Under the pieces are notes generated by a model, which saw nothing but the letters and a program-made list of their open reading frames with translations, was not told where the DNA came from and ran no database searches. A stretch of 64,000 nt of DNA from Colwellia sp. 1_MG-2023. GTDB taxonomy: Bacteria; Pseudomonadota; Gammaproteobacteria; Enterobacterales; Alteromonadaceae. Where the stretch lies: NCBI RefSeq assembly GCF_030546755.1, contig NZ_JAUOPE010000011.1:1-64000 (forward strand). Direction: 5' to 3'. Below are positions 1-64,000 of this stretch, piece by piece; position 1 is the stretch's first letter; each line of letters opens with the position of its first letter. The position numbers and the translations under genes are program-made.

Positions 1-56
1 ATCAATACGGATAACTAAACCACTTAAAACTCGCTTCTCAGGTCTCCCTTAAGAAG

Positions 57-115
57 TGGAGCGCATTTTAGGGATTTCTGTGAGAACGTCAACAACTATT
101 TTCAATTAAATATTT
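57..115 (-). promoter_or_regulatory. rRNA-operon-type promoter, reading left
   Basis: Read on the minus strand, a TTGACG -35 (87-92) is followed by a 16-bp spacer and a TAAAAT -10 (65-70). A GC-rich discriminator, GCGCTCC (57-63), comes next. Upstream of the -35 lies an A/T tract (about 93-115) like an UP element. GC-rich discriminators of this kind mark stringently controlled rRNA promoters, and as I recall similar sequences precede 16S rRNA genes in Shewanella and relatives. The transcript would leave the window to the left, so the rRNA itself is not visible. Confidence 0.6.
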
Positions 116-308
116 GTTTGCTTGGTTTTCGTACAAACCGCATGTTAATTGACGTTTATCCAACAGTTATCGCTAGATTATTAACCAGCCATCTCTTGTT
201 ATGTCGTTTATCCTCAGTAAAGTTCTAATAATTCAATTCGCGTTATTTAACGATAAAGCGTACTCTTTTATTATTGATTTTGTTAAAACGTATACTAAGA
301 GCTCGTTT
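116..308. other. AT-rich intergenic region upstream of yrdA
   Basis: With the promoter above, this makes a gap of 308 bases before the first gene. An open frame extends upstream from the yrdA start to 201, but its 36 codons are hydrophobic and unlike the family, so I treat it as non-coding. No RNA gene or repeat is evident. The yrdA promoter should lie here, but I cannot place it with confidence. Confidence 0.4.
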
Positions 309-863
309 ATGAAAAATAATACCTTAAGATCTTACAAAGGAATTACGCCAACTATTGGTAATAATTCTTATGTCGATGAAAGTGCCGTGTTAATTGGTGA
401 TATTGTTATTGGTGTTGATGCTAGTGTTTGGCCATTGGTTGCCGGAAGAGGAGATGTAAATAAGATACGTATTGGTGATAGAACGAATATACAAGACGGT
501 ACTATTTTGCATGTTACTCGACGATCTAACCATCAACCAGATGGGTTTCCACTAATAATTGGCGATGATGTTACTGTTGGACATCAATGTATGCTGCATG
601 GTTGTACTTTGGGCAATAGAATTTTAGTTGGTATGGGCGCGATCATTATGGATGGCACTGTTGTTGAAGACGATGTTTTTATCGGTGCTGGCACCGTTGT
701 TCCTCCAAATAAAGTACTACGCAGTGGTTATCTTTATGTCGGCAACCCAATGAAAGAAGCACGATTACTCAAAGATAAAGAGCTGGAATTTTTAAAGCAA
801 TCTGCTGATAACTATGTCGTTTTGAAAAATGAATACTTAGAGGAATGCGTAAACGAAAGTTAA
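309..863 (+). CDS. yrdA: Gamma-class carbonic anhydrase-like protein YrdA
   Basis: This is a left-handed beta-helix protein of the gamma carbonic anhydrase family (YrdA/PaaY group), predicted cytosolic. Hexapeptide-repeat turns run through most of the 184 residues. The three metal-ligand histidines are in place at residues 68, 92 and 97 (ILHVT and GHQCMLHGC). I start at the ATG at 309 because it gives the family's usual length of about 182 residues; the longer frame from 201 adds 36 atypical residues. Its 3' end overlaps the end of the converging yrdB gene by 4 bp. Many family members bind zinc or iron, but whether this one hydrates CO2 cannot be read from sequence. Confidence 0.9.
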   Translation: MKNNTLRSYKGITPTIGNNSYVDESAVLIGDIVIGVDASVWPLVAGRGDVNKIRIGDRTNIQDGTILHVTRRSNHQPDGFPLIIGDDVTVGHQCMLHGCTLGNRILVGMGAIIMDGTVVEDDVFIGAGTVVPPNKVLRSGYLYVGNPMKEARLLKDKELEFLKQSADNYVVLKNEYLEECVNES

Positions 864-1096
864 TCTTTCATTTTTATATGAATTTCATCCCCCTCTGGTT
901 CGTTTTTTTCGAGCCAGAGTTCCGCCACTTCTTCTAAATCAAATTTAGTGCAAGAATCAATGTTATCTAAACGCCCTAACGAGAAGGAATGAAAATAAAG
1001 CGTAATACATTGTCCTGACATCATACCAGTAAAGCACCAAGCATCATGATTTTTGTCGAACCTTAGGTCATCATTAAAAATTATCGCTTGATTCAT
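860..1096 (-). CDS. yrdB: DUF1488 family protein YrdB
   Basis: A small acidic cytosolic protein of 78 residues in the DUF1488 family, whose E. coli member YrdB sits between aroE and yrdA, the same position as here. Its start overlaps the stop of aroE by 4 bp, so the two are probably translationally coupled in one transcript. No catalytic motif is visible, and no function is established for the family as far as I know. Confidence 0.85.
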   Translation of the reverse strand: MNQAIIFNDDLRFDKNHDAWCFTGMMSGQCITLYFHSFSLGRLDNIDSCTKFDLEEVAELWLEKNEPEGDEIHIKMKD

Positions 1097-1908
1097 TTCA
1101 ATATTTCTTCTCTTAATAACGCTAAAACTTGTTTTGTCTCTGGCTGAGTATTTCGCCAGATAGCAAAGCTAACTGCAGCCTGGCCAACTAACATTCCTAA
1201 GCCATCAATTAGTTTTACCGCGTTTCGTTGCTTAGCTAGTTGTAAAAATGGCGTTAATGTTTTGCCATAAGTCATATCATAACAAGTGACATTTTGCTGT
1301 ATCACTTCTTCTGATATAGGTAACGCTTGCCCATTTAAACCTGCTGACGTTGCATTAATAATGACATCGAACTTATGATCAGTGACCTCTTCAAAAGAAC
1401 AACAAGTTATAGGATGTTTTGGATATTGCTGAATAATTGCTTCGGCTTTCGAAACAGTTCGATTAGCAACCACTAGTTGTGCTGGAGATTGTTCTAATAA
1501 AGGAAGTATCACACCTTTTGCTGCCCCACCCGCACCTAACAGCAATATTTTTTTATTCTTCAACACAACATCATTTGCTAGTAAGTCATTGACTAAGCCA
1601 TCACCGTCGGTTGTATCGCCCCATACTTCGCCATTAACAAAAGAAAGTGTGTTAACTGCTCCCGCTAATTTTGCTCGTTCTGTTAATTTATCGCATAACG
1701 CCATCGCTTCTTCTTTAAATGGTGCCGTAACATTCGCACCTTTACCACCAACGCTTATTAAGTGTTGAACCGCTTGAGCAAACTCACCTATCTCAACATA
1801 TTCACTTTGATAATTTAATTGCTCATTTGTTTGTTCAGCGAATTTTTGATGTATAAAAGGCGAGCGAGATTGCTTTATAGGGTTTCCGAAAACGCGATAT
1901 TGATCCAT
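1093..1908 (-). CDS. aroE: Shikimate dehydrogenase (NADP+)
   Basis: Reduces 3-dehydroshikimate to shikimate with NADPH, the fourth step of the shikimate pathway to aromatic amino acids. The 271-residue length is normal. The N-terminal substrate domain carries the catalytic lysine (K65 in NVTAPFK) and the conserved aspartate (D101 in TTDGDG). The glycine-rich NADP loop LLLGAGGAAKG is near residues 122-132, followed by ANRT, which typically selects NADP. It overlaps yrdB downstream by 4 bp. The aroE-yrdB-yrdA neighbourhood matches E. coli. Confidence 0.96.
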   Translation of the reverse strand: MDQYRVFGNPIKQSRSPFIHQKFAEQTNEQLNYQSEYVEIGEFAQAVQHLISVGGKGANVTAPFKEEAMALCDKLTERAKLAGAVNTLSFVNGEVWGDTTDGDGLVNDLLANDVVLKNKKILLLGAGGAAKGVILPLLEQSPAQLVVANRTVSKAEAIIQQYPKHPITCCSFEEVTDHKFDVIINATSAGLNGQALPISEEVIQQNVTCYDMTYGKTLTPFLQLAKQRNAVKLIDGLGMLVGQAAVSFAIWRNTQPETKQVLALLREEILK

Positions 1909-1966
1909 AACGACTAATGATAAAAAGAATGTGATAAGGGTATAACCATAATAAACCTATAAATAC

Positions 1967-2006
1967 AAAATAACAGGGATTAACTATCGATAACCTCTGT
2001 TATTTT
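1967..2006 (-). terminator. Hairpin terminator after dgkA
   Basis: An AAAATAACAG arm (1967-1976) is complementary to CTGTTATTTT (1997-2006), with further partial pairing inside the loop. On the minus strand the second arm ends in a short T run. It lies just downstream of dgkA and upstream of aroE, so it likely separates the two minus-strand transcripts. Confidence 0.5.
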
Positions 2007-2060
2007 ATTATGAGTTATATAGATTTTAACTTACATACATGCGGTGCACTAGAAAATACC

Positions 2061-2462
2061 TTAAAAGAGCAGCGTGTAAAATTTATAACCCCACACTAAT
2101 AGAAAATATAAGATAGCAACAAAGACGGCTGCTGAGCCTAAGTCTTTCGCTCGACCGCTTAATTCGTGTTGCTCAAGGCTAATTCTGTCGATTGCGGCTT
2201 CAATGCCAGAATTAAGCAATTCCGCAATCAAAATACCAAATATTCCAGAAATTAATAAACAAAATTCGACAAAATCATTTGCCAAAAAAAAAGCCGTGGG
2301 CAATAAAACAATGAGTAAAAACACCTCTTGCCTGAATGCTATTTCGTACTTATATGCGGCTTTCAAGCCCAATAAACTATGTTTAATTGCAGGAATGAAT
2401 CGACCAAGATGAGTATGTTGTTTAGCTGACAAAGTAAGACCTAACCTATTTAATAACAACAA
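2061..2462 (-). CDS. dgkA: Diacylglycerol kinase
   Basis: A small integral membrane kinase that phosphorylates diacylglycerol to phosphatidic acid, recycling the lipid released during periplasmic glucan or lipid A modification. At 133 residues it is slightly longer than E. coli DgkA (about 122). Three hydrophobic segments follow the amphipathic N-terminus, and the family signature ELLNSGIEAAIDR with catalytic glutamate is present near residues 81-93. It stands alone on the minus strand and diverges from the diguanylate cyclase at 2546, with an 83-bp gap that must hold both promoters. Confidence 0.93.
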   Translation of the reverse strand: MLLLNRLGLTLSAKQHTHLGRFIPAIKHSLLGLKAAYKYEIAFRQEVFLLIVLLPTAFFLANDFVEFCLLISGIFGILIAELLNSGIEAAIDRISLEQHELSGRAKDLGSAAVFVAILYFLLVWGYKFYTLLF

Positions 2463-2545
2463 AAAAATAACTGTTCAAAAAGTTAAATTAAATCATTGCT
2501 GCTATACTAAAATTTAGATGAAATAACTAAGTAGATCATATTAGA

Positions 2546-4976
<2,431 letters not shown>

Positions 4977-5079
4977 AATAAAAAGTTACTAAAATTAAAT
5001 TAGCAGTGATTATACGGAGTTTTTACCCCGGTTGCCTAATGAAAACATACTGTTTAACAATTTAAATGGTCGTTTTCTT

Positions 5080-6723
5080 CTATTGAGTTTCATCCTCAAA
5101 CAACTCTTTGACTTTCGCACGTAAAATAAATTTTTGAATTTTACCGGTAGACGTTTTGGGTAAATCGCTAAACACGATTGTTTTTGGCGCTTTGAAGTTT
5201 GCCATATGCTCCCGACAAAAAGTAATAATCTCAGATTCTGTCGCATTTTTTCCTGCTTTTACACTGACAAATGCGCAAGGAGTTTCACCCCATTTTTCAT
5301 CTTTTCTCGCAACGACTGCCGCTTCTAAAATAGCAGGATGTTGATATAGCACACTTTCAATTTCTACAGAGGAAATATTTTCACCGCCTGAGATGATAAT
5401 ATCTTTAGAACGATCACGAATTTCTATAAAACCATCTGGATGTTTTACCGCTAAATCTCCCGAATGAAACCAGCCACCTTTAAATGATTCCGTCGTTGTC
5501 GTGTCATTTTTTAAATAACCTTTCATGGTGGTATTGCCGCGAAACATAATTTCACCAATGGTTTCGGCATCAGCTGGAACGGCTTGCATTGTATCGGGGT
5601 CTAAAACATCAACTTCTTCTTGAGTAGGATAACGCACACCTTGTCTTGCTTTTAATGCCGCCCGCTCATCGTCATTACATTGATTCCATTCTTCTTTCCA
5701 CTCACTGACCACACACGGTCCATAAACTTCAGTTAAACCATAACCTTGCGTAATATCAAAGCCTCTAGATTCCATGCCTTTGATCACGGTTGCTGGTGGC
5801 GGAGCACCTGCAGTCATAATACTAATTCCGCGAGGTACTTTATTTAATAAATCATTTTCGGCATTTAAAATCATATTTAAGACAATTGGAGCCCCACAAA
5901 AATGACTCACTTGATGATCAATTAAGCTGTTAACAATGGCATTGACTTCAACTTGTCGCAAACAAACTTGCGTTCCAGCCATTGCAACAATTGTCCATGG
6001 AAAACACCAACCATTACAATGAAACATAGGTAGCGTCCATAAATACACCGACTGATTATTAATCGGCCAAATCATATTATTACCAACAGCATTTAAATAC
6101 GCACCACGATGAGAGTAAACCACACCTTTTGGATTACCTGTGGTGCCCGAGGTATAATTGAGCGCTAACGCTTGCCATTCATCAACAATATGATTGCCTT
6201 GATAGTGTTTATCTCCTTCAGCTAATAGCGCTTGATATTCAATTTCTCCGAGACATTCCGCCTCTTCACAATCTACATCATCGTCGATATCTATCACAAG
6301 AGGCTTACGTGAGCACAATGCTAAAGCTTTTTTAACCACTGGCGCAAATGCCGTATCCGTTAGTAATACATCACATTCACCATGATCTAAAATAAATGCA
6401 ATTGCTTGCGCGTCTAATCGAATATTAATCGAGTTCAGCACAGCTCCCGTTAATGGCACGCCATAATGTGCATCTAAAAAGGCAGGAATATTAGCGGCAA
6501 TAATACTGACAGTATCTCCCGTTTTTACACCTCGCTGAACTAAAGCAGACGCTAAGCAACGAACATTATTTCGGTATTCTCGATAAGTAATCTTTTGCTC
6601 ACCATGAATAATAGCCACTTTATCAGGATATACATCAGCGGTTCGGTTTAAGAAATTGATCGGAGTTAAAGGTTGGCTGTTGGCAGCGACCTTGTTTAGT
6701 CCTTGATGATAAATATTACTCAT
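5080..6723 (-). CDS. AMP-forming acyl-CoA synthetase
   Basis: A member of the ANL superfamily that activates a carboxylic acid to its acyl-CoA through an acyl-adenylate. The 547 residues hold the P-loop-like motif YTSGTTGNPKG (190-200), the GYGLTE block, the hinge and C-terminal domain with SGGENISSVEIES, and a catalytic lysine in KTSTGKIQK near the C-terminus. It resembles medium/long-chain fatty acyl-CoA ligases of the AlkK type, but the chain-length preference cannot be read reliably. It has no operon partner: about 100 bp separate it from tsaC, and it diverges from purE. Confidence 0.85.
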   Translation of the reverse strand: MSNIYHQGLNKVAANSQPLTPINFLNRTADVYPDKVAIIHGEQKITYREYRNNVRCLASALVQRGVKTGDTVSIIAANIPAFLDAHYGVPLTGAVLNSINIRLDAQAIAFILDHGECDVLLTDTAFAPVVKKALALCSRKPLVIDIDDDVDCEEAECLGEIEYQALLAEGDKHYQGNHIVDEWQALALNYTSGTTGNPKGVVYSHRGAYLNAVGNNMIWPINNQSVYLWTLPMFHCNGWCFPWTIVAMAGTQVCLRQVEVNAIVNSLIDHQVSHFCGAPIVLNMILNAENDLLNKVPRGISIMTAGAPPPATVIKGMESRGFDITQGYGLTEVYGPCVVSEWKEEWNQCNDDERAALKARQGVRYPTQEEVDVLDPDTMQAVPADAETIGEIMFRGNTTMKGYLKNDTTTTESFKGGWFHSGDLAVKHPDGFIEIRDRSKDIIISGGENISSVEIESVLYQHPAILEAAVVARKDEKWGETPCAFVSVKAGKNATESEIITFCREHMANFKAPKTIVFSDLPKTSTGKIQKFILRAKVKELFEDETQ

Positions 6724-7070
6724 GACTCAACCTCACTATTTTAATGTTATGACTTTGCTAAGCATAATGTTAGATATGGTTATTTTACGTACATTAAAAT
6801 TTTTACCTATCCTCCTTTGGTCTAATACTGTCGACAATTAATAGATTAATTTTTAAAAAATGCCTACATACCGGATGAAATAAGAATTATTGTCTACAAC
6901 AAAACAGTTCTGTTTTTATATATCAAAACAATCTTATTTTAGTCATCGCTTTTACAAACAAAATAGCCCAACATATTTCCGTATTAAAGCAAACGAAGGT
7001 ATAATGCGCGGCTTATTTTCGGTGATGCTACAATCACTACTTCGGCACTTAAACTATAAGGTGATAAATC
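6724..7070. other. Divergent promoter region between acyl-CoA synthetase and purE
   Basis: A 347-bp AT-rich gap between divergent genes. The right part holds a candidate purE promoter with a perfect TATAAT at 7000-7005. A half-site-like GCAAACG (6989-6995) just upstream of that -10 resembles half of the PurR operator (ACGCAAACGTTTGCGT), but the other half is missing. I see no riboswitch, repeat or RNA gene. Open frames that cross it lack ribosome-binding sites and family character. Confidence 0.35.
6976..7005 (+). promoter_or_regulatory. Candidate purE promoter
   Basis: A perfect -10 TATAAT (7000-7005) has a weak -35 (TTTCCG, 6976-6981) 18 bp upstream. A leader of about 60 bp would precede the purE start, which has a good AAGGTG ribosome-binding site. 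The weak -35 keeps confidence low. Confidence 0.35.
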
Positions 7071-7553
7071 ATGAAAGTCGGTATAATTATGGGGTCAAAG
7101 TCAGATTGGCCAACAATGCAACACGCAGCAGATATGCTTGATTTATTAAAAGTTCCTTATGAAACAAAAGTAGTATCGGCACATAGAACACCTCATTTAC
7201 TGGCTGAATATTCTGAAACAGCAAAAGATCGTGGCATTAACGTAATTATTGCCGGCGCTGGCGGTGCAGCTCATTTACCAGGTATGGCAGCCGCTTTTAC
7301 ACCCCTCCCCGTTTTAGGTGTACCAGTACAATCAAAAGCGCTAAATGGTCAAGACTCTTTACTTTCAATTGTTCAAATGCCAAAAGGCATTGCTGTAGGT
7401 ACATTAGCAATTGGTACTGCTGGTGCTGCGAATGCAGGCTTATTAGCCGCACAAATTATTGGTACGCATAATCCAGAAATCATGGCAAATATTGAAGCTT
7501 TTAGAAAAGAACAAACAGAAACTATTTTAAGTAACCCAAACCCCGCTGAATAG
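7071..7553 (+). CDS. purE: N5-carboxyaminoimidazole ribonucleotide mutase
   Basis: Class I PurE converts N5-CAIR to CAIR in purine synthesis. The 160 residues begin with the typical [14 protein letters not shown] block. The substrate loop SAHRTPH and the [11 protein letters not shown] block follow. An AAGGTG Shine-Dalgarno lies just before the ATG at 7071; a longer in-frame alternative is not supported. The gap to purK is 10 bp, so they form an operon, as in most gammaproteobacteria. The purEK pair sits between genes that are yrdC/yrdD neighbours in E. coli. Confidence 0.96.
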
Positions 7554-7563
7554 GTTTATTACA

Positions 7564-8724
7564 ATGAAAAAAGTGTTGGTATTAGGCGCAGGACAATTAG
7601 CCCGAATGATGGATTTAGCGGGCGCTCCGTTAGGTATGGACATTAAAGCATTTGACGTACGAACGAATAAAGTTGTTCACCCTGTTGATCCTGAACATAT
7701 TTATGGGGATTTACCTAACGGTATTGCACAGTGTGATGTGATCACCGCAGAATTTGAACACGTTGCTCATAACACTTTAAATGAATGTGAAAAAAGCGGT
7801 AAGTTATTACCAAGCAGTGATGCGATAAAAATTGGCGGCGATCGTCGGCTTGAAAAAGCTCTACTTGAGTCGTGTAATGTAGCCAACGCAAAACATGTAG
7901 TAATAGCTACGAAAGCTGATTTTGAACAAGCGCTTCAGCAACTAACTTTACCAATAATTTTTAAAAGTGCTTTAGAGGGCTATGATGGCAAAGGCCAATG
8001 GCGGTTAAAATCTCTAGAGCAAGCAGAGGCCATTTGGCAAGAAATGGCAGCATTTATCGCCAACGCAACATCTTCCGTAGCTCAAGGCATTGTGGCTGAA
8101 CAAATGGTACCTTTCGATCGAGAAGTATCATTAGTTGGCGCACGAAATACTCATGGTGAAATCGCTGTTTATCCTTTAACTGAAAATCATCATACCGATG
8201 GTATTTTAAGTGTTTCAGTAGCTGCGCCTAGCGAAGTAAGCCTACAGTCAAATGCTGCTGAAGTATTTGCAAAAATTGCTGAAAAATTAAATTATGTTGG
8301 GGTACTTGCGATAGAGTTTTTCCAAGTGGGCGAACAGTTACTAGTGAATGAAATTGCCCCAAGAGTACATAATTCAGGACATTGGACACAACAAGGTGCC
8401 GACACTTGTCAATTTGAAAATCACCTTCGCGCTATTTGTGGTTTACCATTAGGCGGCACACAACTGATTCGTCCAACAGCTATGGTCAATATTATTGGTG
8501 AAGACGATATTTCTGATGAAATTTACTCAATACCAAGTGTTGCAATGCATTGGTACGATAAAGCCAAGCGTGAAGGTCGAAAAATGGGCCATATCAATCT
8601 TTGTGGTAAAGACGAAGCAGAATTAGCCGAGCGTCTAGTTCAATTGTCATCGTTATTAAAGCAAGAATCTTTTCCTGATTTAAACGATTTTGCCAAACGT
8701 TACCTCGCGAAGGTATCTCAATAA
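7564..8724 (+). CDS. purK: N5-carboxyaminoimidazole ribonucleotide synthase
   Basis: The ATP-grasp enzyme PurK makes N5-CAIR from AIR, bicarbonate and ATP and feeds PurE. The 386 residues open with a glycine-rich VLGAGQLARMM motif, then the ATP-grasp core (IFKSALEGYDGKGQW) and the metal/active-site block VNEIAPRVHNSGHWT. Length and order are normal. It follows purE by 10 bp and ends just before a strong hairpin shared with the converging yrdD gene. Confidence 0.96.
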   Translation: MKKVLVLGAGQLARMMDLAGAPLGMDIKAFDVRTNKVVHPVDPEHIYGDLPNGIAQCDVITAEFEHVAHNTLNECEKSGKLLPSSDAIKIGGDRRLEKALLESCNVANAKHVVIATKADFEQALQQLTLPIIFKSALEGYDGKGQWRLKSLEQAEAIWQEMAAFIANATSSVAQGIVAEQMVPFDREVSLVGARNTHGEIAVYPLTENHHTDGILSVSVAAPSEVSLQSNAAEVFAKIAEKLNYVGVLAIEFFQVGEQLLVNEIAPRVHNSGHWTQQGADTCQFENHLRAICGLPLGGTQLIRPTAMVNIIGEDDISDEIYSIPSVAMHWYDKAKREGRKMGHINLCGKDEAELAERLVQLSSLLKQESFPDLNDFAKRYLAKVSQ

Positions 8725-8734
8725 CTTATAAAAG

Positions 8735-8774
8735 AACAGCATAAAGACCGTAGTGTTACGGTCTTTATGCTGTT
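8735..8774. terminator. Bidirectional hairpin between purK and yrdD
   Basis: A perfect inverted repeat with 18-bp arms at 8735-8752 and 8757-8774 and a 4-nt loop (GTGT). It sits between convergent genes, and its right arm covers the last codons and stop of yrdD. T runs beyond the arms are weak in both directions, so termination is inferred from position and stem strength. Confidence 0.6.
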
Positions 8775-9325
8775 TGAAAATGACTACACTTTTTCTGCGC
8801 ACATTGCAGTTTTTTACCCGCCGACATATTTCTTTTCAACAACAGCTCAAAACCACATTGCTGACATGTTCCGGCAACGGGTGGATGATTGACAATAAAT
8901 TTGCACTTTGGATAATTATCACAAGAATAGAAAATTTTACCGTAACGACTGGTGCGTTCGATTAACTCGCCCTTCTTGCATTTAGGGCAATTAACGCCAG
9001 CATCTTCATGATGGTTTTGGTCTTCAATATGGTGGCACGCAGGAAAATTGCTACAACCGATAAACATACCGTAACGACCTTGTTTAACTGCAAGTTCATG
9101 ACCACACTTAGGGCATTCACTTCCCGCCAAAATTTGATCTTCAACTTTTTCATGTTCAACAATGGGGCGAGTAAAAGCGCAAGCCGGATATGAAACACAC
9201 CCCCAAAAAGCGCCCGATTTACCATGTTTTATCGCTAATTCACTACCGCATTCAGGGCAAGGCTCATTCGCTTTTTCAAGTGCATGTTCATGATGTGAAA
9301 ACATTGAATCGTCAGGATCAGACAT
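8765..9325 (-). CDS. yrdD: Topoisomerase-type C4 zinc-finger protein YrdD
   Basis: A 186-residue cytosolic protein built of tandem C4 zinc fingers like those at the C-terminus of topoisomerase I. Three clear fingers begin at CPECGSEL, CPKCGHEL and CPKCKKGEL, each ending in a CxxYPxC-like second pair. A fourth, more degenerate one starts at CQQCGFEL and ends CAQKKC. E. coli has a comparable protein (YrdD) beside tsaC. Probable nucleic-acid binding is inferred from the fold; no catalytic domain is present. The stop codon lies inside the purK/yrdD hairpin. Confidence 0.88.
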   Translation of the reverse strand: MSDPDDSMFSHHEHALEKANEPCPECGSELAIKHGKSGAFWGCVSYPACAFTRPIVEHEKVEDQILAGSECPKCGHELAVKQGRYGMFIGCSNFPACHHIEDQNHHEDAGVNCPKCKKGELIERTSRYGKIFYSCDNYPKCKFIVNHPPVAGTCQQCGFELLLKRNMSAGKKLQCAQKKCSHFQTA

Positions 9326-9454
9326 ATAAAAAACACAAGTAACATAATATACGACTATTATGCCATAAGAGGGGTTTGTGAGAATAGCCTAATTTATATT
9401 CGACTATTCTCGCTAGCTGATATGAAAAGCTTAATTAACGTATGGTCCGTTTAA

Positions 9455-9928
9455 TTAATGTAACGGCCCTTCTTGTTCATCGAAGATCAAATCTTCCATT
9501 TGAGAATAAGCAGATTCTTTACCGGGTACATTAAATAACACCATTAAGACAACCCATTTTAAATCATCAATAGTGAAGTACTTGGTATCAAGCTCCATGA
9601 CCCTATCAATCACCATTTCACGCGTGGTGAAATCTAGTACATTTACTTGTTCTAAAAACATCAAAAAGCCACGACATTCTTGATCAAGTATTTGGCTTTC
9701 GTCTTCGGTGTAAATACGAAATGAACGACTGGCTTCACGCGAATAATACGGATAGCTGTCGGTGTCTTGCAAAGCGGCTAATTTTTCTAACCAAGCAAGT
9801 GCTTTATATATTTCATCTTGGTGAAAGCCAGCCCGTGTTAATTCATCAGTGAGTATGTCGTGGTCTACCATTACCTCGGCTTCACTATGAATATAGTTTT
9901 CAAAAAGGTACATCAAGATATCAAACAT
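9455..9928 (-). CDS. smg: Smg family protein (DUF494)
   Basis: A 157-residue acidic protein of the Smg/DUF494 family, usually found next to dprA (smf), as here. The start [14 protein letters not shown] and the [13 protein letters not shown] segment are typical. Function is not established. The gene follows dprA in the same direction with a 12-bp gap, so they likely share a transcript. An inverted repeat (9380-9411) lies between its 3' end and yrdD. Confidence 0.88.
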
Positions 9929-9940
9929 ATTTAGCCCCTA

Positions 9941-11041
9941 TTAATTTTTAAGGTAGCCCCCTGGCACCGCAGACACCAGACCTCTAAGCTCAAGCATTGT
10001 TAATCGGGTTAGCACTACGTCTGTGGGTAGTTTACTCCGAGAAACCACCGTATCTACGGGAGTGATTTCATATCCCACACTAGCTAACAATGAATCGTTA
10101 AACAAGTCCTGATCACAACTTTTTTTTGACTCTTTTTCTTTCTCTTTGTTTCTACTCTGCTTTAATCTTAAGTCTAGACTATTTTTTGAATCAAAGCTTA
10201 CTTCTTCCATTATATCGGCAAGTTCCTCAACTAATTTAGCCCCTTGTTTAATTAACCAGTGACAGCCTTTAATTTGCGGATTATTAATATTGCCGGGCAC
10301 AGCAAAAACATCTCGATTTTGTTCCAGAGCAAAACGTGCAGTAATTAACGAGCCGCTTCTCATTGCCGCCTCGATAATCAACACGCCAGCAGACAAACCA
10401 CTAATAATACGATTTCGTTTTGGGAAATGTCCCGCTTTAGGTGGAGTACTTGGTAAAAACTCACTGACAATGGCCCCGCCATTTTCAATAATTGCTTTTA
10501 CTAAAGGTTTATGGCGAGCCGGATAACAGCTATCTAACCCTGTGGCGATAACCCCAATGGTTGCACTGTTATTATCAACAACTCCTTTATGAGCATGAGC
10601 ATCAACACCTAACGCTAAACCACTTGTGACAACAATTCCTTGTTGAGATAATTCACGGGCAAATCGATACGCCGTTTCTCGGCCGTGAACACTGACATTG
10701 CGGCTACCGACAATCGCAAATTGAGGGCGGTTTAGCACTTTACAGTCGCCTTTAACGAACAACACCAAAGGCGGATCATATATTTCTTTTAGTTTATGTG
10801 GATAATCAGCATGATCAAAAGGAATAATAGTGGCGTCGAGTGACTTTACACTTTCTATGATGACGTCTATTCGCTGCCAATCGGGCGAGATTAACGCTTG
10901 ATATTGTTTCTCTGTGAGTGAGATATTGCTATGAAGCGGCGGTTTGGTAAATAAATCTATAATGGTATATTGCTCAACGAGCGCTAACTTTTTATGAATG
11001 GCAAGTCGTGGAATAAACTTTAAAGCCAACCAAAACCGCAC
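9941..11041 (-). CDS. dprA: DNA-processing protein DprA
   Basis: DprA loads RecA on incoming single-stranded DNA during natural transformation. The 366 residues show a short N-terminal helical region, the Rossmann core with VGSRNVSVHGRETAYRF and SGLALGVDAHAH, PKRNRIISGLS and EAAMRSGSLITARFALEQ, and a C-terminal winged-helix domain (TPVDTVVSRSKLP to PGGYLKN). The start is a GTG at 11041 with no evident Shine-Dalgarno. No alternative in-frame start exists before an upstream stop, so translation may depend on the tiny ORF upstream. smg follows at 12 bp. Confidence 0.93.
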   Translation of the reverse strand: MRFWLALKFIPRLAIHKKLALVEQYTIIDLFTKPPLHSNISLTEKQYQALISPDWQRIDVIIESVKSLDATIIPFDHADYPHKLKEIYDPPLVLFVKGDCKVLNRPQFAIVGSRNVSVHGRETAYRFARELSQQGIVVTSGLALGVDAHAHKGVVDNNSATIGVIATGLDSCYPARHKPLVKAIIENGGAIVSEFLPSTPPKAGHFPKRNRIISGLSAGVLIIEAAMRSGSLITARFALEQNRDVFAVPGNINNPQIKGCHWLIKQGAKLVEELADIMEEVSFDSKNSLDLRLKQSRNKEKEKESKKSCDQDLFNDSLLASVGYEITPVDTVVSRSKLPTDVVLTRLTMLELRGLVSAVPGGYLKN

Positions 11042-11064
11042 ATTATTTGTGTGGTTCGGTTGGC

Positions 11065-11106
11065 TTAATGCTTTACTTTTTGTGCAGCTTCATCCTGAGA
11101 TTGCAT
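11065..11106 (-). CDS. Possible 13-codon leader ORF before dprA
   Basis: The ORF encodes MQSQDEAAQKVKH and stops at TAA, 23 nt before the dprA GTG. Its ATG has a perfect AAGGAG seven bases upstream, a far better initiation signal than dprA's own. The peptide has no run of one amino acid that would suggest classical attenuation. I infer that it could recruit ribosomes for dprA by coupling. It could also be chance. Confidence 0.35.
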   Translation of the reverse strand: MQSQDEAAQKVKH

Positions 11107-11126
11107 CTGTTTTCTCCTTAAAACAG
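11107..11126 (-). promoter_or_regulatory. Hairpin presenting a Shine-Dalgarno in its loop
   Basis: On the minus strand a 7-bp perfect stem (CTGTTTT paired with AAAACAG) closes a 6-nt loop that is exactly AAGGAG, the ribosome-binding site of the 13-codon ORF. It lies between the LysM-protein gene and dprA. It could act as a translational switch; this is inferred from the drawing of the stem only. Confidence 0.4.
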
Positions 11127-11153
11127 TCCAATAATATTTATTACGCGGTTTTT

Positions 11154-12242
11154 TTATGGCGCCGTTACTGAATCTTGAAGCCTTAACGGTTTTTCAGAAT
11201 TCAAAATGATCGCCATACTGACTTGTTCAAACACTTTGAAAACCATCATTTTACCAATAGCTTCTTTCGGCATTTGATAATCAGATTCAGCGTCGTTAGC
11301 CATTCTATTCCAACGAGATGCATCAGTCGTATACACAGGACCATCGTTAGTTTCTACTACGCCAGGGCTTAATCGATTTACCGATAAAACATCACCTTGT
11401 TTTACGCCGTGGCTATTACCTTGGTCAATAAACACCACTTCAAGCTTGCCAAATTCTCGCATGCCATTGGATGCTTTAATGATTTCACCTTGAACGTCAT
11501 GACTTGCCGCTTGCATGGTAAAAAATGAAGGTAACATTTGTCCTTCATTGACTGGTTTTACAATATCGCCAGCACGAATTTCTCTTAAAGCGCCTTCCAC
11601 ATAAATAGTGGCTGGCGTTTTACTGGCTTTATCACCTTGTCGAATCGCTTTACCAGTGCCAACTAAACGAGCATGATAACCAATAATTTCTTCAGTGGAA
11701 GGTGAAATGATTGCATCGGCTTTTTGATAAACCCCATAAGACTTACCTGTCGCTAAATCACCGTTAACGTAAAGCTTAACGCCATCCACGCTTGATTTAT
11801 AACCGTCATCACTGCCTAAAATATAAGGGCCGCTTTCAATGTCTTCTCCTGAAAGTACGGTGTCATATTTAACAAAAGGAGATAGAACATTAAGCGAAAT
11901 GGTTTCAACCGGATTTTGATCTTTAAGTGCAGTACGAACTTTAGGAGACCATTTTAATGCAGGTTTTCCTTTCACCAACATTGGACGACCTTGTTCATCA
12001 TATATAAGGTTCAGTTCTTCACCTGGATAAATTAAATGAGGATTTTCAATGTCAGGGTTAATTCTCCATAATTTTGGCCATAACCATGGTTGCTGTAAAA
12101 ATTTTGCTGAAATGTCCCAAAGTGTATCGCCTTTTTTTACAACATAAGACGTTGGTGCATTCTTCGTCAACTGAAGCTCATCTGCTATAACACTCAACGG
12201 CAAAATTAAACAAAATATCGTTAACGTTATCCTTTTTAGCAT
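11154..12242 (-). CDS. Secreted LysM-domain protein
   Basis: A 362-residue protein with an N-terminal signal peptide (hydrophobic FCLILPLSVIA before DELQ) and a LysM domain at about residues 33-80 (SYVVKKGDTLWDISAKF ... HLIYPGEEL), which binds peptidoglycan glycan chains. The remainder has no catalytic motif that I recognise. LysM proteins of this type are commonly encoded directly upstream of dprA in gammaproteobacteria, as here, and diverge from def. A role in cell-envelope maintenance is inferred from the domain and export. Confidence 0.85.
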   Translation of the reverse strand: MLKRITLTIFCLILPLSVIADELQLTKNAPTSYVVKKGDTLWDISAKFLQQPWLWPKLWRINPDIENPHLIYPGEELNLIYDEQGRPMLVKGKPALKWSPKVRTALKDQNPVETISLNVLSPFVKYDTVLSGEDIESGPYILGSDDGYKSSVDGVKLYVNGDLATGKSYGVYQKADAIISPSTEEIIGYHARLVGTGKAIRQGDKASKTPATIYVEGALREIRAGDIVKPVNEGQMLPSFFTMQAASHDVQGEIIKASNGMREFGKLEVVFIDQGNSHGVKQGDVLSVNRLSPGVVETNDGPVYTTDASRWNRMANDAESDYQMPKEAIGKMMVFKVFEQVSMAIILNSEKPLRLQDSVTAP

Positions 12243-12368
12243 ATTTATCCGCCTATTCTTCTTTCAATTAACCTAAAGTAACGTAAAGCACTAGGATTAA
12301 TTATATTTAATGGCTAAAATTGAAACATAACACTCTATGCGAAATTTCGCGAATTCTTTTGAAAAATT

Positions 12369-12884
12369 ATGGCTATATTAGACGTTTTACGATTTCCAGA
12401 TGAAAGACTACGCACTAAAGCAGCGCCCGTTGCTGAAGTGAATGAAGATATTAAAAACATTGTTGCTGACATGTTTGAAACTATGTACGCAGAAAATGGT
12501 GTGGGCTTAGCGGCAACCCAAGTAAATATACATCAACGGATCGTGGTAATTGATGTTTCCGAAGACAAAGAACAATCTTATGTTTTAATTAATCCTGAAA
12601 TTATCAAGAAAAATGATGAAATCATGATTAACGAGGAAGGTTGTTTGTCGGTGCCAAGCAACTATGCAAAAGTAGAACGCCACACAGAAGTCACTGTAAA
12701 AGCACTTGATATCAATGGCGAAGAATTTGAACTAGACGCAACCGAGTTATTATCAATTTGTATTCAACATGAGTTAGATCATCTTGATGGAGTGCTTTTT
12801 GTGGATTATTTATCACCACTAAAGCGTAAGCGTATTCAAACAAAGTTAGAAAAAGAAGCTCGTTTAGCAAAAGCTGGCGCTTAA
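12369..12884 (+). CDS. def: Peptide deformylase
   Basis: Removes the formyl group from the initiator methionine of new proteins. The 171 residues carry all three metal-site motifs in order: [15 protein letters not shown] with the metal cysteine, and QHELDHLDG (HExxH). Length matches E. coli Def. A perfect palindrome GCGAAATTTCGC (12339-12350) ends 18 bp before the ATG. fmt follows 28 bp downstream, the usual def-fmt pair, and the set continues into rsmB and trkA as in E. coli. Confidence 0.97.
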
Positions 12885-12912
12885 TCACTATTATTAAGAA
12901 TAGAATCTACCT

Positions 12913-13887
12913 ATGTCACAACCTTTAAATATTATTTTTGCCGGTACTCCTGATTTTGCCGCCAAGCATTTAGCTGCACTGATCAATTCTCACCACAATG
13001 TTATTGCGGTGTATTGTCCACCGGATAAACCTGCTGGCCGAGGTAAAAAACTCACGGCATGTGCTACTAAGCTGTTAGCCATTGAAAACAATATTCCCGT
13101 TGAACAACCGCAGCATTTCAAAGAAAGTAAAGATCAAGCAACATTATTAAATTACCATGCAGACATTATGGTGGTGGTTGCCTACGGTTTATTACTGCCT
13201 AAAGTTATATTAGACGCGCCCCGACTAGGCTGTATTAATGTTCACGGTTCTATTTTACCTAAATGGCGTGGCGCCGCCCCTATTCAACGCGCTGTTGAAG
13301 CAGGTGATGTAGAAACCGGTGTTACCATCATGCAAATGGATGAAGGTCTTGATACTGGCGATATGATTTTAAAAGCGATTTGTGAAATCAGCCAACAAGA
13401 TACCAGTGCTAGTATTTATGAGAAACTTGCCGAATTAGGGCCTCAAGCTTTAACCGAAACATTGCAGTTAATGGCTGAAAATAAACATCACGCTGAACCA
13501 CAAAGTAATGATTTAGCCACGCACGCAGCTAAACTTAATAAAGATGAAGCAGAATTTGACTGGCAATTATCAGCAAAAACTTTACATCAAAAGCTTCGTG
13601 CTTATATTCCTTGGCCTGTCGCTCAGTTTACTTTTAATGATGACAAACAAAAACAACACCGTATTCGCGCTTGGCAAGCCAGTATTGTTGAAGATGATTT
13701 TAGCGAGACTCCTGGCACCATTATCAATGTCGATAAAACAGGTGTCACCGTAGCTACTGGTGATCAGGCGTTAAAATTAGAAATTTTGCAATTACCGGGC
13801 AAAAAAGCGCTGCCGTTTTCTGACATATTAAATGGACGCGCTGAATGGTTTCAAAAAGGTCAATCTATTAATGGTTTAGGTGAATAA
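12913..13887 (+). CDS. fmt: Methionyl-tRNA formyltransferase
   Basis: Transfers a formyl group from 10-formyltetrahydrofolate to initiator Met-tRNA, partner of Def. The 324 residues contain the catalytic block HGSILPKWRGAAPIQRAV and the DTGDM motif. A C-terminal OB-like domain starts near residue 210. The end lies at or just before the start of rsmB, depending on which rsmB start is used. Confidence 0.97.
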   Translation: MSQPLNIIFAGTPDFAAKHLAALINSHHNVIAVYCPPDKPAGRGKKLTACATKLLAIENNIPVEQPQHFKESKDQATLLNYHADIMVVVAYGLLLPKVILDAPRLGCINVHGSILPKWRGAAPIQRAVEAGDVETGVTIMQMDEGLDTGDMILKAICEISQQDTSASIYEKLAELGPQALTETLQLMAENKHHAEPQSNDLATHAAKLNKDEAEFDWQLSAKTLHQKLRAYIPWPVAQFTFNDDKQKQHRIRAWQASIVEDDFSETPGTIINVDKTGVTVATGDQALKLEILQLPGKKALPFSDILNGRAEWFQKGQSINGLGE

Positions 13888-13891
13888 CATA

Positions 13892-15187
13892 ATGGCAACA
13901 AATGTAAGAGCCCTAGCCGCTAAATGTACTTATGCCGTCATTGATAAAGGACGTAGTCTTGCTGATGAGTTACCAACACAGCAAGAAAAAGTAGTAGGTA
14001 AAGATAAAGGGCTACTACAGGAGTTATGTTATGGCGTATTACGCTACTTACCTGAATTAGAGCATGAAGTAAGACAACTGATTCAAAAGCCATTAGTCGC
14101 TAAACAAAGAGCGGTGCATTTTTTGCTGTTGGTAGGTATTTATCAAATAAAGTATACCCGCATACCAGATCATGCAGCAGTCAGCGAAACCGTTGCTGCC
14201 ACTAAACCTTTGAAACATCAACATTTAAAAGCTTTAGTTAATGGTATTTTGCGTAATTTTCAGCGTAAGTCATCTGATAACAATGAAAATTTGCCTGATG
14301 CAATAAAATTTAATCACCCTGGCTGGTTTATTAAAAAAATACAAAATGCTTACCCAAATGACTGGCGGGCCGTTCTAAACGCCAATCAAGAAAAACCACC
14401 AATGTGGCTAAGAGTTAATCAACAGCATCATACGATTAATCAATATCTCGAATTATTAGCAAAGGCTGATATCGAAGTAGATAGCTGTGATGAATTCTCT
14501 GGAGCAATAAAGTTAGCTCAAGCAACAGATGTAAATAATCTGCCGGGCTTTGAGCTTGGCCATGTATCGGTACAAGATGGCGCGGCTCAGCAAGCGGCTG
14601 TACTTTTAGATTGCCAACCCAATGATCACGTACTTGATTGCTGTGCAGCACCCGGTGGTAAAACATGTCATATCTTAGAGCTTAGTCCGTCGATAAAATC
14701 AATGACTGCCATTGATATTGAAGATAAACGCTTATTACGTGTAAAAGAAAATCTCGCTCGACTTAACCTAACTGCAAAAGTTATTGCCGCCGATGCGTCT
14801 AAACCTGAACTATGGTGGGACAATCAAGAATATGACCGCATATTACTTGATGCACCTTGTTCTGGCACTGGTGTGATCAGGCGTCACCCAGATATAAAAT
14901 GGTTAAGAAAATCAACAGATATTGAAGCACTGACGTTATTACAACAACAAATATTGAAAAATATATGGTCATTGCTTAAACCCGGTGGTACTTTGCTTTA
15001 TGTTACTTGTAGTATTTTACCTGAAGAAAACTGTGAACAAATTCAGCAGTTTATTTCAGAAAATTCCGATGCAGAGCTGATAGCAATAGAAAATACCCAA
15101 CAGAAAATAGGCTGGCAAATATTACCGAATGAACAGTCTATGGATGGTTTTTACTACGCTAAGCTAAAAAAGAAAAATAACGGATAG
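13892..15187 (+). CDS. rsmB: 16S rRNA m5C967 methyltransferase
   Basis: Methylates C967 of 16S rRNA with SAM. An N-terminal NusB-like domain covers about the first 140 residues. The RNA methyltransferase domain has the SAM loop DCCAAPGGKTCH, the catalytic pair of cysteines in DAPCSGTG and TCSILPEEN, and HPDIKW. I use the ATG at 13892 (MATNVRALAAK); a GTG at 13880 inside the fmt end is an alternative that adds four residues. trkA starts 6 bp after its stop. Confidence 0.95.
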   Translation: MATNVRALAAKCTYAVIDKGRSLADELPTQQEKVVGKDKGLLQELCYGVLRYLPELEHEVRQLIQKPLVAKQRAVHFLLLVGIYQIKYTRIPDHAAVSETVAATKPLKHQHLKALVNGILRNFQRKSSDNNENLPDAIKFNHPGWFIKKIQNAYPNDWRAVLNANQEKPPMWLRVNQQHHTINQYLELLAKADIEVDSCDEFSGAIKLAQATDVNNLPGFELGHVSVQDGAAQQAAVLLDCQPNDHVLDCCAAPGGKTCHILELSPSIKSMTAIDIEDKRLLRVKENLARLNLTAKVIAADASKPELWWDNQEYDRILLDAPCSGTGVIRRHPDIKWLRKSTDIEALTLLQQQILKNIWSLLKPGGTLLYVTCSILPEENCEQIQQFISENSDAELIAIENTQQKIGWQILPNEQSMDGFYYAKLKKKNNG

Positions 15188-15193
15188 CATCCA

Positions 15194-16573
15194 ATGAAAA
15201 TAGTCATAATTGGCGCAGGACAAGTTGGTGGCACACTCGCGGAAAATTTAGTGGGTGAAAAAAACGACATCACTTTAATTGATACCAACGCAGAAATATT
15301 GCGCGAGTTGCAAGATAAAATGGACCTGCAAGTGGTAGTAGGTCAAGGTTCACACCCTGATGTATTAAAACAAGCGGGTGCTGAAGATGCTGAACTTATT
15401 GTTGCCGTAACCAGTGACGATGCAACCAATATGATTGCCTGCCAAATTTGTTATTCATTATTTAATACCGCCACAAAAATAGCTCGTATACGTTCTGCTA
15501 AAATTTTGAAATATCAAGATGAGTTATTTCAGCACGAAAATATTCCTGTCGATCACGTTATTGCACCTGAAGAATTAGTTACTCGAGATATCGCTCGATT
15601 AATTGATTACCCAGGTGCATTACAAGTATTAGAATTTGCTAAAGGTAAAGTGAGTTTAGTTGCTGTTAAAGCCTATTATGGCGGTTTATTAGTAGGTCAT
15701 GCCCTGTCAACTCTGCGAGAACATATTCCTAATGTTGATACGCGGGTTGCTGCTATATATCGTAACGGTAAGCCTATTCGTCCACTTGGCACAACCGTGA
15801 TTGAAGCAGATGATGAAGTGTTTTTCATTGCCGCTACTATTCATATTCGTGCTGTTATGAACGAATTACAAAAACTTGAGCCTGCTTACAAACGAATCAT
15901 GATTGCTGGTGGTGGTAATATTGGAGCTGGCTTAGCTCGCTTATTAGAAAAAAATCATCAAGTGAAACTAATTGAGCACACACCTAAACGTGCCGCTTAT
16001 TTAGCTTCTGAGCTAAACGATACCTTAGTCTTTGTCGGTGATTCATCAGATCAAGAACTATTGATGGAAGAACATGTTGACCAATTTGATGTTTTTATTG
16101 CTGTCACAAACGATGACGAAGCCAATATTATGTCATCTTTACTCGCAAAACGTTTAGGTGTGCGCAAAGCCATGGTGTTGATACAACGTAGCGCCTATAT
16201 TGATTTAGTCCATGGCAGTAATATCGATATCGCCGTTTCTCCACAACACGCAACAATTTCAGCATTATTAACTCATGTACGTAAAGGTAGTATTAATAAT
16301 GTTTATAGTTTACGAGGCGGTGCAGCGGAAGCGATAGAAATTGTAGCCAAAGGTAATGAAAACTCATCTAAAGTTATTGGCAGAACTATTGCTTCATTAA
16401 AGTTACCTCCAGGTACAACCATTGGTGCGATAGTGCGTGATGAAGAAGTTATCATCGCCCACTCTCATACTGAAATTTTAGCCGAAGATCATGTGATTTT
16501 ATTTTTAGTGAATAAGAAATATATTTCAGATGTAGAGAAATTATTCTATGTTGATCCGCTTAAGTTCTTTTAA
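15194..16573 (+). CDS. trkA: Trk potassium transporter peripheral subunit TrkA
   Basis: The cytosolic NAD-binding regulator of Trk K+ uptake, which gates the TrkH pore. The 459 residues are a tandem repeat of RCK units: the first starts with [17 protein letters not shown], the second near residue 235 with [18 protein letters not shown], each followed by a TrkA-C domain. It ends the def-fmt-rsmB-trkA run, as in E. coli. Its partner trkH lies about 900 bp downstream on the opposite strand. Confidence 0.96.
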
Positions 16574-16582
16574 GGGAATAGA

Positions 16583-17389
16583 CTAATTTACAGAGCAAGT
16601 TACGTGCAGGTTATCGATATAATGTTGCTTTAATTGTCCGCTAATACGCATTTCTTCTAAAGCTTTATTAAATTTATCAATAAAACTCTTTGAAACTGTC
16701 TTTTTATTAAACAAAAAATATATCGGGGTTTCATAAAGTACTGATGAATGAATAGTTATTTCAGGGAAAGGGAGTCGATTTAATTCGTGACATAGAACAA
16801 TACTATCGTCGATAACAATATCTACTCGCTCATAATTAAGCATTTTTAATCGCTTACTCACCGTGTCACTATAAATAAAGTTATTACTATCTGCTTTTGC
16901 TTTTTCAATTTCCTCGCCATACCAACCAGCAAGGTTTATAGCGATGATTTTATCTGATTCAATAATATTCTTAATATTGGTAGATTCACTAATACTCCTA
17001 TCATTTGTACGATAGGCAAATTGATTGATTTCATGTCTATACTGGTTACTATACCAATATGCTTGAGCTCGTTCCTTATTAAAGCTAGCGCCAAGACCAA
17101 TATCAACATTACCTTTTTTTAATTCAAACAAAGAACGTCTTTCAGGAAAATGTACGACTTTTAATTCACAGCCAACTTCATTTAAAATAATTCGAAGTAA
17201 CTCAATATCAGCTCCCATGCTAACCCCTTCAGGGCTCATATATATGTATGGATACCAATCAATCGTTGAAGATAATATTAATGGGTTTTCGCAACCGAAG
17301 TTTTTAGCAATAACTTGACAGTTAAAAAGCAAAAAAATCATAGTTAAAAAATAAGTACTAAACTTGTTAAATGCTGTGTTTTTAAACAT
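16583..17389 (-). CDS. Periplasmic solute-binding protein, family 3
   Basis: A 268-residue protein with a signal peptide and a type-3 extracellular solute-binding fold. Recognisable parts are LILSSTIDWYPYIYMSPEGVSMGADIELL (split here for reference: the ligand-site aromatic region) and the VDIGLGASFNKERAQ block typical of amino-acid binders. No ABC permease or ATPase gene adjoins it, so it is an orphan. Such proteins are numerous in Colwellia-like genomes and their ligands are mostly unknown. It lies between the tail-to-tail trkA and trkH genes. Confidence 0.8.
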   Translation of the reverse strand: MFKNTAFNKFSTYFLTMIFLLFNCQVIAKNFGCENPLILSSTIDWYPYIYMSPEGVSMGADIELLRIILNEVGCELKVVHFPERRSLFELKKGNVDIGLGASFNKERAQAYWYSNQYRHEINQFAYRTNDRSISESTNIKNIIESDKIIAINLAGWYGEEIEKAKADSNNFIYSDTVSKRLKMLNYERVDIVIDDSIVLCHELNRLPFPEITIHSSVLYETPIYFLFNKKTVSKSFIDKFNKALEEMRISGQLKQHYIDNLHVTCSVN

Positions 17390-17500
17390 AACTAATTATA
17401 TGAATTAAAATAATAACTTAAGCCTAGTGTATCGCGAAGATATTTTCAAAATTCAGCAGTCAGACGAATATTCTCATTAGAGTTTATTTTATTAGTCGAT

Positions 17501-18952
17501 TCACGAACGCCAAAACGCAGGGGTAAATAACACCAACAAGGTAAATATTTCTAACCGTCCAAATAACATCGCTAAAATAAGTACCCATTTACTCGAATCG
17601 CCCAGGCTAGCAAAGCTAGACGCAACCTCGCCCAAACCAGGCCCTAAGTTGTTTAAACAGGCTGCAACAGCAGTAAAGGCTGTAATGTCATCAACACCTG
17701 CAGCTAATAATGCCAACATACAGAGTACAAACACCGCCGCATATGCCGAGAAAAAGCCCCATATTGCTTCAACGACTCGATTAGGTAGCGCTTTATTGCC
17801 AAGTTTAATGGTAAAAATAGCTTTAGGATGAACAAGCTTATTAAGTTCTCTTAATCCTTGTAGATACAATAAAACTACCCGAACAACTTTCATACCACCG
17901 CCAGTACTACCTGCACAACCACCAATAAAACTAGAAAATATTAATAAAATAGGTAAAAGCGTAGGCCATTCAGCAAATGACGTGGTTGCAAAGCCTGCTG
18001 TTGTACTAATTGATACCGATTGAAATAAAGCCTGATCGAAAGCTTCAAAGCCTGTTTCATAAACACCAACAGACATTAATACGGTAAAACAGAGCAAGGT
18101 TAAGGCAATTTGAATTGAAATAAACACTTTAAATTCTGGATCATAAAAATATGCCCGCAATGATTTACTATGAACAACAGCAAAATGCAGCGCAAAATTA
18201 ACACCGGAAATAAGTAAGAAAAACACACAGACAAAATTAATTAAAGGACTATCAAAATATCCCATACTTAAGTCATGAGTAGAAAAACCACCAATTGCTA
18301 TGGTAGAAAAAGCATGGCAAATGGCATCAAAACCGCTCATACCAGCTAACCAATAACTGATTGAGCAAGCGATCGTTAATGAGAGATAGATAAACCATAA
18401 ATGTTTGGCGGTGTCAGCGATTCGAGGCGTCATTTTTGAGTCTTTCACTGGCCCTGGTGTTTCAGCGCGATATAACTGCATGCCACCAACTCCAAGCATA
18501 GGAAGAACCGCAACCGCTAACACGATAATGCCCATACCGCCTAACCATTGTAATTGTTGTCTATACCACAAAACCGCATGTGGCAGGCCGTCTATTTTAG
18601 TGAGTATCGTCGCGCCAGTGGTTGTTAAACCTGAAAAAGATTCAAAAAAAGCATCAGCTACCGACAAGTTAGGTTGGTCTAATAACATCAAAGGTATTGC
18701 TGAGAAACTGGCTAAAACAGTCCAAAACAAAACAACAATTAAAAAGCCCTCTCTGGCTCTTAAATCACTTCGTTCCTCTCGGTTAGGATACCAAGCAAAT
18801 AACCCTGCGATTAAGCAGAATACAAAAGACATTAAAAATGAAACACCGCCACCATCACGATAAATTAAGGAGATTAAAGCAGGTGGCAGCATAGTGACGC
18901 TCAGTATGGTCACTAAAAGTCCTAATATGCGGATAATATTTTTATATTGCAC
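17501..18952 (-). CDS. trkH: Trk potassium transporter pore subunit TrkH
   Basis: The inner-membrane pore of the Trk system, with the expected 483-residue length and many membrane segments. Four pore-loop repeats are visible, including FSGLTTTGATIL, ATIAIGGFSTH-like (AFSTIAIGGFS), SVSISTTAGFAT and the AACLNNLGPGLG loop. The region GGCAGSTGGGMKVVR is characteristic. The gene is third in the pepQ-yigZ-trkH run, conserved with E. coli. K+ uptake requires TrkA, encoded at 15194. Confidence 0.95.
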   Translation of the reverse strand: MQYKNIIRILGLLVTILSVTMLPPALISLIYRDGGGVSFLMSFVFCLIAGLFAWYPNREERSDLRAREGFLIVVLFWTVLASFSAIPLMLLDQPNLSVADAFFESFSGLTTTGATILTKIDGLPHAVLWYRQQLQWLGGMGIIVLAVAVLPMLGVGGMQLYRAETPGPVKDSKMTPRIADTAKHLWFIYLSLTIACSISYWLAGMSGFDAICHAFSTIAIGGFSTHDLSMGYFDSPLINFVCVFFLLISGVNFALHFAVVHSKSLRAYFYDPEFKVFISIQIALTLLCFTVLMSVGVYETGFEAFDQALFQSVSISTTAGFATTSFAEWPTLLPILLIFSSFIGGCAGSTGGGMKVVRVVLLYLQGLRELNKLVHPKAIFTIKLGNKALPNRVVEAIWGFFSAYAAVFVLCMLALLAAGVDDITAFTAVAACLNNLGPGLGEVASSFASLGDSSKWVLILAMLFGRLEIFTLLVLFTPAFWRS

Positions 18953-18982
18953 GACTAATGGTACTTCTTATTATTCATGTGA

Positions 18983-19594
18983 CTAAACTGACTTTAAGAT
19001 TAATTGACCAGATGACAACGTTTTTAATTGTTCTTTTAATAACAATACGTTGGCTTCTGGAATAGCTAATGTTAATGCAACATCCACTTGGTAGCATTGT
19101 TCAACCACCTCACCACCGATAGTACTAAGTAAATGTAGCACATCATTCACTTGAGTATACTGACATGCTAACGTTTTGTGTACCATAGGAATTTTAGTTT
19201 TTGTCTTTAATAAAGTCAGGGCTTGCCTAACACTTCCCCCGTATGCCCTTTGCAGACCGCCAGTGCCTAGTTTTATACCGCCAAAATAACGAACCACTAC
19301 CGCGCAAACTTCTCCTATGTTACTACCTTGCAGTACATTTAACATTGGACGACCAGCGGTACCTGATGGCTCGCCATCATCTGAAAAGCCATAACATTGG
19401 CTATTTTTAGGATGCGAACTGACAAACGCGTAACAATGGTGTCGCGCTTGTGGGTGCAATTCGATGACTTTTTTTAAGAAGGTTTTAGCGGCTTCATTAG
19501 ACGCACAAGGTGATAGATAACAAATAAATCGACTTTTATTGATAATTGTTTCGTCTGTTACTTCACTCGCCGCTATTTGATATGTTTGTGACAC
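18983..19594 (-). CDS. yigZ: IMPACT/YigZ family protein
   Basis: A 203-residue protein of the UPF0029/IMPACT family. The N-terminal domain shows the KSRFICYLSP start and the GEPSGTAGRPML block; a second ferredoxin-like domain follows from about residue 135. The position between pepQ and trkH is the same as in E. coli. The eukaryotic relative regulates Gcn2, but the bacterial function is not established. It is 30 bp from trkH and 17 bp from pepQ, so likely one operon. Confidence 0.9.
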   Translation of the reverse strand: MSQTYQIAASEVTDETIINKSRFICYLSPCASNEAAKTFLKKVIELHPQARHHCYAFVSSHPKNSQCYGFSDDGEPSGTAGRPMLNVLQGSNIGEVCAVVVRYFGGIKLGTGGLQRAYGGSVRQALTLLKTKTKIPMVHKTLACQYTQVNDVLHLLSTIGGEVVEQCYQVDVALTLAIPEANVLLLKEQLKTLSSGQLILKSV

Positions 19595-19611
19595 GTTAAA
19601 CTTTTACTTTT

Positions 19612-20937
19612 TTAGTCTAATTCTAAATCACGAGTCATATTTTCGTTATGCGATTGATGCACTATAATATTATCTTCAATACGAATACCACCAAACTGGC
19701 GCATTTCATCGACATTTTTCCAATGAATCATTTCGCCATTTTTAGATTGTTTTAAATCAGATAATAATGAGTCAATAAAATATAAACCAGGTTCTATAGT
19801 AAACACTTGCTCACTTTCAATAATGCGAGACGTTCTTAAGAAAGGGTGATTTTCTGGAGTATTAACATGTGTACCTCGTTCATCTGCCATAAAACCACCA
19901 ACGTCGTGAGTTTGCAATCCTAAGTGATGACCAAGTCCATGTGGGAAAAAGGTACTCACTACACCAGCTTCAGCAGCCGTTGCCGCATCTACCGTTAAGT
20001 AGTCAAATTCATGTAATACATTGGCGATCTCATGATATACGTTGATATGTAAATCAACATAACTTTTACCTGGTTGAAGCCCATCAACCGCATTCAGCAT
20101 TAATTGATCCATGCGAGCAATTAATTCAGCAAACTTATCACGTTTATATGAGTAGGTTCTGGTAATGTCTGAGGCATAACCATGAAAATTTGCCCCCGCG
20201 TCAATTAAGAAAGAACGATGCGCTTGAGGTACCCCTCTTTCTAATGCCGTATAATGCAAAATAGCGGTATTTTCATTAAGCGCCACTATATTACCGTATG
20301 GAGTTTCACTGTCGGTTTGTTGGCTAGCTTTTAAATAAGCTTGTTGGATATCATATTCCGATGCGCCATCAAAAAATGCGGCTTTTGCGGCTTTATGTGC
20401 TTTAACAGCAATACTATTCGAAAGTCGCATACATTCTTGCTCATATGATGTTTTATAGGCACGATGAAAATGCAAATAATTCAATAGTGTATCAGGGTTG
20501 ATACTGTCAAATCCTAGCGCTTGGGCCACTTCAACATGTGCACCTATATACGCATACCCTTTTTTATCATAAGGTAAAAGTTGGTCTACAGCTGACGCTT
20601 TGTTAAGTATTTTAATATCAAAAAACTCATTCCAGTAACTTTCTGACAACGCAATAACTTTATGCCAAAAGTCAGTCGGCTGGTAATAAATAAGGGTCGG
20701 CTTATCTTCACCATTTATAATCAACCAAGAATTGGGGATGTTCACCAAAGGAAGCCAATGTTTAAAATGAGGGTTCACTTTAAATGGGTAGCTTAAATCA
20801 TCTAAGAATACCTTTAATTCTTGTCCTGAATGAATGACCATTCCCTGCAAATTGTCTCGTTTAAGTGCATTTTTGGCTCTTATTTGCAGTTCAGCAACAT
20901 GTGCTGGATATAAGGTAGAAAGTTTACTCATTCTCAT
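19612..20937 (-). CDS. pepQ: Xaa-Pro dipeptidase PepQ
   Basis: Hydrolyses dipeptides with C-terminal proline, a metal-dependent M24 enzyme. An N-terminal domain (IHSGQELKVFLDDLSYPFKVNPH) precedes the pita-bread catalytic domain with the metal ligands in DAGANFHGYASDITRTY, HGLGHHLG and TIEPGLYF. I place the start at the ATG at 20937 (MRMSKLSTLYP), which has AGGGTG five bases upstream and gives 441 residues, close to E. coli PepQ (443). The open frame runs on to 21009, but that part is atypical and contains a repeat of coding sequence. Confidence 0.93.
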   Translation of the reverse strand: MRMSKLSTLYPAHVAELQIRAKNALKRDNLQGMVIHSGQELKVFLDDLSYPFKVNPHFKHWLPLVNIPNSWLIINGEDKPTLIYYQPTDFWHKVIALSESYWNEFFDIKILNKASAVDQLLPYDKKGYAYIGAHVEVAQALGFDSINPDTLLNYLHFHRAYKTSYEQECMRLSNSIAVKAHKAAKAAFFDGASEYDIQQAYLKASQQTDSETPYGNIVALNENTAILHYTALERGVPQAHRSFLIDAGANFHGYASDITRTYSYKRDKFAELIARMDQLMLNAVDGLQPGKSYVDLHINVYHEIANVLHEFDYLTVDAATAAEAGVVSTFFPHGLGHHLGLQTHDVGGFMADERGTHVNTPENHPFLRTSRIIESEQVFTIEPGLYFIDSLLSDLKQSKNGEMIHWKNVDEMRQFGGIRIEDNIIVHQSHNENMTRDLELD

Positions 20938-21076
20938 TTGATCACCCTGATGAAAAATTTTAGCTATCATATCATAGCGATATTTGCAGTTCAGCAATTG
21001 TAAGCTCAATCTGCACTAAACTCAGCACGCTGAGCTAACCACCTATACTTTTTCAAATATCAGCAAGTCGTGAATA

Positions 21077-22987
21077 CTATAATTGAGAAATATTTAAACT
21101 GTGTAGCTGATCAAATAACGAACTTTCTTCACCTACTTTATGTTGATAAATTTCTTGGTAAGCTAGCACGCTTTTTACATATTCTCGTGTTTCTCGAAAA
21201 GGAATAGTTTCAATCCAAATATCAGCAGGTAATTCATTTGCTGATTTTAGCCACTTTTTAACTCGATAAGGCCCTGCATTATAAGCGGCAGTAGCCAGAA
21301 CTTGGTTTCCTTTATGCCTATCAAGTAAATCTTTTAAATATTTTGTGCCTAAATTAATATTATTTTTACTATCCAGTAAATATTTCGTCGATACTTTCTT
21401 CCGTCTTGTTAAATGTTTAGCGGTATCAGGCATTAACTGCATTAATCCTCTCGCTCCTACGGAAGAGTTAGCATCAGACATAAATGAACTTTCTCGTCGA
21501 GTAATAGCAAAGGCCCATGCGGGATCAATTGAATACTTGCTCGCGTGTTGTTTTATTTCATCATTAAATGCTAACGGAAAACGCAAATCGACATCATCTA
21601 AGTAACCCACTTGTGATAAAGCAAAAATTGCACGGTCATACCAACCAATTTCATTAGCTAACTTTGCAGCAACTAACTTTTGTCGTTCATTTAATTGTCG
21701 CAACCAGTAATTCCACTCTAATCGCGCATGGTAATAACGACCTAAATGGAAAAATTCAAAAGCTCGTTTACCAGCTACATTTTTAAATATCTCTATTTTT
21801 TCTTGTTCGGTAATTTTCAGTGGCTTATCTTGTAAATTCACTGGCTTATCGCTGTAAGTCGCGGCTAAAAACCCGTAGTAATGGCGGCTATCAGCTAACG
21901 CTTCCATTAATTGCTTACCAACAACATCTTCGTTAGTTGCTAATAAGCTTCGGGCATACCAATATTTCCATTGTTGCTTCTGTTGATAAGCTTTAGGTAA
22001 AGAAAGTAGTTCTGTTTTAATCGTTGGCCAATCTTGTTTTCTTAATACATCGGCAATTTTCCATTGAATAATATTGTCAGTTAAGTTGTTATCGTCAACT
22101 TGCTGTAACCATTCATTAGCTAAATCATGATTTTTACTGGCTAAAGCTAAAGCAAATTTCAACGCAATTTGCTGTTGTTGATCGGTATTAAAATCAAAAG
22201 CAGTTTGTGCTTGTTTATATGATTTAAGCGCCCTATTCTGATCTCGCCAAATTAACCTTTTAATACCATAAGTAAAAATGGTGGTTTCTTTCTCGTTTTT
22301 ATTTGGAAATCTCGATAATTTAGTAATATAAGCGGGATCTCTTCTTACTTTATGCCAAAGCTTTCCCAAATATTGTTCGTTTTTTGGCAACAAACCCGTC
22401 AAATATGGAATTAAAGTATGTTTTCCACCATCAGCCGCTAACGATAGACGTTGCCAAACATGCTCAGCGGTACGTAAACCTGCTTTTTGCCATCGTTCGA
22501 ATAATGGATCACATGATTTAGGTTGAGACTTTCCTACTACCCATAATTCTGCAATTTTAGGGAAAAGTTCAGCTTCTTTTACACCTTTATTTAGTTGGTA
22601 TTGATAGTAATGACACGTTAAATTAACGTCATAAGTCGGTTGAAAAAACTCGATAAATAACGCCTGACGGTTTCTTTTTATTAAATAGTTCAACCATTTT
22701 TTTCGTAATGGCCAATCAAGGGGCGAACCTTGGTATTTATCCAAAAAGTCCGCTATTTCTTTTATCGAAGAAAGACGCATCCGATGAATTAGCCGTTTTT
22801 GGTCTAAATAGGGTTGCAATGGATAATAGTTTAACTGTTGGTAAAGGTTTTGATAGGTAGAAGAATCAGACTTCCACAATTGTTTTTCAGCTTTTTCAAA
22901 TGCTTGCCGAAATTCACCTTCTGTAGAAGCATGAATTAGAGGTACTAGACTGAAAAACAAGGGAATAATCAGAAAAAGGTTACGCAT
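21077..22987 (-). CDS. slt: Soluble lytic murein transglycosylase
   Basis: Cleaves peptidoglycan between MurNAc and GlcNAc, forming 1,6-anhydromuramic ends. The 636 residues (E. coli Slt70: about 645) have a signal peptide, a long helical superhelix domain and a C-terminal goose-lysozyme-like catalytic domain. The catalytic glutamate is E499 in ITRRESSFM, followed by SVGARGLMQLMP and AAYNAGPYRV. It diverges from the SPOR-domain protein gene at 23131; both concern peptidoglycan, which may be more than coincidence. Confidence 0.94.
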   Translation of the reverse strand: MRNLFLIIPLFFSLVPLIHASTEGEFRQAFEKAEKQLWKSDSSTYQNLYQQLNYYPLQPYLDQKRLIHRMRLSSIKEIADFLDKYQGSPLDWPLRKKWLNYLIKRNRQALFIEFFQPTYDVNLTCHYYQYQLNKGVKEAELFPKIAELWVVGKSQPKSCDPLFERWQKAGLRTAEHVWQRLSLAADGGKHTLIPYLTGLLPKNEQYLGKLWHKVRRDPAYITKLSRFPNKNEKETTIFTYGIKRLIWRDQNRALKSYKQAQTAFDFNTDQQQQIALKFALALASKNHDLANEWLQQVDDNNLTDNIIQWKIADVLRKQDWPTIKTELLSLPKAYQQKQQWKYWYARSLLATNEDVVGKQLMEALADSRHYYGFLAATYSDKPVNLQDKPLKITEQEKIEIFKNVAGKRAFEFFHLGRYYHARLEWNYWLRQLNERQKLVAAKLANEIGWYDRAIFALSQVGYLDDVDLRFPLAFNDEIKQHASKYSIDPAWAFAITRRESSFMSDANSSVGARGLMQLMPDTAKHLTRRKKVSTKYLLDSKNNINLGTKYLKDLLDRHKGNQVLATAAYNAGPYRVKKWLKSANELPADIWIETIPFRETREYVKSVLAYQEIYQHKVGEESSLFDQLHSLNISQL

Positions 22988-23130
22988 ATAAAAACCTGAA
23001 ATATTTATCTCTCTCTAGGTTATTCACCCTATTACAACAAAGCAAGCATATTTACTTAAAAAACTATTTCGCCATTTGGTAGTTATCAGTATTTACTGTT
23101 AATATTAAAAAAAATGTTCGAAATATCCCT

Positions 23131-24030
23131 ATGAAAAAATTAACAATTATCTTTTTAGTAAGTGTATTACTGCCTTTTTCACTGAGCGCTCAAAATACTC
23201 ACAAAGCAGGTGTAGGACTTAACTATCATCTTGATCAGGAAGATGGTCCTGGTTATCACATTTTTTATCAATGGCAATTTGGTGAATCATTTGAATTTGA
23301 AACACGTTATTTTGACAATAGTGATATTCACTTAAAAAACAATGAGTTGGATGTATTTGCTAATTACAGCCAGTTTTCGATTGGTGCCAATTTTATCAAA
23401 CGCTATAACAAAGATTTATCATTAAAAGCAGGTACAGGCTTAGGGTTTGTGGTTAATAGCTCGAATGAAGCCGTGATAGAAAAGCAAATGTCACCTTATA
23501 TTATGCTTGCAGCAACATATAAACTTACCAAAAATTTATCTCTTGAGTTTGGTCAGTTTTCTCACTTTAACAGTGAAATAATCGACACAAATCATAGTTT
23601 GTTTTTATCACTAAGTTATCAATTTGGTCAAAGTTTTAATAATTATACGCCTGAAGAGCGTACTCCTGAACCCACTTTAAGAACAACGACTACAGAAACG
23701 CCAAATCAAGTAAGACCAAGCGTCGCGCCAGTTTTAGTAGAGCAAACACCAAAGAATAGCAAACAACCAATACGTCCGGTTATCAACAAACCTTTCTGGT
23801 ATGTGCAATTTGGTGCATTTAGTAATATTAGTAATGGTCAACAATCTTTAGTTAAATTACAGCATTCTTATCCAAACATTCATTTTCAATTAGTGAATGC
23901 CAACAATTATTTTCGAATTATTAGTCATCACTTTCAATCAAAACAACGGGCGAATGATTTTATCAACATGATAATGACAAATTATAATTTGAATGGGTAT
24001 GTCACTCAGTTAACCCTTCAAAACAATTAA
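23131..24030 (+). CDS. Outer-membrane beta-barrel protein with C-terminal SPOR domain
   Basis: A 299-residue protein. A signal peptide (LLPFSLSAQ) precedes a segment of alternating hydrophobic strands at about 22-172 (for example HIFYQWQF, LSLEFGQFSHF and SLFLSLSYQF at the end), typical of an 8-strand outer-membrane barrel. A proline/threonine-rich linker (about 173-215) follows. The C-terminal domain from about 222 (FWYVQFGAFSNISNGQQSL) resembles SPOR, which binds denuded septal peptidoglycan. I infer an OmpA-like layout, with SPOR in place of the OmpA domain. I do not recognise a named gene. Confidence 0.7.
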   Translation: MKKLTIIFLVSVLLPFSLSAQNTHKAGVGLNYHLDQEDGPGYHIFYQWQFGESFEFETRYFDNSDIHLKNNELDVFANYSQFSIGANFIKRYNKDLSLKAGTGLGFVVNSSNEAVIEKQMSPYIMLAATYKLTKNLSLEFGQFSHFNSEIIDTNHSLFLSLSYQFGQSFNNYTPEERTPEPTLRTTTTETPNQVRPSVAPVLVEQTPKNSKQPIRPVINKPFWYVQFGAFSNISNGQQSLVKLQHSYPNIHFQLVNANNYFRIISHHFQSKQRANDFINMIMTNYNLNGYVTQLTLQNN

Positions 24031-24044
24031 TTGGATAGATGGTT

Positions 24045-24287
24045 ATGGATGAACTTTTTGCAGGCGCTGATCATCATTTAGATGCTATTGGGTTAAGGTG
24101 TCCTGAACCTGTAATGATGGTTAGATTAAACATACGTAAAATTAAAACAGGCGAAACATTGTTAGTTTTAGCTGACGACCCGTCAACAGCACGAGATATT
24201 CCTAGTTTTTGCCGTTTTATGGAACATCAACTCGTTGCACAACAAAGCGACGATATTCCCTTTCAGTACTTAATTAAAAAATCTTAA
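24045..24287 (+). CDS. tusA: Sulfur carrier protein TusA
   Basis: TusA takes persulfide sulfur from IscS and passes it along the Tus relay for tRNA 2-thiouridine. The protein is 80 residues from the ATG at 24045 (82 from an alternative ATG at 24039, whose spacing to the GGA is too short). The active cysteine lies in [14 protein letters not shown], and the [15 protein letters not shown] block matches E. coli TusA closely. It follows the SPOR protein gene by about 15 bp, with a terminator and glyS beyond. Confidence 0.95.
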
Positions 24288-24333
24288 TCTAGGGGCTATT
24301 GATCTTTATAACAATTTAATCATTCTTGAAAAC

Positions 24334-24371
24334 AAAAAAGGTAGCATAACTAGCGAATAGTTAGCTACCTT
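24334..24371 (-). terminator. Terminator after glyS
   Basis: The arms GGTAGC and GCTACC are extended by TAACT/AGTTA with a one-base bulge. On the minus strand the stem ends in TTTTTT. This is a good intrinsic terminator for glyQS; on the plus strand it could also end tusA, with a weaker T run. Confidence 0.75.
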
Positions 24372-24398
24372 ACTTTTATTACCTGTAATTTATCAGAA

Positions 24399-26465
24399 TC
24401 AACTTTGTAATAATGAAATATCTGCAATCGCTAAAAAGCTATTTCTGATTTCATTAAGTAAAGTTAACCGATTAGTTTTTACTTGTTCATCCTCAGCCAT
24501 CACCATTACGCTATCAAAAAACTTATCTATCGGTTGTTTAATCTGAGATAACTCAGATAATACCGCTTTATAATCTCTTGCTTCTTGTAAAGGTTTTACT
24601 TTATTACTGATTGCTGCAAAAGTTTCGGCTAATTCAGTTTCAGCCTTTTCTGCAGCTAATGACGGTTTAAATTCTGTAAATAATTCACCTGTAAATTTCG
24701 CGAGTATATTACCAACACGTTTATTTGCTGCTGCTAATGTTTCTGCCTCAGGCATCGATTTAAAGTGACTAACCGCAGAAATGCGTTTTTCAAAATCTAA
24801 AGGTGCTGTAGGTGCATTTGCTAAAACGGCTTGAATAACATCAACTGAAATATTTTGTTCTTGATAGTGCGCTCTAAAACGACCTAAAACAAAATCTAAT
24901 ACGTCTTTTTGAGTATTTTCATTCGATAATTTATCACCGTACAAGGTAATACTTTCAGCTACTAACACGGCAATGTCTAAATCTAATTGTTTTTCAATAA
25001 TAATACGTATCAAGCCAATTGCAGCCCTACGTAAAGCAAACGGGTCTTTATCACCTTTTGGCGGCTGATTAATACCAAAAATCCCAACTAATGAATCAAT
25101 TTTATCTGCAATGGCTACCGAGCAACCAATGTTACCTTCAGGTAAACTATCTCCTGCATAGCGTGGACGATATTGATCTTCTAGAGCTTGTGCGACAGAT
25201 TGGTCTTCGCCGTCATGAATAGCGTAGTATTTACCCATTGTACCTTGTACTTGAGGGAATTCTAAAACCATGTCACTCATTAAATCTGTTTTACTTAAAA
25301 GTCCTGCACGATGTGCTAGTTCCGCATCTTCATTAACTTGCTTGGCAATAAATTTACTTAAATCAGCGATACGTTCTGACTTAGCTTTTAATGTGCCTAA
25401 TTGTTTTTGGAACAATACTGATTCTAAACTCGCTAACCTTGATTCAAGTGTTTGCTTTTTATCTGTCTTAAAGAAAAACTCAGCATCAGCAAGTCGTGGA
25501 CGTATTACTTTCTCATTACCAAAAATAACCTTTTCTGGAGCTTTACTTTCAATGTTTGCAACAAAGATAAACTTGTTGATCAACTGGCCTTGTTTATCAT
25601 TTACTGGGAAGTATTTTTGATGATCTTTCATTGAGTAAATTAACGGTTCAGCTGGTACTTGTAAAAACTCTTCATCAAAAGTCCCTACCAAGGTTACTGG
25701 CCATTCTACTAATGCAGTTACTTCATCAAGTAAATCTTGATCTATCAATGCATCTACCGATAATGCTTGTTCGGTCTGTTTAATTTGCTCGATGATAATT
25801 TGCTGTCTTGCTTGATAATCTACAATGACAAAGGCTTCTTTTAAAGTCGCTTCATAATGATCGGCATGAATTAATGTTACTAAGCCTTCATGATGAAAAC
25901 GGTGACCTTGTAATAAATTATTTGACGATACGCCCAAAGTTTCACCACTAATAACTTTATCACCATACATTAAAGTTAGTGTATGCACAGGCCTAATAAA
26001 TTGAATACGTTCACTGCCCCAACGCATCGGTTTAGGTATTGGTAATTTATTGACGGCATTATTTACCATTTCAGGAATAAGCATGTCTAAGGTTTTACCT
26101 GTTTGAATTGCTTTATGTAATAACCATTCGCCTTTATCGGTTTTTAAACGTTGTGCTTGCTCAATCGTAATCCCATTTGAACGAGCCCAACCTAATGCAG
26201 CTTTACTTGGTTCACCTGCTTCATCAAATGCCACATTTACAGCAGGACCACGTTTTTCAATTTCTTTATCTTGTTGCCTTTCATCTAATCCACTTACTTT
26301 TACAGCAAGTCTACGAGGTGTTGCAAACCAAGTTGCCGTTTCGAACGTTAGGTCAGCAGCTTCTAATTGCGACGTGATCTGTTCAAAAAATATTGTTGCT
26401 AATTTTTTTAACGATTTTGGTGGTAACTCTTCCGTACCTAATTCAATTAGTAATGTATCTTTCAT
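24399..26465 (-). CDS. glyS: Glycyl-tRNA synthetase beta subunit
   Basis: The larger subunit of the alpha2beta2 glycyl-tRNA synthetase, contributing tRNA recognition. The 688 residues match the family (about 689). The N-terminus LLIELGTEELPPKSL, ATPRRLAVKV, the HHEG block and the GNEKVIRPRLADAEFFF motif are all present. The C-terminal part resembles the arginyl-tRNA synthetase anticodon-binding domain. It follows glyQ by 7 bp, so the subunits are coexpressed. Confidence 0.96.
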   Translation of the reverse strand: MKDTLLIELGTEELPPKSLKKLATIFFEQITSQLEAADLTFETATWFATPRRLAVKVSGLDERQQDKEIEKRGPAVNVAFDEAGEPSKAALGWARSNGITIEQAQRLKTDKGEWLLHKAIQTGKTLDMLIPEMVNNAVNKLPIPKPMRWGSERIQFIRPVHTLTLMYGDKVISGETLGVSSNNLLQGHRFHHEGLVTLIHADHYEATLKEAFVIVDYQARQQIIIEQIKQTEQALSVDALIDQDLLDEVTALVEWPVTLVGTFDEEFLQVPAEPLIYSMKDHQKYFPVNDKQGQLINKFIFVANIESKAPEKVIFGNEKVIRPRLADAEFFFKTDKKQTLESRLASLESVLFQKQLGTLKAKSERIADLSKFIAKQVNEDAELAHRAGLLSKTDLMSDMVLEFPQVQGTMGKYYAIHDGEDQSVAQALEDQYRPRYAGDSLPEGNIGCSVAIADKIDSLVGIFGINQPPKGDKDPFALRRAAIGLIRIIIEKQLDLDIAVLVAESITLYGDKLSNENTQKDVLDFVLGRFRAHYQEQNISVDVIQAVLANAPTAPLDFEKRISAVSHFKSMPEAETLAAANKRVGNILAKFTGELFTEFKPSLAAEKAETELAETFAAISNKVKPLQEARDYKAVLSELSQIKQPIDKFFDSVMVMAEDEQVKTNRLTLLNEIRNSFLAIADISLLQS

Positions 26466-26472
26466 AATCCTG

Positions 26473-27387
26473 TTACCCTCGCTCTTCTGACTTTTTGCAC
26501 ATTGGAAAGCCTAATTCTTCACGAGTTGCATAATATGCTTCTGCACAAGCCTTTGATAAAGCTCGTACTCTTAATATATAACGTTGTCTCTCTGTTACTG
26601 AAATAGCGTGCCTTGCATCTAGTAAATTAAAGGCATGAGATGCTTTCATTACCTGCTCATATGCAGGCAGTGCTAAGCCTGCTTCAATTAATTTTTGACT
26701 ATCCTTTTCACACTGATCAAACTGTAGAAATAACGCATCTACATCAGCATGTTCAAAGTTATAAGCAGACTGCTCTACTTCATTTTGATGAAATACATCG
26801 CCATAAAGTACCTTGCCCATTGGACCATCAGTCCAAACAAGATCATAAATACTATCTACATTTTGAATATACATAGCTAAGCGTTCTAACCCGTAAGTAA
26901 TTTCACCGGTTACAGGTGTACACTCTAATCCGCCTACTTGTTGGAAATATGTAAACTGGGTAATTTCCATGCCATTTAACCAAATTTCCCAACCTAGTCC
27001 CCATGCACCTAATGTTGGTGATTCCCAGTTGTCTTCCACAAAGCGAATATCATGTACTAATGGATCAATGCCTAGCTCTTTTAATGAATTTAAATACAGC
27101 TCTTGTATATTCTTCGGAGATGGCTTTAGCATTACTTGAAATTGATAATAATGCTGTAAACGATTTGGGTTTTCGCCATAACGACCATCTGTAGGACGAC
27201 GACAAGGTTGAACATACGCACTACTAATTGGCTCTGGACCCACTGCACGTAAAAACGTCATAGGATGGAATGTACCAGCGCCTACTTCTAAATCTAAAGG
27301 TTGAACTATGACACAACCTTGACGTGACCAATAATCTTGCAATTGCAAAATTAAACCTTGGAATGTTTTACTATTAAACGTGCTCAT
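26473..27387 (-). CDS. glyQ: Glycyl-tRNA synthetase alpha subunit
   Basis: The class II catalytic subunit that activates glycine and charges tRNA-Gly. The 304 residues start [17 protein letters not shown] and show [38 protein letters not shown] (motif 2 region) and the GLERLAMY motif 3. It is the first gene of the glyQS pair. The 256-bp gap upstream holds the gyrB terminator and presumably the glyQ promoter. Confidence 0.97.
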
Positions 27388-27595
27388 GATTTTCCGATTT
27401 TTTACTGGTTAAATATTTACTTGCGGTAGTATACCGTTTGTCTGATTATTCGCCTAGATACCAAAGCAACTTTATCGAGTTAATACTCAATAAGTAGCGA
27501 CTTATTCTTTTAATGCTATCTAAATTGATGTCCGTACATACACTAATTTAATGAAACTATCTAATCTGTTAGCAATTGCTTTTATGCTTTAATGA

Positions 27596-27622
27596 AAAAA
27601 GAGCCCAAAGGCTCTTTTTTAA
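27596..27622. terminator. Terminator after gyrB
   Basis: The arms AAAGAGCC and GGCTCTTT are separated by a short loop (CAAA) and flanked by A and T runs on both sides, so the hairpin can act in both directions. It lies 22 bp past the gyrB stop. Confidence 0.85.
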
Positions 27623-27643
27623 ACTAACCATATGATATTTCTA

Positions 27644-31184
<3,541 letters not shown>

Positions 31185-32288
31185 TTATAAACGCATTGGC
31201 ATAACAACATAAATTGCTTCGCCAGAATTTTCACCTTCAATGACTACACTACTGTTTGCGTCAGCAAGAGTAAACTTAACAACAGGATCTTTAATCGCAT
31301 TCAAAACATCAAGCACATAGTTTACGTTAAACCCAATTTCAACTTCATCATAAGGAAATTCAATTTCTAACACTTCTTCAGCTTGTTCTTGCTCTGGATT
31401 ATTAGCGGTGATCTTTAGCTCTGAATTTGCAAAGTTAAGTCTAACCCCTTTAAACTTTTCATTAGATAAAATTGAAGCTCTTGATAAAACTTGCTTAAGC
31501 TGATCTTTATCGGTATTTAATATTTTATCGCCATTTCTTGGTAAGACACGTCGATAATCTGGAAAACGACCATCTACCAACTTACTGGTAAAAGAAAACT
31601 CTTGATCGATAATTCGAATATGATTCGATCCTAAAAATACTTGAACATCTTCTTCAACAGGATCAAGTAAACGGATAATTTCTAAAATCCCTTTGCGAGG
31701 AACAATAACTTGCCTATTAGGCAATTCAAGAGATTCATTCGCTAATTTACAAATCGCTAGTCGGTGGCCATCTGTTGCAACAGAACGGATTTCTTTTCCT
31801 TCCGTTTCAATAGACATACCATTCAAATAATACCTAACATCTTGATTTGCCATAGAAAAATGGGTACTTTCAATAAGTCTTAACAATTCAGACTTACACA
31901 ATTTAAATTCTACATCACCCTTCCATTGTTCAATATTTGGAAAATCAGTTGCCGGTAAGGTAGAGAGTGAATATTTACTTCTACCTGAAGAAATAGTCAC
32001 AGAATCATTTTCTGATTCAAAATTAATTAACGAACCATCAGGGAGGCTTTTACAAATATCAAGTAATTTTCTAGCAGGGATAGTTAACTTACCATCTTCA
32101 CCTTGATTATCAATAACCGCATAAGAGACCATTTCAAGCTCTAAATCTGTTGCAGTTAAAGTAAGTGACTGTTCACTTACATCAAGCAATATATTACCTA
32201 ATATAGGTAATGTGCTTTTTCTTTCTACCGCTCCAGAAACGAGTAATAGAGGCTTTAATAATAATTCTCTGTTTAATGAAAACTTCAT
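31185..32288 (-). CDS. dnaN: DNA polymerase III sliding clamp (beta)
   Basis: The beta clamp that tethers polymerase III to DNA. The 367 residues (E. coli 366) comprise three similar domains. Family features include the start MKFSLNRELLLKPL, PILGNILLDV, the VATDGHRLA block and the C-terminal VVMPMRL, which forms the protein-binding cleft. It lies between dnaA (28-bp gap) and recF (no gap). Confidence 0.97.
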   Translation of the reverse strand: MKFSLNRELLLKPLLLVSGAVERKSTLPILGNILLDVSEQSLTLTATDLELEMVSYAVIDNQGEDGKLTIPARKLLDICKSLPDGSLINFESENDSVTISSGRSKYSLSTLPATDFPNIEQWKGDVEFKLCKSELLRLIESTHFSMANQDVRYYLNGMSIETEGKEIRSVATDGHRLAICKLANESLELPNRQVIVPRKGILEIIRLLDPVEEDVQVFLGSNHIRIIDQEFSFTSKLVDGRFPDYRRVLPRNGDKILNTDKDQLKQVLSRASILSNEKFKGVRLNFANSELKITANNPEQEQAEEVLEIEFPYDEVEIGFNVNYVLDVLNAIKDPVVKFTLADANSSVVIEGENSGEAIYVVMPMRL

Positions 32289-32316
32289 TTGTTACCTACT
32301 GTTCTTAACCTTATTA

Positions 32317-33681
32317 TTAGGATGAAAGAGTTCTAGTCAAGTTAGAATAATCTTCTTTTATATCGTGTGATTCTTCACGTAAATCTTTTACTTTACGGCA
32401 TGCATGCAACACTGTTGTATGATCTTTACCGCCAAACGCGTCCCCTATTTCAGGTAAACTATGGTTTGTTAACTCTTTAGATAATGCCATTGCTATTTGT
32501 CTAGGTCTAGCAACAGATCTATTTCTTCTTTTTGAAAGTAAATCAGCCACTTTAATCTTATAATATTCAGCAACAGTTTTTTGTATATTGTCGATAGTAA
32601 CTAACTTATCCTGTAAGGCAAGTAAATCTCTTAACGCTTCTTTAACAAAATCAATATTAATCGCTCGACCGGTGAAGTTTGCATTAGCAATAACACGGTT
32701 AAGTGCGCCTTCTAATTCTCGCACATTTGAGCGTAAGCGTTTAGCAATAAAAAAAGCAACTTCATCTGCTAGATTAATATGACTTTCTTGTGCTTTGCGC
32801 TTGAGAATAGCCACACGTGTTTCAAGCTCTGGAGGTTCAATAGCAATCGTTAAGCCCCAGCCAAATCGAGATTTAAGCCTATCTTCAACATCAACTTCTT
32901 TAGGGTATCGATCACTCGTTAGAATAATTTGTTGATTGCCTTCAAGTAGCGCATTAAAAGTATGGAAAAACTCTTCTTGTGTTCTATCTTTACCAGCAAA
33001 AAATTGAATATCATCTATTAATAGCGCATCAACACTTCGATAATATTGTTTAAATTTTTCCATGGCATTGTTTTGTAACGCCCTAACCATATCTTGCACA
33101 AATCGTTCAGAGTGCATATAAGCTATTTTTGCATTGGGTTTATTTAATAAAATACCATTACCAACTGCGTGCAATAAATGGGTTTTACCTAAACCTGTAC
33201 CACCATAAATAAATAAAGGATTATAAGCGGAACCAGGGTTATCAGCTACTTGAGAAGCAGCAGCTCGTGCTAATTGATTAGATTTACCTTCGACAAAATT
33301 GTCAAAAGTATAATTAACTCTAACATTAGTTTTTTTAGGAATATTAGGCTCGGGATCTATATTTTGCTGAGGTCTACTCTCCTTCATTGAAGGAGCAAAA
33401 TGACTATCAGAATGAGCAGGAGCAACTGCTGCTTTAGGAATACTACCAACATCGAAGCGCAATAAAGGTGGGTTGCCATTTTCTTCAAACGAAACAAGTT
33501 CATTGATCCGTGCAACATACTTATCACGTACCCAATCTAGAACAAACCGATTAGGTGCATATAAAGTCATGATATTATTATCAATAACGCATTGAAGTGG
33601 GCGGATCCACATACTAAATTGTTGAGCAGGAAGTTCTTCTTGCAAAATAGAAAGGCAACGTTGCCACAAAGAATGATCCAA
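32317..33681 (-). CDS. dnaA: Chromosomal replication initiator DnaA
   Basis: An AAA+ initiator that binds DnaA boxes and melts the origin. The 454 residues include domain I ([26 protein letters not shown]), a short linker, the ATPase with Walker [10 protein letters not shown] (160-168) and Walker [11 protein letters not shown], and the C-terminal helix-turn-helix with DHTTVLHA. The start codon is TTG (33679-33681) with AGGAG six bases before it; the next ATG lies inside domain I. A low-efficiency start suits a tightly limited protein. DnaA boxes in the upstream region suggest self-regulation. Confidence 0.97.
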
Positions 33682-34035
33682 GAAAAGCTCCTAGCTAATA
33701 TAACGCCAACAATTTGAAAAAATGGGTAGGCTTTATTAATGTTATTTTTATTTGATATGGCATTATCTCCTTAGTTATCCACAACTTCAACATATGTCTG
33801 AAAAATAAATTAACCAACAAGCCCTAAAAACAATTAACATATTGATAAATTTATAAATAAATGACTTATAATTTATTTACTCAAAAATATAATAGATAGA
33901 TTAAATTACTATTTAGAACGGTGAAAAGCACAAATAATCAACAACATGATCTGATTTTGTTATCAAACTGTGGATATTAATCAGATCCACTAAAGATCAT
34001 CAAAGGATCTTTTCTTATTATATTGATATTAGTCG
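33682..34035. other. dnaA-rpmH intergenic region with origin-like features
   Basis: A 457-bp AT-rich gap (to 34138) between divergent dnaA and rpmH. A perfect DnaA box TTATCCACA lies at 33775-33783 and a one-mismatch box on the minus strand at 33969-33977. Four GATC sites begin at 33948, 33984, 33995 and 34006, the last three exactly 11 bp apart. GATCTTTTCTTAT (34006-34018) is one mismatch from the E. coli DUE 13-mer consensus. The region could be the dnaA control region, a replication origin as in Pseudomonas, or both. Confidence 0.55.
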
Positions 34036-34064
34036 TTGACAATTATTCCTATTATGTATAGAAT
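34036..34064 (+). promoter_or_regulatory. Sigma-70 promoter for rpmH operon
   Basis: A perfect -35 TTGACA (34036-34041) has a 17-bp spacer and a -10 TAGAAT (34059-34064, five of six). It stands about 75 bp before rpmH, a strong promoter as expected for a ribosomal protein operon. Confidence 0.75.
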
Positions 34065-34138
34065 TCTGCCTCTTTTTTAGACCCAGTGTGCTCAAAACGG
34101 CGGTTATGCCAGGGCAACAACAACCGACGGATAGCGTA

Positions 34139-34273
34139 ATGAAAAGAACATTTCAACCTAGCGTATTAAAACGTAAGCGTAATCACGGATTCCGTGCTCG
34201 CATGGCAACTAAAAACGGCCGTGCTGTAATTGCACGTCGTCGTGCTAAAGGCCGTGCAAGTCTTAGCGCTTAA
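34139..34273 (+). CDS. rpmH: 50S ribosomal protein L34
   Basis: A 44-residue, highly basic ribosomal protein of the large subunit, with the family pattern [19 protein letters not shown]. The ATG at 34139 is chosen because it matches L34 exactly; the frame continues upstream but without family character. It leads the rpmH-rnpA-yidD-yidC run downstream of a strong promoter. Confidence 0.97.
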
Positions 34274-34313
34274 GCTTTTTGTTGAATCATCAATAAAAAG
34301 AAGGTAACCCAAA

Positions 34314-34667
34314 ATGGTTACTTACGAATTTAATCGGGAGTCACGTTTGTTGACTCCCGGTCAATTCCAAACAGTATTTTCAAAACCTCTACGTTTTGGC
34401 TCTAATCATATTACTGTTCTCATAACACCCAATCCAGAAAAAACTAATCGTTTAGGTTTAGCTATTGCTAAAAAACGCGTTAAACTAGCCGTTCAAAGAA
34501 ATAGAATTAAACGCCAAATACGAGAAAGTTTTCGCCTTAACCAACACAATTTACCAGGTATAGATATGGTAATTATGGTTAAATCGGGTACTGACAAGTT
34601 AGATAATCAAGAAATTAGACGACAATTAGAAAAAATATGGCGAAAAATAATTCAACGCCACAAGTAA
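34314..34667 (+). CDS. rnpA: Ribonuclease P protein component
   Basis: The protein subunit of RNase P, which trims 5' leaders from tRNA precursors with the RnpB RNA. The 117 residues show the conserved RNA-binding motif [13 protein letters not shown], preceded by [14 protein letters not shown]. yidD begins inside its 3' end, overlapping by 31 bp, a common arrangement. rnpB is not in the window. Confidence 0.96.
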
Positions 34668-34885
34668 TTGCAATATCTATCGTCAAAGCCTATCAACGTT
34701 GGCTTAGTCCACTACTTGGCAACAATTGTCGCTTCAATCCAACCTGTTCTTTTTATGCTATTGAAGCAATTAATCGCTTTGGTGTGTTAAAAGGTAGTTG
34801 GTTAGCAAGCAAACGTATACTAAAATGCCATCCATTAAATGCGGGTGGAGAAGATCCCGTACCACCACTAAAAAAAGAGAAATAA
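34637..34885 (+). CDS. yidD: Membrane protein insertion efficiency factor YidD
   Basis: A small 82-residue protein with an amphipathic N-terminal segment and three conserved cysteines ([13 protein letters not shown] and [19 protein letters not shown]). It assists YidC-dependent membrane insertion. It overlaps rnpA by 31 bp and precedes yidC by 6 bp, so all are coupled in one operon. Confidence 0.95.
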
Positions 34886-34891
34886 CATATT

Positions 34892-36535
34892 ATGGAATCT
34901 CAACGCAGTTTTCTGTTCATTGCGCTTATGGTAGTAACTTTTTTACTCTACCAACAATGGCAGTTAGATAACGCCCCTGTGCGACAACCGGTAGCAACTA
35001 ATCAAGTTGATTCATCGGTTCCAAATACATCATCAAACTCTACAAATGATGAATTTGTTCCAGCATCAAGTACAGCAACCTCACCAATAGCTAAACCAAC
35101 AATATCTAGCGCTGCTTTAGTTGAAGTGACAACAGATGTTTTAAAAATAAAAATTAATACGCAAGGTGGTGACATTGTTGAAGCAACCTTACTTGATTAT
35201 GAAACAGAACAAGGTAGTGGTGTACCGTTTACCATGTTGCAAAATGGTACCTTTAAATATATCGCGCAAAGTGGATTAACTGGCGCTCAAGGTATTGATA
35301 GAGTAGTAAAAGGCCGCCCAATTTATCAGGTAGCAAATAAGCAATATCAATTAACAGGCGAAGAACCGCTAGTTATCGATTTATCATACGTTGCTGACAA
35401 TGGTTTATCTGTAATCAAACGTTTTACTTTTGAAAAATCAAACTACAAAGTTAACGTAGATTACATTATTGATAATAATTCTAGTGCTGCTGCTAGTGTT
35501 GAATTATATGCACAGTTAAAACAATCTTCATTAGTTGATACTTCAAGTGCCTTAATTCCAACCTACCGTGGTGCTGCTTATTCAACAAAAGAAGATCGAT
35601 ACGAAAAGTATGACTTTGAAGATATTGCCGACGCAAACTTAAACGTGACAACACAAGGTGGTTGGGTTGCCATGTTACAACATTATTTCGTTTCTTCATG
35701 GATCCCTAATCAAACAGAAGCAAATTTGTTGTATACCAGCTTTACGAGTAATCAAGATGCCGTTATTGGTTTTAAATCACCAGCTATTATTATTGAACCT
35801 CAACAACAAGCGACGACTTCAGCAAGCTTTTATGTAGGACCAAAAGATCAAGATGCACTAGAAAAAATTGCAGATGGATTAGACTTAACCGTCGATTTCG
35901 GTTTCTTATTTATGATCAGTTCACCATTGCACTGGTTATTACTTCAAATACAAGCGCTAGTAGTAAACTGGGGTATCGCAATCATCATAATCACCATTAT
36001 TGTAAAAGGCGTAATGTACCCGCTAACAAAAGCGCAATACACGTCAATGGCGAGAATGCGTGAATTAGCACCAAAAATGGCTCAGTTAAAAGAACGATTT
36101 GGTGATGATCGTCAAAAAATGTCTCAAGCCACCATGGAAATGTACCGTAAAGAAAAAGTTAATCCAGCTGGCGGTTGTTTACCATTATTAATTCAAATGC
36201 CAATTTTCTTAGCTCTTTACTGGGTATTTTTAGAAAGTGTTGAATTAAGACATGCGACATTTGGCTTATGGTTACAAGATTTATCTTCTAAAGACCCGTA
36301 TTACATTTTACCGGTATTAATGGGTGTTAGTATGTTCATTATGCAGAAAATGCAGCCAATGACCGTACAAGACCCTATGCAACAGAAAATAATGCAGTAC
36401 ATGCCAGTTATGTTTACTATCTTTTTCTTCTGGTTCCCATCAGGTCTAGTATTATATTGGTTAGTCAGTAATGTTATTTCTATTATTCAAATGAAAATTA
36501 TTTTTTCAGGATTAGAAAAAAAGAAAAATAGCTAA
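34892..36535 (+). CDS. yidC: Membrane protein insertase YidC
   Basis: The inner-membrane insertase that works alone or with Sec. The 547 residues match the gram-negative form: an N-terminal membrane anchor, a large periplasmic domain (about 60-345) and five C-terminal membrane segments, with GGCLPLLIQMPIFLALYWVF and the basic tail EKKKNS. It ends before a clear intrinsic terminator. Confidence 0.97.
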   Translation: MESQRSFLFIALMVVTFLLYQQWQLDNAPVRQPVATNQVDSSVPNTSSNSTNDEFVPASSTATSPIAKPTISSAALVEVTTDVLKIKINTQGGDIVEATLLDYETEQGSGVPFTMLQNGTFKYIAQSGLTGAQGIDRVVKGRPIYQVANKQYQLTGEEPLVIDLSYVADNGLSVIKRFTFEKSNYKVNVDYIIDNNSSAAASVELYAQLKQSSLVDTSSALIPTYRGAAYSTKEDRYEKYDFEDIADANLNVTTQGGWVAMLQHYFVSSWIPNQTEANLLYTSFTSNQDAVIGFKSPAIIIEPQQQATTSASFYVGPKDQDALEKIADGLDLTVDFGFLFMISSPLHWLLLQIQALVVNWGIAIIIITIIVKGVMYPLTKAQYTSMARMRELAPKMAQLKERFGDDRQKMSQATMEMYRKEKVNPAGGCLPLLIQMPIFLALYWVFLESVELRHATFGLWLQDLSSKDPYYILPVLMGVSMFIMQKMQPMTVQDPMQQKIMQYMPVMFTIFFFWFPSGLVLYWLVSNVISIIQMKIIFSGLEKKKNS

Positions 36536-36556
36536 CTTACCAAAAATTAAAATCCT

Positions 36557-36583
36557 AAAAAGCGGCTTATTAGTCGCTTTTTT
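36557..36583 (+). terminator. Terminator after yidC
   Basis: AAAAAGCGGC pairs with GTCGCTTTTT (one G-T pair), with loop TTATTA and a T run. It separates the rpmH-yidC operon from mnmE. Confidence 0.85.
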
Positions 36584-36683
36584 ATTATCTTAAAATGACG
36601 AATTTCCAGCATATCCAATCATTAACTAACCGTTTATAATAAAGCTAATTTAATGATGAATACCAAAACCGAGTTAATCTGCC

Positions 36684-38054
36684 ATGTTACAAGCCTATAA
36701 AGAAACAATAGCTGCACAAGCAACCGCACCAGGAAGAGGCGGCGTTGGCATCATAAGAGTATCAGGTCCTGAAGTAAAAAATGTCGCCCAAGCTATTTTA
36801 GGCAAAGTCCCCGAATTAAGAAAAGCAGAATACTTACCTTTTCATGCGTTGGACAAACAAGTACTTGACCAAGGTATTGCCCTTTACTTTAAAGGACCAA
36901 ACTCTTTTACCGGTGAAGATGTGCTTGAGTTACAAGGCCACGGTGGCCCTATTATTTTAGATATGCTGTTAAAAGAAATATTAAGCCTAGATAAAATAAG
37001 AATGGCAAAACCAGGTGAATTTAGTGAACAGGCTTTTATCAATGACAAGCTTGATTTAACTCAAGCAGAAGCCATTGCTGATTTAATTAATTCAAGTTCA
37101 GAGCAAGCGGCTCGCTGCGCTTTACACTCGTTGCAAGGTGACTTTTCAAAATTAGTTAATCAAATGGTTGAGTCGACCATTCACTTAAGAATGTATGTTG
37201 AAGCGGCGATTGATTTTCCCGAAGAAGAAATTGATTTTCTTGCCGATGAAAAGATTGTGAATGATCTCAAAGCCATTATTAAACAAGTAGAAGATGTTCA
37301 ACAACAAGCACAACAAGGCAGCATCATTCGCGAAGGCATGCGGGTGGTCATTGCAGGTCGCCCTAACGCTGGTAAGTCAAGCTTGCTTAATGCCTTAAGT
37401 GGAAGAGAAAGTGCCATAGTCACAGATATTGAAGGTACTACAAGAGATGTCCTTTCAGAGCAAATTCATATTGATGGCATGCCATTACATATCATTGATA
37501 CCGCAGGACTTCGTGACAGCGCTGATAAAGTAGAACAAATAGGCATAGAACGCGCTTGGCAAGAAATCAAACAAGCAGATCGAGTATTGCTAATGGTTGA
37601 TTCCACCAAAGAGGAATATCAAAACCCCAAAGATATTTGGCCTGATTTTTTTGCAAAATTACCCGAAAACATTGGCTTAAGTGTGATCAGAAATAAAGCC
37701 GATTTATCTGGCAAAACTACAGGTATAGAAGAAAATAATGCATTACCCACTATCACCTTATCCGCAAAAACAGGGCAAGGTACAAACGAATTAAAAGAAC
37801 ATTTAAAAGAAATCATGGGCTATCAAGGCAATACTGAAGGTGGTTTTATGGCTCGCCGACGCCATCTTTCAGCATTAAAAGAAGCGCATCATCATTTAAT
37901 AATAGGTTTAGAACAGCTAGAAGCTTATGTCGCTGGTGAAATTCTCGCTGAAGAATTACGTTTATGCCAAGAAGCACTCAATAAAATTACTGGTGAATTT
38001 ACCAATGACGACTTATTAGGAGAAATTTTCTCTTCATTTTGTATCGGTAAGTAA
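36684..38054 (+). CDS. mnmE: tRNA uridine-34 modification GTPase MnmE
   Basis: With MnmG it adds the carboxymethylaminomethyl group at U34 of several tRNAs. The 456 residues show the folate-binding N-domain ([14 protein letters not shown]), the G domain with G1 GRPNAGKS (225-232), DTAGLRDS and NKAD, and the C-terminal CIGK with the conserved cysteine. Its partner gene mnmG lies at 42360. The stop is 4 bp from the converging exporter gene. Confidence 0.97.
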
Positions 38055-38058
38055 TTAA

Positions 38059-40470
38059 CTAGCGTACATACTTCTTCAACATCACCGGCAGAATAGTCAT
38101 GTCGGTGATCAATGCCACAAACATCGCAATACTCGTTAATAAACCAAACAACATACTCGGTACAAAGTTGGAAAATACCAACATACCAAAACCAATAACA
38201 ATAATCACAGTGGTGTACATTAATGCATACCCTACCGATAAATTGGTTTGTTTGATGATATTCAACTTAGCGGATGTGTCTGCATTATTTATTTGGTTAT
38301 TACTCGCATTCTCTTCTAAATAACGATGAACATAGTGGATAGTATCATCCATTGAAATTCCCATCGCGACGGTTGCTATGGTGATTGTCATTAAGTCTAA
38401 CGGAATAGCAAACCATCCCATAATCCCCATGATAATCGCAGTTGTAATAATGTTAGGTACCAGTGAAATAACGGCTATTTTTAACGAAGAAAAAATCATC
38501 ATTAAGATAATCGTCATTGCCGCATAAACCAGTAATAACGTTAATATTTGCGAATCAACAAGCTTAGTTAAAATATGCTGATATAAAATGAAAAGCCCCG
38601 TGAGTTGATAATCACTTTTTGCTAATCCTAAGTTGGCCAATTCTTGATGAATATCTTTTAATAAATCAGCGCGATTCAATGCTTGATGGCTATCTTGAAT
38701 ACGAGTGCTTATACGAAGCTCATTGTTCGAAGGTGAAAAATAACCACCAAATAAATCTCGTTGTATGTCTTTATCTAAGCTTTTATACAACACTGTTAGT
38801 TCATATTCGGTGAGAGGCTTACCATTGACCACTTGAGCAATGCGAGTAAAGTCAGCAACGGATGTAATATTACCAATCGCCTTTTGTTGGCTTAACATCG
38901 TTTGAATGGCGGTGATGGTTTGTACCGTTTCAGCCGATAAAATTAAATCTTTCTTTTGCTGCGCTTTAGGAATTTTATATAAGACATCGAAACTCGTTGA
39001 GCCACCAAATTCTTGATCAATAAAGGTTAACTCTCGTTTAACATCGGTAGAATCTGAAAAGTAATTTAAAAAACTATTTTCAGCCGTTAATTTAAAACAC
39101 CCTACCCCAAAAGCTAAAGTAACAACGATAGTTAAAAGACTAATTTTAGTCGGCAGGCGATTTACCACGTTAGCCATGCTCGACATAAATTGTTCTATTA
39201 TTGTATGTTTTGCGACGTGCTTTTGAATCGAAAATATACTCAATAATAAAGCTGGAAAAAATACCAAGCCGACAATAACACTCACCGACATGGCAATAAC
39301 CATCATCCAACCAAAACTAATAACAGGCTGTACAGAGCTAAAAATTAGCGTAGCAAAACCAACGGTTGTTGTGATGGCAGCAAACAAGCAAGGTTTAAAT
39401 TTACTTTTAAGGGTTGCTAATACTAAAGCAGTTTGAGTTGTAAAGCGGCCTGTTTCAACGAACTCTTGATACTGAATAATTAAATGAATGATCATCGCAA
39501 GCGACAAAATAATTTGCAAAGCAATTACATTGGCTGAGATAACCGTTACTTTTAAAGCAAAAACAGCAAGTAAACCTAGTGTAATTATCACGCTTACTGC
39601 GCAACAAAAGATCGGTAAAAACACCCAACTAAACTGTCTAAATAAATAGGTTAAAATAACAATAACCGCAATTAAGATAATACTTCCAAACAGCAATAAA
39701 TCACTTTCAATAATATTAATTAATTCATAGGCTAATAAGTTATTGCCGCCAAGATAAAACTCCTTTTCTTCACCATATTTTTCAATGATATTTCTAATGA
39801 GGTTAATTTCTTTTATACGAGTGATATCAAGTGATTTAGTAATATTATCTTGTTTGATTTTTAAGTTAACGAGTTGATCTTTTTCTGATTGTGTTAAATC
39901 ACGTTTAAGTAAATGTTGTTTTATGGCAAGACTTTCAGCTTGTAAATTAACGAGTGTTTTATCTTCTTGAAAAACCACTTGCAAAGCTAAAGCGGTTTGT
40001 TGTTTATTAACTAATAATCCTTCATACAAAGGATGATTTTTTAACGTTTTTTGTAAAAGTTCAGACGAGTATTTCTGAACTTGCCATGTCAGCGTATTAA
40101 CATCACCAGAAAAATTAGTCGCATGAGCAAAAATAGGGACATTTGCTATGCTACGTACTTGTGCTACCCGCTCAATTGCCGCTAGTTCATTACCGAGTTT
40201 TGTTAATTTATCTAAATTTTCATGTGAAAATATATCAGCATTTTTCGGTTTAAAAGCAATTAAAATAAACTCTTGAGCGCCATAACGGTGATCACTTATT
40301 TGGCTAATAATATGATGACGATTGTTATCGACCAAAAGCGTATCAGCGGAGGCATCAATTTCAAAATGTGTCGCTTGCCAACCTAAAAACCCAGTTAAAA
40401 TCACAAAGAAAAGACAAGTGATTTTTGAAAACAGACTGATTTGCTTATCTGAAAATGAAATGTTTCCCAT
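38059..40470 (-). CDS. MMPL/RND-family membrane exporter
   Basis: An 803-residue inner-membrane protein of the RND superfamily, MMPL/Patched-like subgroup. Two halves each have one membrane segment, a large periplasmic loop (about 35-245 and 465-650) and a group of five membrane segments. The motif GISMDDTIHYVHRYLEE in the second half is characteristic. No fusion-protein (MFP) or TolC gene is present. It starts immediately after the stop of mlaA (TAGATG), so the two form one unit. I infer lipid transport at the envelope; the substrate is unknown. Confidence 0.85.
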   Translation of the reverse strand: MGNISFSDKQISLFSKITCLFFVILTGFLGWQATHFEIDASADTLLVDNNRHHIISQISDHRYGAQEFILIAFKPKNADIFSHENLDKLTKLGNELAAIERVAQVRSIANVPIFAHATNFSGDVNTLTWQVQKYSSELLQKTLKNHPLYEGLLVNKQQTALALQVVFQEDKTLVNLQAESLAIKQHLLKRDLTQSEKDQLVNLKIKQDNITKSLDITRIKEINLIRNIIEKYGEEKEFYLGGNNLLAYELINIIESDLLLFGSIILIAVIVILTYLFRQFSWVFLPIFCCAVSVIITLGLLAVFALKVTVISANVIALQIILSLAMIIHLIIQYQEFVETGRFTTQTALVLATLKSKFKPCLFAAITTTVGFATLIFSSVQPVISFGWMMVIAMSVSVIVGLVFFPALLLSIFSIQKHVAKHTIIEQFMSSMANVVNRLPTKISLLTIVVTLAFGVGCFKLTAENSFLNYFSDSTDVKRELTFIDQEFGGSTSFDVLYKIPKAQQKKDLILSAETVQTITAIQTMLSQQKAIGNITSVADFTRIAQVVNGKPLTEYELTVLYKSLDKDIQRDLFGGYFSPSNNELRISTRIQDSHQALNRADLLKDIHQELANLGLAKSDYQLTGLFILYQHILTKLVDSQILTLLLVYAAMTIILMMIFSSLKIAVISLVPNIITTAIIMGIMGWFAIPLDLMTITIATVAMGISMDDTIHYVHRYLEENASNNQINNADTSAKLNIIKQTNLSVGYALMYTTVIIVIGFGMLVFSNFVPSMLFGLLTSIAMFVALITDMTILPVMLKKYVR

Positions 40471-41337
40471 CTAATTTTTTTCCATTTCATTCGTTTTAGT
40501 ACTGATAATTACCGGTTTTTCACCAAACTCTTGATCTCTTTTACTGCTTTGGATATATAAATTTCGAATAAACTCATAACGATTATCAACTCCTTCAAGC
40601 ATTTGAGGGTATTTCGCTAATAGGGGAATTTGGCGATGAATACCATTGATGATTAAAAGCTGAGAAGCCGCTTCGTCATCATTAATATGGTTAAGCGGAT
40701 GGGCATAATGATCAAATGGCAAAGCGACTAACCCGCGAATATTTGACGGCCCGATAAAAGGTAAAACTAAATAAGCCCCGCGTCCAACGCCATAACTTTC
40801 AATGGTTTTCGCAAAACGAGTACGGTCTTGTTGAATATCGAACCAATCAGTCGCCGGATCAAACAATCCAAGTAAACCGATAGTAGAATTGATTAACAGT
40901 CGAGATAAATTTTTACCCGAACGTTTAAATTCACCTTGTAATAAATGATTTATTGCAGAAACAGGCTCTGCTAAATTATTAAAAAAATTACCAATACCTT
41001 GATCAATAAAGTCAGGCATAACTGCCTGATATCCGCGACTAATTGGCGTTAATAAATATTCATAAAACACATCATTAAAAGTAAAAATAGGTTCATTAAT
41101 AAACCTAAGCGGATCGTCTATTACTTGATAGGTCACGACAGAAGGTAAATCTGCATTTTTCTGATAAGGCCCTAAATCAGATTGTTGCTGCGATTGATTA
41201 ACCACTAAGCTATTATCGTTAATATCGTTAGGCGATGAAGAACAAGCGGTAAGTAAACCGATAAAAGATAAAACTACAAAGCCACGTCGATAGTTAAGAA
41301 ATCGTGTAAAAAGTTTATCCCTGAAAATTTTTACCAC
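40471..41337 (-). CDS. mlaA: MlaA/VacJ family outer-membrane lipoprotein
   Basis: A 288-residue lipoprotein with lipobox LTAC followed by SSSPND, then the VacJ domain (DPLRFINEPIFTFNDVFYEYLLTPISRGYQ and NLAEPVSAINHLLQG). MlaA removes misplaced phospholipid from the outer leaflet of the outer membrane with porins and the Mla system. The start is a GTG with AAGGA upstream. Here it pairs with an MMPL exporter, rather than the Mla ABC genes. The gene symbol reflects the family; function in this pair is inferred. Confidence 0.85.
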   Translation of the reverse strand: MVKIFRDKLFTRFLNYRRGFVVLSFIGLLTACSSSPNDINDNSLVVNQSQQQSDLGPYQKNADLPSVVTYQVIDDPLRFINEPIFTFNDVFYEYLLTPISRGYQAVMPDFIDQGIGNFFNNLAEPVSAINHLLQGEFKRSGKNLSRLLINSTIGLLGLFDPATDWFDIQQDRTRFAKTIESYGVGRGAYLVLPFIGPSNIRGLVALPFDHYAHPLNHINDDEAASQLLIINGIHRQIPLLAKYPQMLEGVDNRYEFIRNLYIQSSKRDQEFGEKPVIISTKTNEMEKN

Positions 41338-41510
41338 TATGCTTTTCCTTCAACTCAATGTTAATAAAAAGATCAATAACTCCTAAGCACTATAACAAAA
41401 TTTAACCGCGAAAGATCAACAGCCCCTATAGGAACAGAATTAAAACCTTTTAACTATGCCTAGCTAAAAATATAATGCGGCCATTCAATATAAAATTAAT
41501 TAGGTGAGTT

Positions 41511-41954
41511 ATGGCGTCATTACAAATAATTGTTGGCAGTATGTTAGGTGGAAGTGAATATGTTGCAGAAGCATGTGAAGAAATATTATCGTCTTTAAAT
41601 CATCAAGCAGAAGTACATTTATCACCCGATTTTTCTCAAATCCCCATCGAAAATCAAACATGGCTAATTTGTACATCTACTCATGGCGCTGGTGAGTATC
41701 CAGATAATATTCAAGCCTTTGTTAATAACTTATCAGAATCAACTGACGATCTATCTAAGTTACGCTTCTTTACCATAGGTCTTGGTGATACAAGTTACGA
41801 TACCTTTTGTTACGCCGCTAAAAACATTAATAATCTTTTAAAATCAAAAGGTTCTATAGAAATCATCCCTTTGAAAACATTTGATATGCTTGAGGATATA
41901 GATCCTGAAGAAGAAGCTAAACAGTGGATCATAGAAAATAACGATCGTATTTAA
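41511..41954 (+). CDS. mioC: Flavodoxin-like protein MioC
   Basis: A short FMN-binding flavodoxin of 147 residues. The start LQIIVGSMLGGSEYVAE is the phosphate-binding loop, and STHGAGEYPDN and GLGDTSYDTFCYAAK are the other flavin loops. E. coli MioC is reported to act in biotin synthase activity. Its gene lies next to oriC and mnmG in E. coli, as here, and its transcription can influence initiation. Confidence 0.93.
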   Translation: MASLQIIVGSMLGGSEYVAEACEEILSSLNHQAEVHLSPDFSQIPIENQTWLICTSTHGAGEYPDNIQAFVNNLSESTDDLSKLRFFTIGLGDTSYDTFCYAAKNINNLLKSKGSIEIIPLKTFDMLEDIDPEEEAKQWIIENNDRI

Positions 41955-42359
41955 TCAATATATCGAAAAGTTATTCACAGCATCACACTAAAAAACAACC
42001 AAATGTGGATAAAAATAAAATAAGCTATGAATTAACGGTTATTTTCCAGTTTGTAATAAATTAATAAATACTCATTGTGGATAACTAGATGTTTTGATCA
42101 AAGCTTATAAGCTAATTGATCAACGTTTGATCACAATAAATGATCCTACTTAGTCAATTGATCTTTATAAAGAAAAAGGACTTACCCACAGAAAATCCAT
42201 TTACTAATAAGTAATAATAATAAGATCTTTAAATAGATCTTATATATTATTTAACGATCCACTGAAGATCATTTATTGAAAATGATCGTTTCACTTAACA
42301 ATAAAAACAGTTAAAATACGTGCCCTTTTATTTTTAAATATTTTTCTAAGGTTTAATTT
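41955..42359. other. oriC: Candidate chromosomal replication origin oriC
   Basis: A 405-bp AT-rich gap in the E. coli/Vibrio oriC position. DnaA-box-like 9-mers: TTATTCACA (41971-41979), TGTGGATAA (42004-42012 and 42076-42084, perfect boxes on the minus strand), and TTACCCACA (42182-42190). Ten GATC sites start at 42096, 42118, 42129, 42142, 42160, 42224, 42236, 42256, 42267 and 42284. The mnmG-side stretch 42202-42255 is almost pure A/T, like a DNA-unwinding element. An 8-bp-stem hairpin lies at 42267-42287. Confidence 0.85.
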
Positions 42360-44249
42360 ATGTGGTATCAAGAATCATACGATGTCATTGTTGTTGGTGG
42401 TGGACATGCAGGTACTGAAGCTGCATTAGCCTCAGCACGTATGGGCTGTAAGACTCTATTGCTTACTCATAATATTGATACTTTAGGGCAAATGTCGTGT
42501 AATCCAGCCATTGGTGGGATTGGCAAAGGACATTTGGTTAAAGAAATTGATGCGTTAGGTGGTTTAATGGCAACCGCTACGGATCATGCCGCTATTCAAT
42601 TTAGAACACTAAACGCGAGTAAAGGGCCTGCTGTAAGAGCAACCAGAGCTCAAGCTGATAGAGTGTTATATCGTTCATTTGTAAGAAATTTTTTAGAAAA
42701 CCAAGAAAATTTGACCATCTTTCAACAACCTTGTGATGATCTTATTTTAGAAAATGATCAAGTTGTCGGTGTTTCTACTCAGATGGGCTTAAAATTTAAA
42801 GCCCAATCTGTTGTGTTAACCGTTGGTACTTTCCTCGCAGGTCAAATACATATTGGTATGAATAACTATCAAGGTGGTAGAGCTGGCGATCCTGCAAGTG
42901 TTAATTTAGCGAATAAATTAAAAGATTTACCTTTTAGAATTGATCGATTAAAAACAGGTACACCACCGCGTTTAGATGCTAGAACCCTTGATTTTTCTCA
43001 AATGGAAGAACAACCAGGTGATGATCCAAGACCGGTCTTTTCATTTTTAGGATCGCGAAACGATCACCCAGAGCAAGTATCTTGTTTTATTACACATACC
43101 AATGAAAAAACTCACGATATTATTCGAGGTGGCTTAGATAGATCTCCTATGTACACCGGCGTAATTGAAGGGATTGGTCCTCGTTACTGTCCATCTATTG
43201 AAGATAAAATTCATCGTTTTTCTGAAAAAGATTCACATCAAATTTTTGTTGAACCTGAAGGTTTAACCACTCATGAGATTTATCCAAACGGTATTTCTAC
43301 AAGCTTACCTTTTGATGTACAAATGAATTTAGTTCGTTCGATAAAAGGTTTTGAAAATGCTCATATCACTCGACCAGGTTACGCAATTGAGTATGACTTT
43401 TTTGATCCTCGTGATTTAAAACAAACCTTAGAAAGTAAATTAATCAAAAACTTATATTTTGCGGGCCAAATTAACGGTACCACTGGTTATGAAGAAGCTG
43501 GTGCGCAAGGTTTAATTGCTGCAACTAACGCGGCTGCCAGAGTGCAAGGTAAAGATGAATTAGTACTTGGTAGAGACCAAGCTTATATGGGTGTTTTAGT
43601 GGATGACTTAGCAACCTTGGGCACTAAAGAACCTTATCGTATGTTCACTTCTCGCGCTGAATATCGTTTATTATTACGTGAAGATAATGCCGATATTCGC
43701 TTAACTGAAATTGGTCACAAGCTTGGTTTAGTTGATGAAAATCGCTGGCGTCGTTTTAATGAAAAAATGGAAAATATTGAAGTTGAACGTCAGCGTTTAA
43801 AGTCAAAATGGATCCAAAAAGATCATCCGGCAGCAGAAAAAATAAATCCATTATTGAAAAATCCTATCAGTCGTGAAAATAATCTTGAAGATTTAATTCG
43901 TCGTCCTGAAGTTCGTTATGATGATCTTATGGAAATTGAAGGTATTGGGCCTGCGCTTGCAGATAAACAAGCGGCTGAGCAAGTAGAAATTCAAATTAAA
44001 TATGCTGGTTATATTGAACGTCAATTGGATGATATTGCAAAGAAAAAACGTCATGAAGATACCTTAATTCCGCATGATTTTGATTATGCTCAAATATCAG
44101 GGTTGTCTAACGAAGTGGTTGCAAAGTTAACGGATGCAAAACCTGAGTCAATTGGAAAAGCATCACGAATTTCAGGAATAACCCCTGCAGCAATTTCACT
44201 TTTACTTGTGTATTTAAAAAAACATGGCCTTTTAAGAAAGTCAGCGTAA
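42360..44249 (+). CDS. mnmG: tRNA uridine-34 modification enzyme MnmG
   Basis: The FAD-dependent partner of MnmE (formerly GidA). The 629 residues start with the FAD motif [19 protein letters not shown]. Conserved signatures include [18 protein letters not shown] and [15 protein letters not shown]. Length and start match E. coli. It leads the mnmG-rsmG-parAB run and borders oriC. Confidence 0.97.
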
Positions 44250-44282
44250 ACTGTTGTTACTAATAGGTAAAATAATAAAAAT

Positions 44283-44906
44283 ATGTCGTTGATATCAGAA
44301 TTAACATCCTTAATTAAAAAATCAAATATTAAGGTGAATGAAACGCAAGTATCCCAATTAATTCAATATGTTGAATTATTAGTAAAATGGAATAAAGCCT
44401 ATAATTTAACTTCTGTTCGAGATCCTCATGAAATGTTAGTTAAACATATTATGGATAGCCTAGCGGTTGGTGAAGTTCTCGATGGTGAACATTTTATTGA
44501 TGTAGGAACAGGACCTGGTTTACCTGGTATTCCCTTAGCTATTTTATTTCCAGAGCGTTCGTTTGTGTTATTAGATAGCTTAGGAAAGCGTATTACTTTT
44601 TTAAGACAAGTTGTTTTTCAGTTAAAACTTGCTAATGTTACCCCTTTACTTTCTCGTGTTGAAAAATATCAACCAGAAGTTCCTTTTGATGGTGTATTAA
44701 GTCGAGCTTTTGCCTCACTTGAAGATATGATTAATTGGTGTAAACATCTTATTGATCAAGATGGCCGTTTTTATGCGTTAAAAGGTCAATATCCAAAAGA
44801 TGAATTAACTCAACTACCAAATGATGTATCATTAATAAAAAGTCATGAAATTACAGTGCCAAACCTTATCGGTGAAAGGCATGTAATAGAGCTTAAGAAA
44901 AACTAA
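44283..44906 (+). CDS. rsmG: 16S rRNA m7G527 methyltransferase
   Basis: RsmG (formerly GidB) methylates G527 of 16S rRNA with SAM. The 207 residues include the segment [13 protein letters not shown], the SAM-binding [15 protein letters not shown] and the [10 protein letters not shown] block. It follows mnmG at 33 bp and precedes parA at 24 bp. Confidence 0.96.
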
Positions 44907-44930
44907 TAACAACAATTGTTCGAGGTTCTA

Positions 44931-45695
44931 GTGGGAAAAATTATTGCAGTTGCTAATCAAAAAGGTGGTGTTGGCAAAACCACAACAGCAGTAAATCTAG
45001 CAGCTTCTTTAGCAGCAACAAAACGTAAGGTCTTATTAATCGATCTTGACCCTCAAGGTAATGCAACTATGGGGAGTGGTATTGATAAATATGAAGTCCC
45101 TGCAACATGTTATGAATTATTAGTAGAACAGCTTCCTTTTGATCAAGTGGTTTGTAAGAACACGGAAGGTGTTTATGATTTAATTGCCGCCAATGCCGAT
45201 GTTACGGCAGCAGAAATTAAATTAATGGAAGTTTTTGCCCGCGAACAACGATTAAAAAATGCCTTAGCACCGATTAAAAAAGATTATGAATATATTATTA
45301 TCGACTGCCCTCCTTCATTAAATATGTTAACCGTTAATGCGATGACAGCAGCCGATTCTGTATTAGTGCCTATGCAATGTGAATATTATGCCTTAGAAGG
45401 TTTAACTGCATTAATGGACACTATTGCTCAACTTACTTCTGTCGTTAACGGCGAATTACATATCGAAGGTATTTTACGTACTATGTATGACCCGCGTAAT
45501 CGACTGGCTAATGATGTTTCTGAGCAGTTGAAGCGTCATTTCGGTGATAAAGTTTATCGAACCGTTATCCCAAGAAATGTAAGATTAGCTGAAGCTCCAA
45601 GCTTTGGTGCACCTGTAATGTATTATGATAAATCGTCGACAGGCGCAAAAGCATATTTAGCATTAGCAGGCGAAATATTGCGTAAAGCAGACTAA
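44931..45695 (+). CDS. parA: Chromosome partitioning ATPase ParA
   Basis: A Walker-type ATPase that moves ParB-bound origins. I start at the GTG at 44931 ([13 protein letters not shown]), with GAGG five bases upstream; a TTG at 44916 would add five residues. The deviant Walker A motif KGGVGKTT lies at residues 11-18. [10 protein letters not shown] and IIDCPPSL follow. The 254 residues are the short chromosomal form (Soj), lacking a DNA-binding extension. parB follows. Confidence 0.96.
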
Positions 45696-45746
45696 AAAAT
45701 TATCCTAAAATTAAAATAATTACACTGTAAATCAGCAAGGAATATT

Positions 45747-46649
45747 ATGAGCCCTTCTAAACGTAGAGGTCTTGGTAGAGGTTTAGACGCATTATTAACG
45801 AATGCACCTAAAAAAGAAGAAAGCGCTGATCAAGCGTTATCGTCAAATGCTGAAGAGATCACTCCACCGCAAAGTGAATTACAAAAACTTCCCATTGAAC
45901 AATTACAACCTGGTAAGTATCAACCACGTAAAGATATGTCGGCAGATGCGTTAGATGAATTATCTAATTCAATAAAATCTCAAGGTATTATTCAACCAAT
46001 TGTTGTTCGCCCTATTGGTGAAAACAGTTATGAAATTATTGCCGGTGAACGTCGATGGCGAGCAGCCCAATTAGCTGAAATTGATCTTGTACCATGTTTA
46101 ATTAAAGATGTACCAGATGAAGCTGCGGTTGCAATTGCATTAATTGAGAATATTCAGCGTGAAGATCTCAACGCTATGGAAGAAGCGATTGCCCTGCAAC
46201 GCTTATTAACTGAATTTGAATTAACTCACCAAGAAGTCGCTGAAGCTGTAGGTAAATCTCGTACTACAGTCACTAACTTACTTCGTTTAAATAATTTAAA
46301 TGATGAAGTTAAAACCTTGTTGGAGCATGGTGACATTGAAATGGGTCATGCGAGAGCGTTACTTGCATTGCAAAATGATGAACAAACCACTACAGCACGT
46401 GCCGTCGTCGCAAAAGAGTTAACCGTTCGAGAAACGGAAGCGTTCATTAAGAAAATTCAAGATCCTGCAAAAGTAAAAGAAGAAAAAGTGAAAGATCCAA
46501 ACACTAAATCTTTAGAGCAAAATTTATCAGAAAAGCTCGGTTCACAAGTCACTATTTCTCATAATACTAAAGGTAAAGGTAAGCTTGTTATATCGTATAC
46601 AAACTTAGATGAACTCGATGGTATTGTTGCTCGGTTTGGTTCTTTTTAA
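45747..46649 (+). CDS. parB: Chromosome partitioning protein ParB
   Basis: A CTP-dependent DNA clamp that loads at parS. The 300 residues include the N-terminal arginine-rich ParA-interacting part (KRRGLGRGLDAL), the CTP-binding block with GERRWRAA, NIQREDLNAMEEA, a helix-turn-helix (HQEVAEAVGKSRTTVTN) and a C-terminal dimer domain. The parS sites within recF are its expected targets. A terminator follows. Confidence 0.96.
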   Translation: MSPSKRRGLGRGLDALLTNAPKKEESADQALSSNAEEITPPQSELQKLPIEQLQPGKYQPRKDMSADALDELSNSIKSQGIIQPIVVRPIGENSYEIIAGERRWRAAQLAEIDLVPCLIKDVPDEAAVAIALIENIQREDLNAMEEAIALQRLLTEFELTHQEVAEAVGKSRTTVTNLLRLNNLNDEVKTLLEHGDIEMGHARALLALQNDEQTTTARAVVAKELTVRETEAFIKKIQDPAKVKEEKVKDPNTKSLEQNLSEKLGSQVTISHNTKGKGKLVISYTNLDELDGIVARFGSF

Positions 46650-46693
46650 TTATTCATAACATCAATAGTTAAAATTACATAATAATCGCACAT

Positions 46694-46719
46694 AAAGAGG
46701 GCAACCACCGCCCTCTTTT
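46694..46719 (+). terminator. Terminator after parB
   Basis: AAAGAGGGC pairs with GCCCTCTTT with a 7-nt loop (AACCACC) and a short T run. It isolates the parAB transcript from the atp operon. Confidence 0.85.
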
Positions 46720-46720
46720 G

Positions 46721-46748
46721 TTGCATTAGTGTTGTAATTAAGTATACT
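46721..46748 (+). promoter_or_regulatory. Candidate atp operon promoter
   Basis: A -10 TATACT (46743-46748, five of six) has a weak -35 TTGCAT (46721-46726) 16 bp upstream. It lies between the parB terminator and atpI, the only room for an operon promoter. Confidence 0.4.
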
Positions 46749-46825
46749 TGCGTCGGCTTTTTAAAGTAAAAGTTTTCACTTTAAAAAACTATAAATAATA
46801 CGAAAAGCTTCGTTTGGAGAATCTT

Positions 46826-47218
46826 GTGAGTTCCACACAAAATAATGAACTTACCAAGGTTGGAAAACGTTTCGCCTTTAAACAAATTATCGCTATGTTG
46901 GTGGCTGTTATTGTTTTGGCTTTCGTGGTTTATTTTAAATGGGGAATTGAGTACGCAAAGTCAGCGTTAGCGGGCGGTGCAGTAACAATAATCCCGAATA
47001 TATTTTTTGCTTTAAAAGCGTTTAGATATGCAGGAGCAAGATCGTCAGAAAAAGTGATGGAATCATTTTATAGTGGCGAAAAAATGAAAATAGTATTAAC
47101 GGCCCTTTTGTTTGCGCTAGCCTTTAAATTTTTAGCGATACTGCCGGTACCATTTTTCACAAGTTTTTGTTTAGTAGTGGCAATGCCATTATTAACACCG
47201 TTTTTTATTAAACATTAG
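46826..47218 (+). CDS. atpI: ATP synthase protein I
   Basis: A small membrane protein of 130 residues with four hydrophobic segments, thought to help assemble the c-ring. I start at the GTG at 46826 (MSSTQNNELTKV), which has GGAG at 46816-46819; a TTG at 46814 is an alternative. It is the first gene of the atp operon. Sequence conservation in this family is low, so position supports the call. Confidence 0.85.
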   Translation: MSSTQNNELTKVGKRFAFKQIIAMLVAVIVLAFVVYFKWGIEYAKSALAGGAVTIIPNIFFALKAFRYAGARSSEKVMESFYSGEKMKIVLTALLFALAFKFLAILPVPFFTSFCLVVAMPLLTPFFIKH

Positions 47219-47227
47219 AATTTTTAA

Positions 47228-48019
<792 letters not shown>

Positions 48020-48048
48020 TTTTTAACTTTATAACTTTACTTAAATAA

Positions 48049-48282
<234 letters not shown>

Positions 48283-48327
48283 TTTTAAGTTGTTTTTTAA
48301 CCGCGAATTTGAATAGGAGATACATAA

Positions 48328-48798
48328 ATGAATCTTAATATGACCTTAGTTGGTGAATTAATCGCATTTATCGTATTCGTAATTTTTTGTATGAAGTATG
48401 TATGGCCGCCAATTATTGGTGCCATCGAAGCTCGTCAAGCAACTATTGCTGACGGACTTGCTGCTTCAGACCGTGCTGCTAAAGATCTTGAGCTTGCTCA
48501 AGAGAAAGCTACTGCACAACTAAAAGAAGCCAAAGCGCAAGCTGCTGAAATTATTGAAGCTGCTAAAAAGCGTGAAACGCAATTAGTTGAAGAAGCTGCT
48601 GAAAAAGCACAAGCTGAGAAAGAAAAAATCTTAGCTGCTGGTCATGCAGAAATAGAGACTGAACGTAACCAAGCGAAAGAAGAATTACGCCAACAAGTGG
48701 CTGTTCTTGCGGTAGCTGGTGCTGAGAAAATTCTCGAGCGTTCAATTGATGCCGCTGCACATAGCGACATTTTAGATAAACTTGTAGCTGAACTTTAA
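48328..48798 (+). CDS. atpF: ATP synthase F0 subunit b
   Basis: The peripheral-stalk subunit: one N-terminal membrane segment ([20 protein letters not shown]), then a long charged coiled coil. The 156 residues equal the E. coli subunit. It lies between atpE and atpH (14 bp). Confidence 0.96.
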
Positions 48799-48812
48799 GA
48801 GGGAATAGAGCT

Positions 48813-49346
48813 ATGTCTGAATTGACAACCGTCGCTCGTCCCTATGCTAAAGCAGCGTTCGATTTTGCTGTAGAAGCAAAAGCAATAGATGCTTGGCATG
48901 AAATGCTAACATTTGCTGCTGAAGTTTCTAAAGATGCCACTATTACAGAATATATTTCTGGTGGTGCATCAGTTGAACAAGCCACAGATCTTTTCTTAAA
49001 AGTATGTGATGTTCAATTAGACAGTAACGGCCAAAACTTAATAAAAGTGATGGCTGAAAATCAACGTTTGTTGGTGCTACCACAGGTATTAACGCAATTT
49101 AGCGAATTAAAAGCTGAATTCGAAAAAGAAATATCTGTCGATGTTACCTCTGCTGTGAAACTAAAAGTAGCACAACAGAAAGTAATTAGCGCCGCGCTTG
49201 AAAAGCGTTTGGCAAGAAAAGTAAAGCTCAATTGTAGTGTTGATAAAAACGTAGTTTCTGGCTTAGTAATTAAAGCTGGTGACATGGTGATAGATGGTTC
49301 AGTTAGAGGTAAATTGAACCGCTTAGCAACAACAATACAATCTTAA
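48813..49346 (+). CDS. atpH: ATP synthase F1 subunit delta
   Basis: It joins the peripheral stalk to F1. The 177 residues match the family. The N-terminus [16 protein letters not shown] is typical, as are the [19 protein letters not shown] block and the C-terminal [16 protein letters not shown]. It precedes atpA by 13 bp. Confidence 0.96.
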
Positions 49347-49359
49347 CGGGGAACAGAGC

Positions 49360-50901
49360 ATGCAACTGAATTCCACTGAAATCGCTGAACTGATCAAGAA
49401 TCGTATTGAACAGTTTGACGTAGTTAGTGAAGCTCGTAACGAAGGTACTATCGTTTCTGTAACAGATGGTATTATTCGTATCCATGGTCTTGCTGATGTA
49501 ATGCAAGGCGAAATGATCGAACTTCCTGGCAACCGCTTCGCAATAGCGCTTAACCTTGACCGTGATTCGGTAGGTGCGGTAGTTATGGGTCCATATGCGG
49601 ATCTAGCTGAAGGCGTAAAAGTTAAAGGTACTGGCCGTATTTTGGAAGTACCAGTAGGACGCGGTTTATTAGGCCGTGTAGTAAACACTTTAGGTGAACC
49701 AATTGACGGTAAAGGACCAATCGAAAACGATGGTTTTGCACCAGTTGAAGTTGTAGCACCAGGTGTTATCGATCGTAAATCAGTTGATGAGCCAGTACAA
49801 ACTGGTATCAAATCAATTGATGCAATGATTCCAATCGGACGTGGTCAACGTGAACTTATCATTGGTGACCGTCAAATTGGTAAATCAGCGATCGCACTAG
49901 ATGCAATTATTAACCAGAAAAACACTGGTATTAAGTGTGTATACGTAGCAATCGGTCAGAAAGCTTCTACTGTTGCGAACTTAGTTCGTTCATTAGAAGA
50001 GCACGGCGCGTTAGAAAATACTATCGTTGTTGTGGCATCTGCTTCTGAAGCTGCGGCTTTACAGTATTTATCAGCTTACTCTGGTTGTACTATGGGTGAA
50101 TACTTCCGTGATCGCGGTGAAGATGCACTAATCGTATATGATGATTTGTCTAAGCAAGCTGTTGCTTACCGTCAAATTTCATTACTTTTACGTCGTCCGC
50201 CAGGTCGTGAAGCATACCCAGGTGACGTATTCTATCTTCACTCACGCTTACTAGAACGTGCTGCTCGTGTAAACGAAGCATACGTTGAACGTTTCACAAA
50301 TGGTGAAGTTAAAGGCAAAACAGGTTCTTTAACAGCATTACCAATTATTGAAACACAAGCGGGTGATGTATCGGCGTTCGTACCAACTAACGTTATCTCA
50401 ATTACCGATGGTCAGATCTTCTTAGAATCTAACCTATTTAACTCAGGTATTCGTCCTGCGGTTAACGCTGGTATTTCTGTATCACGTGTTGGTGGTGCTG
50501 CTCAAACTAAAATCATCAAGAAACTTGGTGGTGGTATTCGTTTAGCATTAGCACAATATGCCGAGCTAGCAGCCTTTGCTCAATTTGCATCTGATTTAGA
50601 TGACGCGACTCGTGCTCAATTAGAGCATGGCCAACGTGTTACTGAATTAATGAAGCAAAAGCAATACAGCCCATTGTCAATTGCTGAAACAGCAGTATCA
50701 TTATTTGCCGCAGAAAAAGGCTTTTTAAATGATGTTGAAATCAACAAAGTTGTTGATTTTGAAGAAGCATTACGTTCATACGTAAACAATGAGCACGCTG
50801 AGTTGATGGCTACTATCAACGAAAAAGGCGACTATAACAAAGATATCGAGTCTGGTTTAGCGAAAGCGATTGAAGCTTTCAAAGCAACTCAAACTTGGTA
50901 A
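49360..50901 (+). CDS. atpA: ATP synthase F1 subunit alpha
   Basis: The non-catalytic nucleotide-binding subunit of F1. The 513 residues equal E. coli. The P-loop is GDRQIGKS (169-176), with isoleucine and serine where E. coli has GDRQTGKT; it still fits the GxxxxGK[ST] pattern. The family signature near 365-375 ([14 protein letters not shown]) is intact, including its arginine. Confidence 0.97.
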
Positions 50902-50929
50902 TTAGTTAACCTTTTCGCGGAGAATAGTC

Positions 50930-51790
50930 ATGGCTGGTGGTAAAGAGATTAAATCAAAGATCGGAAGTGTACAAAATACACAGAAGATCACCAGCGCGAT
51001 GGAAATGGTTGCAGCTAGTAAAATGCGCAGAGCGCAGGATAGCATGGCTGCTTCTCGTCCATACGCTGAAAATATGCGAAATGTGATCGGTCACATCGCG
51101 CTTGGTAATTTAGAATTCCGTCATCCTTATATGGAAGAACGTGAAGCTAAGCGCGTAGGCTATATCGTTGTCTCAACAGACCGAGGTTTGTGTGGTGGTT
51201 TAAATATTAATTTATTTAAACAAGTACTTGCTGATGCTGGTAAACAGCAGGAAGCAGGCGCCGAAGTTGAATTTGCTGTAGTAGGTTCTAAAGCTACTGC
51301 TTTTTTCAATAATATGGGTGCTAAAGTCGTTTCACAAATTTCAGGATTAGGTGATAACCCTTCATTAACTGACTTAGTTGGTAGTGTTAAGGTTATGTTA
51401 AACGCCTATGACAATGGTGAGATAGACAGATTGTTCATTGTATATAACAAGTTTGTTAATACGATGACGCAAAAGCCGACAATCGATCAACTTTTACCTT
51501 TGCCTAAGTCAGATGATGACGCAATTAAGCATCGCTGGGATTATTTATACGAACCAGATGCTCAAGCATTGCTTGAACAATTATTAGTTCGTTATACAGA
51601 ATCTCAAGTATATCAAGGTGTAGTTGAAAATCTCGCATGTGAACAAGCTGCTCGTATGGTTGCAATGAAAGCTGCAACCGATAACGCGGGTGACTTAATT
51701 GATGATTTACAATTGGTATATAACAAAGCACGTCAAGCAAGCATTACTCAAGAATTGAGTGAAATTTGTGCCGGCGCTGCAGCGGTATAA
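50930..51790 (+). CDS. atpG: ATP synthase F1 subunit gamma
   Basis: The rotor shaft of F1, two long helices at the ends and a Rossmann-like middle. The 286 residues (E. coli 287) start with [33 protein letters not shown] and include [11 protein letters not shown]. The C-terminal helix has [14 protein letters not shown] and [12 protein letters not shown]. Confidence 0.97.
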
Positions 51791-51810
51791 GCAAAGGTTC
51801 TTAATTTTAA

Positions 51811-53220
<1,410 letters not shown>

Positions 53221-53279
53221 TGTAGGTTGGTGATTACAATCGTTAACTAACGGTTTAATCACCTATTTAGGAGGTCAAC

Positions 53280-53699
53280 ATGGCAATACTTTCTGTCAAT
53301 CTGAATGTAGTAAGTGCTGAAGAGAGTTTATTCTCTGGCGCTATAGAATCATTACAGATCACAGGTAGCGAAGGTGAACTAGGTATTATGCCTGGTCATG
53401 CACCTTTGCTGACCTCACTAAAACCTGGAATGGCGAGAATCGTTAAAAAAGGTGGTAACGAAGAAGTTATCTATCTTTCTGGCGGTATGCTTGAAGTTCA
53501 ACCTAATCACGTAACAGTATTAGCAGATATTGCAGTACGTGGCGATGACTTAGATGAACAAGCAGCACTTGAAGCGAAAGAACGTGCAGAGAAGCATTTG
53601 AATGATCAAGGTAATGATATTGATTATGCGGAAGCTGCGTCTGAATTAGCACGTGCAGTTGCGCAATTACGCGTAATTCAAGCAACAAGCAAAAAGTAG
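53280..53699 (+). CDS. atpC: ATP synthase F1 subunit epsilon
   Basis: The rotor subunit that inhibits ATP hydrolysis. The 139 residues match E. coli. The N-terminal beta-sandwich shows [19 protein letters not shown] and the C-terminal helices run to SKK. An AGGAGG Shine-Dalgarno lies just upstream. It ends the operon before a hairpin terminator. Confidence 0.97.
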
Positions 53700-53734
53700 C
53701 TCCATTCTAATACTTACATAAGTTTTAGTGATTT

Positions 53735-53771
53735 AAAAAACGACTTTTTACTTCGGTATAAGTCGTTTTTT
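53735..53771 (+). terminator. Terminator after the atp operon
   Basis: AAAAAACGACTT pairs with AAGTCGTTTTTT, with an inner C(TTCG)G-type tetraloop and a long T run. A strong intrinsic terminator. Confidence 0.9.
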
Positions 53772-53796
53772 TGTTGCTATAAAAAATTTATAAACC

Positions 53797-53829
53797 CTGT
53801 CTTAATTCCATCACATAACCGTCAAATGA
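53797..53829 (+). promoter_or_regulatory. Candidate Pho box (PhoB binding repeats)
   Basis: Three consecutive 11-bp units occur: CTGTCTTAATT (53797-53807), CCATCACATAA (53808-53818) and CCGTCAAATGA (53819-53829). PhoB binds 11-bp units made of a CTGTCAT-like heptamer plus four A/T-rich bases. A -10-like TTTAAT or TAATGT lies about 10 bp downstream. The site is about 90 bp before two alkaline phosphatase genes, which strengthens the reading. The match is imperfect in each unit. Confidence 0.5.
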
Positions 53830-53920
53830 TAGTAACTTTAATGTAACCCAAGCTTAATAGTTGTTGTTTACTTTAGTTCAGTTTTCTTAATTTAATAAAT
53901 TGAACTTGGAGCAAATATAG

Positions 53921-55501
53921 ATGATTAAACAAGGACTATCACTGGTTATGGCCAGTATACTATCGTCTGGCGCTTTAGCCCAAACGGTACCTACTTCACA
54001 AACTTCTAATACTTGGTATCAGCAAGGCCAAGAAAAAATAATAGCAAAGCTTAACCAACAACGATCAATAAAAGCAAAAAATGTCATCTTATTTGTGGGT
54101 GATGGAATGGGAGTTTCAACATTGACCGCTGCGAGAATTTTAGAAGGTCAATTAAATGGTGGAATGGGTGAAGAGGGTTACTTAAGTTTTGAAGAGTTTC
54201 CTTATTCAGCATTAGTTAAAACGTATAATGTTGATGCTCAAACACCAGACTCTGCAGGCACGATGACAGCGATGATGTCAGGTTTAAAGAGCGACGCAGG
54301 TGTCTTGGGTGTGAATGAAGACGTTGTTCGTGGAAACTGCGCGTCAACCAAAGGAAATGAAGTTGTAACAGCTGTTGAACTAGCTGAAATAAAAGGCATT
54401 TCAACAGGTATTATTTCAACCGCACGAATAACCCATGCCACGCCAGCAGCAGCTTATGCAAAATCAGCTGATCGTAACTGGGAAGATATTTCTGATATGA
54501 ATATTGCAGAAAACCCTGAACGTGCAAACTGTGAAGATATTGCTGCTCAACTTATTAACTTTGAAACGAACTTAGAAAAACGCTTTTTAGGTGTCGACGT
54601 TGACGGTATTGAAGTAGTTATGGGTGGTGGTCGCCGTCACTTCTTGCCAAAAGATGCGGCATTTAATAGTGCTGATGCGGTAAGTGCAGTGGAAGGAGAT
54701 CGTACTGATAGCCGTAATTTGGTGAATGAATGGCAAGAAAAATACCCTCAAGGTCGATATGTTATGGATAAAGCGGGCTTTGAAGCTATTGATGCTGAAA
54801 CGACACCGCAACTATTTGGTTTATTTAATGAATCTCATATGCAATATGAAGCGGACCGGATGAATGATATTGCTGGAGAACCTAGCTTAGCAGAGATGAC
54901 AGCTAAAGCGATTGATGTACTAGACAATAACGAAAAAGGGTTTTTCTTAACTGTCGAGTCAGGTCGTATCGATCATGGCCATCACGCTGGAAACGCAAGT
55001 AATGCCTTAACGGATACCATCGAACTAGCTAAAGCCGTTAAGGCTGCAATGGATGCAACAAATGAAGAAGACACATTAATCATTGTTACAGCTGATCATA
55101 GCCATGTATTTACTATTGCGGGTTACCCTAAACGTGGTAATCCTATTTTAGGTAAAGTCGTTGGCGTTGGCTCAGAAGAACCTTCATTAGCAAAAGATGG
55201 TATGCCATATACCACTGTGGGCTATGCGAATGGCTTAGGCTATCGAGATTTAGGTAATGAAACGGATGCTGACGCTACTTATAGTGAAGGAGCAATGGCT
55301 GGGCGTATTGATTTAACTTCTGTTGATACAACGGCTTCAGGATTCCATCAAGAAACAACGGTTCCATTGGGATCAGAAACCCATGCCGGTGAAGATATTT
55401 CTGTACATGCGATGGGGCCAAGCGCTCATCTTATTCAGGGCACAGTAGAGCAAAGTGTCATTTTCCATTTAATTAATCGCGCACTAGGCCTAGTTGACTA
55501 A
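53921..55501 (+). CDS. Periplasmic alkaline phosphatase (first copy)
   Basis: Hydrolyses phosphate monoesters outside the cytoplasm, releasing phosphate. The 526 residues start with a signal peptide (ASILSSGALA then QTVP). The catalytic domain of the PF00245 family follows from about 50: NVILFVGDGMG (metal aspartate), the nucleophile serine S111 in TPDSAGTMTAMM, the metal ligands in ESGRIDHGHH, TADHSHVF and SETHAGED. It is followed by a paralogue 33 bp downstream and preceded by a Pho-box-like site, so phosphate starvation control is expected. Confidence 0.92.
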   Translation: MIKQGLSLVMASILSSGALAQTVPTSQTSNTWYQQGQEKIIAKLNQQRSIKAKNVILFVGDGMGVSTLTAARILEGQLNGGMGEEGYLSFEEFPYSALVKTYNVDAQTPDSAGTMTAMMSGLKSDAGVLGVNEDVVRGNCASTKGNEVVTAVELAEIKGISTGIISTARITHATPAAAYAKSADRNWEDISDMNIAENPERANCEDIAAQLINFETNLEKRFLGVDVDGIEVVMGGGRRHFLPKDAAFNSADAVSAVEGDRTDSRNLVNEWQEKYPQGRYVMDKAGFEAIDAETTPQLFGLFNESHMQYEADRMNDIAGEPSLAEMTAKAIDVLDNNEKGFFLTVESGRIDHGHHAGNASNALTDTIELAKAVKAAMDATNEEDTLIIVTADHSHVFTIAGYPKRGNPILGKVVGVGSEEPSLAKDGMPYTTVGYANGLGYRDLGNETDADATYSEGAMAGRIDLTSVDTTASGFHQETTVPLGSETHAGEDISVHAMGPSAHLIQGTVEQSVIFHLINRALGLVD

Positions 55502-55533
55502 TGTCATCCAATAATAATTAAGGATATAAACTT

Positions 55534-57435
55534 ATGAAAAAATATATTATTTCAGCAATCACAGCTTCATTAACATTAGCACTAAGTGCATGTGGTGATG
55601 GTGATAACGGAAAAGATGGCGTAAACGGCACTAATGGAAGTAATGGTGTAAATGGATTAACAAGTTTAGTTAAGCAAACAGAATTACCTGTGGGTGACAA
55701 TAATTGTTTAAACAGCGGCGTTAGAATAGATTCAGGCATTGATGCAAATAGCGATGGTGTATTAGAAGAAAGTGAATTTAGTGAAAGCCAGTTTGTGTGT
55801 GCGCCAACTATTAATGAAGTAGCCTCAGCAGATATCGCAACCAATAGTTATAATTCGTGGTTTGTTGCTGGCGCTTCTGAAATAGCTGCAGCTGAAGCTA
55901 TTTGGCAAGAAGTAAGCGAGCAGGCTAATGCTACCTCATCGGCTACTAAAGTTGCTTTCGCTAACACACAAGCAGAGCTTGATAGTCTTAGAGGTACTGC
56001 AAAGAATGTGATTCTTTTTGTCGGCGATGGTATGGGCGTTTCTACAGTAACGGCTGCTCGTATTTTAGATGGACAAAGTAAAGGATTAATGGGCGAAGAA
56101 AACCAATTAAGCTTTGATAAATTTCCTTTCTCGGGTTTTGCAAAAACCTATAATGTTGATGCGCAAACACCAGACTCAGCTGGCACAATGACCGCAATGA
56201 TGTCTGGAATAAAAACAGACGTTGGCGTTATTGGTGTAGATGAAGATATTGCTTATGGTGATTGTTCTACTGTAGCGGGAAATGAAATGATAACCGCATT
56301 AGAATTAGCTGAAATAGCAGGTAAATCAACAGGCATTATTTCAACCGCACGGATAACACATGCCACACCGGCAGCTACTTATGCAAAATCTGCTAATCGA
56401 AATTGGGAAGATGTTTCTGATATGCCGCAATCTGCTATTGATGGTGGTTGTGAAGATATAGCTTCTCAATTAGTAAACTTTGAAGCGAATTTAGAAGCGC
56501 GCTATGCAGGTATTAATGTTGATGGCATTGAAGTGGTTATGGGAGGTGGTCGACGCCACTTTTTACCAAAAGATGCAGCATTCAATAGTGCTGATGCAGT
56601 GAGCTCTGTAGAAGGTGATCGCACTGATAATCGTAACTTAGTGACAGAATGGCAAGGAAAATACCCTCAAGGTTCGTACATTATGGACAAAACTGGGTTT
56701 GATAGTATTGATACGAATACGACTCGCCAACTGTTTGGTTTATTTAATGAATCACATATGCAATATGAAGCTGATCGCGGTAACGATATTGCAGGTGAAC
56801 CAAGCTTGGCTGAAATGACAACAAAAGCCATTGATTTACTTGATAATAATGAAAAAGGATTCTTTTTATCAATTGAGTCTGGACGAATAGATCATGCTCA
56901 CCATGCCGGTAATGCCTACAACGCATTAAATGATGCCATTGAGTTTTCAAAAGCTGTGCAAGCAGCAGTGGATGCGACAAATGATGAAGACACGTTAATT
57001 ATAGTAACTGCTGATCATAGTCATGTATTTACTATTGCAGGCTACCCTAAACGCGGTAACCCTATTTTAGGTAAAGTGGTTGGTATTGGCTCAGAAGAAC
57101 CTTCGTTAGCAAGTGATGGCATGCCTTACACCACATTAGGCTATACCAATGGTTTAGGTTACCGAGATTTAGGTGATGAAACCAATGCTGATGCCTCTTA
57201 TATGGAAGCTGCTGTTACGGGGCGTGTAGATTTAACTAACGTTGAAACACAAACGCCAGGGTTTCATCAAGAAGCATTAATACCTTTATCTTCTGAAACT
57301 CATGCAGGTGAAGATGTTGCTGTTTATGCAATGGGCCCAGGAGCACAACTTGTGACTGGCACTAATGAGCAAAGCTTAATATTTCATATCATGGACTTTG
57401 CTGCAGACTTGAGCAATGAAAATTCGATGAATTAA
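55534..57435 (+). CDS. Lipoprotein alkaline phosphatase with collagen-like N-terminus (second copy)
   Basis: A 633-residue paralogue of the preceding gene, by eye at least two-thirds identical over the catalytic domain, with nucleophile S215 in TPDSAGTMTAMM and the same metal ligands. It differs in its N-terminus. It has a lipobox (LSAC, +2 Gly, so not an obvious inner-membrane retention signal), then Gly-X-X repeats (GKDGVNGTNGSNGVNG) and a module with DSGIDANSDGVLEESEF, which looks like a calcium-binding loop. I infer an outer-membrane anchored, spacer-mounted enzyme. This resembles domains seen before diverse surface proteins. Confidence 0.88.
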   Translation: MKKYIISAITASLTLALSACGDGDNGKDGVNGTNGSNGVNGLTSLVKQTELPVGDNNCLNSGVRIDSGIDANSDGVLEESEFSESQFVCAPTINEVASADIATNSYNSWFVAGASEIAAAEAIWQEVSEQANATSSATKVAFANTQAELDSLRGTAKNVILFVGDGMGVSTVTAARILDGQSKGLMGEENQLSFDKFPFSGFAKTYNVDAQTPDSAGTMTAMMSGIKTDVGVIGVDEDIAYGDCSTVAGNEMITALELAEIAGKSTGIISTARITHATPAATYAKSANRNWEDVSDMPQSAIDGGCEDIASQLVNFEANLEARYAGINVDGIEVVMGGGRRHFLPKDAAFNSADAVSSVEGDRTDNRNLVTEWQGKYPQGSYIMDKTGFDSIDTNTTRQLFGLFNESHMQYEADRGNDIAGEPSLAEMTTKAIDLLDNNEKGFFLSIESGRIDHAHHAGNAYNALNDAIEFSKAVQAAVDATNDEDTLIIVTADHSHVFTIAGYPKRGNPILGKVVGIGSEEPSLASDGMPYTTLGYTNGLGYRDLGDETNADASYMEAAVTGRVDLTNVETQTPGFHQEALIPLSSETHAGEDVAVYAMGPGAQLVTGTNEQSLIFHIMDFAADLSNENSMN

Positions 57436-57452
57436 TATTGTAATGTGACTGG

Positions 57453-57480
57453 ATAGGGAAACCTTGTTTCCCTATTTTTA
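57453..57480 (+). terminator. Terminator after the alkaline phosphatases
   Basis: ATAGGGAAA pairs with TTTCCCTAT, with loop CCTTG and a T run. It ends 12 bp before the next gene. Confidence 0.85.
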
Positions 57481-57492
57481 TGGGAAAAATTA

Positions 57493-58227
57493 ATGAAAAA
57501 TTTTGTTATTCTTTTTTGTTTTATGGCTAGCCTGTTAATGAGCTTTGAAAGTTATGCCACGGAACAATGTATAAATAAAAATCAGCAATTAGGCGCGATT
57601 TACTTAATTGAAACCTCACATAAAGATCATGAAACTAAACCAACCAAAGGTAAATTTGAGTTGTGGCGAAATGGCCATGATATTTTACATATCAACCCAT
57701 CGAAACAAACCACGAACCAGTGGCATAGCTTAAAAAATAATAGTTTTCGAAAAGTAAGTTATTTTGACCATTATCAAAAAGGTATTGAGTTTGAACCCAT
57801 AGCTTTAACAAAAGCTAAATGGCAATTGAAATATCAGTTAGTTTCAGAAGAACAACTATCTAAAATGACATTAATATCAACTAAAGGTAAACGTTGTGAT
57901 CGTATTGAACATTATAAATTTACAAACAAAGATCAATCGATAGAACTGTGGTGGCAGCCAGAGTTGCAACTTGCACAAAAAATTATCTATCATGAAAAAG
58001 AAACAATAACGGTTTGGCAGTTAAATAAAACCATCTTTTTAAAAAGTGACATAGAAAATACATTTAACAAAATCGAACATTATCAAATGACTGATTACGC
58101 AGACATTGGTGATAATGAATCAGATCCGTTTTTAAGAAAAATGATACGTTTAGGCTTTATTAACCATGCGGGCAGTGGTTTTTACGACGCACAAGGTAAT
58201 CAACTAGCACACGATCATCAACATTAA
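57493..58227 (+). CDS. Exported protein of unknown function
   Basis: I do not recognise this 244-residue protein. A signal peptide is clear (MKNFVILFCFMASLLMSFESYA then TEQC). Two cysteines lie in the mature part (near the N-terminus and in KRCDRIEHY), so one disulfide is possible. It is rich in K, H, W and Q, and it ends in HDHQH, a possible metal-binding tail. A strong terminator just upstream means it depends on read-through or on a promoter hidden in the hairpin. Its place behind the phosphatases suggests, but does not show, a link to phosphate acquisition. Confidence 0.75.
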   Translation: MKNFVILFCFMASLLMSFESYATEQCINKNQQLGAIYLIETSHKDHETKPTKGKFELWRNGHDILHINPSKQTTNQWHSLKNNSFRKVSYFDHYQKGIEFEPIALTKAKWQLKYQLVSEEQLSKMTLISTKGKRCDRIEHYKFTNKDQSIELWWQPELQLAQKIIYHEKETITVWQLNKTIFLKSDIENTFNKIEHYQMTDYADIGDNESDPFLRKMIRLGFINHAGSGFYDAQGNQLAHDHQH

Positions 58228-58313
58228 TAACAGGATGTAATATTTAAACTAGCCCAGAAGTAAATAACAAGGTTACAATATTCATTACACCCTAATTAGA
58301 ACACGGAATTTTT

Positions 58314-59672
58314 ATGTCGCTATCAGTTGTCATTCTTGCTGCGGGTAAAGGTACTCGCATGCGCTCTTCTCTGCCAAAAGTATTACATCCAATTGCTGAT
58401 AAGCCTATGGTGAGTCATGTAATTGATGCAGCTCGCCACTTAAACGCTGAAAATATTTATGTGGTTTATGGATTTGGTGGAGACGTTTTAAAAGCAGTGG
58501 TTACTGGTGACGATTTAACGTTTGTTGAACAAAAAGAGCAGTTAGGAACAGGCCACGCAGTGGATATGGCATCACCTTATTTAAAGGATGATGAAAATGT
58601 TTTAGTGCTTTATGGTGATGTGCCGTTAACGAAAGTTTCAACCTTAGAAAGTCTGATAGAAGTAAAACCAGACCAAGGTATGTCTTTATTGACAGTTCAT
58701 TTATCAAATCCAACCGGCTATGGTCGAATTGTGAGAGAAAATCAAACGGTTGTTGGTATTGTTGAACAAAAAGACGCCAATGAAGAGCAGTTAAAAATTA
58801 ATGAATGTAACACAGGCATTCTTTTAGCAAATGGTAAAGATTTAAAGCGATGGTTAGGAAATTTATCTAACGAAAATGCCCAGGGCGAGTATTACTTAAC
58901 AGATATTATTGCTGCTTGTCACCATGAAGGCAAAGAAATAACTACAGCACACCCTGAAACTGAAATTGAAGTAGAAGGCGCTAATAATCGCGTACAACTT
59001 GCGGCATTAGAAAGAGCATTTCAATTACGTAATGCTGAAGCGTTAATGATTGCAGGGGCAAGTCTTCGAGATCCTAATCGAATCGATATTCGAGGAAAAA
59101 TGATGATAGGTCAAGAAGTACAAATTGACATTAATTGTATTTTCGAAGGAGAAGTGGTGTTAGCGCATGGCGTAACAATTGGTGCTAACTGTATTTTGAA
59201 AGATTGCTCGATTGGTGAAAATACCGTGATAAAACCCAATACGATTATCGAAGGTGCCGTCATTGGAGATAACTGTTCTGCGGGACCATTTGCTCGTATT
59301 CGACCAGACAGCGTAATGAACGAAAACTCTCACATTGGCAATTTTGTTGAGATGAAAAAAACCACCTTAGGTAGTGGCAGTAAATCAGGGCATTTAACGT
59401 ATTTAGGCAATACCACAGTTGGCAACAACGTTAATATAGGAGCTGGCACAATTACATGTAATTATGATGGTGTTAATAAATCTCATACCACCATAGACGA
59501 TAACGCTTTTATTGGTTCAAATAGTTCATTGGTTGCTCCTGTATTTATTGGTTCTGGTGCTACTGTTGGGGCTGGATCTGTTATTGCAAAAGATGTAGAA
59601 GTGGATGAGTTAGCCGTAGCGCGAGGAAAACAACGCAATATTGCCGGTTGGAAAAAACCGACTAAAAAATAA
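58314..59672 (+). CDS. glmU: Bifunctional GlmU (acetyltransferase/uridyltransferase)
   Basis: Makes UDP-GlcNAc from glucosamine-1-phosphate in two steps. The 452 residues have the N-terminal pyrophosphorylase domain with [19 protein letters not shown], then a left-handed beta-helix from about 250 with the acetyl-CoA site. Both active-site regions are intact ([27 protein letters not shown]). In E. coli glmU-glmS follows atpC directly; here an alkaline phosphatase module lies between. Confidence 0.97.
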
Positions 59673-59688
59673 TAAATTCACTTATCTG

Positions 59689-59712
59689 GGGTATTAAGCC
59701 GATTTAATACCC
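59689..59712 (+). terminator. Hairpin after glmU
   Basis: GGGTATTAA pairs with TTAATACCC (9 bp) around a 6-nt loop. No T run follows, so the terminator call is weak. It could equally be an operator for the DeoR regulator encoded downstream. Confidence 0.35.
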
Positions 59713-59834
59713 TAACCTTAATTCCTACATACGATTTCATACCACCAAATAATAAATTCTGATTGTTTTTTATCACAACTTTTGCTTAAATGGATAAGTT
59801 TTAAAACGAAACTTAATTAAGTAAATCGAAAGTT

Positions 59835-60596
59835 ATGACAAAAAGAAATACTAAACAACGACGCCATATCATTATTACTGAACTAAATAATTCAGGGGAA
59901 GTAAGCGTTGATCAACTTTCTAAGAAATTTGATACCTCAGAAGTTACCATAAGAAAAGACTTAGCAGCACTGGAGAATAGTGGGTTATTACTGCGCCGCT
60001 ATGGTGGTGCTGTTTCATTACCGAGGGAATTAATTGAGCCAAAGTGCGAAAAACTTTCAAAACGAAAGATTAGTATTGCTAAAAAAGCAGCAACTCTCAT
60101 CCGTGATCATAATCGCATTATTTTAGACAGTGGCAGCACAACATCGGCACTCGTGAACGAACTGAGTAAAAAATCTGGTTTAGTGGTAATGACAAACTCA
60201 TTATCGATAGCATCAGAAATACATGCCTTAGAAAATGAACCGACCTTATTGATGACCGGTGGTACATGGGATCCTCTTTCTGAATCATTTCAAGGAAAAG
60301 TAGCTGAAAGTGTTTTGCGCTCTTATGACTTTGATCAGTTATTTATTGGCGCAGATGGCATTGATATTGAGCGTGGCACTACTACCTTTAATGAATTACT
60401 TGGTTTAAGCCAAGTGATGGCTGAAGTGTCTCGTGAAGTGATTGTGATGATCGAATCAGAAAAAATTAATCGTAAAATTCCGAATTTAGAAATCCCATGG
60501 CAACAAGTGCACACACTTATTACTGATGACGATTTATCTGAAGACGTGAGAAATAAACTAATAAAACAAGGCATAAATTTAATTTGTGCAAAGTAA
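59835..60596 (+). CDS. DeoR-family transcriptional regulator
   Basis: A 253-residue repressor: a winged helix-turn-helix at about 5-58 (RRHIIITELNNSGEVSVDQLSKKF ... TIRKDLAALENSGLLLRRYGGA) and a phosphosugar-sensing DeoRC domain with DSGSTTSALVNEL and IGADGID. Its position just before glmS, 22 bp upstream, suggests control of glucosamine-6-phosphate synthesis and sensing of an amino sugar phosphate. Related genes lie beside glmS in Vibrio and Shewanella. Confidence 0.85.
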   Translation: MTKRNTKQRRHIIITELNNSGEVSVDQLSKKFDTSEVTIRKDLAALENSGLLLRRYGGAVSLPRELIEPKCEKLSKRKISIAKKAATLIRDHNRIILDSGSTTSALVNELSKKSGLVVMTNSLSIASEIHALENEPTLLMTGGTWDPLSESFQGKVAESVLRSYDFDQLFIGADGIDIERGTTTFNELLGLSQVMAEVSREVIVMIESEKINRKIPNLEIPWQQVHTLITDDDLSEDVRNKLIKQGINLICAK

Positions 60597-60618
60597 AAAT
60601 TAAAAAGGAAAGATAAAT

Positions 60619-62451
60619 ATGTGTGGGATCGTCGGTGCAGTTGCACAACGTGATGTGGCAGATATATTAGTAGAAGGACTTAAACGTCTAGAATATCGAG
60701 GTTATGATTCAGCTGGTGTGGCGATTATCAATAATGATAAACAATTACAGCGATCTCGACGTTTAGGTAAAGTTCAAGAGCTTGCAGATGCATTAATTGC
60801 AACCCCGCTTTTTGGTGGAACAGGTATTGCGCATACTCGTTGGGCAACACATGGAGCACCAAGTGAAGTCAATGCTCACCCTCATTTATCAAGTGACAAT
60901 ATCGCTGTCGTGCATAACGGCATTATTGAGAACCACAAAGAACTGAGAGAAAAACTACAAACATTAGGTTATGTCTTTGTTTCTGAAACAGATACAGAAG
61001 TGATTGCCCACCTAGTACATCATGAATTGAAAACAGCTGATTCACTTGTACAAGCAGTACAAAAAACAGCACTTCAGCTTGATGGCGCATACGGCACTGT
61101 AGTGATGGACAGCCAAGATAAAGATCGAATTGTGGTTGCTCGTTCTGGTAGTCCATTAGTGATTGGTTATGGCGTAGGTGAAAACTTTATTGCTTCAGAT
61201 ATGATGGCATTATTACCCGTAACGCGTAAGTTCTCTTTCTTAGAAGAAGGCGATGTTGCTGAAATCACACGCTTTTCGGTTAATATTTTTGATGTTGAAG
61301 GTCTACCGGTTGAACGTGAAGCTAAAGAGCGCGAAGTCGCTCAAGACATTGGTGACAAAGGTGAGTATCGTCACTACATGTTAAAAGAAACTTACGAACA
61401 GCCTACCGCTATTCGTAATACCCTTGAAGGTCGTTTAATTGGTCACGCATTAGATGTAAACACCTTTGGTGATGGTGCTGACACTATCTTTAAAGAAATT
61501 GAACATGTACAAATTATCGCTTGTGGTACTAGTTACCATTCAGGCATGGTGGCACGGTATTGGTTAGAGTCGTTAGCCGGAGTTTCTTGTAATATCGAAA
61601 TTGCCAGTGAATTTCGCTACCGAAAATCTCATGTTCCTAAAAATGCCCTAATCGTCACTATTTCACAATCTGGTGAAACGGCAGATACTTTAGCAGCATT
61701 ACGTTTAGCAAAAGAGCTAGGCTATCGAGCAAGTTTAACGATTTGTAATGTCACGGGCTCTTCTTTAGTGCGTGAATCTGATTTAGCCTTTATGACTAAA
61801 GCCGGCGCAGAAATTGGTGTTGCATCAACAAAAGCCTTTACCACTCAATTGGTTGGTTTGTTGATGATGACCTTAGCCATCGGCCAACACAATGGCATGA
61901 GCGAAAATGTTCAACATGACATTGCTCAATCACTACTAACCTTGCCAAATAAACTTGATGAAGTACTCGCATTAGCTAATTCTATTGAAGATTTAGCTGA
62001 GGATTTTGCTGATAAACATCATGCATTATTTTTAGGTCGAGGTGATCAATACCCAATCGCAATGGAAGGCGCGTTAAAGCTAAAAGAAATTTCATATATT
62101 CATGCTGAAGCATACGCGGCAGGAGAACTAAAACACGGGCCATTAGCCCTGATAGACGCTGAAATGCCGGTTATCGTGGTTGCGCCACAAAACGATTTAA
62201 TTGAAAAATTAAAATCAAACGTTGAAGAAGTACGTGCCCGTGGCGGTCTAATGTATGTATTTGCAGATGCTGATGCAAAATTTGAAAGCGATGACACCAT
62301 GAAAGTGATCAACGTGCCACATTGTGACGACTTAATCGCACCCATTGTTTATACATTACCCCTGCAATTGTTGTCATATTATGTGGCGATTATTAAAGGC
62401 ACCGATGTTGATCAACCACGAAATTTGGCAAAAAGTGTCACGGTTGAGTAA
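60619..62451 (+). CDS. glmS: Glutamine-fructose-6-phosphate aminotransferase
   Basis: Makes glucosamine-6-phosphate, the first step of UDP-GlcNAc synthesis. The 610 residues equal E. coli. The N-terminal glutaminase has the nucleophile Cys2 ([10 protein letters not shown]), and two SIS domains follow with CGTSYHSG and [17 protein letters not shown]. The C-terminus [13 protein letters not shown] is canonical. An AAGGA Shine-Dalgarno precedes the ATG. No glmS ribozyme is visible. Confidence 0.97.
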
Positions 62452-62517
62452 CTTTTGATTGATAAATCACATTCCTGTGGGATAGTAATATAGTTTGACC
62501 CTGTTATGGGAAAGTGA

Positions 62518-62545
62518 AAGCCGACAATTATGTCGGCTTAGTTTT
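62518..62545 (+). terminator. Terminator after glmS
   Basis: AAGCCGACA pairs with TGTCGGCTT across a 4-nt loop (ATTA), with AGTTTTA following. It lies between glmS and the converging YCII genes. Confidence 0.8.
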
Positions 62546-62555
62546 ATGTTCAAGC

Positions 62556-62906
62556 TTAATTCAATTCATTTAACTGCATAATGGGTCTTACTTCTACTGT
62601 GCCTTTTTTAGCGGGTGGTAAACTTGCTGCTATCTCAAGAGCTTGGTCTAAATTATCCACATCAACAATATAGTAACCTCCGAGTTGTTCTGTGGTTTCG
62701 GCAAAGGGACCATCTGTGATTTGCTGTTTACCATTTCTCACCCGTAAACTAGTGGCGCTAGTAATGGGGTGTAATGGGGCAGAAGAAATCAATTTTCCTT
62801 GTGCCGTTAATGCTTCACTGATTGCTCTTGATTTTTTATAACAAGCTTCGCTTTCTTCTTCGGTCCAGCAATTTTCATCACTATAAATTAACAGTATATA
62901 TTGCAT
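62556..62906 (-). CDS. YCII/DGPF family protein
   Basis: A 116-residue YCII-related protein with a ferredoxin-like alpha-beta fold. It starts MQYILLIYSDENCW and has the diagnostic ITDGPFAETTEQLGGYYIVDV and a C-terminal TVEVRPIMQL. Members of this group are often encoded beside ECF-type sigma factors and look like small enzymes or regulators of unknown chemistry. It is the third gene of the YCII cluster, 13 bp after the fusion gene. Confidence 0.85.
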   Translation of the reverse strand: MQYILLIYSDENCWTEEESEACYKKSRAISEALTAQGKLISSAPLHPITSATSLRVRNGKQQITDGPFAETTEQLGGYYIVDVDNLDQALEIAASLPPAKKGTVEVRPIMQLNELN

Positions 62907-62919
62907 AATAACTCCTTAG

Positions 62920-63765
62920 TTAAGCGCCATTTTCGGGCAACATGACCATCCAATTAACCCCAAATTTGTCGGTCACTTGGCCGTAGAGTGGTGACCAAAA
63001 TGTTTCTGCTAAGGGCATGTTTATTTTTCCTTCTTTAGCTAAAGCAGCAAAAATTGCATTGACTTCCTTAGCTGTTTCTAGGGTCAAGGCTAAACTAAAA
63101 CCGCTCATTTGGGTACCATCTCCACAACCATCTGAGGCTAAAAATCTAGCATTACCAAGCGTAAATTCGCCATGCATGATTTTATTTTTATATTCTTCGC
63201 CTGATAAATCATCAGGTAAAGGCTCTGGGCTTTCACTAAAGCGCATTAAAAAATGAATTTCAGCCCCTAGCGCTTGTTGATAAAAATTCAGCGCTTTTTC
63301 ACAATGTCCAGAGAAAAATAGATAGTTGTTAACCTGAGTTTTTGATGAAGCTAGCTGTTGTCTCATTTTTTCTTCTTGTGCTAATACGGCTTCACTACCA
63401 CTCACTTCTGCAAAATCCTCCATGGTGTAGAATGGGCGAATTTCAATTTCAGAATCTGCCGTCATTGGGTTAGGGCACTTTTTCACCCACTCAATAGCCT
63501 CTTCCATTGAATTTACATTCCATATCCAATAACCGGCAATGAGCTCGTTGGTTTCGATAAAGGGGCCTTGGGTAAGATCTCGATTTTCGCCACTAAAACG
63601 TACTCTAAAACCTTCACTACTTGGTTTTAGACCTTCTCCCGATTCCACAATGCCTGCATTTACCAGCTCTTGATTGTAGTTACCCATAGCCGTTAATAAT
63701 TCAGCACTGGGTAGCTCGCCTTGTTCAGAACTGTTTGTTGCTTTAATCATTATCATGACTTTCAT
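62920..63765 (-). CDS. YCII domain fused to PhnB-like VOC domain
   Basis: A 281-residue fusion. Residues 1-115 are a YCII domain, with TQGPF in place of the usual DGPF. After a helical linker (about 120-140) a vicinal-oxygen-chelate domain of the PhnB/glyoxalase type begins (NNYLFFSGHCEKALNFYQQALGAEI) and ends with FGVNWMVMLPENGA. Such VOC proteins often bind metal, but the role here is unknown. The combination with the flanking YCII genes suggests a common substrate. Confidence 0.85.
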   Translation of the reverse strand: MKVMIMIKATNSSEQGELPSAELLTAMGNYNQELVNAGIVESGEGLKPSSEGFRVRFSGENRDLTQGPFIETNELIAGYWIWNVNSMEEAIEWVKKCPNPMTADSEIEIRPFYTMEDFAEVSGSEAVLAQEEKMRQQLASSKTQVNNYLFFSGHCEKALNFYQQALGAEIHFLMRFSESPEPLPDDLSGEEYKNKIMHGEFTLGNARFLASDGCGDGTQMSGFSLALTLETAKEVNAIFAALAKEGKINMPLAETFWSPLYGQVTDKFGVNWMVMLPENGA

Positions 63766-63782
63766 AATATTTTCCTTATAAA

Positions 63783-64000
63783 CTAATTATTGAACTTGTT
63801 GTTGCGTGCAAGGATTTGTTGATTAATGGTTTCATCTGCACAGCGAATTTCAAACGGCCCCATTTTAACGCCCGGGTGTTTTGCCATTAAGCTAATGGCA
63901 TGATTAAGATCCTTAGCCTCAAGAAATAAAATACCACCCAATACCTCTTTGGTTTCTGTGAAAGGCCCATCCAGTACATCGACATCACCACTTTTAATTC
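63783..64000 (-). CDS. YCII/DGPF family protein, 5' end outside window
   Basis: Only the C-terminal about 72 codons are in the window. They contain [23 protein letters not shown] and the ending [25 protein letters not shown] before the TAG at 63783-63785. The DGPF motif places it in the YCII family, the third such gene in the row. The 5' part and any upstream ECF sigma factor lie past the edge. Confidence 0.8.

Follow-up and report, generated by a model that had tools for sequence, protein, structure and literature searches.

Conserved GATC clusters at oriC and upstream of rpmH in a Colwellia genome as probable targets of Dam/SeqA-type sequestration

In Escherichia coli, SeqA prevents DNA replication from restarting too early. 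The sequestration of oriC and of the dnaA promoter in that species are the described systems closest to the locus analyzed here. In its available passages, PMC5835720 gives nine GATCs within 225 bp for the E. coli dnaA-rpmH region. Those of PMC5145175 describe the GATC spacing of E. coli oriC as not corresponding to whole turns of the helix and place efficient in vitro binding of SeqA at 2–3 turns rather than one, and in the passages at hand this paper and PMC11853086 differ on the weight of helical phase for SeqA. GATC phasing as such is already in print. For the Alteromonadales, the available parts of the gammaBOriS study (PMC7174414) give AGATCTTAAGATCT as an unwinding-region motif and report that GATC motifs are confined to Dam-bearing taxa; the word “spacing” is absent from the main text, and the dnaA-rpmH region is not treated in the passages at hand. 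Among the papers listed by our literature searches, no study of GATC spacing surfaced for the Colwellia clade.

The window analyzed, i.e., the whole stretch of DNA, comprises 64,000 nucleotides of Colwellia sp. 1_MG-2023, and no RNA family was found at gathering score within it. For its MnmE, the named proteins that match best come from Colwelliaceae, Colwellia, and Thalassotalea. The genes and intergenic regions concerned are as follows.

32317..33681, minus strand: dnaA, assigned from sequence and gene order
33682–34138: dnaA-rpmH intergenic region, with four GATCs
34139..34273, plus strand: rpmH, ribosomal protein L34
41511..41954, plus strand: mioC-like flavodoxin gene, assigned from position and sequence
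405 bp between mioC and mnmG: mioC-mnmG intergenic region, with DnaA boxes and ten GATCs
42360..44249, plus strand: mnmG (gidA)

The mioC-oriC-mnmG region at 42256 is a classical oriC, the replication origin. In common with the sequestered oriC of E. coli, it is GATC-dense and lies between mioC and mnmG, it has GATCs in the unwinding region, and seqA and dam are present; with the Alteromonadales oriC of gammaBOriS, in the available passages (PMC7174414), it shares the unwinding-region motif AGATCTTAAGATCT. The dnaA-rpmH region has a GATC cluster and a DnaA box in common with the sequestered dnaA promoter of E. coli. Boxes of the form TTWTNCACA occur three times in mioC-mnmG (41971, 42004, and 42076) and once in dnaA-rpmH (33775), together with one near-match. 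A sequence-only reading of this DNA had called both regions origin-like; mioC-mnmG does look like an origin, whereas the dnaA-rpmH region is more plausibly DNA that controls dnaA than another origin. Its features are listed below.

33775..33783, plus strand: DnaA box TTATCCACA, on the dnaA side of the intergenic region
33948..33951: single GATC, preceding the triad by 36 bp; 2 of 56 clade genomes have a GATC at this offset
33969..33977, minus strand: DnaA-box-like ATATCCACA, adjoining the GATC triad; conserved in the clade (sequence and 17-genus alignment)
33984..34009: GATC triad, spaced 11 + 11 bp
34036..34064, plus strand: rpmH promoter TTGACA-17-TAGAAT, agreeing with the consensus at 11 of 12 letters; conserved across the 17 genera aligned

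The GATCs at 33984, 33995, and 34006 are exactly 11 bp apart, as the sequence-only reading had stated. The pattern GATC-N7-GATC-N7-GATC occurs once in the 4.03-Mb genome, at this triad, and GATC-N7-GATC occurs at 35 genomic places, four of which are in the two intergenic regions (33984, 33995, 42256, and 42118). Within 400 bp upstream of rpmH there are four GATCs (1.04 expected from composition). The triad is situated 30–52 bp upstream of the −35 box of rpmH, with the start of dnaA some 300 bp away. Among 56 genomes of the Colwellia clade, a GATC started at −30, −41, and −50 from the −35 box, give or take 2 bp, in 50, 46, and 33 genomes, respectively, under a strict anchor. In a further scan, which set the −35 anchor wrongly in G035, G123, G091, and G151, at least one adjacent spacing of 9–12 bp was present in 53 of the 56 genomes and the exact 11-11 triad in 6, so that the latter was rejected as a hallmark of the clade. 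In an alignment of 17 genera, which omits 2 of the 19 genera for short upstream sequence, the GATC columns of the triad were conserved at 0.82–0.94, and the gappy spacers averaged 0.20–0.25.

E. coli K-12 also has a GATC triad in this region, 11 and 10 bp apart; it (L304 455–479) falls inside the annotated ysdD CDS at 427–507. The two regions differ in the number of GATCs, four here versus nine in E. coli. Their placement differs as well: in the clade, the cluster lies 30–50 bp ahead of the rpmH −35 box, approximately 300 bp from the dnaA start. A promoter of the E. coli dnaA2p type has GATCs in its −10 and −35 boxes. A consensus scan, which a weak promoter could escape, found no dnaA-directed promoter on the minus strand over 33948–34009. 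The sole promoter-like match on that strand, at 33790–33762, was weak and overlapped the DnaA box at 33775 (count 2 versus 2.7 in shuffles).

At oriC, the GATC elements were as follows.

42118..42132: GATC pair, 11 bp, GATCAACGTTTGATC; conserved in the 17-genus alignment; absent from the list of the sequence-only reading
42224..42239: GATC pair, 12 bp, in the AT-rich unwinding region; both GATCs in 17 of the 17 genera aligned
42256..42270: GATC pair, 11 bp, with poorly conserved spacer letters
42284..42287: last GATC of the oriC ladder

The pair at 42256 and 42267, 11 bp apart, was confirmed. There are 13 GATCs in the 500 bp upstream of mnmG, where composition predicts 1.14. The ladder, at 0, 12, 32/33, 43/44, and 60/61 bp, recurred in most of the 52 clade genomes that could be anchored; the anchor itself demanded a 12-bp GATC pair, and the conservation of that step rests on the 17-genus alignment. 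Four of the 56 genomes had no anchor, namely G002 (27 bp of sequence only), G096, G127, and G041; in the genus of the last three, the unwinding-region pair is 13 bp apart, as seen through G096 in the 17-genus alignment. At least 42 of the 52 anchored genomes had a spacing of 10–12 bp in the pair following the unwinding-region pair, a lower bound given that the anchor fell one GATC early in G035, G123, G091, G151, and G171. In the alignment, the GATC columns of the 42256 pair scored 0.82–1.0 versus 0.49 for its spacer. Six genomes of two genera had compensating gaps, with 10 bp in place of 11 followed by 18 in place of 17. These gaps and the conserved GATC columns fit selection on the position of the sites, although the genomes are related by descent. 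The spacings on the mnmG side, 12, 20, 11, and 17 bp here (20 or 21 in relatives), differ from the 21, 16, 15, and 13 bp of E. coli. Separately, an 11-bp GATC pair lies within the mnmG coding sequence (43051–43065).

We also examined the spacing of adjacent GATCs across relatives. In dnaA-rpmH of the clade, counted in one genome per genus and no farther than 75 bp from the rpmH −35 box, spacings of 9–12 bp made up a fraction of 0.82 of the adjacent spacings, compared with 0.15 under uniform placement. The 25 SeqA-positive genomes outside the clade had 25 spacings of 9–12 bp, 2 of 14–17 bp, and 6 of 19–22 bp in dnaA-rpmH, and 71, 24, and 50 spacings in the same classes at oriC. In Vibrionaceae and Motilimonas, no excess of 9–12 bp spacings was found in the 450 bp upstream of rpmH (9 versus 7.3 expected, in 12 of the 18 loci tried). 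These comparisons of sequence support the view that a near-one-turn, same-face spacing of GATCs has been kept at both places, well beyond the letters of the spacers.

The genome encodes both proteins that sequestration would require. Its seqA product (PF03925, E = 9.9e-38) has 189 aa, with N-terminal and DNA-binding (C-terminal) domains that both match solved SeqA chains, and its dam matches TIGR00571 (E = 2.3e-91). SeqA was found in 131 of the 157 genomes of the family sample; six of the 26 PF03925-negatives were counted as such for their absence from the SeqA match list. When genomes of the family and of the order level were counted together, a 9–12 bp pair in dnaA-rpmH was present in 65 of 75 SeqA-positive genomes versus 1 of 22 PF03925-negative genomes, after six with <300 bp upstream of rpmH were dropped (G014, G019, G044, G035, G091, and G066), and a 9–12 bp pair at oriC in 76 of 78 versus 10 of 23, after two with <370 bp were dropped (G002 and G018); these counts ignore kinship. 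The lone PF03925-negative genome with a dnaA-rpmH pair, G116, is an 85% complete assembly, and the other three sampled congeners have SeqA. Both regions were obtained for 19 of the 26 family negatives, of which short rows were omitted (G159 upstream of mnmG and G100 upstream of rpmH). The median number of GATCs upstream of mnmG was 13 in SeqA-positives (71 rows) versus 5 in family SeqA-negatives (18 full-length rows), and upstream of rpmH it was 3 (66 rows) versus 1 (18 full-length rows).

Dam was searched in 59 genomes of the family sample and was present in all seven of the SeqA-negatives among them whose regions were obtained (G004, G008, G037, G019, G020, G023, and G029); the presence of Dam is therefore not enough to account for the cluster in dnaA-rpmH. 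Ten of the 75 SeqA-positive genomes had no 9–12 bp pair in dnaA-rpmH, and in genus g32 the pair was missing from both the SeqA-positive G033 and the negative G090, whose oriC GATC counts were 12 and 4, respectively. In five PF03925-negatives (G069, G106, G075, G109, and G092), oriC has stayed rich in GATC and phased, and dnaA-rpmH has no 9–12 bp pair. Because these five keep a phased oriC, the GATCs there may have some other role, or SeqA may be too divergent in these genomes to detect; a recent loss of SeqA or another reader of the oriC GATCs could also be considered. Elsewhere in the Colwellia genome, a GATC triad spaced 11 and 10 bp apart (L307 452–476) lies at the 3′ end of a damX-like gene, approximately 150 bp ahead of dam. 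The idea that this triad provides a link to dam was rejected: of 20 relatives, only one, the congener G002, had a 9–12 bp pair there.

We conclude that the GATC clusters are a real, conserved feature of a known kind, and we consider it likely that both places are Dam/SeqA sequestration targets, as in E. coli, here helically phased. The working unit would be the set of GATCs about one helical turn apart. Dam would methylate the GATCs at oriC and dnaA-rpmH; by analogy with E. coli, passage of the fork would leave them hemimethylated, SeqA dimers would bind neighboring GATCs that share a face of the helix, and the bound SeqA would make the origin and dnaA unavailable during part of the cell cycle. 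The positions of the GATCs, their conservation, the divergence of the spacers, the presence of seqA and dam, and the co-occurrence with SeqA are direct observations, and the E. coli system suggests hemimethylation, SeqA binding, and the effects on initiation and dnaA expression. SeqA-like binding to same-face GATCs had been proposed in the sequence-only reading, and this part of the proposal is retained: the same-face spacing is conserved, seqA and dam are present, and the dnaA-rpmH cluster is nearly confined to genomes with SeqA, which together argue for it. A more specific version, which we regard as rather unlikely, is that in Colwellia-like bacteria the triad is a dedicated, helically phased SeqA operator fixed in register with the rpmH promoter. 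Through it, SeqA would set the timing of dnaA and also of the rpmH-rnpA-yidC-mnmE transcripts following every replication, with one-turn phasing achieving what the less regular array of E. coli achieves through its number of sites.

The other part of that proposal was a 17-bp element shared by both regions and linking dnaA control to initiation. The two 17-mers are indeed present at 42256–42272 and 33984–34000 and differ at one base, and a genome search at 0–2 mismatches found just these two copies in 4.03 Mb, with no scattered extras. At exactly 3 mismatches there were 14 further places genome-wide, and the pattern read backwards matched 7 genomic places at up to 3 mismatches. Within the window, GATCCACTRAAGATCAT had only two matches at up to 3 mismatches (0.31 expected), and at least two such matches occurred in 3 of 100 shuffled windows. 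Given two GATC-N7-GATC elements, the chance that at least 8 of the 9 free letters agree is approximately 5e-4 for one preset comparison, before allowing for the other comparisons open to a reader.

The element as a link between the sites was not borne out in relatives. Neither congener (G001 or G002) has the 17-mer at either site within 1 mismatch, and a look-alike at both sites with 2 mismatches is found in neither. In G001, a look-alike with 2 mismatches lies at the neighboring GATC pair of dnaA-rpmH, and the 42256-type pair at oriC is missing its second GATC; G002 keeps the GATC positions in both regions and has the oriC word with 2 mismatches, and its dnaA-rpmH spacer letters differ. At up to 1 mismatch, the 17-mer was found in 6 of the 59 genomes searched, i.e., the Colwellia genome itself (G000) and five others. 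In four of these five, contig or position puts the word outside both sites; the fifth is G043, in which mnmG and rpmH were not found. In the 27 of 56 clade genomes with an 11-bp GATC pair at both places (G002 not included), the two sites of a genome shared at best 3.30 of the 9 free letters on average, compared with 3.07 between genera (permutation p = 0.13). Only G000 among these 27 reached 8 free letters, the next best being 6, and 8 was also reached in 1 of 664 between-genus comparisons (G108 versus G143).

A shared 17-bp operator was therefore rejected, the two sites being no more alike within a genome than with shuffled partners. That one non-SeqA regulator reads all 17 letters and so ties dnaA to initiation is extremely improbable: it would account for both genomic copies at up to 2 mismatches falling in these two regions, and it is opposed by the differences between congeners, the shuffled-partner comparison, and the placement of the word in other genomes. 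The match is most likely due to chance, overlying a real conserved GATC feature, as would arise when the 7-base spacers of two GATC pairs happen to agree.

Two readings concern the GATCs themselves. They might serve chiefly as low-affinity sites for ATP-DnaA (AGATCT-like) or as repeats of the unwinding region, with methylation secondary. The available passages of PMC4285127 give AGATCT as a sequence recognised by E. coli DnaA, the flanks at oriC are biased (51 AGATCT and 62 TGATCA among 191 GATCs; one genome per genus, 19 genera), and some PF03925-negatives keep a phased oriC. However, the flanks in dnaA-rpmH lack this bias (4 AGATCT among 62), and the cluster there is missing where SeqA is missing, so we consider this reading improbable; AGATCT-like DnaA sites at oriC may nevertheless be a reason why phased origins survive without a SeqA match. 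It is very improbable that the clustering is inherited, driven by composition, or for mismatch repair, with no regulatory role. Homologous sites do share ancestry, and our counts ignore kinship, but GATC outlasts the spacers in the 17-genus alignment, the damX-like triad before dam is hardly kept among relatives, and those SeqA-negatives in which dam was found have no dnaA-rpmH pair.

Sequestration by Dam and SeqA thus remains the preferred reading, and the family offers a comparative case for SeqA, in which relatives without SeqA lack the dnaA-rpmH cluster though those checked keep Dam. SeqA-positive relatives keep the position of the GATCs, near one-turn spacing, and not the sequence. These loci would be natural templates for asking how far helical phase matters to SeqA.
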